Shown one piece after another: positions 1 through 64,000 of a DNA stretch of 64,000 nucleotides (its first letter is position 1; each line of letters opens with the position of its first letter). Source of the DNA: Margaritispora aquatica. Lineage: Eukaryota > Ascomycota > Leotiomycetes > Helotiales > Discinellaceae. The DNA lies in contig VJWN01000023.1 of NCBI GenBank assembly GCA_007644065.1, positions 445,434-509,433 on the forward strand, read 5' to 3'. A model generated the notes under the pieces. It made no database searches. It was not told the origin of the DNA and was given only the letters and a program-made list of their open reading frames with translations. Made by a program: the position numbers and the translations under genes.

Positions 1-531
1 TATGTAATGATGATGTACATCTCCGCTTTTCCGGTGGTGATGCTGATGAGAAACTCAAATGTCTATGAAGAAAGATCATTGGGAATTTACGCAGAAGATA
101 TCCCAAACATTAGCAGTGATACAGATTCGATGACATCCGTTCGCAAGACAAGAATGTTCTTTCTCCGTGAGCAAGTCCAACGTCAACTTGGCCATGATCT
201 ATGGTTCATCACGATGGGTATGGTTCTTGTGGTCTGGATTGAAACCTCCCGTGTCGTTGCTGATCCTATCAATTATTCTGTCTTCAACATCATATTCGAG
301 GTTGTCTCGGCGTATGGATGTGTGGGACTGAGTATCGGATATCCTACTGTAGCGTATGCCTTTTCTGGCACTTGGCATACCAGCTCAAAGTTTGTGCTTT
401 GTGTCATGATGTTGAGAGGAAGACATCGCGGTTTGCCTGTTGAGATTGATAGAGCGATTCAGCTGCCGGGAGATGGCCCGGAAGAGGTTGAAGAGGGTAG
501 AAGAGGTGATGAGGTGAATTATAGAGTTTGA
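1..531 (+). CDS. TRK-type high-affinity potassium transporter, C-terminal part (truncated by the window edge)
   Basis: Plasma-membrane K+ uptake protein of the fungal TRK/HKT family. The frame is open from base 1, so the ATG run at position 7 is internal and the gene begins outside the window. The visible part has a transmembrane stretch, the family phrase SNVYEERSLGIY, a long hydrophobic segment, a pore-loop and selectivity-filter region (SAYGCVGLSIGYP), and the cytoplasmic signature GRHRGLPVEIDRA near the end. Those two motifs are diagnostic of fungal Trk1/Trk2. The tail after it is acidic (Glu-rich) and short, and the stop is TGA at 529-531. No intron is needed in this part. It cannot be told from this fragment whether it is the TRK1 or TRK2 paralogue. 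Confidence 0.9.
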   Translation, partial: YVMMMYISAFPVVMLMRNSNVYEERSLGIYAEDIPNISSDTDSMTSVRKTRMFFLREQVQRQLGHDLWFITMGMVLVVWIETSRVVADPINYSVFNIIFEVVSAYGCVGLSIGYPTVAYAFSGTWHTSSKFVLCVMMLRGRHRGLPVEIDRAIQLPGDGPEEVEEGRRGDEVNYRV

Positions 532-1133
532 GGGGAGGTATTGTGGGCAAAGGTGGTGGTTTCAGCTGGGCTTGAGGATGTTTTGGACGAGGAATATCAA
601 CTATTTATGATTGTTGTGACACCCATGATTTTGGAGCTCTCTCTCATGCCTTCACTAGACTCGAAGTATATGTTTATATATCGATGTACGAAATCCCTTT
701 CAGCTTGGATCTTTGGTTGATGCTTGGATCACATGATTGATACGTTCTCCTTTGTTCTGAGTCAGCATTTGTCGCAAGTGGCAAAGTTCAAGACCAAAAA
801 GTATATTTATGGTAAAGTGTCGACGCTGCTATAAGCGATTAATCATCTCACACCTGGCCTGGCCTGTCTTATGTTCTCCAGATGAGGTCGGATCATACCA
901 TCATATTCCTTTTGATCGTTTAATCCCCAACTCCACAACTCCACCTTCACCCCCTCCACAGCGGTTGCATTTCCCCGCCATCTGATTTATCTTCCGGCGG
1001 CTGCACGACATTCAATTCACTTTAAACCTGACCAACTCTACCCCGCAATAACCATCGCACTGCATCTGCATCCAGTATATACTACCACGATCTGCATCAT
1101 ACGCTACCTCTCCTTATAAGTACAGATACAACC
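532..1133. other. Intergenic, F-box gene promoter
   Basis: No gene seen. It holds the 3' end of the TRK gene and the upstream region of the F-box gene. The last 200 bases are C/T-rich, as is usual for fungal 5' leaders. Confidence 0.5.
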
Positions 1134-2360
1134 ATGAGTCCTAGTCTGACTCTCCCACCTACCGACCTCCTCTCTCTCCCTGATGAGCTGATCATCAAGA
1201 TTCTCACTCACCTTACTCAACCGCGTGATCTGTCCTCACTATGTCTGACCAGCAAACGACTCAACAAGCATGCCGACCCTCTCCTCTACAAAACCATCCT
1301 CTTCAACAAGCCAGCCCACCATCTCAAGTTCTCAGAATCCCTCGCCAGCACGCGTCCTAGAAGGGGCAGTCTCATCCTTAACATGAAGCTGGAGTTCCCG
1401 AGCCTTGGTGGCGAGTTGGGCGAGGTCGTCAGGAAGAGAGAGAGTAGTATGAGTCCTGTGGATAGCTTCAGTTATACAATTAGCACCATGAGTAACTTGG
1501 AGACGCTGGTGATTTCTGTTCCGGCTAGTTTGGCGCATGGGATTGGGCATTTGTTTAATCATCCGTTCGCATTGGCTTGTTTGAAGTGGTGTATGTATTT
1601 TTTTTTATATCACGCCACCTTTTCCTTTCCTCCTCACATCACGATACAACTCAACCTAACGATTGCAGGCTCTCTATTCTACCAATGTGATGACGATGGC
1701 TACTGGGACCTCCAAGAAAACATCCACATCTTCTCCCACCCAACTCTCGAGCACCTCTCCATCCGACGCGCCAAGCTCGATGAGCGTGGCTTTGACTCCC
1801 TCGAAAAGCCAGAAATGACAGGCCTCAAGGAACTGCACTTCACTGATTGCGATATCAACGACGACGCACTCACCGATATCTTGCTCCACCCTGAAGCACT
1901 TCAAGTCTTCAGCATGGTGCAGACCAAACTTGAGCCCGAGCCACCGCTTGAAGAAACCCCCGCTGATGCAGGCGATTACATCTCGGCGCTGAACTCGGCG
2001 CAGCATTCGATTGAGAGCATCACCATTGACTACGCCACACTTGGAGGCCGAAAGGCGTTGCGATTGAGGGATTTCGTGGTGTTGAAAACGCTCGGGTTGA
2101 GGGATTATCAGCTCTTTGGGCAAACAAGCAAGAAGGGGAAGCCGAGGCTGCACAGTGTGGGGTTGCCGCCTGAGATGGAGACATTGAAGTTTTTTGGGGA
2201 GGTGGGCTCTGATGACGAGGTTACGGAGTTGCTTGAGGTGGCGATTAGGAGTAAAGATATCGTGGCGAGGAGGTGGAAGGTTCTGGTTGATGCGGGGAAG
2301 GAGGGTGTGCCGGAGTGTATCTTGGAGGCGGCGGAGAGTGTGGGGTTGGAGATTAGGTGA
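1134..2360 (+). CDS. F-box protein with leucine-rich-repeat-like body
   Basis: Probable substrate receptor of an SCF ubiquitin ligase. The N-terminus (about residues 12-55) fits an F-box: LLSLPDELIIKILTHL, then LCLTSKRLNKHADPLLY, which would bind Skp1. The rest has irregular LRR-like segments (PTLEHLSIRRAKL, GLKELHFTDCDIND) that would choose the target; the target is unknown. An intron is called at 1591-1668 (GTATGT...CTAAC...GCAG). It is 78 nt, a multiple of three without a stop, so the frame reads through whether or not it is removed: 382 residues if spliced, 408 if retained. The hydrophobic retained insert does not resemble the rest of the protein, which favours splicing. The ATG at 1134 is the first one before the F-box. 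Confidence 0.8.
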   Translation: MSPSLTLPPTDLLSLPDELIIKILTHLTQPRDLSSLCLTSKRLNKHADPLLYKTILFNKPAHHLKFSESLASTRPRRGSLILNMKLEFPSLGGELGEVVRKRESSMSPVDSFSYTISTMSNLETLVISVPASLAHGIGHLFNHPFALACLKWCMYFFLYHATFSFPPHITIQLNLTIAGSLFYQCDDDGYWDLQENIHIFSHPTLEHLSIRRAKLDERGFDSLEKPEMTGLKELHFTDCDINDDALTDILLHPEALQVFSMVQTKLEPEPPLEETPADAGDYISALNSAQHSIESITIDYATLGGRKALRLRDFVVLKTLGLRDYQLFGQTSKKGKPRLHSVGLPPEMETLKFFGEVGSDDEVTELLEVAIRSKDIVARRWKVLVDAGKEGVPECILEAAESVGLEIR

Positions 2361-3147
2361 TTACTTTTGAGTTCAAAGGAGAAGATTAGGGTATAAGAAA
2401 GATTGGATTTTGAATGAGGAGATTGGGTTGACTTGGTGTTGATATTGGTCTTGGGTGTGAAGGGGTGCATGGTTTGCGTGGGCTGGTGGAGATGATCGTA
2501 TCACGGGCTGGGCACTGTGAGTTTTGCTGGTGTGTAGGATATGTGTATAAGGGCGAAACGAGATATGAAATTGGCCTGATTGTCAACAACGAAGAGCTGG
2601 TTGAACATGGAAACTGTCCCTACAGGTAGGACGAAGTGCAGGTCACGTGGCATGGGGCAGACGACTGCGGTGGATTTGTGGAGAGGAGAGGAGGTAGACT
2701 GAGAGGGTGGTATGGCATTAGATTGAGAAAGCATTTTCTTTCCTTTAGAGCTAGAACACAGAGTACTACAAAGAAATAGAACAAAAGATGCAATAGTCCT
2801 GTCCGTTACCAGTGATTGACGTAAGCAGCAAGGTAAGGTTCGCAACTCTCTCGCAATCACCAGACAGACATGCACTTAGTTCCAATATCTATAAGAGCAG
2901 AAAGTACCAACGAAGCATAAGTATATAAGATGGTATATACAGAGGTATGAATCATCAATCATCAGTTACTCATCACTAAATGGGAGGACAGGGACGAACG
3001 AACGACAGCATGAGATTAGATACCTTACGCATACCCATATAATCATGACAACGCAGACTACACAACATCACGCAAAGCATCCAAAACAACCTATCTTTGC
3101 TTTCTGGCCTTTCTCGGGCCTGACTTCAATCCAGTTCCTTCGTAACC
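2361..3147. other. Intergenic between convergent genes
   Basis: The 3' ends of the F-box gene and of the minus-strand CFEM receptor face each other here. The open frames seen are short and unconvincing. Confidence 0.5.
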
Positions 3148-5214
3148 TCAATGCTCTCCCCCACAAGTGCAATACACCATCTCCGTCTCCATCTCCCTAA
3201 TATCCAGCACCACCTCCCCCTTTGCAGGGAAGAATGGAATGTCGCGTGGATGGCGGTAGAGGTATCTAGATCCGTAGCTCACTGCCTCTTGCTCGGTCTC
3301 GCGCGCTACCTTCAGCTGCATGGAGTCTGAGGCTGTGATGTTGTCGCCACTACTACTGCCCAGCTCGTCGAAGCCCTTGCCCTTTTGGATCTCTCCCCAT
3401 CCCAAGCCCGTTAACCGTCGGCCGAGCTTGACGACTTCGTCTCTGGCTTGCATTTTGCCGTTGTTCTCACCATGCTCATTCTCATTCAGGTGTACGGTCT
3501 TGCCCCTTGTAGTCATGAAAGTCGAGAGGGTGCGTGTAAGCAGCGAGTAGGCGGCTGGTAGGCAGAAAGTAGTAATCAGAACACCAAGCTCGATGCCTGT
3601 CCAGAGTACGACGGGGACGTAGTCCCATGTTGGGTCGATGGAGTTGCTGAATGCGAGGAGGTGCTTCAAACGGAGAAGCGAGGACACAATTGCACTTTGA
3701 TACGTCAGTCAGTATTCTAGTTCTATACAAACAAGCTACGCACGAGAAGAGAAGACATGAAAGGATAGTAGAGACGGACTTACAAAGCGCCAAAGGCGAA
3801 CAAGCATACCACACCCACAACTCCCGGTCTTCTCATCATGCCACCCTTCCACAATCCCCAAGCCAGACTCCCACCCACTCCCAAAACAAGCACATCCTGC
3901 ACCACACTCATTGCAGCGCTCGTCCGCGCCAGAGAATCAACATCAAGACACACGCCTTGTTTCTGGTCTCGGTTCCAGAAATAAGATACGGGCTGGCAGG
4001 AGAATATTGAAAGGAGGATGAGGATTGTGCTGCTGAGGATGGTGAATGAGAGGGCTAAGATGAGGGTCGTGCGTAGGTGTGAGGTGTGAGGATAGGAATA
4101 GGGAGAGGGATGTGTGTGCGAGGCGTGGTGAGAGGAGGAGGGGGAGAGTTTGGGAGAATGAGTGTGGGCGTAGGGATGGGATTTCGATCCGGTGGATGGT
4201 TGAGATGGATAAAGAGGAATGAGATGTAGGAAAGAGGTCAGGATTGAGATTTTGATGAGTGCTAGAGAGGCGATGAGGAAGATGTTGGCGATGTAGACTA
4301 GAGGAAATACATGCGTCAGCTTGAACCGATAAATCAATACATAAATGAGACTCTTGGGGACTTACAGTATCGAAGAAGCAGGAGTAAGTCACCATTAGAG
4401 AGACTGTAGAGGTGTTTACCGAAACCCTCGCTCGCCACTGTTGTTCGACCATGAGCTGAATTCTCAATGCCCCAACAACAATAACAACATAGTAGGGACT
4501 CACTTATGAACGTAAGCACAGTGGGCACGATCGCTATTACCTGTTCCTGGCTCAGCTTATCCTCGTCACAATCCCCCAAGGAAGAAGACTCACCATCGCA
4601 GCAACAAAAATCCAATCTCCAACCTTCATTTCCAGTTTCTTCCCGTCCTCTGACCTCAAACTCACAGCCAGGAAACGCAATGCACAAAGCGCAGATACAA
4701 CGCTCGCTATGGCGATGAAAACCGAGATGATGGTGTGTGATTTATCTTCCACCGGTGCTTTGCAAAGTGTGGCTTGGAACTTGGAAAGTGCTTGGGCTTG
4801 GTGTTAGCGGACGCTTTCCATGTATTGCGTTGCGCATCCACATTAAGGATTCAGAGAAGGAAGGGGGAAGGAGAGACGGAATGAAAGAGAGTCTCACCCA
4901 GTGTATCGTCCATCGTGCAATTAGCAAGCATACACTTCGCCGTCTCAACGGTGAGGTTCCGACTGCCGCATTGGCACGCGATATCCGTGAGAGCGCAGCC
5001 TGAGAATGGCATTTCTTGAGTGAGGCAGGTGTGCTAGTGAGATGATGTCAATTTTTCTTTGCTTCCTGGTGAAATAAGAGAAGAAAGGGGAACTCACCGC
5101 ACAGGATGGAACCAGAGCAGGTAGGAGTGTGGGAGAGGATATTGTTTGCGCGAAAGAGAGTGTCGTCCAGCTGAGCCAGTATATGGCTGCTACTTGTAGA
5201 GTGAGGAATTGCAT
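3148..5214 (-). CDS. CFEM-domain PTH11-like seven-transmembrane receptor (fungal rhodopsin-domain family)
   Basis: Plasma-membrane receptor of the PTH11 class, which in plant-associated fungi senses surface cues. Seven exons were placed: 5098-5214, 4898-5033, 4594-4757, 4504-4540, 4366-4455, 3784-4297 and 3148-3694. They sum to 1605 nt in one frame (534 residues). Residues 1-22 form a signal peptide. A CFEM domain follows with Cys at 38, 42, 52, 59, 61, 73 and 78 and the family Asp at 56; the eighth, distal Cys is not obvious. The seven-helix body contains the markers GFGKH, YIANIFLIASLALIKISIL, the CQPVSYFW loop and the WDYVPVVLWTGIELGVLI segment. The 37-nt exon and the 48-nt intron beside it are at the lower size limit but keep frame. 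The C-terminal tail is charged and probably cytoplasmic. The ligand is unknown. Confidence 0.85.
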
Positions 5215-6149
5215 CTTGGCCTGCAAGATGCTTTGTACACCATTAATCCCCGCCAGTATTATAATTGGCAACAAAGAGGGATAGAAGTAGATTTCGCCAT
5301 TCCTGAAGGCATTAGAGAAGAATAAGTACCTCCATTTCCCACTCCATGACCTCAAGATTGACTTCACATCCTCAAACTCCAAACAGCTCTGCACAGAGCT
5401 TGGATCTTCAGTTCATTGAAAAACTAAATCATAAATTGGTGAGATATCTTGATCGAATGGATCAGAGCGTCGCACATGCCATGTGTTTGTTTGTTCCCTG
5501 GCCGTTGTGGGGTGGAGGCGGGAGTCAAGGTTCGTACTAAGCGAGTGTGGAGGAGAGTTCGTTTCAGGGGGCTTAAAGTTGAGATGAAACGGAGTAGGAG
5601 AGAGCAGCACAAACAGAAGGATTGATGGGTGTTTTGGTGAAGCGGATCAGGTGCATTGGGTATGAGATGAACGGTAAGATGAAAGTGGTGGTGGTGGTGG
5701 TGGTGTAACATGAAGAGCCCAAAGTTCGAGTTACATTGAAGAAATTCGTGAAGAATCATGAGGCAACCCAATGAACAGGCAATACTATTTTCAGCAACGG
5801 CAAGTATGTACATATAGATCTGCTACTGTTGAATACAGAGTGGTACATACCTACTGGGTTGAGCTGGCACATGGTCACATGAACAACGTCACGAGTAAGC
5901 TGATGTGAAGATTTCCAGGGTGCAAAAGTGAGGACAAGTGACGAGAATTGACGGGATATTTTGTTCTTTTTCCTATGCACACATGAAATATCGCGGGTTC
6001 TCCACCACCGATTTGTACAAATATCGAGCTTCAACTTCAAGACATCCAGACTCCTACAAATGCTCTCGATCACCACGAACAAGCGCCATTCATGCCATGC
6101 CATCCCATCATACATAGAAGTACATAATAAATCGATCACCTACAATTCT
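5215..6149. other. Intergenic, promoter of the CFEM receptor
   Basis: Upstream region of the receptor and 3' end of the next minus-strand gene. Apart from a GTG microsatellite, no structure or credible gene was seen. Confidence 0.5.
5685..5705. repeat. (GTG)7 microsatellite
   Basis: Seven perfect GTG units in non-coding DNA, about 470 bases upstream of the receptor start. Likely length-polymorphic. Confidence 0.85.
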
Positions 6150-8950
6150 TCACAAACCAACAGCCTTCTCCCGTAACTCAAAAGTATCCTTATTCCATCC
6201 AAACCACTTCCATAGCCTCTTACCCATCGACTGCAGCACAGTAGGATCAATGGTAACCTCTGGGTGCGGCTTGTGAAACGTAATAGCACCTTGACCAGCC
6301 CACCTTGAATTCTCTGATGGTTCGAATAAGTAGGCTGAGCCTCCTCCGGTATGACTCACGACAAAACCCACATTCTCCTCCGTCATGGCCTTGACAAATG
6401 CGGTCCATCGAACGCTTTTGGGTCTGTCTTCGGGACTGAGTCCTGGGAATAAGGAGTGGAAGATTTCGAGTGCACTTTTACTGACGCCGACTTTTGGGTT
6501 CTTGGTGGAGGCGATTGATTGGGATGGAGATGGGGCCTGAGTATCCTCTCTAACCTCGTCAGTTGACACTCGTGACTTGATCTTCAACTTAGTAAGCGGT
6601 ACGTCGATCTTGGTCAACGAAGTCGTGCCCCATTCAGTTTGGATTGGAAGAGCTTGATCATCTCTCATCTTCCTCGCCTTCTTCTCAAGTTCACGCTTTT
6701 GGACTATCTCAAGAATAGCCTGTCGCTCACGCTGAAGTTGTGCAATGTATTCTGGCTCGTTGTCTGCGGATAATGACTTGAGATCTGCCTCGTAGTCTTC
6801 GCGATCGATCTGTAATTGTTTAGCGACATACTGATGTCTCTCCCGCATGACGTTCCAGAAATCACTGATTGCAGCTCGTTGCGCAGCATCTTTTTCCAGC
6901 CATGCGTGACTGTAGTTCGTCTCGGCAGGGTCTGGAAGCTTCAAAGCGGCTTGCAAGTAGCGACTGAGCTTCTGTTCAGACTCGATTTTATGCAGTCCGC
7001 CTTTTGGTAGCTCTTTTTCTAGTGTTAGTTGTCCATCCTCATGGAGAAGACATTTAATGGGAGCAATGATCTCAAGGAAGCGGCTTCTCAGGTATCGCCA
7101 TCCTCTGCCTTCTTGGGTGTCTTTGATGTCCTTCATTTCGAGCTTCGCGACTAGAGGTCTGTTGAGCTTGATGAGTGTAAGTATCTGATGAACTGTTGAC
7201 ATGTCAGAAAACCATGTGTAAAGAATCTCGTCAAGTCGTGCAATGTCTTTCTTGCTCCCATGTTGAGGAGATCGACGTAGATGGTCGTTCAGCATGGCGA
7301 ATAAAGTTGAAGTAGTAGGAACCCAACGAGACTCAGAGCTAGGTGAGATTTCTGCCTCTACGTCCTCATCAACAAGCCAGGTTAGACAAAAGTCAAGACG
7401 GTCTTGTGAGAAAAGCTCATGAATGGTTTCCGATCCGTTTTTCCTGTCTTGTGAAAAGAAAGCTACATGCTCATCCTGTGTGTAGTCAACCTTGTAACTA
7501 TCAAGAAACCCTGGACGAAGAGGTAGAACCCCTTTGGCATACTCACGTCGGAGGCTGAATTGATCGCACAGGAATACTTCAAAAGCACCCAACAATTGCT
7601 GGAACTTCCGACGAAGTGATTGCTCTGGACTTGAATCATTACTGATGATCTCGTACATTGCTGCAAGCTTTTCAGCTTCTTCCAGGATCCAAGTCCACGA
7701 CCAACAACATACCACGTCCTGCATGATTTTGTTGGCAACACTGACGTATTGATGGGGTTTTGAGAAGTTTTCACCGATACCGCCTGATATGAAATTAGCT
7801 GCATTTCTACGGAAGTATGAAGGATCTGTTTGCAGTAGCCATAAGTGATCTTCATGGGTGCGCAAGGTAGTCTTGATAGTCGACACGAGTGACTTGAAAT
7901 TGAGCGTAGGGGGAGCAGAGAAAGCTTGATTCAGGTACACTGAGGCAACTTCGTATACCTGAGACGTTGCGTCTAGACATGTAAGTCCTTGTTCAAGGGT
8001 ATCGAGAAACAAAGAAGCTTGGGATGGGAGAAGAATAGTCTCGTGGTCAGGGAGGAGAAGCTCCACAAATCGACGGAGGAAGCGCATCAACTTTGCCTGA
8101 GCCTCAAAGATGAGAATTGCTCGAGGATAGCCGATGGCAGTCCATTTGTGCGCACTATCTGCATCCCAAGGGCTAATACAACCATATCTATCTCCAGACA
8201 TAATGATCGAGTTCTCATTGTATGAAAGCTCAAGAGCGCCCAATTCCCATTGACGGCATAGTAGTGAGTTGTCGTATGGCGCGAATTGCTCAGGGGAGTA
8301 CTTAGTGCGGTTATAAAGCAGACTCAGCACCTTGAGCGCGTCGTCTCTGAGTTCTTCGATATTCAAGTATGGTAGCAGGCAAGCATTTCTGTATTGTCTT
8401 CGCATCAAACCTGGAGTTGTATCTGCTTCGTGTGCCGCCTTTTCACCTTTTTGCACTTGTGAATACTCCCGCGAAAATTGGATATCACACCATTGCTTCG
8501 GATAGAGATCAGGATCTACCTGCAACAGCAAAAATTCGCGCTTCTTGAAGCCTTTCTTCTTCCATCTCTTGAGTATGGTGTCGCCGTACGTGTTGCACTG
8601 ATACTTGAGATATTCGAGACTTTCGAAAATATCTTGTCGATAGCTCTGTGCTTGCTGGCTCGCTTCGGCATCTGTGAGTGCAAAAGCATAGGCTGAACAT
8701 TAACATTCGCTAAACAATTGATTGATAAGCTTCTGCACTTACTGTAGGTCTTTGTTTTCTGCTCTTCTCCACGGAACTGTTGGGCACATTGCTTGCATGT
8801 GCATGGTGGTTTAATGGTGAAGCGAAAAACACACGGAAATTTTCCAGAACCCCTATAACACTGATAGGTGAGTCCGCGTATCTCATTACCCTCAACCTCG
8901 ATGACCTCTTTGCAGTCTTTGACTGAGTAGCGATCCCGAAGATCATGCAT
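6150..8950 (-). CDS. Fungal-specific 909-residue protein with a HicA-like C-terminal region
   Basis: Function unknown. Two exons, 8743-8950 and 6150-8671, joined by a 71-nt intron (GTAAGT...CACAG), give 2730 nt in frame. The start is ATG 8950; the longer open frame upstream lacks an ATG. The N-terminus carries a Cys cluster (residues around PPCTCKQC), then a basic helix (TILKRWKKKGFKKRE). The long middle is helical and unannotated, with a charged coiled-coil-like stretch near residues 700-760. The last 110 residues have the order of motifs seen in HicA-type small RNA-binding domains: W-x-x-F-V-K-A-M, a Gly-rich turn with GGGSAYLF, FHKPHPEVTIDP, then a final helix with GKRLWKWFGW. The HicA link is my inference from motif order and predicted fold, not a family assignment. 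The intron-poor 2.5-kb exon is unusual next to its neighbours. Confidence 0.75.
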
Positions 8951-9383
8951 CTTGTACACAATAGTTTGTGCTCTTTGTTGAAATGTGTTTAGCACGTGAA
9001 TCGCTTATTTAAGTGCCTGTTTTATCCGCCAGTTAACCAGACCCACCCAAGGAACACTTCGACAGTAGAGTTGCGATCGATGTGATGGATTATGCAATCA
9101 ACCTCGTGGAAAGCTTGTTTTGGAGACTCGAAGAATTGATAATCGAGACTTGTTGGATAGTAGGTAGGTTGGCGCCACCCACCACCTGAACAGAAGGCTC
9201 GCTTGAATATTTACCCGAGTCCGGCCGGTATTTATGCGACTAACCCCGCTAATACCGAAAGACCCTCATATTCAACATCATTCTTGAATCCATTCTCCTC
9301 ACAAACAATATACTACGTCCTTATATTGGATCAAATCAGAGTCAAATCATCCCATTTAAGACATTTGTATTCTTCTCGCGATC
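8951..9383. promoter_or_regulatory. Shared divergent promoter region
   Basis: The 433 bases separate the start of the 909-residue gene (minus) from that of the VOC gene (plus), so it must carry both promoters. No specific box was identified. Confidence 0.4.
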
Positions 9384-9986
9384 ATGATTACAGGCATAGC
9401 ACATGTAAACCTCACGGTTCCTGCGGGCACTCTAGAGCAGGCAGCTGAGTTCTATGAGGGTACATTGGGCTTCACAAGAGTACCGGTGCCTGTTTTACAG
9501 AAGGATTCTTTAGCTTGGTGAGGACTGATCATCTCGTCAAACTTCTGTCGTCGTCAATTAATAGCATCAGCTGACCACGAATAGGTTCGATATCACGCCC
9601 AATGGACAACAAATCCACATTGCGTTTGATGTTAAGAATGAACTCAAGGCTCGCAGGCATCCTTGTTTCCAACTTGCAAGTATGGAAGACTTGAATATGC
9701 TTCGATCTCGGATATATGATCATCATGTGAGAGCGGAGGCAAGCAGTCCGCTGGAAGCAGACAAGCCCGGCGAAGAGGACAGTGGTGAGTCATCCCATGA
9801 TGAAAGATTTCATAGAGACAACCCGTCTTGTTCTTAGGAGCATGGAAATACTAGACACATCTGATGCAGCAACACTTTACTCAGTGACCATTGCTAATGT
9901 CATGAATAGGTGCGAAGGGAGTTGAATACCCGAAGCGATTCTTTGCTCGAGACTACGCTGGAAATCGGTTGGAGTTCAGTCTCTAA
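9384..9986 (+). CDS. Glyoxalase/bleomycin-resistance (VOC) family protein
   Basis: Small metalloenzyme-fold protein of 136 residues. Exons are 9384-9517, 9585-9784 and 9910-9986 (134+200+77 = 411 nt, in frame), with introns GTGAGG...ATAG and GTGAGT...ATAG. The VOC pattern is clear: an opening strand IAHVNLTVP with the metal-side His, a helix AAEFYEGTLGF, then a strand pair IHIAF with another His. The C-terminal RFFARDYAGNRLEF motif places the usual metal-ligand Glu near the end. Single-domain members dimerise to make the active site. The substrate cannot be read from sequence; lactoylglutathione lyase, dioxygenase and antibiotic-binding roles are all found in the family. Confidence 0.85.
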
Positions 9987-10977
9987 GTTGGGTAGCTCAA
10001 TGTCAAATGTTTCTCTGAGACTATCTGTCCTTCATTAAAAGCATATAGACCTCGCAGTTGTTCTTTATGGAATCTAGTGATCCCCATGTGTTTTTGCATC
10101 AGCTCCTTTATGTTCAACATTACCAGTGTAAATCAAGATGATATCCGAATGAAGACCACAGCAGTTTCGAAGCGTTTCACAATGAGATCTATTCCACGAC
10201 CGGTGATACTGTGACTAGTGCACACCGGTTGAATCCTGCCGAGACTTGCGTGGCGAATGGTTTGTGTCCCCACGAGAGCGTCACCTGTCCAAGATTGAAA
10301 ACAAGCTGTCGACTCGGTAGCAGGCGAGGCGCTATCTTTGGTGTCTCTCCAGGGCCAGTTCTTCCTCTCTCTAATGAAGCTCGTTTGTGGGTTCTGCTAT
10401 CCTGTTGAATTCTTTTGCATTGACCATGTCAAGTGACGTGTTCCCCCTGCTAATATTCTCGAACAATTCCCTCCAGATCAGAATTAGAACACTGAAGACA
10501 CGTGTCACAGATCTTGGAGTATCAATCTATGTAAATCCTTGGAACTCTGTGTCGCTACACGATACACCAAGGAAATTAAGCTCAGCTGGGGAAACACTTC
10601 TGAAGTTGGACAAAAACTTGGGAAGCCTTGCCCCCTTTCCCAAGATCCAGATCAATTGCCCAGAACTCAGAATACCTTCAACTATCTTTGGTCAACCTAC
10701 GGAAAGGATTGAGCTCATCTCCTATACCTTCAACGATACCATGATTCATCAAACACAAAATCCTTCACCGATGAGTAGGCAGATTTGCTGGATGTTGCAC
10801 TCTTCTTTAAGCCGCTAGAACAGTTTTCCAAAGATTATATAGAGATGCTTCGATGCTTGAAATCATGTATTGCTTCAATAATCAGCTTCATTCTCTTCTC
10901 TATCAGAGGGTGTCTCATACACTCTTCACTCTCATTTCTTATTCAACGAAAATTTGACAATCTTTACAGCCACCATC
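9987..10977. other. Intergenic, promoter of the secreted repeat protein
   Basis: About 990 bases. One open frame of 143 codons (10387-10818) was considered and not accepted. The last 100 bases are A/T and C/T rich, fitting a promoter and leader. Confidence 0.45.
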
Positions 10978-12875
10978 ATGCATTTCAATACAGAATCCCT
11001 CATTTTATTGGCAGCTTTGCCTTTTGCCATAGCTTCACCTCTTGGAGTATGTCTGTCTCTATTGTCAAGCTCAAGTTTATCTAAATAACAAGCTAACCTC
11101 CAACTCTCAGACCCTTGGTAATGCCCTTGGTCACCGTCAAGTAACAACCAATGTTGCTTCAGCCTGTAATATTCAGTGCCCGGTGTATAATGCTGGTTAG
11201 TTGCCCATATTCTTTGAATTATTGGTGCTAACAAGAAAAAGATCACGCGGCTATTCTTCAACGCATCAGCGCTCTTGAAGCTTACTTCACCGGTGGCGGG
11301 GCGGCTCCTCCTCAGACTCAAGCGAATGGCGGCGTTCACTGTGTACCTGTTGGTGGAAGCAGCGGTGTCGTCGGAGGTACCGGAGCTATCAATACAGGAG
11401 CAAACACTGGGTTCGGAGGCAATCCCAATTTCGGTAATCCTCAAGTTGGTGCCGGAGGACAGATCTCTAGCCAGTTCGGTGGCTCCCAACCTGCCTCTGG
11501 AAGCGATAACCCTGACCAGTTTACGGGAGTTGGGGGAACTCAAACCGGAGCTGGTGGTCAAAATTCGGGTCTTGGCAACGGTGGAAGCGTTATCCCACCA
11601 GCTGGAGGGCCAAACATAGGTGTCGTTCAACCTGGTAAAGGTCCCAACACTACACCAGGCAATTCCAACACTGGCTTCACGGGAGGCATTAGTTTTGGCC
11701 CAGGAGGTATCACCGGCAACGCAGGCTTCAGCGGCAATGGAGTGAACGCAAATGTTGGTGTTGGCCCCAATGGCGCTGTCACTGGAAACGCGGGGTTTAG
11801 TGGCAACGGAGTGAATGCAAATGTTGGTTTTGGACCAAATGGTATCACAGGTGGTGGTATCAGCTTCGGTGATTCTGGAACGAAGCCTTCTACTACCACG
11901 CCGAGCACCAAGCCCAAGCCTAATCCCGCGACTAAACCTGCTCCTGTCAAAGGCAATGGAGGTATCTCGGGTGGCGGAGGAGGACACAGTAGTGGTGGCG
12001 GAGGCTCATCTGGTGGAGGTTCAAGAGGTGGAAATGGAAACCAAAACCCAGATCAAAAGGATCCTAATATTCCAGGTGGGACTCCCACTGATCCAAACGC
12101 GCCCAAAGATCCTAACAACACAGATGGCACACCTGCTGATCCCAATAATCCGGATGGAACCCCAGCTGATCCAAACAATCCCGATAGCACTCCAACTGAT
12201 CCGAATAATCCTGACGGAACACCTCTCGATCCCAACAATCCGAGCGGGACTCCCGTAGACCCGAATAATCAGGATGGAACTCCTATCGACCCAGAGAATC
12301 CCAATGGCGCACCCATTGACCCGAACAACCCAGATGGCACGACTCCTCCAACTGAGATCGATCCTAATAACCCAGATGGAACCACCCCACCAGCAGTTGA
12401 AAATCCTCCTACCACTGGAGAAGAAAGCACCGGCTCTAGCGAGGAGGTTACAGATGGGGCCGTGCCAGGTGAAGAACAGGGACCGACCGAGGAAGAAGGA
12501 AATGGTCAAATTATTGACCCTGAGACTGGATCTGGAGAAGAGACAGGAGGCGAGATTGTGGATCCGGTGACGGGCGTTGAAGATGGCAGTGGAGGTGAGG
12601 CATTTGATGGTGGAGAGACGTTTGATGGCGGGGAGCCGTTCGATGGAGGCGAGCCCTTTGATGGAGGAGAGACCTTTGACGGAGGAGATATTTTTGATGG
12701 CGGCGAAACTTTCGATGGAGGTGAGATATTTGATGGTGGGGATGAAGGCGGAGACTTTGACTTCGGCGGCGGTGAGGGGGGCGATTTTGATTTTGGGGGT
12801 GGTGATGACTTCGATTTTGGGGGAGGATTCGATGACTTTGGAGGAGATTTCGGCGACTTTGGGTTCAAGGGATAA
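10978..12875 (+). CDS. Secreted repetitive Gly/Asn/Pro/Asp-rich protein, probably cell-surface or matrix
   Basis: Not a recognised family. Exons 10978-11046, 11111-11195 and 11242-12875 give 1788 nt in frame, 595 residues. Residues 1-19 are a classic signal peptide ending at AIAS-P. A short ordered head follows with two Cys (CNIQC) and a helix (AAILQRISALEAYF). The rest is low complexity in blocks: Gly/Asn-rich with a duplicated GNGVNANVG unit, a Lys/Pro stretch, a Ser/Gly stretch, a 10-residue DPNNPDGTPx array (about residues 325-438), a Glu/Gly region, a six-residue xxFDGG array (about 503-555) and a final DFDFGGG tail. The tail is strongly acidic and would bind cations such as Ca2+. No GPI signal or membrane helix ends the protein, so release or wall entrapment is likely. 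Signal peptide and repeats are seen directly; the role is inference. Confidence 0.8.
12061..12400 (+). repeat. Coding 30-bp minisatellite (DPNNPDGTPx units)
   Basis: About ten diverged 10-residue units. DPNN is nearly constant while the tenth residue changes (A, T, L, V, I). Copy number probably varies among strains. Confidence 0.8.
12595..12750 (+). repeat. Coding 18-bp minisatellite (E[TAP]FDGG units)
   Basis: Eight six-residue units with FDGG constant and the two preceding residues varying (EA, ET, EP, DI, EI). It merges into a DFDFGGG tail. Confidence 0.8.
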
Positions 12876-13173
12876 AGGATGATGAAAATGGAAAGGTATG
12901 TATCGAGCTATGTGTTTAATGTTTGTTTTAGCAGGGCAAGGTCAAGATGAGCAGGTGTACGATAGTTTCTTTCATGATTATGGTGGGGATGGGAATTTTT
13001 GTCAGGCATTGTGTTGTGTTTTATTCGAAATAGAGTTGGGTTTGTAGTTTAGTGCATTCGTTGGTTCTTACTTCGTACTTTCATCCACTCCTTGTGTATG
13101 AACATTGCGAAACTACCAATCTCCTATCAACAGAAAACCCTATCCCTGTGCCTCTCTCGCTTATTTGGGTGTC

Positions 13174-14080
13174 TCATGCCTCCAAAATATCGCCCAAAAT
13201 ATCGCCCATCGAAACGTCGCTTTCATCGGAGCTTTCTTCGTCTTCAGAACATTCCTCATACTCATCGGAACTTTCTTTATCTTCTTCCTTAACATCCTCT
13301 TCGCCTTCTGTGGAACTTTCTCCGCAGTCATCCTTCACCTCTTGAGTATCGGAATCGGCGTCGAACGTGACCTCAAACAAACCGACCCAAGCAGGTTCCT
13401 CCCGCAAAACCAGATCAATCTCCCTCTTCAGGAGCATCTGTCTCATCAATCCGTCCCGCCATTCCCAATCCCGCCCGATTTCATCGAAAACCAGTTCTCG
13501 CAGCTTTTCGGTTAACCATTGAAGAGACTCGAGGATAGAAGTGGATACTTTAAGTCTCTCCCACTCAACCAATCCTTCAGCGAATGATCGATAATTAGTC
13601 TCAGATCCAGGAGTCACCAAGAGCTCGCATGCGCGCTGTGAAGACGTTAGCCTTGCCTGCTCTCGTGAATTGCAAGATTATGCAGACACTCACCATCTTT
13701 CCCCTATTCTCACCAAGTCTCTTCCTAACATTCTCCAGATCCAAAGCCAAGTGCCTCAATTTCTCTCCTCTCGTAGCAGCCCACCAAACTCCACCCTTCC
13801 CTGCCGGTCCGACCCCAACGCCACTCGTCAAGCTCGAATCTTGGAAAAATCTTCTTCTTTCTTCCTCATTCGCTGCTTTGTTTGCGTGTTGCAACTTCGC
13901 CATGTCGTACTTGAAGCCATTGCCGAATTCTTGAACGCGGTAGAACGGTGTTGAGGGCGAGGCAAGGTAGCTGAGATTGTGCACGCGTGCATAAATCGCG
14001 GCGGCAGTGGTGAAAGGTGAGCTCCATGTTGTTGTGAAGCGGTCGGCGAAGTAAACGGGGTCGAGGGGATTGTTTGGCAT
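13174..14080 (-). CDS. Conserved hypothetical protein with acidic C-terminal tail
   Basis: Function not recognised. Two exons, 13694-14080 and 13174-13635, with a 58-nt intron (GTGAGT...CACAG) give 849 nt, 282 residues. Residues 1-190 look globular: aromatic-rich start (PVYFADRFTTTW), a basic helix (KAANEEERRRFF), a GKGGVWWAATRGEKLRHLALDLE segment, and a helical second half rich in Leu and Trp. The last 45 residues are almost all Asp, Glu and Ser with many SSDE-like sites that casein kinase 2 could modify, as in nuclear or chaperone-like proteins. The acidic tail ends in GDILGDILEA. The start ATG at 14080 is the first in the frame. No membrane segment or signal peptide. Confidence 0.7.
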
Positions 14081-14792
14081 TTTTGTTCTGTGTGTGTGGT
14101 AGATGTTGATGAATTGGTGATGAAGGAAGTGTGGTAGAGTTTTTCTTTGCGTTGATGAAAGACAGGTGTGTTGTCGAGACGATATATCAGTGTCACGGGC
14201 TAGCTTGGTGTCGATGTGTTTGCGAATTCATTTGGATTGAGATTTTTGGAGACAGCAATGTGAAACCGATCCCTTGGGTGCTTTTGTGGGATCATTGAAG
14301 GCGAAGCTAAGGCGAACAAAACATTACAGTTCGATCTTAGCTTTTCAGACGAAGTTTCAACCTAGTCGCATCAAGTCTTGCACATGCGGTGATAAAGGAG
14401 CAGTCCAAAGACTCAGGGACATTCTCGCTTAATGACAAAACTATCTTCCTTGGCATATATACCTAGATGCTTCTAGATTGTAAATCACATTGATTACGCT
14501 AAAAATACCACGCTATCTCTTCAAGTAACTAGAACGACACGGGATCCTATGATCACTCGCATATGGAACCAAAAATACCTTGAACATTCACTGCATGGCA
14601 ATAGAATAGAAGTCACTCTGGGAGACGGAGCTGTGTAAAAGTATCGTTGTCATGAACCCGATCTTTGTCCTACTAGTTCGAGCTTAAGCAAGAATCTTCC
14701 GTTCTTGTGAAAGTTATCACGCTATTCTTCTTCCTACATGGGACAACTTCAATGCTGTTTACAACTCAAAGACGTGCATTCTCAAACACCTT
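14081..14792. other. Intergenic
   Basis: Promoter side of the acidic-tail gene and 3' side of the CFEM membrane protein. No gene or repeat seen. Confidence 0.5.
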
Positions 14793-15896
14793 TCAACCCT
14801 GCAACTCAACCCTTTTCGTTTTCTTCTCCGCACTCAACTCCCCAGGTTTCTCCACAACCTCCATCTCAGGTGTCAACCCAGGTCCCAGTTCCGGCATGCC
14901 ATCTGCCCTCTCGGAGGGCATTGCAGGAGGAGGATTCGATCTCTTTCGAAGTAAAACAGCAATATAACCCAAAAGACACATGATCAAGAATCCAATGCCA
15001 ACACCGACGCCAATGCCGGCCTTGGCACCCGTTGACAGTGACTGTGATGAATTTGAGCTTTGAGACGTAGGGATTGGTGTGGGGCTGTTGGTTGGAGATG
15101 TAAGAGCTGTTCCTAATGTCCCTACAGTTGAACTCGAACCTGAAAAAGAGCTAGATATAGATGAACTTGGTGTTGAGCTTGATGTCAGACTTGATGGCGG
15201 TGTCTAAGGGGCAAGACATGTTAGTGTGTCTCGTAACAGAAAGGTAAAGGGATTTGTGAATTACAGAAGTGGACGCGAAAGTTGTAGATTTGGCCGAAGT
15301 GATGGAAGAAGCGATCGTGGTTGATGTGGAATTATTCACGAAGATGATAATTGGCTGCGTACTCGCTAATTCTATGTCAACTAATTTCTAATCAATCTAT
15401 TCGGGCCTTCTGTTCTCGCAATCAGCATACACACTATTTTTTCCATCACACGACTGACTTACACTTGTCAACGTCGCCAACGGAGCCTTAACCGTAGATC
15501 CCACCGTCACGCTCGCAGCTATATCCTTGTAAGCTTGCAAACAAACCTCAATGAGAAGATGCGTCACCTTTGCAAAAGTTCTGAAGGTACGCAAAAGTAG
15601 ACGCAGCATCTGCAGCACTGCAAGCCGCATTTGCACAATCGCGAACACCGTATGCTGTATTGACGTTTGAGCACACGCACGCTATATCTGAGGTCGAGCA
15701 TCCCAGGCTCGGACCCAGAGCTAGCATATTGGTGATGCATATTTGCTGAAGTTCGTCAGTACGACCAGAGGGTATATGTCTATTCGGTGATATCTCTTAC
15801 ACCACATGCTGGAAGGTTGTTGGTGGTTTGAGACTCGGCGATGCCTTGTAAGACTATGATAAGCAGAAGATGAGAGCTGGGGGTTGTCAATTTCAT
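14793..15896 (-). CDS. CFEM-domain single-pass membrane protein
   Basis: Surface protein with an extracellular CFEM domain, a fold that in several fungi binds haem or takes part in surface sensing. Five exons (15801-15896, 15568-15745, 15465-15518, 15265-15371, 14793-15203) give 846 nt, 281 residues. A signal peptide (1-21) precedes a complete CFEM domain with all eight Cys at 31, 35, 48, 55, 57, 69, 74 and 90. The spacing is C-x3-C-x12-C-x6-C-x-C-x11-C-x4-C-x15-C, and the Asp at 52 is the residue that ligates haem iron in characterised members. A Ser/Thr-rich, probably O-glycosylated stalk follows, then one helix (GIGVGVGIGFLIMCLLGY) with an RKR stop-transfer and a Pro/Glu cytoplasmic tail. 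The exon 3/4 junction is the least certain. It is not GPI-anchored, unlike many CFEM wall proteins. Confidence 0.85.
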
Positions 15897-16528
15897 TGCG
15901 AATTGTTAGAGCAAGTACACTTGGGCTTTAGTTCGAATGTGAGTGATTTGCGATGTCTGAAATTGTGGCGAGCACCGGAAAAAGGACCATCACGAGATGC
16001 CAGTCTTATCATTCTTGGATCTGCAAGAGATCAGGAAGAGTGTCAATTGTGGCTTCTGGTTATCAAGGATGCAACTGATCGTCGGATACACGACAAATAG
16101 AAGACGAAGACGCAGTTGTGGCGTATTGGCGCATCGCTTGAATGGGGTTTCTTGGCTACCTACGATAGGCAGGATAGCATTTATTTCCCAGACTGTCTCA
16201 ATCAAACTTCAGCTCGTGTTATGGATGTAGCTGGCAAGAAATGATGTGACTTGAAATTACACACACAATGTCTACTTCGTTCAATAAATTAGACCTTGGT
16301 AGACCTCGCTTACATCTTATGCCTACTTCAATGTTAGCAGAACATTTGAGGGTTGAATATCATCAGAGAAACAACATCACGATTTGGATCAAACCCAAAG
16401 TCAATGATAATCACCCACGAGGAAATCCACTGCAATCGTAGATGATTGTCACTTCACATCGACATCATGGGTACAGCTCAGAAATATATGATTAATGACT
16501 TCTTATGTTTGTTGACTAAATGGTACAC
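15897..16528. other. Intergenic
   Basis: Promoter of the CFEM gene and 3' end of cyanase. No gene seen. Confidence 0.5.
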
Positions 16529-17250
16529 TTAAAATCTGGTGAAAGGAAGCCTGAGAATACGATTAGCATCAATGATCACACATCTACAAGGCTTATTTGG
16601 AGACTTACCACTTTCCCCTCAAAGTAATAACAGCCCATGCATTCCCTGCCTCATCAACCTCCTTCTCCACCTTTGTACTGAAAGAAATAGCACTCATAAT
16701 ACCATCCCCAAACTTCTCATTCAAGACCGCCTTGTACGCATAGCCATAATTCTGGACAATCTCATAGAGTCTGTAAATCAACGGCTCGACAGGCGGCATG
16801 GGTCCCGCACGTCCTCGGTCCGGGAAACCAAGCAATTGCTTGCCGAGTATCTCTTCCGAGACATCAAGGATCTTGGAGAGCTTGGCGACGTCTTCGGCGG
16901 ACGCTTGGGCTTGTCCGTAGAAGAGTGCGGCAACGGCGACTTCAGAACGGCCGAGCTCTTTAGCAATGGACTCGAATGAGAGAGATTTGGTGGCTTTGGC
17001 GTCGAAGAGCGTCTTGGAGGAAGCAGGGAGGCGGTCGATGAGGGAGGTCTGGAGGGAGGATTGTCAGTAGAAGTTTTTTAATGAATTAGAACTGCTCAAT
17101 GGCATTGTTTCGAACTCTGAAAGAACCTTTGTGTTAAGGATAAGGACATTGTGAGATGTGGTATTGTGATGTGTGCGGGGTAAGCGACATGTCTGAATTG
17201 GTGAAATTGATACTCACGTCAAGCACCGCGATCTTGCTGTTGTCTGTCAT
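16529..17250 (-). CDS. CYN1: Cyanate hydratase (cyanase, EC 4.2.1.104)
   Basis: Converts cyanate plus bicarbonate to carbamate, which breaks down to ammonia and CO2; a homodecamer in characterised enzymes, used for detoxification and nitrogen supply. Three exons, 17218-17250, 16609-17048 and 16529-16550, give 495 nt and 164 residues, the normal size. The N-terminal helical part has the family phrase [18 protein letters not shown]. The C-terminal catalytic part has [18 protein letters not shown] with the active-site Arg and nearby Glu, and [11 protein letters not shown] with the active-site Ser. The last exon codes only LPFTRF after GKW. It is 22 nt long and is found only by splicing GTAAGT...GCTAATC...CTCAG; without it the protein would stop at GKW-TAA. 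The first intron is 169 nt, long for this window. Confidence 0.95.
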
Positions 17251-17690
17251 GTTGAATATGATTTCTGGATGTTCTACACTCAATCGAAGAGGAAATCAAG
17301 AGAATATAAACAACTGAAAGAGGGGCATCAAGCTGTACGCCCTTGGAATTGTAAGATCTTAGCTACCGCGGATAAGCATTCAGTGATCGTCATTCCGGGT
17401 TAAATCCGAGTCATGTCCGGCGGGGTAGAAGAGCTGAGTTCTGATGCTGTCATAGGCAGGTAACTCACTCATAACTTGAGGAAATCGGTCTTTGAAAGAG
17501 GCTCAAACCACAGATATTCCCGTGATCCCCTTCAGGGGAGTTCCGAAATGCCAAGCAGTTTAATGTCACGGTGGGTTGGGTATTGGCAAAGACATTGCTT
17601 AGTAATCTGATTACGAGATTGTTGCCTGACCAACTGTTTCTAGGTCGACCTTCGACCTTCGACCTTTAACCCAACGCCTCAGTCCTCGAA
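17251..17690. promoter_or_regulatory. Divergent promoter between cyanase and the NLR gene
   Basis: 440 bases serving both genes. A tandem heptamer (CGACCTT, three copies) lies at about 17647-17667, just before the NLR start. Confidence 0.4.
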
Positions 17691-20617
17691 ATGGATGGTC
17701 TTAGTGGAGCCGCAAGTGTCATAGCTGTGATCGACATCTCTGCAAAAATCTTCGAACTTTGTCAAACATATGTCTCAGCGGTAAAGGAAGCTAGGAAGGA
17801 TATTCAGCGTCTCCGCAACGGGGTAACATCTCTTCAAGATGTCCTGACTGATGTGAGAGATCTAGCTGAAGACTCGAGCTCACCTAGACGGTCAGTCTTC
17901 AGCTGTCTCAATCAGCATGACGGCCCAGTACAGCAGTGTGAGAGAGACTTGAGACAGCTGGTGGTGCAGCTAGAGCCAGGAGAAGGAGAGGGTAAGATGA
18001 GGCAATTCGGTCTACGAGCATTAAAGTGGCCCTTCTCAAGTAAGGACATAGATAAACGGCTTCAGATTATCAACGGCCATAAGGCGACTTTTACCCTGGC
18101 GTTGACGAGTGACAATTTGCAGGTCTTGTACTAGCATAATCCTGTGGTTCAAGCTAACATTTATCAGTGTTCTTACTCGCGCTATTAGAGATGATATCTC
18201 AAGGTTAGGCGATGGTCTAGCGGATATTCAAATCAAACAGAGAGCACTAGCAACAAGTGAAAAACAACAGAAAATCCGACGTTGGCTATCATCACCAGAT
18301 CCGTCTTCTAACCATAACGCTGCTTGCAAAGCACGTCAAGCAACTACAGGGGAATGGTTCTTGAAGAGCGATGAGTTTGAGAAATGGAAGATGACTTCTA
18401 GATCTTTCCTCTGGCTTTATGGCATTCGTAAGTAATCGCCTCAGCTAGGCTACTAATAGCTAATAAAGATATTTCAGCTGGCTGCGGGAAAAGTGTCCTT
18501 TGGTAATGACTCCACACAAATGATTTATTCTGAATTTTTTAATTAAATTCGCAGTTCTACGGCTCTTGAAGCAGTCAAGTCTCAATACAAGTGTAGTCCC
18601 ACCGTGGCAATTGCTTATTTCTACTTTGACTTCAATGATACCAAAAAGCAGAGGCACGACAAATTTACGCATTCACTAATCGAGCAGTTAGCCGAACAAT
18701 CAGCGAAAGCCTGCACTTGTCTGGAATCGCTCTTTTCTTGCTGCCGTGATGGGAAGGAGCAGCCTATGCAGCGTGCCCTTGAGTCTGTGTTACAGCAAAT
18801 GCTGGATGAATTTAAGGAGACGTTCATTATTCTTGATGCTTTAGACGAATGTCAAGAAAGGGAAGAACTTCTACTTCTATTAGGTCATCTTAAGTCCTGG
18901 GGGGCAGGGAAATTGCACATTCTTGCCACAAGTCGAAGAGAGCGAGATATCGAAGAAGCTCTCGCATCATTGGTTACAAGTGAAATCTGCCTACAGAGCG
19001 CTTTCGTTAATGTTGACATTGAAACCCATATTTCTGAACGACTTCGGAACGACTCAAAACTGAAAAGGTGGCCTGATAACGTGCGAGGAGAAATTAAAGA
19101 TGCTTTGATGAAAGGAGCACAAGGGATGTATGTCGAAAAATTTTCTCAAGTTAATTTTTGAAACAACTAACATGAGTTCAAGGTTTCGTTGGGTTGTATG
19201 CCAACTAGACGCACTTCGGAAATGTTTGAAAGTGGACGCTCTACGGAAAGCACTAAAGTCTCTACCGAAAACTCTAGATGAAACATATGCTCGTATATTG
19301 CTCAGCATTGATGAGGACTACAGTCAAGATGCATTCAGAATTCTCCAATGGCTGGTATATTCGGCTCGGCCACTTCTGATAGAAGAGATGGTTGAAGTTA
19401 TCGCTATCGATAGTGAGCAGTCACAATTCAAACCCGAAAACCGACTTCTAGATCCTCGAGATTTATTAGTTATATGCTCCAGCTTGGTAACAACTGTAAC
19501 GATGACGGCGGAAGACGATGACTATGTCTCTATCGAGATGACAGAGCTTAGGTTAGCTCATTTCTCTGTCAAAGAATACTTAATTTCTGATCGAATTCGA
19601 AATGGAAAAGCTTTCCGGTATGATATACAAGAAGGAGGAGAGGAAGAAATTGCAAGTTCTTGTCTACAGTACCTTCTTCATTTTGAAAGGGGTATACTCA
19701 ACCGAGCAAATTTGAACACATTTCCGCTAGCTGAGTATGCAGCGAAATATTGGTGTCGTCATTTCCGAGCAACAAAGGATTTCGATCGAGGGAGTAAGCT
19801 CGTTGTACAGCTTTTGCAAGGAGACACTCTTCGGAACTGGATCTGGCTCTGTAACCCAGGCCCGCCATGGTATGGAACGGATATGGATAGGGATATCGCC
19901 ACAATTGCCTCTCCGCTATATTACGCATCAAGAGAAGGTTTACTTGGGCCAAGTTCAGTTTTGATTGAGCAAGGGGCTAATTTGAATGCTCAAGGTGGAC
20001 GCTACGGCAATGCACTGCATGCAGCTTTAGCTGAAGGTCACGAGGCAAGCGCAGCACTCTTGATCGGGAAAGGCGCCGATGTCAATGCTCAAGGTGATCA
20101 CTACGGCAATGTACTACAAGCAGCTTCAGCTAAAGGTTACGAGGTAATCGCAGGACTCTTAATCGAGAAAGGCGCCGATGTGAATACTCAAGGTGGACGC
20201 TACGGCAGTGCACTACAAGCAGCTTCGGCTAGAGGTCACGAGGCAATCGTAGCACTCTTAATCGAGAAAGGCGCCGATGTGAATGCTCAAGGCGGAGTCT
20301 ATGGCAATGCACTACAAGCAGCTTCAGCTAGAGGTTACGACGCAATCGTATTACTCTTGGTCGAGAAAGGCGCCGATATAAATGCCCAAGGTGGACCCTT
20401 CGGCAATGCACTACAAGCAGCTGCTAGAGATTACGAGGCAATCGTAACGCTCTTAATCCAGAAAGGCGCCGATATAAATGCTCAAGGCGGAGAATACGGC
20501 AGTGCATTACGAGCAGCTTTACTTAATGGTCAAGACGCAATCGTAGCACTCTTGATCGAGAAAGGCGCCGATGCTCAAGGCGGATACTACGGTAATGCAC
20601 TGCAGGCAGCTTTCTAG
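17691..20617 (+). CDS. NLR-like STAND receptor: SesA/NACHT_N-type N-domain, NACHT NTPase, ankyrin repeats
   Basis: Fungal NOD-like receptor, the class used in heterokaryon incompatibility and non-self responses. Exons 17691-18127, 18168-18427, 18478-18502, 18555-19127 and 19183-20617 give 2730 nt, 909 residues. The first intron is only 40 nt (GTACTA...GCTAAC...ATCAG). The N-domain (1-145) matches the helical type that precedes NACHT domains. The P-loop is G-x-PGCGKS at 231-238, its Gly split over a 25-nt exon, and Walker B is FIILDALDEC around 331-340. A winged-helix-like region follows (LPKTLDETYARIL, LAHFSVKEYL). From about residue 696 to the end are seven to eight 33-residue ankyrin units that are nearly identical at DNA level. 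The last unit has lost six bases (GADAQGG instead of GADVNAQGG), then stops in mid-repeat, so the C-terminus may be shortened. Confidence 0.85.
19975..20617 (+). repeat. Highly similar 99-bp ankyrin-coding tandem array
   Basis: Units share long identical runs (for example around GAGAAAGGCGCCGAT). One unit lacks a codon and another lacks two. This degree of identity points to recent duplication or gene conversion. Confidence 0.85.
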
Positions 20618-20910
20618 CGAGTGCGGAGGGGAAGCCGACGATCTGTTGGCGACTGTAGCTCTACTGGAAATGGTCAAGGAACAGAAAATCCAAAAATCTT
20701 CTATCTATCCTACGTATGAATGGTTGGGTCTTCCTTTCGGCAGTGGGGAAATGTTCCAAAAATTAGTTCAGTTATTATAGGCTAAGTGCAGAAAGTTCAG
20801 CAAAGTCGCCTCGTCAACAAAGACCCGAATCTGTAATTTAACGGCGTCAGCTTCTAGAGAATCAATTTCAAACCCACAGAGGTGAATGGATTCCAGGCCT
20901 GAAAATCAAC
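20618..20910. other. Region after the ankyrin stop
   Basis: A one-base shift from the ankyrin frame stays open to 20780 (LSSECGGEADDLL...), possibly an old C-terminus of the receptor. No independent gene. Confidence 0.3.
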
Positions 20911-21542
20911 TCAGTCAATGGAAGAGGAAGAACATTGCCCCGCGGTCCGGCTAGAACTTTCCCACTCTACAATTCTTCGGCAGATATCTTCTAGCTCGAC
21001 ATGCTGTGTACTTATCCATTTACGATACAGTGCAAAAGTATAAGCTCCTATAAAGAAATCAGGAAAAGGAGAGCAGGCAACGTGGATATTTCTTCTCATT
21101 AGATCCATCTTACTAAACCATTGTCGGGAATTCTGCCGATTAACACGTACTTATCACAAGCCTGTGCCCAATTTTGGAGATCTTGTATAATAAGCTGGCC
21201 TTTACCTTGACTGGCAAGAAAGTCTGGGACATTCGAGACACGAGAAATGGTTGTATCCGAAATCTGCCGCAGTTCTCAACATCGAATATAGCAAGACCAG
21301 CTAACTAACTTACTTCGTCTGCAGTCTAATCCCAACATGTCCGCTTCTGCCCTGTTGTATGAAGTGTCCATTCCAGCATTGGATAAAGCAATCATAACGA
21401 ACACTTGGTCCATGAGAGCATGCGCCTGACCTTATCCACTGCGGTTCGGAGATCCGTTTTCTCCCTTTGTGCACTGATATCTGTCAATACAGACAACGTA
21501 GCCCGAGTGCCACCTTTTACCCATTTTTTCGCCACGGGTGGT
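20911..21542 (-). pseudogene. Decayed protein-coding remnant, family unknown
   Basis: Three protein-like blocks in different minus-strand frames follow each other in a sensible order: a basic/hydroxylated block ending KVRRMLS (about 21542-21420), a block DQVFVMIALSNAGMD...MLGLDCRR (about 21415-21315), and NVPDFLASQGKGQLIIQDLQNWAQACDK (about 21250-21150) with a further open block down to 20911. The first two blocks are off by one base without any intron signal between them. A GTAAGT donor follows DCRR, but the best acceptor leaves the next block out of frame. I therefore read it as a gene broken by small indels. I do not recognise the family. Real coding potential is an inference from composition. 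Confidence 0.35.
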
Positions 21543-22293
21543 TTCTCCTTACGTCTAGATGGACGATACTATTAGAAGTTGTACTTATATTATACAGTCA
21601 GACTAAGTCTCTAGAGCGAGATGTCATAGTTGTCTAATTATCCGGGATTTGTATGCACATGAAGGGTGTAAGTGGGTCTCCATCCAAATACCGAAACCCC
21701 TTGTCACTTAGGAGATTGTTGATTTGCAAACAATACATTGGACTCAGCAAGATTGGAGAGAATCGCGAGTTTCCTTTTCATATCCAGTCTCAAATGACAA
21801 CTCGAAACCGGTCCATTCACATTCACAGTCACGATTCGGAATCACAATCATGCAAAAAGCCAGCCAAAAGTTTGAACGAGAACGCCTAACCTCTGTAAAG
21901 AGAGCTCAGCAATTCTCAAACCATATACATTATATCCTATCTCCTCAATTCATATATAAAGCAAGACCTGTACTCCATGCAGACTCATCCCCAAAATCCA
22001 GACCGTCGATGCGATCGGGAGAAAACGTCTCCTCTCCCTTCAGTCCGGTAAATGTGTAAGAAGCCTCTGCATAGAAGCCTTATCGAAGAAGCGAAATTTT
22101 GAATCGAAAATTGTATTGCGTCTTACCAATGACTGTAGTGCAGGCGGTAGTGTAAGGTGAATGTGCGTTTCCTCCATGTTATCAAGTCCTATCCCATCTC
22201 TCAACCTTGCCAGTGAGATTGAAACCAACTGTCCTGGCTCCATCAAGCATCAAGACCATGTAGAAACCGGCACCACCATTCTACCACGGAAAT
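21543..22293. other. Intergenic
   Basis: A/T-rich, no convincing gene. It contains the 3' flank of the small repeat-peptide gene. Confidence 0.45.
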
Positions 22294-22467
22294 TTACATA
22301 ATGTTGCATCCACCACCTCCTGGGCTGCGCTGGACGGAACAACCGCCACCTCCTGGGAACTTCTGGACCGAACATCCACCTCCGCCTGGGCTGCGCTGGA
22401 TAACGCAGCCACCTCCACCTGGGAACTTCTGGACAGTGCAGCCGCCGCCTCCTGGAGAACGAACCAT
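22294..22467 (-). CDS. Candidate hybrid-type (repeat + CaaX) lipopeptide pheromone precursor, 57 residues
   Basis: The whole protein is five 11-residue units: [SF]-P-G-G-G-G-C-a-a-[Q/M], joined by a single K or R. The five tetrapeptides starting at Cys 10, 21, 32, 43 and 54 are CTVQ, CVIQ, CSVQ, CSVQ and, at the very C-terminus, CNIM. CNIM is a textbook farnesylation CaaX box, and X=Q boxes are also accepted by farnesyltransferase. Units alternate SP...QK and FP...QR, so the gene looks built from 66-bp double units. The ATG context (ATCAAAATGG) is good, a TATAAAG lies about 135 bases upstream, and there is no intron or signal peptide, which is normal for a-factor-type precursors. Trichoderma HPP1, the type member of h-type pheromones, likewise repeats (LI)GC(TS)VM and ends in CaaX, but with Kex2 sites between units; here only single basic residues occur. 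It could instead be another small prenylated protein. Confidence 0.7.
   Translation of the reverse strand: MVRSPGGGGCTVQKFPGGGGCVIQRSPGGGGCSVQKFPGGGGCSVQRSPGGGGCNIM
22294..22467 (-). repeat. Coding 33-bp tandem repeat, five units in a 66-bp higher-order pattern
   Basis: The PGGGGC core is constant in all units. Units 1, 3 and 5 are of SP type, units 2 and 4 of FP type. Confidence 0.9.
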
Positions 22468-22598
22468 TTTGATGGGTTTGGGTTGGGGGTTGGAAGCGTT
22501 GACTAGTTGTTTGTGTATATTGTGTGTGTAGTGAATGTTTGAGTGTGAGGCGAATGTGATGAGCTGGTGAAAAGAAGATTGAAGGGAAATGAAGGGGA

Positions 22599-22605
22599 CT
22601 TTATA
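22599..22605 (-). promoter_or_regulatory. TATA box (TATAAAG) of the repeat-peptide gene
   Basis: Reads GTCTATAAAGTCC on the minus strand, about 135 bases before the ATG, followed by a C/T- and CA-rich leader. Confidence 0.6.
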
Positions 22606-22750
22606 GACTTTTGACAGAGGGATGGATAGGAGGACATTGCGGAAGATTGCCATGAGTATTGGAATTTACAGGAGGAAATCAAAGAACTTTCAGCCATCGG
22701 CGTCGTCGAAGCCAAATTGGTAAAGGTACGACCCAGCTATGAAAGGCGTT

Positions 22751-22762
22751 CTTAACATTGTT
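22751..22762 (-). promoter_or_regulatory. Putative HMG-box site 1 (AACAATGTTAAG)
   Basis: First of three exact copies of this 12-mer upstream of the repeat-peptide gene. Its core AACAATG fits the SOX/HMG consensus WWCAAWG bound by HMG-type mating regulators. About 290 bases before the ATG. Confidence 0.55.
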
Positions 22763-22964
22763 GTGCCCACTTCTTATCAAATAGGCTGGTCATGACTCTT
22801 TTCTTAGTGCATTACCCCTTCACAGTATCTTGAACAGCAAGACCGACTTGATAGAGGATGAACGTTCGTGGAAAAGAAACGAAATTCTTTTTGTCTCTTG
22901 AAATATGTCACATGAAAGTGAGATATGTGAATTGAAAGAATGAGACTCGAGATTGGATAGATTC

Positions 22965-22976
22965 CTTAACATTGTT
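22965..22976 (-). promoter_or_regulatory. Putative HMG-box site 2 (AACAATGTTAAG)
   Basis: Second exact copy, same orientation as site 1, 214 bases further upstream. It shares one extra flanking base on each side with site 3. Confidence 0.55.
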
Positions 22977-23268
22977 CTCTACTCCAACCAATTGCGCAGT
23001 GACTAACAGTTCATTCCGTGTAGCTTTCAGAAGATGCAAGGGGTTGTAGCGACGCATCGGAATCTGATGTCCAATCAGGACCTTGATATTGTCTGCGATG
23101 ACCCTCTTCAATCATTCTATCTCATAACGAAAGAGCTTGCTACCGTAGCTACATCACATACTTCGATAACATTATCACCAATTTCTTTGAACTGATGATT
23201 CCATCAGTCCTAATTCTAGAGAGACTTGGACGAGTCCAGGCACACGAACACAGACATGAAAGAACCTC

Positions 23269-23280
23269 CTTAACATTGTT
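23269..23280 (-). promoter_or_regulatory. Putative HMG-box site 3 (AACAATGTTAAG)
   Basis: Third exact copy, same orientation, 304 bases beyond site 2 and about 800 bases from the ATG. Confidence 0.55.
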
Positions 23281-24355
23281 CCTCGCTTAACAAACCCAAG
23301 CGAGCGGGACCTCCTCAGTCCTTGTCAGCGAATACTACGCCACTTCAAAGCCACTATAAGATGATGGTGAAGAGTGATGTTGCTTCAGGTTGGTGAAGCT
23401 TCATTGGTTGTTCGATGCATGGATGCGGTCTCAAATTGTCCTCTCAGGGAGTCTTCGTTAGGAGATGAACAGAAAAGGGTGTCTTAAGCGTGTAAACATC
23501 CAGGTCTTTTCTGTACATAAATTACATTGGCTTCTCTAGACTCACTATCATGCAGCCCTTTGGAATTGCTCATACCTATTCGTAAATCTTAATCATGAAT
23601 AGAAGTTAGGATACCCTACAGCCTCTTAATACAAACTCTTAAACCCCCTCAATCTGTTTTACCATGAATGAAAAGCCTCACAACCAATTGCTCACTGCCT
23701 CGACCTTCATTGATGCTATGGATTTTCTCAGATGATCGCCCTCATACACAGTTCGCCATCAAGTCGAATATCAATGAATTTCATCAGGTGTGTCGGCGTC
23801 TTGGTTCCAGAAGACTATCTTGACAACACATGTCCCATCATCACACCACAACCATCCCGTTCAATCTCTCCATCACCAACTTGGCATCCACACAAAGTGC
23901 AGGTGAATAAACAAATTCGCAGGTGTAAACCTCCGTCCAGGACAATACCCAAGCGACTTGCCGAATGCGTCCTAGCTCCCGAACAGATAACGGGACGACT
24001 GCCGGGCCAAGACTCCCCACACGCAAATCGCAAGACGCACAACACATTTGCCAAGAGATATCCGCAGCACAATCTTGAAGCGATGCTTGTTTGCAGTGCC
24101 GATAGGGAAGGAGATGCCCGGTAGACACCGCTTAGGGTGGCAATCGTGAGCTTCGAGAAGGTGGAAGGGTCTTGGCGATGGAGGGGCAGAGGTGGGAAGG
24201 CCTTGGCGAGGGTGTTGGTTGGCAAGCGATGAATGTGTGAAGTCGTAGTAGTGAGGATGTTGATGAGAAGTAGATAAGTATATATGGTGGTGAGGTATTG
24301 CTCAAAAGTTGTCATGATCCTCAGGTTGACATCTTAGCTATCCTTCACTGTCAAT

Positions 24356-25747
24356 ATGCTTTTGTCCTCCATTCTCCTCGCACTGCCATTGTTGGTTGCT
24401 GCAGTTCCAGCAACTGATAGCTCTGCCGTCAATGCTGGTCTCAGACTCATCAAGACCTCTGAGCTCGATCCTGGAACTTGGGTGACTGAAGATGAGAAGA
24501 TCACCAAATACGTATCGAAGAACATCAACTTCATTGACATCACAGACATCAAGGTGAGTTGTCCATAACAATAAAAGCAAGATCCAATTAACATTTATCA
24601 AGGACCCAGAAGTGCTTTTGAAACTATCCACCGTTCCAGGAGAGCAAGCTCTCTCAGCTCGTGCAGTCACTTATCCAACGGCTATAACTCATCAGACACA
24701 AGCGAATGCTTTGATCGCTAATCTAACTACTACCGGTCCTCAAAGCTGGTTGTTGACTTTGACCAAGTACGTGTATCTCATCCTTCATATTCGCTATCCT
24801 AACGATATAGCTACTACAACCGATACTACCGCTCCACCTATGGCACCCAAGCCGGCACCTGGTTGCTCGCACAAGCAAAGACAATCGCTTCCACCAACCC
24901 AGCCATCACCGTCACAACCCTCGCCAATTCCTTTGCCCAACCAAACATAATCGTCAAAATCCCAGGCACCAGCACCAACCTCGGTTTGTGTCATCCCCCC
25001 TCCCCTCACCTTCCCAGCTAACACACCCAGTAATCGTAGGTGCACACTACGACTCGACCGGTGGGTCTTCCACAGCGCGAGGCCCAGGAGCAGATGACAA
25101 CGGCTCCGGCGTCGTAGTCCAACTTGAAGCCCTCCGCGTCCTCGCCGCCGCAAAATTCGCTCCCAAAAACACCATTGAATTCCACTTTTACGGTGGGGAA
25201 GAAGGCGGACTCCTCGGTTCCGCGGCGCTGTTTGCGTCGTACAAGGCGTCCGCGAAGACAGTGTTGGCGTTTGTGTGCCAGGATATGGCGGGGTATAGTC
25301 CGAGCGGCAAGATCTCCGTGTATACCGATTATGCGGATACAAGCTTGACTGCGTATGTCAATAAGGTTGTGGTAGCGTATACCGGTGCAACGGCAACGAA
25401 GGATGTTTGTGGTTATGGGTGCTCGGATCATGCTAGCGCTTATTCGAATGGTTTCCGTGAGTGATGTTTGAGATTGGGTTCAGAGTTGTACTGATGCTCT
25501 GTAGCTGCTGCTTATGTGTGTGATGAGGTGATCGCGACCAGCTCTCCATATATTCATAGCTCAGCTGATGTGAGTTTGGCTTTTGGAAATCAAATGACAG
25601 GACTAACCGTCTACAGGCTTACTCGACGATTATGTGGCCTGCCATTCTGCGACACTCAAAGGTACATTATCCCATATCTGTAATCTGATCGGCACTGACG
25701 ACGAGCAGTTCACCACAGGATTCTTGGTGGAGGCTTCATACATCTAG
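24356..25747 (+). CDS. Secreted M28 family zinc aminopeptidase (leucine aminopeptidase type)
   Basis: Extracellular enzyme removing N-terminal residues, mostly Leu, from peptides. Seven exons (24356-24553, 24603-24766, 24811-24983, 25031-25456, 25505-25569, 25617-25661, 25709-25747) total 1110 nt, 369 residues, the usual size for M28E pre-pro-enzymes. Residues 1-16 are a signal peptide, followed by an N-terminal propeptide with an inhibitor-like region to about residue 75. The two-zinc site is complete: GAHYDS (His), GADDNGSG (bridging Asp), GGEEGGLLGS (catalytic Glu then zinc Glu), CQDMAGY (Asp), and a final His in YIHSSAD. The Cys pair in DVCGYGCSDHASA fits the conserved disulphide. Introns are 44-49 nt. 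Broad-nitrogen control is likely for this family but nothing in the sequence proves it. Confidence 0.92.
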
Positions 25748-28700
25748 ATTTCAAACTCCTAAGGACACAGAAACTCCGCTTCCTGATTGAGACAACGGGG
25801 CAAACACAAGTGTTTTCAGGCACTGCAAGATAGAATGGTGAAAGGAAAAAGCAAAAGTTATAAGCTTTCCTCAACTCGCTTAAATCGAAATGAAGAGAAA
25901 CATCACTTGACAACTCAGCAAACTTGGATTTTCTCGAAATTAATGCCTTGCCATCACTTCCTGAAGTCATCATTGGCTCTAAATCAAATTGCAATTGATT
26001 TGAAATAGAACGGTGAATTCAGTACTCTTCAATCGTCTACGGTCGTCTCATCATTCACACACTTCAGTTTTCGGAAATTTCGAAATCTACCACAATCACC
26101 ACTTCTCTGTGTCGTGGGTTCCACTGTGGAGAAAAGCGCAAAAGCTGAACGCAAGAGATACCTGTAGGTATCAAATTTAAATGTATAAAGATCATATTCC
26201 AATCACACAATTATCAATTAAATCATACCGTGCAGCTGCTATACAAAAACATGTTTGTGGCGCTACTGGCATCAGTTTTCTCGTTTGTAAAGGACCCAAA
26301 CCAATTTGAATTTAAATTGAATCGTCAGCCATTCACTGAATGAGATTGCACTGCAAAATGCACGGACTATGGGGTTGATAATTCAATCATGAACATGGGA
26401 AAAACAAGCAACTGACAACAAATATTCACATTCCAAAATAGCGGCAACTTGAAGTTGTCCTTTCGTCATCCAGCAACCTTGCACTTTAGGTCAGAATTTT
26501 GGATCAGGCGACATGGGAAAATTCGTTGGTGCCTAGAGGAACTAACCACATGACTAAAGAAAAGCATCTGAGCGAAGTCATAGCTAGGAGGGCTGGTCTG
26601 AATTCCTGTTCTCCGAATAGCCGATGCGTTGGTCGGAATCGCAATACTTATACTTGCTGCCTCCCTTCTCCCTTGATGTCTTCATCTTTTGAAAGACAAC
26701 TGCCAGGAACGAGAGAGAAAACAAAAGTGGTGCTTGGCTGTACCGTGGTAGACAAGTCAACTCTATCGCTTAATCATCTCAATGGAAATATATCCCCTAA
26801 CCTAGTTAGTCACTTCTCCCGCGACTCCATTCGGCGGTGTGAGTGCCGCCATCGATGCCGAAATTGAATTTGGGGACTAGCCAGGCATCAATGTTCAAGT
26901 GACCTCGATACCTCTTCCTGGCAGACGCATTATCGGAATGAACAACTGTATGGATTAGCACCATGGCGTGGTATCCTCCCTCTCGCTCCGGGACTCGAGC
27001 TTTGCATCATCATCTAGCGATGTGCCCTGTGCTGCCTTTAGCCTGAAAATCACATTATACGCAGAGGGCAAAGTGGGTTTGCTTAAGCTCAAACCGGAGT
27101 TGCTAGGTAACTTGCTATCAATTATCCTGCTATGGAGTCCTTGCTGCCAATTCGCCGTTGCCAATTCCCCACCATCGCTTTCCTGGTATCAACTCCCTAG
27201 CTGCTCATACTCGCATGCAAAATAAAACAACGTTTGTCAAACACTAAGGACGGCGAAAACAAGAACGAGGATGACGACGACCACGACGACGACAACAGCA
27301 ACGATGCGCTACGAAGTGAAGCGAAACGAAACGAAGCGCTACATTAGGTAGCGAAGCGAACTCGACAACGAAGACCCTGCCTTTCTCAAGCTTTTCCACG
27401 GCGTCCACGCAACTAACCAGCCAGCCAACCCGGCCCAATCTAACCAATGAGCCTGCCTGTTTGCTTGCCTGCTCCCACCATGACACATCTCTTTCTTCTC
27501 TTGCGCAATGTTTATTCACTCATCCATCAATGAATCCCACAAGCGACCAGGAAACTCCAAGTCAAGAAAACATTTCATTCATTCCTTTACTGGAGAAAGA
27601 ACTCACAGGACCGTAGGAGCCATGACTCTCAATCTCGAGACTTATCTTCCCTATCACTCAAATGCTCTGGCATATTATGCACACTATGCACATGCACGTA
27701 CGCCTCCCTTCTAGCCTATGCTATGATAAGGTAAAAAGAAGGACAGGCGGGAAATACCCACCTATAACTTACCACCGCACACTCACACAATAGTCTCGCA
27801 AGCGGACATTAAGCGCGCCTGCCTGACCAGATAGATAGCACACACTATGAAATGCTGTGCTCGCGGAGATGAGCCCCGAACGATCGTGTATCGGAGTATG
27901 ATAGCAAGGAATGAAGCGTGAAATATACAGGCAGATAGATGCAGATGAGAGATGACTGCGTACATTGCTCAACGGTCAGCGATAGGAGAGAGTGGTGATG
28001 GTGGTGGTGAAGTGAGCGAAAGCAGAGACTCTGACAAGAGGGAGAATGAAAGCACAAGTGGATGGCTATGAGGGAGGATCAAGTCATGTTATTCAAGTGG
28101 AGTCAAGCATCAAGCTTCATCCTAACAGCACACAGATATATCCGTATCATTCATTAGTCGTATATGATACGCTGAGCTCCACCTTCTGAGCATTGAGCAT
28201 GTCTCCCTGCCCATGCATTCATTTGACCAAAATCCCAGTGCCCAGCAGACACTTGAATCTCGCAGACATACCCTCATCTGCAACTAAGCTAAGCTGCAAC
28301 CCCTCCTCATCATCATGCTCATCGCAAGGCTTTCCATGATGCACTAAGATCTGGCACTATCCACCTTCCCTATCAACGATATTCACCGACCTTTGAAATC
28401 CCACCCTTGGTCCCCAAACTAGTACCTCTTCGAATTCGCATCCTTCACTGCATGTCGCTTCTCAAAAGCCCATCATAGGCCCAGCCAATCGCATCCCGAA
28501 TACCCCATAATCCCAACAAAAAATGCCAATCAGAAATCCTTCCCACGCTTGCTCGCTGATGAATGATGAAATGGACAAATCCGACCTCCCATGCTTGTTT
28601 CCTTTTGATAATTTCCTCCTCCTTGCTCCGTGTGTGCGCAGAGCCACCACGTGCGTCCAGAACGTCTTCACTCCATCAAACTCCACAATCCGGCACCTCC

Positions 28701-29063
28701 CGATCGAGACCAGAGAACTGATCGACCGATTCATAACTTCCACCGAAAACGCTTCGACCCACTAGTCTCGCACTTCACCGCCTCTGCATGCAATCTATGC
28801 AACCAATGTGCAGAATCGAACAAGGGCCCTAGTCTATACCAGATTCCGCTCAAATCTGGAATCGACCCCCACGTCCCTTTTCCGCCCAGGATCTCAATCC
28901 CTGGCAGCCGCTCCCCCAGACACAACATCCGATTTCCGCCCCAATTAGGCCATGAGTTCCGCTGCTCGGGATTTTTGCTTCCAAAAATAACTCCATGTCA
29001 GAATTCCGCTCTCTGCCACACTCATGTTGAATTCTGTTCTGTACCCCCACGTCCAGTCAGCCT
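25748..29063. other. 3.3-kb gene-poor region between convergent genes
   Basis: No ORF here has convincing protein character or splice signals. Base composition shifts: A/T-rich to about 26.9 kb, then C/T- and CA-rich with many short direct repeats. A purine-rich block of CGAAG/CGAAA pentamers between two GCGCTAC copies lies at about 27306-27344, and CGACGA triplets at 27270-27295. It may hold a non-coding transcript or a long untranslated region. Confidence 0.4.
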
Positions 29064-30692
29064 TCAGCTCTCCCTCTCCATGATAACTTCATTACACGCT
29101 CCAATGTCTCCTCCAAAGACGTCCAGATCCAGAACTTCTATCCTGCGCATCCATGTTTCAGGCCAAATCAGATAGACGCCATGAACGTCTTTCATGTGCG
29201 CTTGCCATTCCTCGTCGAAGATAGTCTCACGATTGTAACATGGGACATGACTTCGCCCTCTCCCTCGAGATCCGGTGTCTTGTTGGGCGACGGACATTGA
29301 CTTGCAATAATCCAAGATACGAATGCCTTCGGCTGCAGGAATAACAGTCCACGCATGTTTGGTAGACATGTTGTGTTGTCGGAGGGTCCTAAAAGGATCT
29401 CGAGTAATATCTTGATAGCTTCCTGTCGATGGTGCTGTTATTGATGGTAGAGGTGTGTAGGTAGATGATGGCTGAGGTGCTGCTGTCTGGGGATATGGTG
29501 TCTGATGCGTGTAAGAAGGATAAGATGACCGAGAAGACATGGACATGAGAACCGCTGATGGCGAGAAGGGATCTGTCGGCCGCTTCTGTGCATAATTCGA
29601 ACTTGAGGCTATAGACATATTGTCATCATCGTCATAGACCTGTGACAGACGTGATGATGTAGATACTGAGGACCCTCTATCTTGTTGAGCAGCAGGCATT
29701 TCCCTTCGCAAAGATTAGAATGGTAATTTTATAATGACACGATTCACAACTCACAGTCTTCCACGACCACTTGAACCTTCTGCAATCGAGAGACTGAGGC
29801 CTTCATTTTTGATGTGAATTGCAACGTGCTGAAGACATGTTAGTCGTTGACGATTTTGATCACAATCTCTATAGTTCACCTTTCTTAGGTTGGCAGCTGT
29901 TTTTGTCTCCTTTTGGCAAAAGCCACAAACTGACTCGCATTTCGCAATACGCAATATTCCCGAAGTTGGCCATGGTGGGTGAATGTGTCCCTTGCCACAG
30001 GTGGTATTGGCTGCTACTGGATCTAGCGACATCTTGCTGGATTTCGTATGCAACCTCCGGTGACTGGCAGAATATGAAGGAGCTCTCTCGAGGATCATCT
30101 GTTGACTGGACCAAGTCATCTAGTCATCTAATAAACCTGTACCGCTACCAGGCTGTTGAAATTTCGATGCGAAGACGAGTTCAAAGAGAACGACGAAGGG
30201 AACTATATTATAGATCTGATCTTGGTAGAGAGTGGTTGATTGCGACACAGCTATGTACTTGTAGGTTGTTGAACCTGGAAAACGAAGTGGCCAACGAACC
30301 AAAGGCTTACGCAAGTCGATGTCTTGAGATGTGGTTAGATATGGTGAAACGGGGCAACGATGGATAGGCTTCTCGAACTTGCGGGATTCATCCGTACTTA
30401 AAGAATTAGACTTTATTCCATAACTGTTCTTTTTAGGGGACGGTCGTTCTTCGACGGTGTTTGTAGTTGGTGCATCCTGCAGGTGGTGTCGATGCTCATC
30501 ATTCGCTAAATTGGCACCAGAAAACTGAGTTGGGAAATACTCGCGAGTGGAGAAGTGGGTGTGGTAGGTGAGAACAGAGACAGTTGAAAGAAATGATGCG
30601 ATTGGCTCTGAGCTGCATTCCAGGGCCCCAATATTACGAATGCGGGACGTGCTAGACCGAGCCGCAAAAGCCCCAGGGTGCAGGTGCGGCAT
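29064..30692 (-). CDS. C2H2 zinc-finger protein, exon structure partly unresolved
   Basis: Probable nucleic-acid-binding protein. Two junctions are well supported. Splicing 29829-29879 (GTGAAC...ACTAAC...CTTCAG) creates a perfect C-x2-C-x12-H-x3-H finger (CGFCQKE...LRKHVAIH) from two frames. Splicing 29704-29754 (GTGAGT...GCGAAG) joins it to a Ser/Gln-rich region (SSVSTSSRLSQVYDDDD, a run of Ser/Tyr/Pro) and a C-terminal segment ending NEVIMERES at 29064. Upstream, a protein-like stretch at 30311-30692 (KKNSYGIKSNSLSTDESRKFEKPIHRCPVS) ends at a GTAAGC donor, and a second one lies near 30000-30115 (STDDPRESSFIFCQSPEVAYE). How these connect to the finger could not be settled, so the start (ATG 30692) is provisional. 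Function and targets are unknown. Confidence 0.5.
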
Positions 30693-33600
30693 AGCGGTTG
30701 GGATGAACCTGATCGACGGAAATCCCCTTGCGAAAAAATAGCCCATGGCACACCCAATTTGTACCCACGTGATGTATATTCGAGAAGGATAAAGCTTGAA
30801 ATTCCCCTGCACATCCTTGGATGGAGCATGGAAAAGTATAGTTAACCATATATTTTCCGATGTCTGTTCGTCTCATCCATCCCAGCTTAAGCTTGTCCCA
30901 TCATGGCAAGGTACCCGAAAGACAAGAGAACGAAGCATGGACAACGGATCTCGGAAGTAAAGCCAATATTGGCAATGAGTACTGTTCAAATCGAAAGTCG
31001 AGATCGGAAGGGGTTATACCAACAATGCGGAGGTCACTGAGTAGGCTTTGGGGGAAATTGCCGCTTTAGACGCAGGCGATCATTCCCAAGATGTAGTTAT
31101 TGTATTAAGTATGATGGAATGGGACATTGGTAATACTTTGCGAGGCGTGAAGCGATTTTGGATCTGCCTGTATGAGTCAATCGAACCTGAAGTGTTGTGG
31201 AACATGGTAAGGCCATAGCACGAACTGGTTCAACAGCTGCCACGCATCGACCACGAGAATTCGTTTTTCCAAGCATACGTTAGGTATTCGCTTGAGATGG
31301 TGTGCAAGATGCGTCTTCTTCATAATTTTCTATTATGTCAGGTTCAGTGATTCCAGTGGGAGACAAGGTCTTCATTTGGGAAGGTACTGCAAGTTGAGAC
31401 GGGTACGGCGCTTGCGGGCGATCTCAAGGTTCTCCTGTTTGGGAATATTCTCAAGACTCTGAGCTGGCTGAAGGCTGGGTGAATCATTTGCGACACACAG
31501 TATGCAGGGAAAGCGTTCTCATGGATATTGAAAGGGGGTGGTGAAACAAAACGCAAGCAGCTAAAGAACTTCTGGCAAATATCGCCAGGATGACTACCGA
31601 ACTTTTGAAGAAGACCCCTGCCACCGCCTCGAAGGGCTTCGGGGCTGTCTGTGCGGGGAAAGAATCCGAACCAGTTGTATGGATTGTCGTTGCCCGAGGA
31701 TTTGTTTCCACCTTCGATAAACAAATCGCATCACTAGGAAAAGACCCATCTGATCTGCACCTGGTAAGTGTCAAAGTCCAAGTCGAGATCTGGAGATTTG
31801 GACATCAGCCGGCCGAGTTTGTTCGGGTGAATCTGCTTTGTGTGCGTGCTCTGCAGCGCATGTAGAACAACGCGAATCGCAAGCCCCACCCATTTCAGAT
31901 CTTGGGGGTGTTGCATGGAGGTAAGACTTGCGAATGTGTCCAAGTTAAGTACCACTCCATTACCACATCTGTTGGCATTCAGGATGTAGGCGTTTGCCAC
32001 GGATGCAGATGTAGTAAATTTCCACAACTTCAGAGTCAAAGCCAAATATCTTGGAGATGTCATCTGCCTATAGCTTGCTGGGTCGGGTGTTTTGCTAAGT
32101 TGATTTGGTGTAGTTGTTCTGATCGGAATGATGCGCAAACCCCGTTGAATGGTCGACTTTGTTCGCCTTTGCGCAAATGAATAGGGCACAATCCATAATA
32201 ATCTGACCGCAAAATGTGTAGTCTCCTCTGGGTAAATTGTAAGATCGACATGTGCGATTGACTAAATCATGCCGCTCACGTCCGGTTGTCAGAAACTCAT
32301 CGTGCCAACATCGGTGATTATGGTGAAGCTGGTTCAGCCCAAGTGTTCAACTCCTTCCATGGGTGGTTCCTAGCCGCAAGTATTTAGTTTCGACGGGCAG
32401 ACCCAGAGCCTTTGTGTTTGAACTTCAAGGAAGAGGCTTCGGGGACAGATTTCAGGACTCCGCATAAATAGTAGACCTGGTCCTTTGGTGCCTTGCGCGT
32501 TGAGACTGATGGCTGCCAGCATCTCCCATGCAATTGACGGCGCAGGATTGTTTAGCTCCATAAGTGGGATAAAATTGTTGGCAGATATGATGATGGTGTT
32601 GATAAGTCTTCCGATCCTAAATGCTTGTGAATCAATCCATGCTCCTCTTGCAGAGATGGGGATCCTTTGTCTTGGGTTAAGGTGTATGAGAAAAACAACT
32701 CTGGTGTCGCGTGGAATGCACCCTCAAGGCGTGGCAGATTCTGTAGAAGAACAGCTAGACTCGCAGATGTAAATTTGGAAGTTGGAGATATCGGTGAAGG
32801 AATTATATGAGAGGGAGTGGAAAGTATCGAGTATATAGAGGATAGTGTTGTGTTTTGAGTTTGAAAGAAAGTATACTCGAGTGCGCAATTGTATTTGGCG
32901 ATTACGAACTGAAGGAAGCTTAGGTTCCAGTTCACTCGCCAACACTTGCCACGAATTCTGCTTTAGCCTCGGCTGAACCCGAAAGGAGCCACCTGCCTGA
33001 GCCACTAAAGGGTTTGTGCGCTGAAGTCTCACCCGCCACAAGGTGGCTTGATACCTTGTTCCGATTCCGAGCCCGGATAAAGTTGCCTCAAACTTCTATC
33101 AGATTCAAATCGCAAGTTCAGGCTCATTGTCTGACTGACGATAAAGGATTATATTCTACTTTACTGGGAATTCTACGGATTTCTTCGTTTTTTGTCTTGA
33201 TATCTTCTTCTTTCCTTGGATTTGTTTGTTTGGACGGTCTTACAGAACAGCGACATATCTAAGTCTTACCAACATATGCACCACCGAGAAGACATCAGGA
33301 AAATACAAAATACACAGACAAGATGAACTGCCTTATGGTGCTCGTTCACACAAAGACCAAGGACTGGCAAGGCAGAGAATCACGCTTCAAGTTCCAGGAC
33401 AGGTCAAGCTCTTCTCGGACAACTCACCCTTACATCCTACGTATCACCTCTCGTTTACTTCGACGATAGTTTCCTCAGTAACTGAAAATACAATACCAAA
33501 TGATCGACTATTTAATCTTCTTGTTTCAACTATTTGGGACTCAAAACGCTAGTCGTCGTTGACAACTGAAGAGGTCAAAGTCAAGCCGGTCCGGCAGGGG

Positions 33601-35044
33601 CCTCCTCTTCGGCTTCAGCCCTAAAATGCTTCTCTTTCCACCCCTCCACCAGTCCGCACCATGCGTCTCTGCATTCAGGCTTCACGCGAAAATTGCCTCA
33701 GCCCTGCGAGTAGATGATCATGGTTTACTGACCCTGCCCGCTGGACATGACGTGCGCGGAAAACCTCGAATAGGATATGAGCCTGCAGCTGACCAGCAGC
33801 AAGCAGACATCCACAGATCTCAACCATGTCACTCTGAAGCTGAAGGATACCTCAGAGGTGGAGGCTATGAGGGGTCAAAGGTGACAGTACTGTAGCACTG
33901 TGTATCAAGTCATTATCTGCAGCCAACACCGTTAGCAATTGAATAAGGAAAAGAAGAAACCAACAATATCGACACCAAGTCAACCATACAAATGACATTT
34001 TGTTCATCAATCCGTCAGTTGCAGTTGCTGTGACCTTGATATGACAGGTCAGATTCTTCCATTCCCCTTTTCATAGAGATGCAGATACTCAAAAGCCCAG
34101 TGGCTTCACTCAGCACCACCTATTTCCATCGATCCCGGTCACCCAGGAATCCACATGTCAGCGACTGGTGAGGAGGAATCCAGAATTTGAATGGTAAATG
34201 TTCACTCATCCATGGAAAGCTGAAATAGGAATTGCACGCGTATGTTGTACAGAGGTCGCAACAATGTAAGGTCTTACTTTCCTCCTTATAAGAGAAGAGA
34301 AAGAGAAAGAGGGTCGAAGGAGATGATCCTTTCGGTTTGGTAAATACTGTACTGCACCAATTGAAGACTGATCTTCACAAGGACCTTACCGAACACTGCA
34401 GTGCCTGTGCCACTTCCACTCCACTTCCACTGTCACTATCTGTTCCATTCTTGGTTTCAATTGGTGTGTGCTCAACTCACTGTTTCCTTCGTACATTCTT
34501 GAGTCTAATACAACTTGACAGCTGCCGGCAATGAGAGAGAAGGCTCCGCAAAAGGAATTCAGAGACAAGTCTGTGAGGTGAGAGGTTAGAGTGGGTGAAA
34601 GGTGATTAAGCAAGACAAGACACTGGGTACAGGGCAGGGGCAGAAGGCAGGGCAGGCTGAATAGTCAGTTCACCCATTTCTTGATCCTTCGTCCATCTCT
34701 CTCGATATCTGAATGATATTCGATACCTCCTTGCCTTTGGTGTATCATGCGATGTTTAAGCAATCTGTCTTGTGAAACAATCCGCAGGTACTACGGTAGC
34801 GCGGTGATACTCGATTACAGTACTTCGTGTTGCTGTTGTCAGGACGAAAGCGAGCGAGAAGAGAGTCAGTGTCTCTCAGTGTTCTAAGTGCATTCTCAAT
34901 GGCCGACAATCCTTTCTCGAAATTCCAACATCCTACACGGTTTGAAAGGGACAGTTGATAGGCAGCCAGCTTACCTATCAAGGAACAGATATACGGGACG
35001 GTATTAGAGACTGATTCACGGCACTTGTTGACAAGCAATGGATA
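30693..35044. other. 4.3-kb gene-poor region upstream of a Zn2Cys6 regulator
   Basis: Many medium-length open frames on both strands, none with good splice signals or a family match. The longest is 151 codons at 31734-32189 on the minus strand. Part may be a long promoter or leader of the transcription factor at 35045, which is common for regulators. Confidence 0.4.
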
Positions 35045-37242
35045 ATGGCTTCGGTCGAAGAGTTGGATACCGGCGATACAGTCAAACCGCCGAGAGCAAG
35101 GCGCGCAAGTCGACCAAAGGTCAAAACCGGATGCAATAATTGCAAGTAAGATTCTCGATTCATATATCAATCTGCCAATGTGTCGCGGATCACAGGGAGG
35201 CTTCTGACGCTGGGATTGAAATTCTGGTTATGCGCATCTATTGACACACCGAACAGGAACCGGAGAGTCAAATGCGACGAGACAAGGCCACAATGTAATT
35301 CTAATCATTCTGCATATTTTCTCCAAATACTGACTATGTCGCAGGCAATAAGTGTGTGCGATCGGGAAGACATTGTGATGGGTATCCAGCGTACAAGAGA
35401 GTTCTTGAGGTCGCGATTCCAATTGCTCCACGTCCTGGGAACCTGGCACCGGCAACTGCCCCTTCTCTTGCACCATTGAGCAACGCATCCTCCTCTTCGT
35501 CTCGTCTAAGCTCAAGACCAGTTGTTGTTCGTAAAGCTCAAAGACCAATTCAAATCCAGCATCCGCCGTTGAAGAAACCCAATGTCGCGACAAAACGTAC
35601 CACTACCCCTCCTCCTGAGCGGACTGCCCTCATCAACACAACTTCTCCGACAATATATACACCCGGTGGGTTTGCATTCAGTGTACAGGAAGGACAATAC
35701 TTTCAGGTTTTCAGATCACATACAGCAAATGAGCTGTCAGGCTTCTTTGATTCGGAATTCTGGACCAGAAGCGTGTTACAAGAAAGCCATTCTGAAGCAT
35801 CCATACGGCATGCAGTAGTAGGATTGGGAGCTCTCTACAAAACACTGGAGAAGGCATCCGAATCACCTCCTGGATCTCCAGATGATGCCACGTTCGATAC
35901 GGCGCCAAATCATTATAATTTTGCACTTCAACAATATGGAAAGGCTCTTACACAACTAAGAGAATCCATCGGGAATAACGAAACACGCTCACAAAGAACA
36001 ATTTTAATATCTATTGTTTTATTTACATGCTTTCAATCATTTACGGGTGACCACAAAGCAGCAATATCGCAGATCCAACATGGCCTGGGTCTTTTAGAGG
36101 AACGGAGACAGGAGGCGAAACAACCTTTGATTTGTCGCAGAGAGGATATAGTCGAGGATGAGCTGGTTCAAATCTTTACTCGTCTTGCAATCCAGGCCAA
36201 ATCATACGACATGGCCTTTCACTTCCCGCATCCTTATGTGATCCGACTATCGCAGCCTATGCGACACGACCCCACGTCTCCCGCATCACCATCTTCTCCT
36301 TCAGATGCTGCATCGACGGCGTCATTGGAGTCGAACATGCCGGAAGTATTCTTTAATTCGCAGGAAGCTCGACAGTCGCTTGACTCATTGACGGAACGTA
36401 TGATGCGTTTCAATGAACAGCTATCCTCATATCATCAGGGCCCCAACAACATCCTTCCACGGTCTGTACAGTCTTCTGGCCTCGGCTTCAAGATGCAACT
36501 TGAACAATGGGATCGTGCATTTCAGCCTCTGCTCGAAGCACGAAGAAGACCAGGAATCAGCAATACCGAACGTGCAGGGATCGATGTTTTGAAAATGATG
36601 CACATCATGACGTCCATACTGTTCTTGATGGGTTTCAGTAGGAGTGAGACGGAGTTTGACCACTTCATACCGTTGTTCAAAGAGATTGTCAAATTGGCTG
36701 AAGAGGTAGTTGTGGATGAAGAACTGTCTCTTGCACAAGAACGATGTGGGAACGTTGTAAGTTGTCGGCATAGAACGCAGCACACGCAAAGCTCTGGTCA
36801 TCACTTTCCCGGACTGGCATCCCACGAACCTGGCGCATATAGGACGGAAGACACTTATTCCCATATCAAGGCATCATTCGCCCTAGACCTTGGTATTGTG
36901 CCACCTCTCTTTGTGGTGGCGACCAAATGTCGAGATCGTAAATTGAGGCGTGAAGCAATTCGATTGCTCATGTCAAGTCCTAGAAGAGAGGGCATGTGGG
37001 ATTCGATACTCAGTGGACGTGTTGGAAAGTGGATCATGGATATCGAAGAGGACGGTATGGCTCCCTACTTGGGGCCATCTACGCCTTCGGCATTGGAGAT
37101 GGTGCCAGACGATAGAAGGGTAATGGTCAAGGAAATTTTATTCGACATGCAGCAACGTGCAGCTACTTTGAGGTGTGGTACTAGAGGCGCTCATGAAGGT
37201 GACGTGGATTCAAGAGCTAAAGAGACACATATTTGGTGGTGA
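35045..37242 (+). CDS. Zn(II)2Cys6 transcription factor
   Basis: Nuclear DNA-binding regulator. Exons 35045-35145, 35257-35294 and 35345-37242 give 2037 nt, 678 residues. The binuclear zinc cluster is assembled across all three exons: Cys at 30, 33, 40, 47, 50 and 57 (C-x2-C-x6-C-x6-C-x2-C-x6-C) with the basic NRRVKCDE run. It is preceded by an Arg/Lys-rich nuclear-targeting stretch. A Pro/Ser/Lys linker follows, then the helical fungal-specific middle and C-terminal region, with typical phrases such as SFFDSEFW, HAVVGLGALYKTLE, LISIVLFTCFQSFTGDHKAAISQIQHGL and LGIVPPLFVVATKCRDRKLRREAI. This layout belongs to the large group of regulators with only an N-terminal zinc cluster. A possible unspliced insert exists around 36757-36842, but removing it breaks the frame. 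Target genes cannot be told. Confidence 0.9.
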
Positions 37243-37947
37243 ACATAAATTGACGCGATGCGATATGATTAAGGAGTAGCAATCGAGGGGGCCATACACG
37301 GGAATGACAGAACAGATATTATAAGATTATGAGCGAGGGTAATGCCGGAGCAAATCAGGGCAAGGGCTTGGTTGACAATGCTCAGTGTACGATATTGTAC
37401 AAGCAATTGGGATTCGGGTTACAGGATGGCGCTCCAGGCTTCGTTTTTGGGTTGGTCCAGAAAGGCATGCATGTACTAGTGTTTTGTGTTGTATGCTTTG
37501 TTGCATTTGCGAGTGGACTGAAAAGTCTTGATGGTAGCGACATTTCAGTCAAGTGGTTCATTATTTGAGGACTGGTTGCTTACTGAGGGAATTCAATGAC
37601 GAACTGTAAATGCAAGGACTGCCACTCATGATTTTTATTGATTCAAGCTTTCTGGATTGGTGGTTGTTGATTATGTTGACATTGTTGCGACTGCACCCTG
37701 AAAGTGTTTAATATGCATGAATCGTGATTGATGATTCGCAAGCCTATCTTTTGTTGCTTATTATCCTCACAATTTCTACCAGTGCTGTTTTTCCTTCATT
37801 CTTTTCTTGACGTCAACACTTCCTCAAAGCTTCTCTTACACATATCCTACCTCAGACCTATTAAGCACTAAATACAGCATCTATCATTCAGCGCTCAACA
37901 CTAAACGCTCATCAATCCTTACCTAAGAAAACCGCTCAACTGCCAAG
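37243..37947. other. Intergenic
   Basis: Terminator side of the regulator and promoter of the next gene. The last 150 bases are C/A/T-rich as in fungal leaders. No gene seen. Confidence 0.5.
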
Positions 37948-38877
37948 ATGCCAATCCTCGCAGTCTACGCCCTCAAGGCAGGCTACAAGCTCTACGAATC
38001 CGAATCCAAGAAGAAAGAGGAGAAAGAGAGGGTAGCGCGAACTCAAGCTAAATTTCAAGCTCAGGTTCAAGCACAGCTCCAAGCGCAAGCTAAAATCCAT
38101 GCTCGTTCACAGCCTATGAGACAGTCAGGAATCAATGATCCTTATCCGAGAGCTGGTGGCATCGGTGATATGCAGCCTGGTGAGCAACCTTATGGACAGC
38201 AACGGTATCGTCCCCAGGAGCATGTGAAGTCGATGCCCGGAGATGTTGGGAAAGTGGGAGGGGAGATGCGATCTACTGCCTTCCCCTCGGTCGGTTAAAT
38301 GAATTCCAATGAGCTGGATCAGTCTGCTTACTTGCAAAGCGAAGCATCGGCCCCAAGCTTCAACACAAACAAAAACACAAACACAACCCCTTTTCACAAC
38401 CCATATCCATACCCATATTAAAACCACATACCTATTGCAAAAACACCACCACTCTCTTCAAACCCTAACACAAACACAACCACCGCCGCACCTCCCCCAC
38501 ACTCCAAAACAGCAGACCTCAAAACCTCACTCACAAGCCTCAGCAAGACACTCAATCTCCATGCCACGTATCCAGCTCATAGAGACGCCATGATCGCCAG
38601 TGCAATCGTGACTGTCAAGAAGTTCGCAAAGATTGGTGTTGAGATGGTGGGTGAGTTTAGAGAAAAAGGGAAAGGAGAAGAAAAAGAGAAGAAAGGAAGT
38701 GCTGGGATGGAGAGTGGTGGGCTAGGATATAGTGGGTTCGTACAAGGTGGGGAGGCGGGCGTTAAGCGGGCTTTAGAAGTAGCGGTGCTGGTGGTGCGTA
38801 GATGGGAGACGTTAGGCTCTGTTGAGGTGTGTTTGTGGTGGAGTGTGGGGAGGTTGTATAGTTGGCTTGCAAGGTAG
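37948..38877 (+). CDS. Lineage-specific Gln/Pro-rich protein; two in-frame stops or one long intron
   Basis: One frame runs from ATG 37948 to TAG/TGA-side stop at 38877 and is broken only by TAA at 38296-38298 and TAA at 38419-38421. Protein character continues through both: a start MPILAVYALKAGYKLYES with a coiled Lys/Glu/Gln segment, a Gly/Pro/Gln middle, an Asn/Thr/Pro-rich stretch, then DLKTSLTSLSKTLNLHATYPAHRDAMIASAIVTVKKFAKIGVEMVGEF and a hydrophobic, Trp-rich end. A 333-nt intron from 38180 (GTGAGC) to 38512 (CCAAAACAG) would remove both stops and keep frame, but it is several times longer than most introns here. Otherwise the gene is a pseudogene, or only the first 116 codons are used. 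I do not recognise the family. Confidence 0.5.
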
Positions 38878-39180
38878 TGAGAGTGGTGCGTTTATAGTGA
38901 GACGATTGTGCGATTGGGGAGATGAACTGTGTCCTAGAGTGAATTTGTAATTCAAAATAACCAAGAACTGCTCATCTGTTGTCTGGTTCCTCTGCTTGTT
39001 GTGTTTCTCTTTCTTATGGGAATACATTCGTTTGCTTAGAACCCTCGCTTAACTCCTTTAGATCTCTTCCCCCTCTCATCTGCCTATCTCTACCTTTCTC
39101 ATCACTTCCTCTCTCTTTTAACATCCTATTTCTTCACCCCATCTTTACTAGATCTTGCCACCTTCGGGATCTTAAAGACA
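38878..39180. other. Intergenic
   Basis: Short convergent spacer, pyrimidine-rich on the right side. Nothing else seen. Confidence 0.4.
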
Positions 39181-39696
39181 TTACACAACGGCGTCCGTCC
39201 CCACACCAGAAACGCAACCACACTGCTCAACCTGCTCATCACACTCTTCCCCATCCTCCCCCCTCTCTTGCTGTCTCGTCTTTCCATCATAGTAAAATGT
39301 AACCAGAACCAGCTTCCCCAACGTCTTATACGCATTCCAGCCCATACCCAAATCTTCCTTCGCTTCGAAGAACCACGCCGGCGGAGGTGGCGGAGGCGGA
39401 GGCTTTTTACGTGGATGAAATGGCTCGAGTGGTGGTGGGATTACGAAAATGAGGAAGCCGAGCACGGTGCGAATTTTGTGAAGGAAGGGACGCTCGGAGT
39501 CGCCGTTATGATAGGCAGATAAGAAGCTTGTAGCCATTCCAGCCCGTTTCTTGGGCTGGTCGGGAGAATGCTGATGCTGGGAGGTGGTGAAGTGGAATTC
39601 GAGAACTAGTGTCTGTTTGTCTGGTAGGTTGTGATTCTGATTTAGCTGCGACTTGAGGTAGGCGAGAGTTGGGGGAAATGAAGTCAATGGTAGCAT
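39181..39696 (-). CDS. Hypothetical protein with polyproline run
   Basis: 171 residues, no known domain. It starts MLPLTSFPPTLAYLKSQL, has a middle with HKIRTVLGFLIFVIPPPL, which could be a membrane-associated helix, a run of eight or nine Pro encoded by a GGAGGC-type repeat, and a conserved-looking block WFFEAKEDLGMGWNAYKTLGKLVLVTFYYDGK. An in-frame TAA lies right before the ATG, so the start is either this ATG or a splice acceptor. Its first 60 codons overlap the last part of the next minus-strand frame (to 39506) in another frame, so one of the two readings of 39506-39696 is not real. It may be the 3' exon of that gene. The C-terminus after GKTRQQ is Glu/Cys-rich and could also be altered by splicing. 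Confidence 0.45.
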   Translation of the reverse strand: MLPLTSFPPTLAYLKSQLNQNHNLPDKQTLVLEFHFTTSQHQHSPDQPKKRAGMATSFLSAYHNGDSERPFLHKIRTVLGFLIFVIPPPLEPFHPRKKPPPPPPPPAWFFEAKEDLGMGWNAYKTLGKLVLVTFYYDGKTRQQERGEDGEECDEQVEQCGCVSGVGTDAVV

Positions 39697-40932
39697 TTAA
39701 GCAAGGATTATGGTTGGGTTTGAACTGTGAGCCTGATCCAATGATGGAATTTGAACAGAAGAGTCGGATATTTGGCGAATGAGTTTCTTGCTTCAAGGTT
39801 GCTTTGTCTCGGTTAGAAAAGTCAAGAATATGATGCTGGCTACTAGGTAGGCGAGGAACTTTTGTTGCGTGTTGTGATCTTGATTCATTCACGTCAGGAA
39901 TCCGAGTCTCTATTGGTCTCGGGCTATTTCTTCTTGATTCCTCTCTGTACGAAGGTCTTGCTGCAAAGATATCAAGATGAAACCTGCATCTCCCAGTGCT
40001 TCGATAGATTATCTCGTCTCCCGCATCACGAATCCTGCGAGATCGACGTTTGAATGTTCGAGAAGCTACGTTCGAATGTGGTGTGAGATGCCGTGCGTCA
40101 AAGATGGGCTTTGGTTTTGAGGAAGTTCGACGTCGAGATGGGGATGTTGGTGACGGAGGTTCGCTAAGTGTCAATGTTGGCGTTTTTCTACTCATTGAAG
40201 CCTCTGGCTTGTACGTCATGCCTGATGGTGTGGACGGTTTTGGATCGTGTCTCTCTTGCTCTTGCTTCATCATGCGATATATCTTTTTCTGTGAGCTAGC
40301 TTCGCCTCGCATGGATGGCACATATGCATCCTCCGCCGAGTTAAGCTTGGATGCTGATGTTCTCATATCCTTTCTCGGTGCAAGTACAAGAGGTGCTGGC
40401 TTCATTTTTTTGTGAGCCTTGGTACCCAGAGATCTGGCATCGTGGAGGCGTGAGTGATTAAACATACCATTGCCATGTATTGTTTCTCCTTCTATTTGCT
40501 GATCAGTGGCATCGTTGAGTTCCGCTGATTTTTCCCGCCCATATGCTTTCTCTGCATTCGAACGACCTCTAACTTCCTGCAAATCATAAACAGACATCGG
40601 TCTCTCTGCGTCTAAGATACCAAGATCTACAATTTCCTTCGCCTTCCTGAGTTTTCTCCCACACAGCAGAACACCAAGGAACCACCACAGCCATCTCATC
40701 CAGCTATATCTCTCAGCTGCATTCTGGCTCTTGGGCCTTGCTTGCAGAAATGGTAGAAGTCGTACTCCTCTTCTGCCGCTCGCACATCTCGGTAGCGTAA
40801 TGCTGTGCCAAGGGCTTCCTCTCGATAAGTGAAAATATGTATAGGTTTCGATGGGAGCTCAAAGATTAGATGATTGGAGACCCACGACAAGTCGGAGGTT
40901 GTTATGAAATCATGTTGTCGTGGGGGCGGCAT
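39506..40932 (-). CDS. Disordered basic protein of unknown function, interrupted by a one-base frameshift
   Basis: The frame from ATG 40932 (MPPPRQHDFITTSDLSWVS) runs 78 codons and stops just after the join. Another frame continues to 39506. At 40748-40750 the minus strand reads CATTTCTGC; one additional T would carry EEEYDFYHF straight into LQARPKSQNAAERYSWMRWLWWFLG. No intron with GT and AG can explain a single-base change, so this is a base deletion in the strain or an assembly error. The N-terminal 110 residues look globular with a Trp-rich stretch. Most of the remainder is Ser/Arg/Pro-rich and probably disordered (SEPPSPTSPSRRRTSSKPKP, RTFKRRSRRIRDAG). The true C-terminus is unclear because of overlap with the polyproline frame. 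No family recognised. Confidence 0.5.
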
Positions 40933-41474
40933 TTTGGAACCTCTGGATGTTTAGTGTTGGCCTGGTGGTTGAGAGGAGAATTTTGATAAGAACTCGCCGA
41001 AGAGGTTGAAGGCACAAAAGGAAGAAGGGACACGTTAAAGAAACGCATCTTATTTAAGCACTTATGGTTCTTGATGCTCAACAATCAGAAAGCGTTATGA
41101 GTCTCTAGGTGTGTTATCCGTGTTCACGTCTCCTGAATCACAACCTCGCTTAGCCATGGTGGATCAGGGGTTAAGCTTCAGAATTCACAACTTGCCGAGC
41201 AGCAGCAGACTTGTGAGTTGAATCGAAAGCAATGTGATTATGATGCCTGTGTCTCTAGATGCGACATTATTCAGGCTGATGCTATTGAGCGACAATCACG
41301 AAGCTTCTCGTTTTGTTTAAATGGAGATTCTCAATGCTGTGTAACGCCATTTCAAACATCATCGATATCGTTACCCCATACAACTCAAACATCAATCAGA
41401 ATCGAAATATCCCATTCAAGCTTTAAAAGAATTCACAATCGGCTGTACACCCCGAGAATAGCCAATTCATCAAG
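40933..41474. other. Divergent promoter region
   Basis: Separates the minus-strand disordered protein from the plus-strand gene at 41475. Rich in A/T near 41.35-41.45 kb. No gene. Confidence 0.4.
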
Positions 41475-42128
41475 ATGAAGCACACTCAAAGTACTCACAA
41501 GCTGCACCCCAATGCCAAGACATTCATGTTTCCTTCTCCTGAGATCGCCAAAGAGCCCGCTCTAGGTCATGATGTGTCAAGTTTGATGCATAGCGCAATC
41601 GATACTCACCCACCATTCATGCCATCGTTCGCCTCGCAACCACCTCTCTCCTTCGCTTCTCCTTACTCACATTCTCTCACGCACTCAGGCATGAAATCGC
41701 AATTAAACTGTATCCCTGATCCAGGTCTTCTATCATCGTACTTCGCCTCATTCATAGATGGAAGGCTTGTCTCTTGGAATGAGCACATCAACACCGATTA
41801 CTACTCACATCTTAGACCGAGACACGTAGACTACGATGGCCAGACGACAGGATGGATGGGAAAATCAGAGCCAGACCCCGTTGATCCTCATGATTTGTGG
41901 TTTGGAATCGACAAGCAGAAGAGGGAGAAGTATCAAAGTGTGATGCTGCGGGCGCAAAAGTATGAAAGGGATATCGCGGACATATCGGAAGAGCTGTGTC
42001 GTCGCTTGGCTTGGAATGCTGTGAGCGAAGGCGATGTCAGAATGTGGAGTAGAGGTAGAAGTCGCGATATCAGGATTCAAATTACGAGAGAGAAGTATGA
42101 AAGGGAGATGATGTGGATCTCGAAGTAG
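41475..42128 (+). CDS. Hypothetical protein, 217 residues, single exon
   Basis: Not recognised. The first 75 residues are His/Ser/Pro/Phe-rich with repeated PPFMPSF and PPLSFASPYS phrases and look disordered. The second part is more ordered: DPGLLSSYFASFIDGRLVSWNEHINTDYYSHLRPR, DPHDLWFGIDKQKREKYQSVMLRAQKYERDIADISEELCRRLAWNA, ending in an Arg-rich helix (RGRSRDIRIQITREKYEREMMW). The repeated KYERDI / KYEREM helices may form a coiled coil. No signal peptide, no membrane helix. The ATG lies after an A/T-rich leader and is the first in frame. A lineage-restricted protein is likely. Confidence 0.6.
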   Translation: MKHTQSTHKLHPNAKTFMFPSPEIAKEPALGHDVSSLMHSAIDTHPPFMPSFASQPPLSFASPYSHSLTHSGMKSQLNCIPDPGLLSSYFASFIDGRLVSWNEHINTDYYSHLRPRHVDYDGQTTGWMGKSEPDPVDPHDLWFGIDKQKREKYQSVMLRAQKYERDIADISEELCRRLAWNAVSEGDVRMWSRGRSRDIRIQITREKYEREMMWISK

Positions 42129-42499
42129 AGGGCCGCAGGACACAATTGCTAGAGCCGAATTATTTGGGGAGAAGGAGAGGATTATGGGCTGTGTAGATAC
42201 GCTTAGAAATGGTGTAGGAAGGAGGAGGATCTCGTTGATGCAGACTAGTAGAGCCTGAGATATTGAATCATTGAACTAGCTGTTTTCAAAATGAATGAAT
42301 GAATGCATGAAGACACGATCGAACTTTTAATGTGCCCAAATGAGTGCTTAGCGAAGAAGTATTTCATTTGCTATCTCGAACCGCGCGACAATCCAGAAAT
42401 ATCACGGTTTCTAGCGCCCGACTGGACCTTTCTTCTCAAACTCAAAAACTCAGAGACCTGCTTATCATTCTATGTTAATATTCAATCTATCCGCCGAAT
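42129..42499. other. Intergenic
   Basis: No feature seen apart from a short GAATGAATGAATGCATGAA repeat at about 42292-42310. Confidence 0.4.
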
Positions 42500-43170
42500 T
42501 CACAAGCTGTTCTCTAATTTGTCAAGCGTGTTAGACAGATCTTCGTATATATGAAGTCGTCTCCCTTCTGCCTGCTCTTTTGGGTTGCTAGATGCCTCCA
42601 ACACCTCGCGCTTAATTTTTTGTCTCTTTTTAAATTGTTCCTTAGTCATCTCATCATCTGTGATAACGTGCTGGTAAACAAGACGCGGTTCATCAACAAG
42701 ATAGACATGCATATCAAATAAAATTCCGATATAAGCCTCTGACAATTATCAACATAGATTCTAGTATTTCAGAGGCAAATATAGCTGACCATCGTCGTAT
42801 TCATATCTTGTGGATGTTTGAGGGCGTTTACATGAATTTGAAATCTTGCTTCTGAGCCACGCTCTGCATCTGCGACGCCGGTGAACCATTTAGTCCTCTC
42901 TCGATACTCCTGCTTGCTCAATGCACGTCCACTCTGCGCATGGCGACAAAGCCAAGTTCCATCAGGCCGGGTATAAATTCTCATATCAAGTATCGTAGCT
43001 TCATATGTTTCTGTCACGCGTAAGTCTGGTTCCAAAACGTTGTGGTGGACTTACCAGCATTTAAGCCACAGAGCGAACTTATAGAAAGACCCCTCTTGAT
43101 GCCAGTGCTTTGCCTTATTTTTCCCGTTGGATTTTTCGTTTTGATGACGTCGTAGATTTTGAATGTTGAA
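42500..43170 (-). other. Two tandem, related small coding modules (possible gene or remnant)
   Basis: Two open stretches on the minus strand (42769-43035 and 42500-42745) encode segments with the same pattern: E-[TA]-Y, then [IL]-x-DM-x-[IV]-Y, then [ST]-K-x-x-[FY]-x-x-R, and a final [FL]-x-IH/IY helix. The first can be spliced to an upstream exon (GTAAGT at about 43053, acceptor GTGACAG near 43010) giving SSLCGLNAETYEATILDMRIY and, further upstream, a segment (KIYDVIKTKNPTGKI) that resembles RVYDINKKKSTATI in the neighbour at 43656-44051. The second module lacks an ATG, and no splice join to the first keeps frame. It looks like a duplicated, perhaps decaying, small gene family of unknown function. 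Confidence 0.35.
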
Positions 43171-43655
43171 GGTTATAGCAAAACCAACGCAGGCATTTCA
43201 GCATTACCTACCATTGTTAAACGGCCGTTAATCAAAAGTAATTAAATGAAACTCCTAGTCAGAGATCGCTGGAGAGACTGAGGACCTTGTGAATCTTGTG
43301 AGTAGAGGTTGATTCAAGTGAAATATTGAAGTAAGCTTTAAACTCTATTGACTTCTTCGATCAAGGAGAGGCTAGGCGTTCAATATAACAGATGCCCAAC
43401 ATCTTGGCAGAAACGCGAGGTTTGGAACTTCACTTGCTCTGGTATCAAACAATCAGAAATTATTCGAAATATATTGATTTCCGGTAAAAAGATCACCGTA
43501 TCGAACAAGACGAGAATCGACATAATAAAAGTAGTTCTCTTCATGCAACGCCTCACACATTTTCTCAACTTGCTCACATCGTACAGCGCCATCCTCCACA
43601 TCCATTCGAGGGAACGAAAACCATCGAACCACTCCAAATTCGAGACATGAATCTA

Positions 43656-44051
43656 TCACAACCTATTATACGTATCCTCTCTTCCATTACCCCTCCTAGC
43701 CCTATCTCGCACCTCAAAGACTTCCCCCCAAAGCCTCAAGCTCCTCTCCAGCTTGTCCAACGGTGATCCCGACGTCGCCGAAACCATACATCCCATCAGC
43801 GCCATATCCATTCCAGACGTAAGCCTCTCCACCATCTTTTCAACCCTGCACTGCTCAGAAACTGTGAGGTTGCGAATCACGTTGTTTTCAGTGATTGTTG
43901 CGGTGGATTTCTTCTTGTTGATGTCGTAGACTCGAATCTGTGGACCGTTGACGCAGCCATTGTTCACAGTGCCTGGTTGACCATGAATTTTGAGTGAGAA
44001 GGCACCGTTTGGGGAGGTTGTGAGCGTGAATACAAGTGGTAGGGGACTCAT
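43656..44051 (-). CDS. Small hypothetical protein, 131 residues
   Basis: Single open frame with ATG at 44051. It opens with a beta-rich stretch (PLVFTLTTSPNGAFSLKIHGQPGTVNNGCVNGPQIRVYDI), then a basic, Thr-rich loop (NKKKSTATI), and ends in helices (QCRVEKMVERLTSGMDMALMG, SPLDKLERSLRLWGEVFEVRDRARR). A weak family resemblance to the modules at 42.5-43.2 kb suggests local duplication. Another open stretch (43453-43659) with EQVEKMCEALHEENYFYYVDSRLV overlaps its end and may be a related remnant. No known domain. Confidence 0.45.
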   Translation of the reverse strand: MSPLPLVFTLTTSPNGAFSLKIHGQPGTVNNGCVNGPQIRVYDINKKKSTATITENNVIRNLTVSEQCRVEKMVERLTSGMDMALMGCMVSATSGSPLDKLERSLRLWGEVFEVRDRARRGNGREDTYNRL

Positions 44052-44311
44052 CGGACTTAGAGGTGGACTCGAAGGGTACTAGCAAAGTGTTGTTTGCAGT
44101 TTGCGAGCAGAGAGTGGTGTCATATTTGCTTTATTGTTGCTCTGAATAGGAATGTCTGGAGAGGTCTGAATCATACATCGAATCCTGGAGATGAGTCGAA
44201 TAGTTGCAAGGAACTTCTGCAAAGCACGAGAATCACAAACTCTTTATTCTTCACCTGCCTTCAAACCCCATGGACACCTCCTCTCTCTCAAACAACATCT
44301 TCAAAATTCCA

Positions 44312-45863
44312 TTAATACTTGGGATGAGGCAAGACCAAAGACCTCTTGTAATCATCCATCTCCCTCATCTTCGAGTCCTGATAGGTAACTTCGACATTTG
44401 TCGTCATCCTCACCCTCGCGGGTTCAACATCATGTAGTATGAAGTCCTCATCGCTGTTCTCCGGTCCAATGCGCGACCTTCCATGTGAAGATATGATGTT
44501 CTTCGAAGTGTAGTTGTCTCTGGAAAAGCCGTCTGGGTAGCTGGCGGCACCACTTTTGTTTTGAGAATCAAGGCGTGGGAATATGCGGATGACGAGACCA
44601 CGGAGAGTCGGCAGACATGTGACGATGATGGCCACGTTGGCTTCGAGGAAGGTCCAGCTGTTGGAGGTGACTTGGTAATCTTGAAAGCGGTGCGTTAGCT
44701 TACGTTCAGGAGCGACACAGAGCCCTGAGAAAGAGGACTTACATGGAGTATCTAGCGCAGCAATCGCTGGTCCAACAACAACCATTCGCACAACTGTACA
44801 AGCAATGATACTGAGACATTAGCTTCATGCGTTCTCCTCGCTTTAGATTTAGATCACTCACAAGATTCCCAAGCTGAACATCAAGCAGAGAGCAAGCTTT
44901 TGAAACAGAGGCATTTGAAGTCGACGGATTTGATAGATAGGTAAGACAATGATGGCTATATCGGTGATGATTGCCATGACAGATGTGCTGTACCAGACCT
45001 TGCCAATCTCAATACAATGGCCGGCCAACTTTTTATTCCACATTCTTGCAATTGGGCTAGAGGACACCGAACTATTAGCATGACATAAAAGTTTGGGTCC
45101 TTAGAAAGCAGATCACTCACTCGCATTGCCAGATTGTGCAGCACACCGAAGCGAAGCTGTAGGCGATGGTGATTCCTCCTATGGCATACGCCCCTCTCTT
45201 AAAATTGAGGCCGGGGAATATTCGAATGTAGAAAAACAAAATGCTGAGTCTTTGGCGATGACAGTTAGCGAATTGCATGGATCAATTATTGGGGAGCAGT
45301 GCATCGGTACTGCGCTGCTTGGAAAAAGAAACATGTGAGATCAGTCACTTACTTGGTCAAACAAATCGAGACCTTGTAAAGAAGTTGTGCGACGAAGAAC
45401 CACTACTCCAGATTAGACACTGTGATATGTTCTACTCACAGGCATCTTGGATTTACCTTCATAGCCTCGGTCAAATGTTGACTGCTCACTTGCTGCTCAA
45501 GTTAGTGTCCAGTACTTTAAGCCATTCGGCTGGAGAGGGTAAGAGAGATGTACAGTTTTGTGAAGACCAAACCCATTCTTGACTTCCATGTTAAACGAAA
45601 CAGCCATTGTGATTGCCAAAACCTACGCAAATAAGCAGTGTTCGACCCCAAGTCCTTCGAGTTTTGCTTACCGTGGCAGGGACAATCAGATAGTCATCCA
45701 TGCCAATCGACTTGTTGACAAAGTAGCGAGTCCATAGCCGACATGAGACAAACGTAAACGATAGACACGCAAAAACGATCGAGATATTGGCTAGGCTCTC
45801 GCCTCGAGGATTAGGAATATGAGAATCAACGCCATCGCGAGCGAGAAGCTGAATGAGAGACAT
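44312..45863 (-). CDS. PTH11-like rhodopsin-domain (SAT4-type) integral membrane receptor
   Basis: Second seven-helix fungal receptor in the window, without a CFEM domain. Eight exons (45672-45863, 45554-45622, 45457-45492, 45353-45402, 45121-45249, 44862-45071, 44743-44810, 44312-44679) give 1122 nt in one frame, 373 residues. The family order is complete: LANISIVFACLSFTFVSCRLWTRYF, the MDDYLIVPA loop, GFGLH, EAMKWFFVAQLLYKVSICLTKLSILFFYIRIFP, a Cys-containing loop, MWNKKLAGHCIEIGKVWYSTSVMAIITDIAIIVLPIYQI, then FQKLALCLMFSLGIFI and WTFLEANVAIIVTCLPTLRGLVIRIFP. The cytoplasmic tail (about 90 residues) is polar. The 36-nt third exon is needed for continuity. Ligand unknown. Confidence 0.88.
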
Positions 45864-46399
45864 TCTCAATATTGGACGGTCTGATGACGATAACCCGCTC
45901 CAACGGTCCCAACCAACAAAAGGGGGGCATCATTTTCCTTTAAGTCCAGATTGATTGCTTGCGAGTTTACCCAGTCTTGGCATCGCGTGCAAGCGAACTC
46001 TCTCGGCACTGCAGAAATGCAAGAAAGCCATTCTTTGCAATTTAATACTCTTTTATCCGTGCATAATCGTATTGGTGGCCAAGCTCGGAGTTTATCCATA
46101 TTAGTCTTCATCCCGAACTTCTGTAGCGACTCTGTGCATGGTTCCTGCATAATATACAAGGGCATGCCTGACGAACAATCTCATATCGATATCCTGATTT
46201 CCACATATCTTGGAATAGGTGCTCTATGCACTGCCAGGTACCCAAGTACCAGGATCAATTGCTCCGCGACGAGCTCGCTAGTCGTCTTACCCCGAGTTTT
46301 GTTTACTACAATATTCCTTCTTCCCCTTCAACCAAACGTCTCGATCATCCATCGAATTCTTCCGGAGGTCGTTTTGTTCAGGCATTTTAATACATCAGC
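45864..46399. promoter_or_regulatory. Divergent promoter region
   Basis: 536 bases between the receptor (minus) and the secreted binding-protein-like gene (plus). No clear box noted. Confidence 0.4.
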
Positions 46400-47509
46400 A
46401 TGTTACTCCAATTGTTGCTCAGTGCCTCGGTGGTCAGCGCGCTTGACGTCTTTAACTATGGCGCATTCACGCAAACCGCGACATACTCGGTTGCAAACGT
46501 TCTCGGTTTCTTCAAGGCCTATGATCTCGATGTCAAATATCTCCAGGTACCCAATTCAGTTGCAGCATTCGCCTCGCTTGCTAGTGGAGAGTATGATCTC
46601 TTGACTGCGACCATCGACAACGCTGTTAACTTGCGATTCAATTCCGGAAGGAACTTCACTGTTCTAGGCCAATTGGATCAAGGACCAGATCTTGTGCTTG
46701 CTTCTGCTCCTAACATCACCAAAGTATCGCAGCTTGTGGGCAAGCCGTTGATTGTCGACTCGCCTGTCAGTGGATATGCGTACCTTTTGCGAAAGATGTT
46801 GAGCGCCAATGGACTCGTAGATAGCGATTATTTCTTCCAGGTAGAGTTCCACTCTCACTTCATATGTACTTCTAGTCTTACGTTTTGCAATACTGATAAG
46901 AAGTAGACTGTAGGAGGAACCAGCTTGAGATATGTAGACCTGATAGCTGGCTCGTTACCAAATGGTTCAGCAGTCTATGCAACAATCCTCACCTACCCAT
47001 TCACAGCATATGGACAATCCCTACCAGCGGCCCAACAACCAAACATCCTTGCTCGCGTCGCCTCATATGAGAATCCCATAACTTCATCCGCTTTCACCAT
47101 CTCACAATCCTCCCTCTCTAATAGCACCAAGACCGTCCTACTGGAACGATTCATGGGCGCCATGTATGCTGCAAACTTGTACTTGAACGACCCACGGAAC
47201 CAGAAGTGCGCCACCAAGGCCATTCAGACGCAACTGAATGTCACTTCTGCAACTGCTAAACTTGAGTATGTCGCTGCCACCAATTGCACCACTGGCGAGA
47301 TCAGCCCTCCAAATGGAAAATTCACAGTCAACCAGCAAGGAATAAACAATATTATTGCTGTTAGGAAGGAATTTGGTGGATTCACGGTTGCTTCGGGCTT
47401 CGATTTTGTTGCGGCTACCAAGCCAGGTGTTGGGAAACTGATTGACTACTCGGTTAGAGACAAGGCTGTCAAGAACCTGAAGACAAAACTCCTGTCTTGT
47501 GGGTGTTAG
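46400..47509 (+). CDS. Secreted periplasmic-binding-protein-like (NMT1/SsuA type) protein
   Basis: Type 2 periplasmic-binding fold, the class that in bacteria delivers nitrate, sulfonate or thiamine precursors to ABC importers. Two exons, 46400-46840 and 46907-47509, give 1044 nt, 347 residues. Residues 1-14 form a signal peptide, and the mature protein starts with a first strand typical of the fold (LDVFNYGAF), then AYDLDVKYLQVPNSVAAFASLASGEYDLLTATIDNAVNL, the usual anchor for substrate binding. LVGKPLIVDSPVSGYAYLLRKML marks the hinge. Several N-glycosylation sequons (NFT, NIT, NGS, NST, NVT) agree with secretion. Fungi have no periplasm or matching importer, so the protein probably works outside the cell as a binder, or has another role. 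Ligand unknown. The start ATG lies just after a TTTTAATACATCAGC leader. Confidence 0.8.
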
Positions 47510-47788
47510 CTGGTCTTGCGAGATGATTGATTTGGTAGCCTGCTTAGACTAATTCAAGTAGTCACTCCGACTTGATATCCTTGATGAGACGACCTGGAGC
47601 ACAGTACTACCTTCCTAAAGCGGAACTCTTATGTGAACCGATGCCATGGACGAGGATATGATGACTCCTAATTGAGGTAGTAAAGGTTATGTCTGACTAC
47701 CGAACTATTGGGAAGGACTTATCTTGTCATCTCTGGGGGGATGAAGTGATCGTGTCCCAAAATCCATTCCTCCCCGCAACCTCATCAC

Positions 47789-49620
47789 TTAACCCATCTC
47801 CTCATCCTCCATTGCCTCTCGCACGCACCTCTCACAACAACATCCATCCGGCAACCAACCCAGCAGCTCTTCAGCTCTCTCCCAAGCTTTCATATTTTGT
47901 TTCCCTGGGCCTTTGAAGAAGACATAGCTCGTGAAGACTTCCTCCCCCTTTTTGATATCCCTCAAAGCTCGGTAAACACAACGAGAAGAGCCGAAGGAAG
48001 CCTGTATAAACATACTTTCTGGATTACAGGTGTGGTTGAAGAACGAATACATCGGGTCGATATGTGCGCAAAACTCGGACTCGTTGATGTAGTTGTTGTC
48101 TATGCGGTGCCTGTACAATGTTAGTGGTTCAATGCGAAGCAGAGCATGATACCCGGAAAGGATGAACGTAAATAGAAACACCTACCAAAGATTCTCTAAC
48201 ACCCAAGCATCAAATCTCAAGTCAGCAAAAACATCCACACCAAGTCGCTGAAGAATTTTGACCGGTTCGACGACTCTACCTCGGAAATTCCAGTTCACAG
48301 CAAGGTCACTCTGATACTGAGGAGCTAGTCTCGCAAAATTGGGGTTCTCCAAGGGATGGGATCCACCTGTTTTGCAAACAGCTAGCATTCTCAGCCAGAT
48401 CAAACTGCAAAATGGAGGGTTCGCATCGTCACAGAAATTCATGTATGGAGCTTTGGCAGCTTTCTCGTAGAGATAAGCGAAATCCTTACCACAAAGCGCT
48501 CCATGGTATGATTTCTGGGCAATATCTTGGCATTTAGGTCCGCAGAAGCGAAGTGCTGGGCAGCAAGGAAATTCGACTGTGCCGTTTCCAAGTCGACCAA
48601 AGCAATTGTAGCATGCTGCGCCACTCATCCGGTTACATTTAACAGTCAAGCAACCTTGTGAGTCGAGTATGAAATCCCCTGCTTTGATATTACGAGTTGC
48701 AAAAATTCCAAAGCAGTTGATTCCGAGAGGAGACTTCTTGACTTCAAGCATGCCACGCGAGCACACCCCCATTTTGCGACTCGCTTCTAGAATGACTTGG
48801 TCACTTCGAATAGAGAACCTCTCGGGAATCCAGGGATATGGGTTGCGCAGCTGTCGACCAGCATCACCGGTCATTGATATCTCCTGTACGACTCCGGTTG
48901 ACATGTTTCTGCTGACAAACCACTGTTCAAGCTCGGATTTAGCGGCAAGGATGAGAGGATCCGTCGGATATGCAAGCAAAGCCTGTTCACATATCTCTTT
49001 GACGTCAAAGCAAGCACGGAGAAGACATAATGCATCGATCAGGAGTTGGTAGCTTCGGTAGCTGTATTAGCACCCGGCTGCGGTATAATGGAAGAGAATG
49101 CAGCTTACGCTTCTAAGCGTTCCTGGAAGAGAGCCCCCACCACCAGGAAGCTAACCATGTCATATGTGAAGTCCTTCCATGTACCCTGTTCGGATCAGCA
49201 CCAAGTTCGTACACAATGTCTAGCGCTTGATGTTACCTTCTTCCAACTTCCGCTCCACTGAACCATCCCAAATTGTAACCAAACCTCGTCACCTAGTTGG
49301 CCTTTCCTCTGGAGCGCTGCATCACAAAGCAGTATTGCTTTATGGGCATCCGAAGCTGCCAGCTCAGGGAAGCCCAGCTTGATAAGCGTTTCCGCCCGAG
49401 TTCGCCAGCCAGTTGGATTGTATGGCAGTCCAGATATTCGCTTTGTTTGGCTTCGTAGCTGCTTTTGAAGCTTGATCAAATCCTGTGAACTTCAGAGTCA
49501 GCGGGATGAATTAGTCCGTCCCCCGAGGTGATGACAACTTGCCTTGATAGTTGGTACAGGCCATTCTGGTGCCAGGCTTGAATTGATGGAGGGCTTCCAG
49601 ATAGCCCACTTGTGATCCAT
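47789..49620 (-). CDS. TPR-like / MYND / SET domain protein (SMYD-type lysine methyltransferase family)
   Basis: Predicted S-adenosylmethionine-dependent lysine methyltransferase, substrate unknown. Exons 49543-49620, 49237-49482, 49109-49185, 48186-49061 and 47789-48110 give 1599 nt, 532 residues. The first intron starts with GC, not GT (AG|GCAAGT...CACAG), a recognised minor class. The N-terminus has TPR-like helices (GLPYNPTGWRTRAETLIKLGFPELAASDAHKAILLCD). The SET core opens with GIFATRNIKAGDFIL (about 251). A Cys-rich insert with Cys near 284, 287, 300, 301, 307, 311 and 324 corresponds to the zinc-binding MYND-like region, and the SAM-pocket motif is N451-H452-T-C-N-P, followed by KKGEEVFTSYV. 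The post-SET Cys cluster (GCCCERC) is at the end. The MYND spacing is not perfect and may not bind two zincs. Confidence 0.85.
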
Positions 49621-50378
49621 CGTGAAGTTATCCTCGAGGCAACACTGTCAAGACGTAGTACTTGAATCAAAGATGCGAAGTGATCGACTGGATTTGAATT
49701 GATTGTCTGTAGAACGAGGTGATCAAAGTACAATTGTGCGGATGTTTGCTGGTAGAAGACTTTGAGGCAGGTACAAAGTGGATTGAAATAGAAAGTCGCA
49801 CTACAACCTATGTTCAGATGGTCAAGAGTGTGTCGGCGCTTGAATAATTTATGTTCATTGATCAAATTACAGTAGTTCGAGATCTAAAGCACAAGATCGG
49901 GAGGTAGTCCCAAGCTATTCGCCTTTATCAACAAGATATTTCAAGTGAACCAAACTAAAAGGACAAGCCAGGAGGTCATCGTGAAGCTTGCCACAACCAA
50001 TTTACATCAATTAAAAGAGCATGGAAACGTCGCCACAAAAATTAGAAGACGCTTTGCTTATTCCAAGAACTACTGGAACCGATAGCGAGAGGCCATCTCC
50101 CCAAGACGGCTCCTGAACATGACACGACATCAAAGTATGCAATCCGCAGAGCAAATGCCGTGGTAAACTAGACACCATAAAAAGAGAACGATATAGCAGC
50201 CACTTCTCGCAAAGTGCAGGAGACATTGGTTTTCAATCCGATTCAAACAAGTTTATTGTTGATCAGTGCTACCAAACAATTACAACCGAATAACACAACC
50301 CTGGGAATCCTTGCTCATAAACGTTAAATCAACCATCAACCATACATCCATAAAATTACATCACTGCCGTGCAGCAAT
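49621..50378. other. Intergenic
   Basis: Promoter of the SET gene and 3' end of the next minus-strand gene. No convincing ORF. Confidence 0.45.
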
Positions 50379-51206
50379 CTAGTGCTTGTGGTGTAGCTTG
50401 GCCTTGATCTTATCCTTCAAGCTCAACTTCTCTTTGCCCTCCTTCGTCTCACTCCCGCTTCCACTGTCCTCGCCAGTCCCAACCGCACCAGCATTCTCCT
50501 TTGCGGCCGTTGGTATGATAGGCTCTGAAGGTGTCTCTTTCTTTAATGTCGTAGCTGTACTCGTCTCTGGCAGGATTGACTCCACAGGTGTATCCTTCTT
50601 CAGCGTCGTGGCTGTTGTCTCGGGAACCTCTGCCTCGCTTACATTGACATCATCAACTGTCGTCGTTCCTGGAATTTGGCTGCCTCCAGCTCCCTTTATA
50701 GCGGTTGTCGAGGCGCCAGCATCTGGTGATGGGGTGGACTCTACATCCTCTTTCAGTTTTGAGACGAATGGTGTAGGCTTGACTATTGATTCTGCCTTTT
50801 CCTTCACTTTCTCTGTTGTAGATGTTGGTGCGGTTGTGGATGTCGATGTGGATGGTATAGCAGGAAGCTCTTTGTTTGTCTCGATATTCTCGTTTGCAAC
50901 AGGTGCTTCACCTGCTGGTCTCAATGGCAGAACTTTCGTTGTCTCGAGGACTGAGTCTGTTTTTGCTGTTGATGGCTCTGCTCTTTGGTCAGCATTTCAT
51001 ATAACTGGAGAGAGTTAGAGAGACAACTCACCATCATTTCCCTTATCGAATGGCTCCCCCTTCTCCACATCACCCTGAACACCAGAAAGAGGTTCCTGTC
51101 CTGGTGTCTCATTCTCGGTCTTTGCGACACCTCCCTCGGTTGTCTTCTCGGGCTCGCCCCAGATGGCCTTGGAGGCTGCGGCTGCGAGGTTGTTTACTGT
51201 CTCCAT
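50379..51206 (-). CDS. Disordered Thr/Glu/Lys-rich protein, stress-associated family likely
   Basis: 258 residues from two exons (51032-51206 and 50379-50980; 777 nt). The N-terminal 58 residues have the widespread fungal pattern METVNNLAAAASKAIWGE ... EPLSGVQGDVEKGEPFDKGN, seen in small conserved proteins of unknown function. The rest is disordered: Thr/Ser-rich, with two near-copies of a TATTLKK[DE]TPxE module and PIIPTA, and a lysine-rich end (KLSLKDKIKAKLHHKH). No membrane helix. Composition and length resemble hydrophilic stress proteins, but no LEA motif is present. The acceptor CCAAAGAG was chosen over CCAAAG because only it keeps the frame. Confidence 0.65.
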
Positions 51207-52060
51207 GTTTGGTTCTGGTTTGCTATTTGGTTTGATGTTCGGTTTACTGATTGATCGAGTGTTTGTTTATTTGCAAGTGAATTGTGAATGGAACCGGATA
51301 TTTGGTATAGAGAAAAAAGAGTGAGACCAAATGGAACAGGAAGACTTTATACTTCCACAACAAAGACGCAGAATACTTGCCAGCTTGCTTACGACCCTAG
51401 TGCCGATCGACCCTGACGTCTTTGCATCTAACTTTCTGTTGGAAGCAAGTAACTAGGTGCTTCTCGTTGATCACATCTGACTGGCTCACGCTTCCCACTC
51501 GGAGAGCTCTCGCCACAGGTTCCTTGATTTAGTCCCCGCAATCTAGGATCACGCATTCTTTCTCGCGCCTGTATTCAAGTTCCAACAAAGCAATTGGTAT
51601 TCGTTAAACGATTGCATGGAATAAGAAATGCAGAGAATGTCGAAAATACGGGTGTTGTCCGGAAACAACGTTTGGCACAATGACGTGGGGCGAAATCGAC
51701 GTCATCGATCCCGTCCTCCTGCTGTCCCCACGTTTGGCGGCGAGCTGCAAGAAAGGGGGCCGAGGCCAATATGTCTGTTCCAAAAATATCCTCAGCACTA
51801 GCAAAGCCAACATGTGTACAATTATCAGATTACGAGCAAGACCATATCTACCTTCAATGGTCAAAAGTAAGAAAAATCACAAACAAGCTGTCAACGATCC
51901 AATCATTCATGCCATCCAATGTATGCACCAACCAGACCCAAAGCGCTCATGCAAATGTCAAACCAAAGTACTGTCCATGCCTCTCCTTTCAACACCTTGA
52001 TGCGCCAAATTTAACCTCCTCTCCCTCGTTCGCTTGTTCTCATGCGTAGACCAAGGTTCT
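51207..52060. other. Intergenic
   Basis: Promoter of the disordered-protein gene and 3' end of the GTPase gene. Several open frames, none credible. Confidence 0.45.
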
Positions 52061-54088
52061 CTAAGTCCCGGATGCAGGAACACTGGCTGGCTCAACACCC
52101 TTTCCACTGCCCCCAACTGTCTCAGCAGCTCCAGCAGCTCCAGCAGTTGTGGCCGTTCCCTCGTTGCTATTTTCAACAGCAGCATTCGGGTTCAAAGGTT
52201 TGTTGTAGTCATATCCAACACTCTTGACAATACCAAGTCCTTTTGTCCTACCCTCACGAAACAGTAATCGATCACCAGGGGCTAGATATTCAGGTCTCTG
52301 GACGAATCGGAAGGCAACAAGTGCGCGATCACCTGTCCTGATGTACGAGCGGTCGATGTCGATGATGGCACAGGTCTGAGAAACTGGGCCTACGTGCAAC
52401 ATTGCTTGATACTTGGTCTTGATGGTGGTTGCGTGAGAAAGAATGAGTACTGGAAGGGTTAGTGGAATATTGACGTCGAATGGTGTCACGTACCTTCTGC
52501 TACAAACTCACGATACACCTTTGGTGCGCTTTGTTCCAATTTTGGCAACACTACCATACCTTTCCGAACATCTTTCCGTCGTACTTTTTTCAACGCAAAT
52601 GAAGCAGATTGCCCAGCTGAAGCAGCTGGCACAGGTATCCGTTTTCGTTCAATAGACCTGATACTAGTCGTTGTGAATTGCCCAAGGGAGTCAGGCCCAA
52701 TAAGTACAGTATCTCCTGTATGAACGACACCACTTTTGATGATGCCAGAAACCACAGTTCCGACGAAAGGTACAGAGAAGGTATCATTGACGTGGAACTC
52801 GAAAGGGGCTTCCGCATCATAATGCCCGTGGTGAGGCAGGATGTTTAAGAATGTTCGTACCAGATCCAGGGACTCGCCAGTGACATTAGAAACCTGAAAG
52901 ATGGGGCAGATACGCTGAGACACAAATTGAGTAGCAGTATTGATACACTCCTCGCGATTCTTGATGAAGATCGGTATTTTCCTCGCCCCAGGCGATTTCA
53001 GAATACGAGTGATCTGTTGGATGGTCTGTTCCAAAATCTGAGGAGGACAAATATCGATTTTAGTGACCACTACCATGACTGGCACATTCAATGCCAAGGC
53101 AATTCCAAGATGTTCTTTACTCATGCCAATCAACCCATTGTTCGCAGCCACCATGAGCAAACAGTAATTTGGGCTGGAAGAGAGAAGTCCAAAGACGGTG
53201 GTTCGCAGGTAACGTTCATGCCCAGCTAAATCAGTGAAAGTGATGACTTTCGCAGATCGTTTTCCGATTTCCTCCCAGGACAGTTTCCTTCCTGGGACTT
53301 CAGCTGTGATGACTTTGCCTAATGTGTCAAACCCCATGATTTCCATTCCCACCGAACTGGTTCGACCACTCTCAATCTCGTGCTTGTGTCGGAAGAGGTT
53401 AACTCGAGCCTTTCCTCGTCCATCATCAAGACCACCCTTCACTAGCACGCCCAGCATGGTACTTTTTCCGGCATCGACATTACCAACCACTGCGATTCTA
53501 GTTTCGATAACCTCCTCAACGGTTGCTGGATGTTGTCTGATCAATATTTTCCCACTGCAATCCTTCTCTTTTTCCGCTGTAGCACTAGGTGCCTCTTCCT
53601 CGCCACCTACGTGTTTGGTCAACAGGATTTGGCAATCGGCCTTGACTTTCTTGGCGGCTTCTCGTAATCTTTTCATCGCAATGTCCCATTCATCTTTCGT
53701 CAATGCCATCGAGTCTCCATTGTTCTCGAATCCAATCTCGAATACTGTTTCTCCATGCCCTTCGGCCATGCGAGTATCCAGCAGCGCAACAAGCTTGTCC
53801 AACGCATCTTTGTCATTTGAAAGGAGGATTTCTTTTAGCCGTACTACAGGAGAGTCATCGGAAAGGTTGAGAGAATTTAGAATGTCAAGTTCGGCATGGT
53901 CTTCGTTGGAAGCTACAGATGTGGGAGCGGTGGATGGGTATCGTAATTTCTGTTGCTTCTCCACGTAATCCGCGAATTCACTAAGCGCCTGAAACAATTA
54001 TCAGCAAAAGTTTCAGCCCTATGTAGAAGAAGCATACTGTTTCTCCTTTCCGTCGCTCATGGGGGAGCTGTTTCAATTTAGAGGCCAT
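52061..54088 (-). CDS. GTPBP1/GTPBP2-type translational GTPase
   Basis: Cytosolic EF1A-related GTPase; in animals the GTPBP1/2 group helps clear stalled ribosomes and promotes exosome action. Exons 54038-54088, 52494-53988 and 52061-52449 give 1935 nt, 644 residues. Nucleotide-binding motifs are all present: G1 GNVDAGKST (186-194), G3 DLAGHE (270-275), G4 TKID (326-329) and G5-like SNVTG. The switch-1 region RTSSVGMEIMGFD is characteristic of this group. After the G domain come two beta-barrel domains (FVGTVVSGIIKSGVVHTGDTVLIGPD and ILSHATTIKTKYQAMLHVG...GDRALVAFRF). The N-terminal 170 residues are helical and acidic. The C-terminal 40 residues are low complexity (Ala/Gly/Thr). Introns 49 and 44 nt. 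Confidence 0.92.
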
Positions 54089-54656
54089 GGTGGGGCAATC
54101 GAGTCGATGTCGAATACCAAGTTAAAGTGTTTGGTATCCGTACTTTCATTTGTTTTTAGGTGGTAGGTAAACAAGACTGCGAAGGAATGGGGATTAAAGG
54201 AAAGGTATATGATCCAATGCTGGAGTGATCAAGAAAGGGTAATGTATTGTTCATATAGGGTGCATAAGGTGACGGATGACTCGCTCGGTCTGGGGAAGAG
54301 GAGAGAGCTTTATCGATAAGCGGCTATGATTCACGCCACGGAAGAGTCAACGAAAGAGTCAACACCACCAGCTGCACAATTTGGACGCACGTTTCAATCC
54401 TTCAGAAGAAGTCTTCGCGGGAAACATGACTTGCACATGGAATGTCATGGAATGGATTTTGGCTGATTTTGGTCGCATTTGCGTCATGACTTCTGGTCCG
54501 CTTTTGTGTGTGTGGTATCAAACTCATGTCCCCAAACTTCTCGTCTGCTCCCATTCAACCTGCCAGTAGTCCAGCTTGGAGCTCCTGTACCGTCCATCTG
54601 CGTCGCTTTCCTTCGATATACTTTGAGTATGTATCATTCCAGCTAGGTAATGCCGT
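54089..54656. other. Intergenic
   Basis: Promoter of the GTPase gene and short 3' flank of LSm3. No gene seen. Confidence 0.5.
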
Positions 54657-55123
54657 TCATGACGATATTTGTGGAGAGATCAGGACAACGCTGTCGCCTA
54701 TGGTAAAGTTAGAATAGACATCGGGAAACATCCAGCAGAACAAGAACAGGAGATTCCCACGTACCTCTAACAAACAACATCTCTGATTTCTTGTGAATAG
54801 TCTACAGCACAATGTTAAAAGAGCTCTTCAATATGCGCCGAGGCCTCGGGCTTCCCCACCTTCAAGACTTCTTCCTCGTCCTCATCCTCCTCCATCACGT
54901 ATATCGTCTCCTCCACATCTCCCAGAACCAAGTTGCAATGACTGTCATATGCCTAGATTCGTCAGTCCGCAGAGTCGTCCATCAAGAGCAAAAAACATAC
55001 GTGTAGCCTGCCCTTGAGTTCCCTGTCCCCTCGCAGCTTCACAAATACAATCTCATCCAGGCAAAGGCGCACAAGGTCGAGAGGCTCCGCGAGAGCGGAG
55101 GCTCCATCATCTACATCTGCCAT
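54657..55123 (-). CDS. LSM3: U6 snRNA-associated Sm-like protein LSm3
   Basis: Subunit of the LSm2-8 ring (U6 snRNA, splicing) and LSm1-7 ring (mRNA decapping). Four exons, 55001-55123, 54860-54952, 54765-54801 and 54697-54657, give 294 nt and 97 residues, the normal length. Sm motif 1 is split between exons 1 and 2 ([16 protein letters not shown], then [15 protein letters not shown]) and Sm motif 2 is [12 protein letters not shown]. An acidic loop (EEDEDEEE) separates them. The third exon is 37 nt, and without it the protein would run into EELF-stop, losing Sm motif 2. The short gene thus has three introns of 48, 58 and 67 nt. Confidence 0.95.
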
Positions 55124-55862
55124 ATCGTTTGAAATTGTATTGAGAGCGGTTGTTGGAAGGCAATCAATGATTTTGCGGCGGTTTGTTTGCAAACAAGGCG
55201 GGGGTTCTTCGGGTACTACGCTTGGCAAGCGGTTTTGAGTTCAGCCTCGTCAAGGATTCTCAATACCCCACACATTTGATTGCATACGAAGTCGAATGCA
55301 TTGTGAAATCATGTTTCACTGCATATGCAATTTGCTTCCGAGGTTCTTTGATCTTTTGATCAGAGTTCAATTCACTGTTAGTATCTATTGCTTACCTCAT
55401 TTGATCAGCAGGTTCATAAGCAAGGTCTTTGTTGCTTTATCTCAAATTTTACAAGTTCAAGGAACTCTCTTCTCTTCGACAATAGAGCTCATTGGAAATC
55501 AAGAAGCCAGAATTGTTGTGAAGTGAGACGCACTGCCACGCATTGTAGACTTCAAAGAGGTATTCACACTCACATGCCAGCAGGGTGAGAAGTAAATAGC
55601 CTTTGGTCATAGCCGATATTTAGCGAGTGAGGTCAAAGGGGGGCAAGCGAGCAAAGGTGGGGCAGAATCTAGCTTTCCATCCCACTTCTGACCTCGCCCT
55701 GATGGAGATATACCATGTGTGATACTTAAATCAGTGTGGATATTCTGTTGAGTAAGGCTGCAAATAGATCTTTCAATTCCAATATCATAGTAGGAAAAAA
55801 AGTCCTCTAATGATATATGGGAGCAGCATACACAAACCCCTTACTCATCACCACTTATCATC
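55124..55862. promoter_or_regulatory. Divergent promoter region
   Basis: Between LSm3 (minus) and the FAD oxidase (plus). Only an A/T-rich area near 55.7-55.85 kb stands out. Confidence 0.4.
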
Positions 55863-57242
55863 ATGGCTTCGCGCATCGAGCTCAATCAATCCATAATAAT
55901 TGTAGGGGGAGGCACATTTGGTTGCTCGACCGCTCTCCATCTCGCTAGGCGTGGCTATACCAGTGTCACAGTTTTGGATTCATACCCAGTTCCTTCACCA
56001 GTTTCGGCCGGCAACGATGTGAATAAAATTATTGAAGAAGGTATCGCCCGAGTTTCATCACTTACAAGATCCAACATTTTCTTCGACACTACACTAATAC
56101 AGGTAGGTCCTTTACATCCCAAGATAACAGACGTCCTCTCTGTTAAACTAAAAACACTCGCCACCTACCCCTGGCTCCACGATCCCATCTTCGCACCATA
56201 CTACCACCCAACAGGCTTTATAGTAAGTGCCCATACTCCCGATGGCATCATCCAGCTCAAGCACGACGAGAATGTCTATGAAGGAATGCCAGCCTCAGAT
56301 TTCGAATATCTCGACTCGCCCGAAGCTTTTCGAAAGACGATGCCAGAAGGCGTCTTAACAGGTGACTTCCCAAACTGGAGAGGAGGTTGGAAGCGCAACA
56401 GAGCCGGTTGGGTCTTTGCTCGAGGAGCCTTAGTGAGTTGTGCAAACGAAGCCCGACGCTTAGGCGTGAAATTCATCACTGGGCCAGAAGGGGATGCAAA
56501 AAGGCTTCTCATAGAGAATGACATTCTCCTTGGCGTCGAAGTGGTAACTGGCACCAAACACTTAGCCACAACAACCATTCTCGCAGCTGGAGCAGCAGCA
56601 CCGCAACTTCTAGACATGAAAGACCAGCTGCGTCCCACAGCTTGGACACTTGCGCACATCAAGCTTACACCTCAAGAGTGCGAAATGTACAAGAACCTAC
56701 CTGTGCTATTCAACCTTGAGAGTGGTTTCTTTATGGAGCCCGACGCCGAGAAAGGCGAGCTGAAAATCTGTGATGAGCATCCTGGGTACACGAACTTCAT
56801 CACTCCAGGCACCTCAGTCCCATTCGCAAAACACCAGATTCCCCTTGAAGCTGAAGTGCGAGTTCGGGAGTTCTTGCAGCACACTATGCCTCATCTTACT
56901 GAAAGAGAGTTGGCATTTGCGAGGATTTGTTGGTGTGCTGATACGCCTGATCGCAATTTTCTGATTGGGAGACATCCTGAGATTCAGAACTTGGTGCTGG
57001 CGGTCGGAGGGAGTGGGCATGGTTTTATGCACATCACTAGTGTTGGGGGAATTGTGGTTGATGCTTTGGAGGGTAAGATGGATGCGGAGTTTGAGCGAGC
57101 GTTTAGGTGGAGGCCTGAGACGGCAGTGCATAGGGATTGGAGTGATGTCCAGGGCAGGATGGGTGGTCCTAATCGGGTGATGGACTTTGGAAATGTTGGT
57201 GAGGGGGAATGGACGTGTATCATTGAGAAAGGAAATATCTAG
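55863..57242 (+). CDS. FAD-dependent amino-acid oxidase of the fructosyl-amine / saccharopine-sarcosine oxidase family
   Basis: Flavoenzyme (DAO/MSOX superfamily) of 459 residues, single exon. The dinucleotide-binding motif IIIVGGGTFGCSTALHLARRG is near residue 10-30, and SAGNDVNKI is the loop typical of fungal fructosyl amino acid oxidases (amadoriases) and saccharopine oxidases. YYHPTGFIV and GWVFARGALVSCANEARRLGV follow. The C-terminal flavin-pocket segment ICWCADTPDRNFLIGRHP holds the Cys expected to bind FAD covalently, and GGSGHGFMHI binds the flavin. The protein ends without a clear SKL-type peroxisomal signal, although many relatives are peroxisomal. Substrate choice (fructosyl-lysine/valine, saccharopine, pipecolate, sarcosine) cannot be fixed from motifs. 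A 28-base GT-AG segment near 56103 is too short to be an intron. Confidence 0.85.
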   Translation: MASRIELNQSIIIVGGGTFGCSTALHLARRGYTSVTVLDSYPVPSPVSAGNDVNKIIEEGIARVSSLTRSNIFFDTTLIQVGPLHPKITDVLSVKLKTLATYPWLHDPIFAPYYHPTGFIVSAHTPDGIIQLKHDENVYEGMPASDFEYLDSPEAFRKTMPEGVLTGDFPNWRGGWKRNRAGWVFARGALVSCANEARRLGVKFITGPEGDAKRLLIENDILLGVEVVTGTKHLATTTILAAGAAAPQLLDMKDQLRPTAWTLAHIKLTPQECEMYKNLPVLFNLESGFFMEPDAEKGELKICDEHPGYTNFITPGTSVPFAKHQIPLEAEVRVREFLQHTMPHLTERELAFARICWCADTPDRNFLIGRHPEIQNLVLAVGGSGHGFMHITSVGGIVVDALEGKMDAEFERAFRWRPETAVHRDWSDVQGRMGGPNRVMDFGNVGEGEWTCIIEKGNI

Positions 57243-57345
57243 GATTAAGATTAAATGATGATTTCAATTGCTATAGCATTTGGATGGAGTCACGTTGACA
57301 GAATCGCGAATGACTATCATTCAAAGTGCATCTTCGTAGTATCGC

Positions 57346-59243
57346 TTAACTCGACAGCCACTCTTCCCACCAATAGTCCTCATCTGAGTCGAGTTTTGCG
57401 CGAAGCGCTTCAAGTCTCCGCTTGCCCTCCACTAACCTCTGCTGGTGCTCTTCTTCCATGAGAGCTAACTGTCGTGCGAACACATCATTCCTAGCCCATT
57501 CCCTACATCTATTTGCATTCTTCTTTGTTTTTCCTTTCTCCTTCTTCCTTGGCATTGGTGAAGATTCAGGGAAGGCAAATTCTTCACTCCACCAATCAGA
57601 CACTCGTTCTTCGTCTTGAGCTAACTGTCTTTTCACATTGGGTCTGCCAACCCTCGGTCGCTCATTAAATGGTATAGGCTCATTATACTTATATTCTCGT
57701 TCTTGATGCGGGTGTGGTAGGGGATGCTGTTTCTGGTATCTTGCGGCATCATTCATATGCGGGCTTTGAGTTTCACGGTCAACAAACTGTGGGCGAGGTG
57801 AAGGCCTCTTGAAGATGGCACAGATTAAAGCAATGAAGAATATTATCCATAAAATCCTCATTATACAATGAGCAGTACTGTGAACAGATTAGCTTCTGCT
57901 TGATTTGAAAGAAGTTCGGTAAAGTACTAACTCCATGTGTCTTCTGTCTGTTTGCCTCGTCATTTTGGGGGTTTGAGCCTCCTTGGGTGCTGTTAGGTTT
58001 ACTGCAGCCATGCGAGTTGGTCTTGGTAGTGTAGGTGGATTCGGAGAACTAGGCCGAGGCATAGAATTCGGATATAAGATATGCGAAGTTGGCTGAGGAA
58101 TTGATATCGTTTCCTCCTTCTCCTCGTTCATTTCATCGACCAAAGCGTTAAGCTCACTCATACTCGCTCTGTCCCACCAAGAAATGATATCTCTTTCTTT
58201 CTTGATCTTCTCGGGTGCTCTATATCCATTTCTCAGATCACCCCATGCCCAATTCTGTTCCGAAACCGACCCCGGTGGCGTTTTCAACTCAAATCTCACC
58301 TTCTTTGCTCTAAGTTGCACACCTTCGACCCAAACTTCAGCACTCGCTAGTAACCTCAGCTCATCATACCCTTCTCCCATTTCGTCGCCACAAGCAGCAA
58401 TTATTGGCCAAGTCATAACCTCAATTTTCTTCCCATCCGGCCAGTATGCACCGACATTATGTCTTAAGAGTTTGTGCACCTCGACCTCTGGCTCCCTTTC
58501 GCTCTTTACTACCAATTTATTAGATAGATTGTCGACAGTGCAAAACGCCATGTCACTCCTTTGCGTCCAGAATTTCTGGCCTATCATTTCAGCATCATAG
58601 TAGATTTTAGTGAGCATTCTTGCACCATCATCCGTCAGCGGTCCCATGAGAGCACTAGCTGGGCCGCTGTAGAAGCGCTCTGCACGTTGAAGAGCAAGGT
58701 GGTTGAGACGGTCAGACAACGGACCACCTGCAAGGAGGAGCTTTTCTTTATCATTTGTACTCAATCGAACAGTCTCTTGAAATAGCCGTAAAGTATCAGA
58801 GCGCCATCTGTTCGCTAATTGCCTATCATCTACTTTATTTTAGTGTTTTTCACCTATCAATTTTAATACATAGAGGTGAAGAACCCACGCTTAATCTCAT
58901 CATAAATCAACCTAAACTTCTCATGCAACGGGAATGGTTCCGCAACAACATTTACACAGACATCGTGTGCTAACAGTGCCGACAATAAAACAGCTGGTCC
59001 ATGAGTATTCTTCAAGCTCGACGGAATCCGATCTTTTTCAACCATAACATCATTCAATAGTGTTAATGATTGTACTGGCATTCGTGCAAAAAGATTGCTG
59101 ATTGTTAATTCATCCTTGATAACGGATTCGGCCGTCCATCGTTGAATAGAAGTTTTAAGTGCTGCAAATAGACTGGCGAATGTCTCATCGGTGATATGGG
59201 GCCACCGATCATTGGATATGAAGCTTGGGATTGTGGTTTCCAT
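57346..59243 (-). CDS. Uncharacterised fungal protein with C-terminal membrane helix
   Basis: Read as one gene of three exons: 58889-59243, 57932-58832 and 57346-57877 (1788 nt, 595 residues). Two separate genes would leave only 27 bases between 57861 and 57889 on the same strand, too few for a promoter, and a good intron (GTTAGT...CTAATC...TTCACAG) joins them in frame. The N-terminal part (METTIPSFISNDRWPHIT...) is helical. The middle continues DDRQLANRWRSDTLRLFQETV, has a KFWTQRSDMAFCTV segment and a Pro-rich linker. The third exon starts with one strong membrane helix (MRILWIIFFIALICAIF) and ends in a charged, Glu/Arg-rich tail (about 150 residues). The first intron begins GTGGGT, with two acceptors four bases apart possible. 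Domain family not recognised. Confidence 0.6.
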
Positions 59244-60232
59244 CTTGACTCTGCTTGCTGTGGTGATCTACCAAGCAGCTCCACGCTTGAGCTCAATGAC
59301 CTCGTTCGCGAGATTCATTACCAAAGTGATTTACGGTAGTACCGCTTCCATCAATGTCCCAAATGAAGAAGGTTTCCCTTTGTTCACAAGAGATTTTGAT
59401 GGGGCTTGTCTTCGAACCTTGTTTCCGGTCGTCTGAACGACTATGGACAAAGAGTGTTTGTTCATGATGTCAAGTTTGCTTGAATTAAACAAATTCTTGG
59501 TCAGACAGCCAACTACTGCAAAGAGTTGATTCTCTAAAACTTCCTGTATCCTCCACGATTAGATATCTACGGGAGTTTTAATCTTGAGCTTCGGTTGTGT
59601 CGTACATGAGTATATGGCCATCACGAGGGGATGGCGGATTACGGCGAGGTGAAGCTGCGAAAACAAGTAAGGATGTAGATGAGCTCATTATCAGATAGTT
59701 GAAAAGCCTGAATCGTTGATCTTGGTATCATGAAGCTGAGATGAATTGAAGTGTTTGAAAGTTCATATTTCTAACCTAAAATGGAGCCGAGTCTAAGATC
59801 ACATGATGACGGGCTTCGTGGCGCGCTAAGGTGCCTTAGCTTAGGTTGGATCAAAGTTTGTCCAGTGCAGTGACACCTCCCGCAAAAGCTTGTTTTGGAA
59901 CATCCCTCAGAACTTGGAAGAGGATAAACTATGATAAATCTGGAACATTTGCCTCACAATTACGACTATAGAAAATAAATCGAAATTCAATCATTTATTT
60001 CTTCATCTCTTCATTCAATCAATTGAACTCCTATCTAGCTTGCAATTCATGGATTCGTCTTCAATTTCTTTGAGTTTCAAGCTGCTACGCGACGCGCCCG
60101 CCGTTGTGCAAAAGGAATTACAATTACAATCATAGGATTCTTATCTCCTATGGAACAGTACACCCACCAGACAACATCTCTACCCTTCCACTCTCCTGAA
60201 TCTTCTATGTGAACGCATCTATATGATCTGCC
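59244..60232. other. Divergent promoter region
   Basis: About 990 bases. A plus-strand frame at 59191-59436 was not accepted. A/T-rich near 59.95-60.1 kb, likely leader of the CorA gene. Confidence 0.45.
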
Positions 60233-62210
60233 ATGGCATCACCAACACACGTCAGCTTCGACATTGAAGCTGGTCAATCAGGGAGCACAGTCGCAGCATC
60301 AGCATCAGGATATTCAAACCATGTCAAATCACCATCAATTATTTCAAAGTCAAGTCAACAAGGTCAAGGGCCATCTCCCATTCTCAAACGTAGACAGACT
60401 CGAGCGAATACCAACTTCACTACCGTCGATGCAACTCCTTCACGACCGAGCTGGCGACCTGGTCAAGAGCCAGGACTTGACCCTTCGAAGCCCAATGGTG
60501 GCAGACTCACAGAACCCACTAGGACCGAAGAATGCCAGATTACCGTGGTTGACTATAGTGTGGACGAAATGCAAATGCGCGACTTCAACAATGCCGAGTT
60601 TGTCGAGTTCATGAAACACGAAAAGGAGAGCTGGATTACTTGCAGGTGGATCAACGTCAATGGATTGAGTTGGGATGTCATACAAGCTATAGGAAAGAAG
60701 AAAGGACTCCACAGATTGGCAATTGAGGATCTCATGAATACGACGAACCGGACAAAGGCAGATTGGTGAGTCTGTTGTCAAACCTGTGAGACCTGGCTAA
60801 GTGAGTTATAGGTATACAGATCATACCTATATGGTTCTCACATTGCAAAAGCTAGTGCATTTGCATCCTGATATGACTAGTGATTCGGAAGATGATAATG
60901 AAAACGAGGGTCGAGTTCCGAAGCGCTCGAAGTCACGGCAAAGTACTGCATCGGGGTTATTCCACAGATTAATGTCATTCTTCAACATTCCAGATCGATA
61001 CAACGAACAGCGATTAGTTGCTGGAATTCACGATCCTGCAAATGGCTTTGTTACGGCACATACAGAAGGTGTGGAAGGTGCACAGGTTCAGAAGCTCAGA
61101 ACTTTACAGAGATATCGTGGTGGACGTAATACTGAGAGGATGGAGTAAGTGGTTTCCTCAACACGGAATCTTTGGGATCGCAATGCTAATGACCTCTAGG
61201 TATATGGAAAGACACAGCCCGTTATCGAGAAAAATGTGTGCCGTTAGCGCTGAACAGGTCTCGATTTTTCTTACCAGTGGTAAGAACTGATCAATACATG
61301 CTTGTGCTTATTTGTTAATTTCCCACAGACAACACAGTGATTTCATTCTTCGAATCTTCCGCAGACGATATAGAAGACCCAATTCTCCGTCGACTCAGTT
61401 CGCCAGATACTATGCTTAGACGATCTTGCGACGCTTCGATGCTCACGCAGGCCATAATTGATGCAATAATTGACCTTGCCATACCGGTGGCAAATGAATA
61501 TCAAGAGGTCATAGGGCAATTGGAGTTGGATGTCCTGACTGAACCCAGTATTAAGCATACAACCACACTCTATGTAGTGACATCCGAAATAACGATGATG
61601 CGAAATTTTGTCAGCCCCATCATCAATCTTATCAACGCTCTTAGAGACCATAAGAGCTCAGGGTTGCCGGCTGGAACCAACAGCCGTGGCGACAACAAAA
61701 TAACCACATCCGGAGTGACCATATCTCCAATGGCGCAGACATATTTAGGTGATGTTGAGGATCATATCGTGCTTATCACGGAATCTCTGGATCAGATGAG
61801 GCATTCTTGTGATAACATGATAGATTTGATATTCAACAGAGTTTCGGCATATCAGAATGAAAGTATGAAACAGTTGACTACAATCACTATTATCTTCCTT
61901 CCTCTTACGTTCATCACAGGGTATGTTTCTTCAACTTGAGCTTCAAGATAATGCTCTGTATGCTCGCAGGTGCAAGATACTGACGTTCACCAGATACTTT
62001 GGAATGAACATAGAAGATTTCCCGGCTATACGCAACAAAGAATCCTACTTCTGGAAGATTGCAGTTCCAGTGGTTGTTGCTACAACTTTGTTTATGATGA
62101 GAGATATGATAAGGTGGTGGTTTTTGGATGCCCTACAGCGACGAGGTATTTCGAAAAGGCGTAAGGGGAGATTGAGTAGAGAAGCCGCGAGAGCAGGACG
62201 AAAGAAGTAG
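60233..62210 (+). CDS. CorA-family magnesium transporter (ALR/MNR-like)
   Basis: Membrane channel for Mg2+ of the CorA/Mrs2/Alr1 superfamily. Five exons, 60233-60765, 60812-61144, 61200-61279, 61329-61920 and 61994-62210, give 1755 nt, 584 residues. A disordered N-terminus of about 115 residues (Ser/Pro-rich) precedes the CorA core with [52 protein letters not shown] helical section forms the funnel, including [16 protein letters not shown] as the first pore helix. The signature YFGMN (GMN at 516-518) is split by the last intron and is present intact. The second helix is [18 protein letters not shown], followed by a basic tail (KRRKGR). Both helices in the last 110 residues fit plasma-membrane or vacuolar fungal members. 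Confidence 0.92.
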
Positions 62211-62628
62211 AGATGTGAGCGATGATACCCATGTTTTTAAGCTTGAGCGTGTTTATACACTTGACGACGAATCCTCGAAACTTTTGAAAAACTCATATTG
62301 GCTTTGTCTCTGAAATTGAGTATTAAGTCAAAAGTCTACAAAAGGCGTCTTGAGTTCTGCCTTGCTACGTAAATTACTGGTGATTGGTTAAGTTAAGCTG
62401 GCGTCAGTTGTGGCATTGCCAAGTGCGCTTCGCCTCATCATTCTTGCAACCATTTCAGATTGGTTTATCATCTCTGGATCACCCCGTCAAATGTCTCAAT
62501 TTACCTCGAACTTTAATCATTCTAACTGTGTCTTAGCTACTACACAAGTTGCCGCTTTCGTAGCACGATAACATGATCTTTTATATCGGCTAACAAACAA
62601 TAATCATTATTCTCTTTTAATCAACATC
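62211..62628. other. Intergenic
   Basis: Terminator of the CorA gene and promoter of the next. No feature seen. Confidence 0.45.
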
Positions 62629-63931
62629 ATGGCGAGCCTTACCCCCACCTCGAACTTTTCAACAGCCACAAACACAACCATTTCCCTATTGCCTCCTCCA
62701 AATACAGTTTCCTACCAATCCATCCTCCTCGGTCTTCTCCCCCTCGCCTTAAACGCAATGACTCAACCTTCATATCTCGACAGTCCATTCTCACAATCAA
62801 GTCTCCTGTTCGCCTGTCGATCCTCGCCGTTCGTGTGTCTCTCAGACACGCTCGAAATCCTTGCCGAAGTTGGCTTCTACCTCCTATGGAAGCGGATCGG
62901 AATTAGGAAAGCAGCGGCGAAAAGCTGTCGCAGAAGAGCAAGACAACGCATAGGCGACGAGGCCTTGGCGATTGAGGAAACGGGAGCAGAGAAACATCCC
63001 TGGGCTGTGCTCATTCTGAGCTTCGGGGCCTTATTGGAGGCTGTGAAAATCTTTGGCATGCAGGGACTTCCGTGGACGCAAGTTTGGGGGGGGGTTGTTT
63101 TTGGCTGCGTTTGTGGTTTCGGCTGTGGTGCCGGCCTTGGCACAAGAGGGTTGGAGAGGAGATGATGCGGTTGCGACGGAAGCAGTAAGCGTGCGGTTTG
63201 ATCATATGGTGAGGTTGTTGTCGATGGGTGCGCTTGTGGTACATTTCTTGGTCTGTGGGTGGGTGCTCTATCATCTTATTGATGTGCCGGGGGTGTACGA
63301 AATGGATCATATGCCTCTGCTTTTTGCACAGGGAGAAGCGGAGGAATACTCAATTTGGCTGGATATACTTTGGTTCTTTTTGCGCTTTCTTCCGTTGACT
63401 ATGCTTGACTTCTTCACTTTCTTCTTTGTATTCCTTGTTACATTCTTCCCAGTACCCGGACTACTCGTCGCTGGCTGGGAAGCCTGTACCAAGCGCAAAC
63501 TATTCCAGAAGGCCATCACTACCTATCAAGAGTGTATAACTCGCTGGCCAGCTCTCGGAAAGATCTTCAACGTCCTCTCTATGGTGACTTTTGTAGCGTT
63601 CGTTGCTCTCTGCCTTATTGAGGGCTGGTATTGGGGCCAGTATTTGTTCTGGGCGCTATTTCTCGGCCCTTCGAGTCATATCAAGCAGGCAATTCATTGG
63701 CTGTGGATAACCTGGTGGCAGGTCGCGGGCTTGCATGGTCTCGAGGAACTTTTGAATAAGGTGGCTGAAATCACATCTCGCGCTTGTGGGAAGAATGTGG
63801 ATGATAAGAGGGAGATGCTGAGGGGAGTCGTGTTTGCATGTTGGAACTTTTTTATGGCGTTTTTATATTATAGATTTACGTATGAGGATATCGGGACAGT
63901 GAAGCCTGGGTGGGCGGAGCGTTTGGGTTGA
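62629..63931 (+). CDS. Multi-pass membrane protein of unknown function, frame broken at a G9 run
   Basis: Two frames form one protein: 62629 to about 63086 (MASLTPTSNFSTATNTT..., ending ...LPWTQVWGG) and then LFLAAFVVSAVVPALAQ to the stop at 63931. They differ by one base at 63086-63094, a run of nine G; with eight, the frame runs through (1302 nt, 433 residues). The first part has an N-glycosylation-rich extracellular start, a hydrophobic helix, then a basic loop (RKAAAKSCRRRARQR). The second has at least five membrane helices, including a Phe-rich one (TMLDFFTFFFVFLVTFF) and helix YWGQYLFWALFLGPSSH, with a short tail. The family is unknown to me, though such fungal membrane proteins are common in ascomycetes. 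The interruption is a sequencing error, or a real mutation, or slippage. Confidence 0.65.
63086..63094 (+). repeat. G9 homopolymer inside the membrane-protein gene
   Basis: Nine G in a row. Removing one restores a single open frame of 434 codons. Confidence 0.8.
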
Positions 63932-64000
63932 TGATTGTTAGGTAGGAGATTCTCGTCTTTCGGTGACGGTTTGAGAGAGAATGGGTAGTTGATAGTATGT

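Follow-up and report, generated by a model that had tools for sequence, protein, structure and literature searches.

A short gene of Margaritispora aquatica (Leotiomycetes, Helotiales) encodes a 57-residue precursor of five tandem units, each ending in its own CaaX-like box, and is probably a precursor of a farnesylated a-type mating pheromone, cytosolic and leaderless. The a-factor of filamentous ascomycetes is hard to find outside Sordariomycetes. The gene lies on the minus strand of the window, the whole stretch of 64,000 nucleotides analysed here, and has a second copy on another contig (Table 1). Its translation reads MVRS-PGGGGCTVQ-KF-PGGGGCVIQ-RS-PGGGGCSVQ-KF-PGGGGCSVQ-RS-PGGGGCNIM-stop, five units of 11 residues with the pattern [KR][FS]PGGGGC-a-a-[Q/M]. 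The original prediction of a 57-residue ORF with five 11-residue units, a PGGGGC core and the boxes CTVQ, CVIQ, CSVQ, CSVQ and CNIM is borne out in every part on this strand. Over four periods, 66% of the residues are identical to the residue 11 positions before them, as compared to a maximum of 37.5% in Markov-2 simulated 64 kb windows (n = 20); the periodicity is not due to chance.

Table 1. Features of the precursor gene, its second copy and their surroundings (positions are those of the window unless a contig or locus is named).
Feature	Position	Strand	Description
Five-unit precursor CDS	22294..22467	minus	57 aa, ends CNIM-stop
Unit 1 RSPGGGGCTVQ	22429..22461	minus	internal CaaX-like box CTVQ
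Unit 2 KFPGGGGCVIQ	22396..22428	minus	
Unit 3 RSPGGGGCSVQ	22363..22395	minus	
Unit 4 KFPGGGGCSVQ	22330..22362	minus	
Unit 5 RSPGGGGCNIM	22297..22329	minus	CNIM: actual C-terminal CaaX box
Leader, TATA element to ATG	22468..22593	minus	without any ATG; within the stretch alignable to second copy
TATA element CTATAAAGTCCCC	22594..22606	minus	13-mer; TATAAA at 22600-22605, -138 from ATG
Upstream element ACAATGTTAAG, copy 1	22751..22761	minus	context CAACAATGTTAAGAA
Upstream element ACAATGTTAAG, copy 2	22965..22975	minus	context GAACAATGTTAAGGA
Upstream element ACAATGTTAAG, copy 3	23269..23279	minus	context GAACAATGTTAAGGA
Cyanate lyase ORF	16605..17063	minus	PF02560; only match detected in genome
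Second precursor copy	G000:C18:349939-350118	minus	59 aa, MAFKHF then five PGGGGC units, ends CSLM
L026 57-aa CaaX protein	L026:1501-1674; C18 pattern match 259372-259386	minus	Cys-rich, MCTSS...DGYECCCIPIPCTVM

A search of the genome (42.4 Mb, 49 contigs) with the precursor gave one further match, the second copy (E 5.6e-24, 81% identity). Unit-by-unit alignment of the two copies shows 47 nucleotide differences, 28 of them at third codon positions, with dN 0.196, a dS of 1.29 that is near saturation and a dN/dS of about 0.15. Across the 45 pairs of the 10 units, the PGGGGC core carries 148 synonymous differences and not a single non-synonymous one. Only 11 amino-acid changes separate the copies where 28.7 are expected at random, and none of 20000 simulations yielded as few. 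The precursor peptide is under purifying selection and, since the second copy keeps the peptide though the DNA has drifted, the five-unit ORF is a real gene. The second copy also preserves the frame, the five units and a terminal box (CSLM). Clear DNA similarity of the copies extends from about 139 bp before the ATG to near the stop codon; beyond these limits there are only short matches with E values of 0.14 or worse. Leader and coding part together align at 70% over 322 columns. The other ORFs of at least 80 aa in the window found no match in 40 kb of sequence surrounding the second copy.

Several features of the units are invariant in both copies. The last residue of the box is Q in all eight internal units and M in both terminal ones, a K or R directly follows each of the eight internal boxes, and a2 is V, I or L in 10 of 10 boxes. 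Neither copy contains a K/R pair. Kex2 processing of the precursor was considered and discarded. Hydropathy indicates no signal peptide in either copy, the highest 15-residue means being 0.60 (from residue 9) and 0.37 (from residue 45), neither strongly hydrophobic. The N-termini MVRS and MAFKHF run straight into the first unit and, by eye and from the low hydropathy, are not of the hydrophobic kind. The frame is open further upstream and would give 119 aa if begun at the ATG at 22653. We prefer the 57-aa start as the probable one, because a TATA box lies between both ATGs and in the second copy a stop codon interrupts the frame between TATA box and ATG. The PDB returned a single weak match to the precursor (E 0.22).

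The two copies also share putative promoter elements. The 13-mer CTATAAAGTCCCC occurs identically before the second copy, with TATAAA at -149. The exact 11-mer ACAATGTTAAG is found three times in the window, always upstream of the precursor and in gene orientation, and two more times in the 40 kb that surround the second copy, again upstream and in gene orientation (15-mers at -646 and -690). No further exact occurrence was seen in 54 loci plus the window, which add up to about 275,000 distinct positions and hold five one-mismatch forms elsewhere; for the 15-mer with up to two mismatches the simulated expectation is 0.0 per 64 kb. The ACAATG core of ACAATGTTAAG presumably resembles an HMG-box site. 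The genome contains a STE3-family receptor gene, matched in two adjacent stretches, and exact ACAATGTTAAG was not found in the approximately 1.4 kb before it.

Concerning the locus, N. crassa, M. grisea and G. zeae have their a-factor gene in the neighbourhood of cyanate lyase, the locus under comparison further contains EBP2, two hypothetical genes and a MYND protein, and in Nectria haematococca an h-type ORF sits between cyanate lyase and EBP2 (all in cited passages of PMC3068285). The present gene shares the vicinity of cyanate lyase, at a distance of 5231 bp with ankyrin-repeat ORFs in between, and is located on the 5' side of cyanate lyase, not directly downstream. It does not share EBP2 in the same locus: EBP2 (C16:70287-71036) is on the same contig, which makes up 1.3% of the genome, about 397 kb away. 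The precursor's match to the Sordariomycete-type locus is near, not exact. For one of two copies to lie this close to the single cyanate lyase gene the chance is about 5e-4, and about 0.9% if any of the three named markers is allowed anywhere in the window, figures which refer to a link noticed post hoc on inspecting the neighbours. Around the second copy, no marker of the cyanate lyase type was present among the nine ORFs scanned. The reading as an a-type pheromone gains strength from the existence of a second copy, from the promoter elements common to both and from the nearby cyanate lyase gene.

Some other features of the window were recorded. Between cyanate lyase and the precursor (17670-20617, plus strand), a PigL_N ORF (17670-18134) and an ankyrin-repeat ORF with 6.4 copies of a 99-bp repeat (19112-20617, plus strand) are perhaps one gene. 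A SET-domain gene at 47789-49066 shows a MYND-like Cys stretch by eye, and Pfam reports SET only. A low-complexity ORF at 11232-12875 (plus strand) contains DPNNPDGTP and FDGGE repeats. By one fixed motif definition, four other CaaX ORFs occur in the window and were judged to be due to chance, the mean being 3.0 per simulated 64 kb, and the 30 kb around EBP2 hold none.

A putative a-factor of Leotiomycetes was described in 2023 as a protein of 45-64 aa with a Ser/Thr-rich start, a GY and mostly a CTVM end; its authors, in the passages cited, doubted a pheromone role, since expression was not mating-type-dependent in three species (PMC10569646). Canonical patterns of the form GY-C-a1-(I/V/M)-M plus TRR, with a1 being T, I, M, A, V or mainly S/T, gave no match in our genome. 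A genome-wide scan without GY, covering CTVM ends (TGY-ACN-GTN-ATG-TRR), gave 24 matches as compared to 6 with the reversed control pattern. On reading these 24 loci, 4 had TGG instead of a stop and 20 had a stop; one, L026, fits the published description and was missed by the GY patterns because its GY does not adjoin the box. Its protein is Cys-rich (MCTSS...KTKCIECDGYECCCIPIPCTVM, a stretch CIECDGYECCCIPIPCTVM and the end CCCIPIPCTVM) and, by length, Ser/Thr-rich start, GY and CTVM, appears to correspond to the published gene BCIN_13g03330. Its best relatives, at 79-88% identity, come from Diplocarpon, Leptodontidium, Mollisia, Cadophora and Hyaloscypha, the first three of which are Helotiales within the Leotiomycetes by taxonomy look-up. 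The ITS of the genome appears helotialean too. Homologues also occur in the Sordariomycetes Apiospora and Gaeumannomyces (class looked up), and in Colletotrichum and Fusarium, which we take to be Sordariomycetes as well. Another of the loci, L025, has two neighbouring minus-strand ORFs with a shared C-terminus TYYCTVM (L025:86-322 and L025:1501-1815; C13 pattern matches 551774 and 553189), possibly preceded by a first exon whose start looks signal-like (MKSSTLI../MKSTTLI..), and with acidic and basic stretches containing KR; secreted-type precursors with a CaaX-like end would be topologically odd.

L026 could accordingly be taken as the real a-factor and the five-unit gene as an accessory. Its agreement with the published type speaks for this, as do its ends, since 46 of 55 homologues finish in CTVM (31), CTIL (8), CVVM (4) or CTIM (3); the other nine extend beyond the box or lose similarity ahead of it, probably an effect of gene prediction. 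We nevertheless consider it a doubtful alternative. The protein occurs in Sordariomycetes too, where an h-type precursor has been published for F. solani, it lacks repeated units, exact ACAATGTTAAG is absent from the fetched L026 locus, and the doubts of the 2023 authors apply to it. Being Cys-rich and kept in both classes, an L026-type protein appears a weak candidate for a mating pheromone. L026 itself, as another short, widely conserved, Cys-rich CaaX protein, illustrates that a terminal CaaX occurs outside pheromones too, and the five-unit gene might likewise encode a small protein that is tethered to membranes by prenylation and does not act as a pheromone; lipid would then be attached to the terminal Cys alone, and the Gly/Cys repeats would have another use, such as metal binding or a function at the membrane surface. 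This is unlikely, more so than the previous alternative, as eight internal boxes keep an aliphatic a2, a Q and the K or R thereafter, for which a terminal anchor offers no obvious reason; moreover, the layout is that of the Huntiella a-factors as given in the cited passages, and a marker gene of the a-factor locus is nearby.

Two further explanations carry far less weight. Fungal RiPP precursors with Kex2 repeats have a signal peptide and dibasic sites. The outline of repeated cores with basic separators resembles such precursors of secreted ribosomal peptides or effectors, but neither copy shows a signal-like stretch or a dibasic Kex2 site, and a Pfam scan of 19 further ORFs, a subset of the window genes, showed no recognisable tailoring-enzyme cluster; we hold this origin to be very improbable. 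Hardly any credence at all is due to the view that the minus strand carries no gene and that the sequence is non-coding repeat or belongs to the plus strand. There, a 76-aa proline-rich frame is indeed open antisense to the precursor (22301-22531), but in the second copy four stops interrupt it within the repeats and the minus-strand frame stays open throughout, the substitutions track the minus-strand codon frame, and Rfam found no family in 21500-23500.

Few relatives of the precursor were found. A protein search of 5.8 billion sequences, NCBI Helotiales proteins included, gave two distant matches with a single-sequence query (1787 candidates), and an alignment query (7974 scored) had the same two proteins among the matches listed. 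These proteins, P0001 and P0002, contain repeats ASPGGGC[NVS][VL]M-[KR] with M ending every box, at E 6.1e-5 and 0.067, the latter not significant alone, and their predicted protein models have no CaaX at the end. They may represent a second, distant lineage with the layout of the five-unit precursor. In viral contigs, 29 stretches matched the pattern and none was confirmed. No published repeat-type precursor from Leotiomycetes was found in the open-access literature searched; missing annotation is, in cited passages of PMC10569646, a common trait of pheromone genes. MATalpha gave no match in the genome in a search that was without a positive control match, and a search for HMG domains gave six rows. 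One of these, L041, is no longer assigned to MAT1-2-1, as eight flanking pieces gave Pfam TIP49, Mus7 and AAA ATPase and no SLA2 or APN2; its HMG box may be Rox1-like.

In the reading as an a-type pheromone, farnesyltransferase would modify the terminal Cys of the precursor, a CaaX protease would then take off aaX and a Ste14-type methyltransferase would cap the Cys. A cut at the basic residue would free a peptide such as (F/S)PGGGGC-farnesyl methyl ester, to be carried out of the cell by an ABC transporter and to reach the partner's STE3 receptor. As farnesyltransferase works on boxes at the C-terminus, the internal ones need to be exposed beforehand. If the chain were cut after K or R and this residue trimmed away, CSVQ, CTVQ or CVIQ would become a new C-terminal CaaX box, and the chain could be unzipped from its C-terminus, one unit at a time. 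As all boxes and all eight basic residues are kept in both copies, such C-to-N unzipping appears the most economical reading of the sequence. Boxes ending in Q can be used in yeast, where Ydj1 CASQ is farnesylated, and an aliphatic a1 and/or a2 appears to be required by CaaX proteases (both as given in cited passages). That internal units are in fact released we regard as about evenly balanced. With somewhat less than even confidence, we put forward three readings jointly: that the five-unit gene encodes the actual a-factor, in some Leotiomycetes at any rate, and is the positional orthologue of the Sordariomycete gene beside cyanate lyase; that the published Leotiomycete 'a-factor' is a Cys-rich CaaX protein without mating role; and that ACAATGTTAAG drives both copies under mating-type control. 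If it is the true a-factor, the cyanate lyase linkage, and perhaps the repeat layout, would be older than the split of Leotiomycetes and Sordariomycetes. A repeat-type precursor near cyanate lyase would provide a cheap and concrete search handle for the a-factor across Helotiales, and a further lineage for asking how internal CaaX boxes, unusable until exposed, become prenylated.

Comparison with known precursors is made from passages of the cited papers, further ones being PMC3236058 and PMC9231725. The closest layout is that of Huntiella, where an a-factor has at most five units of 12 residues, every unit carries a CpaX box and a genome holds up to seven a-factor genes; a-pheromone genes of Ceratocystidaceae encode between one and five peptides, seven to ten residues long and followed by a box each, and a hydrophobic N-terminus is reported (PMC10182648, PMC13037118). 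All five units of both our copies are repeat units of this type. Shared as well are the short precursor without signal peptide, the several units, the single basic residue and the multiple gene copies. The type is defined in addition by expression in MAT1-2 strains and a role in mating (PMC10182648, PMC13037118). Unlike these Sordariomycete genes, the present one comes from a Leotiomycete, has a PGGGG core instead of, for example, RSINQSSP, always ends its internal boxes in Q and its terminal box in M, and lies near cyanate lyase, whereas the loci reported for Ceratocystidaceae have laccase or tubulin/nucleolar-protein genes as neighbours. From the Leotiomycete putative a-factor (PMC10569646), likewise a short CaaX protein, the precursor differs in that the former has a terminal CaaX only, a Ser/Thr-rich start and a GY, according to the passages cited.

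The original prediction had proposed an h-type-like precursor with a different core. Repetition and prenylation of an a-type pheromone remain the best reading, and the Gly4 core counts as new, but membership of the h-type in the strict sense is lost: that type is defined, in the cited passages, by three copies of (LI)GC(TS)VM, one of them C-terminal, and no unit of either copy contains this motif, the units reading GGC(T/S/V)(V/I)Q and the ends GGCNIM or GGCSLM. As both the h-type consensus and the hydrophobic N-terminus are lacking, we regard the precursor as a variant, not a plain member. With HPP1 of Trichoderma reesei and its Fusarium relatives it has in common a repeated CaaX-like motif including a C-terminal copy, the absence of a signal sequence and the position of the TATA box (-133 in HPP1, -138 here). 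It differs by five units instead of three and two gene copies instead of the single hpp1 of T. reesei; HPP1 has two Kex2 sites, in these passages reported only in T. reesei, and neither of our copies has a dibasic site (PMC3068285). HPP1 is essential for male fertility in Trichoderma, its Kex2 sites are dispensable, and its authors drew a comparison with rhodotorucine A, whose maturation enzymes were stated not to be known in that 2010 paper (PMC3068285). The separation of units by one K or R, earlier regarded as odd, loses this character, as the Huntiella peptide after a preceding CpaX box always begins with a single arginine (PMC10182648, PMC13037118), rhodotorucine A units are separated by CaaX-like spacers and the Kex2 sites of HPP1 can be spared.

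Like the present gene, the rhodotorucine A precursor consists of tandem units with CaaX-like spacers. It has a single Lys as separator, and its core differs from PGGGG. The RHA genes of Rhodosporidium toruloides encode several mature peptides in one precursor (PMC3068285, passages cited), and the farnesyl group of rhodotorucine A is named in the title of a cited 1989 paper. Unlike our ascomycete gene, rhodotorucine A is from a basidiomycete, and the RHA genes of R. toruloides and red yeasts are located in the MAT region. The layout of several units with a CaaX box each is thus already known from Huntiella and relatives and from Rhodosporidium, and the architecture is not new; what is new is its lineage in Helotiales within the Leotiomycetes, its Gly4 core and its locus near cyanate lyase.
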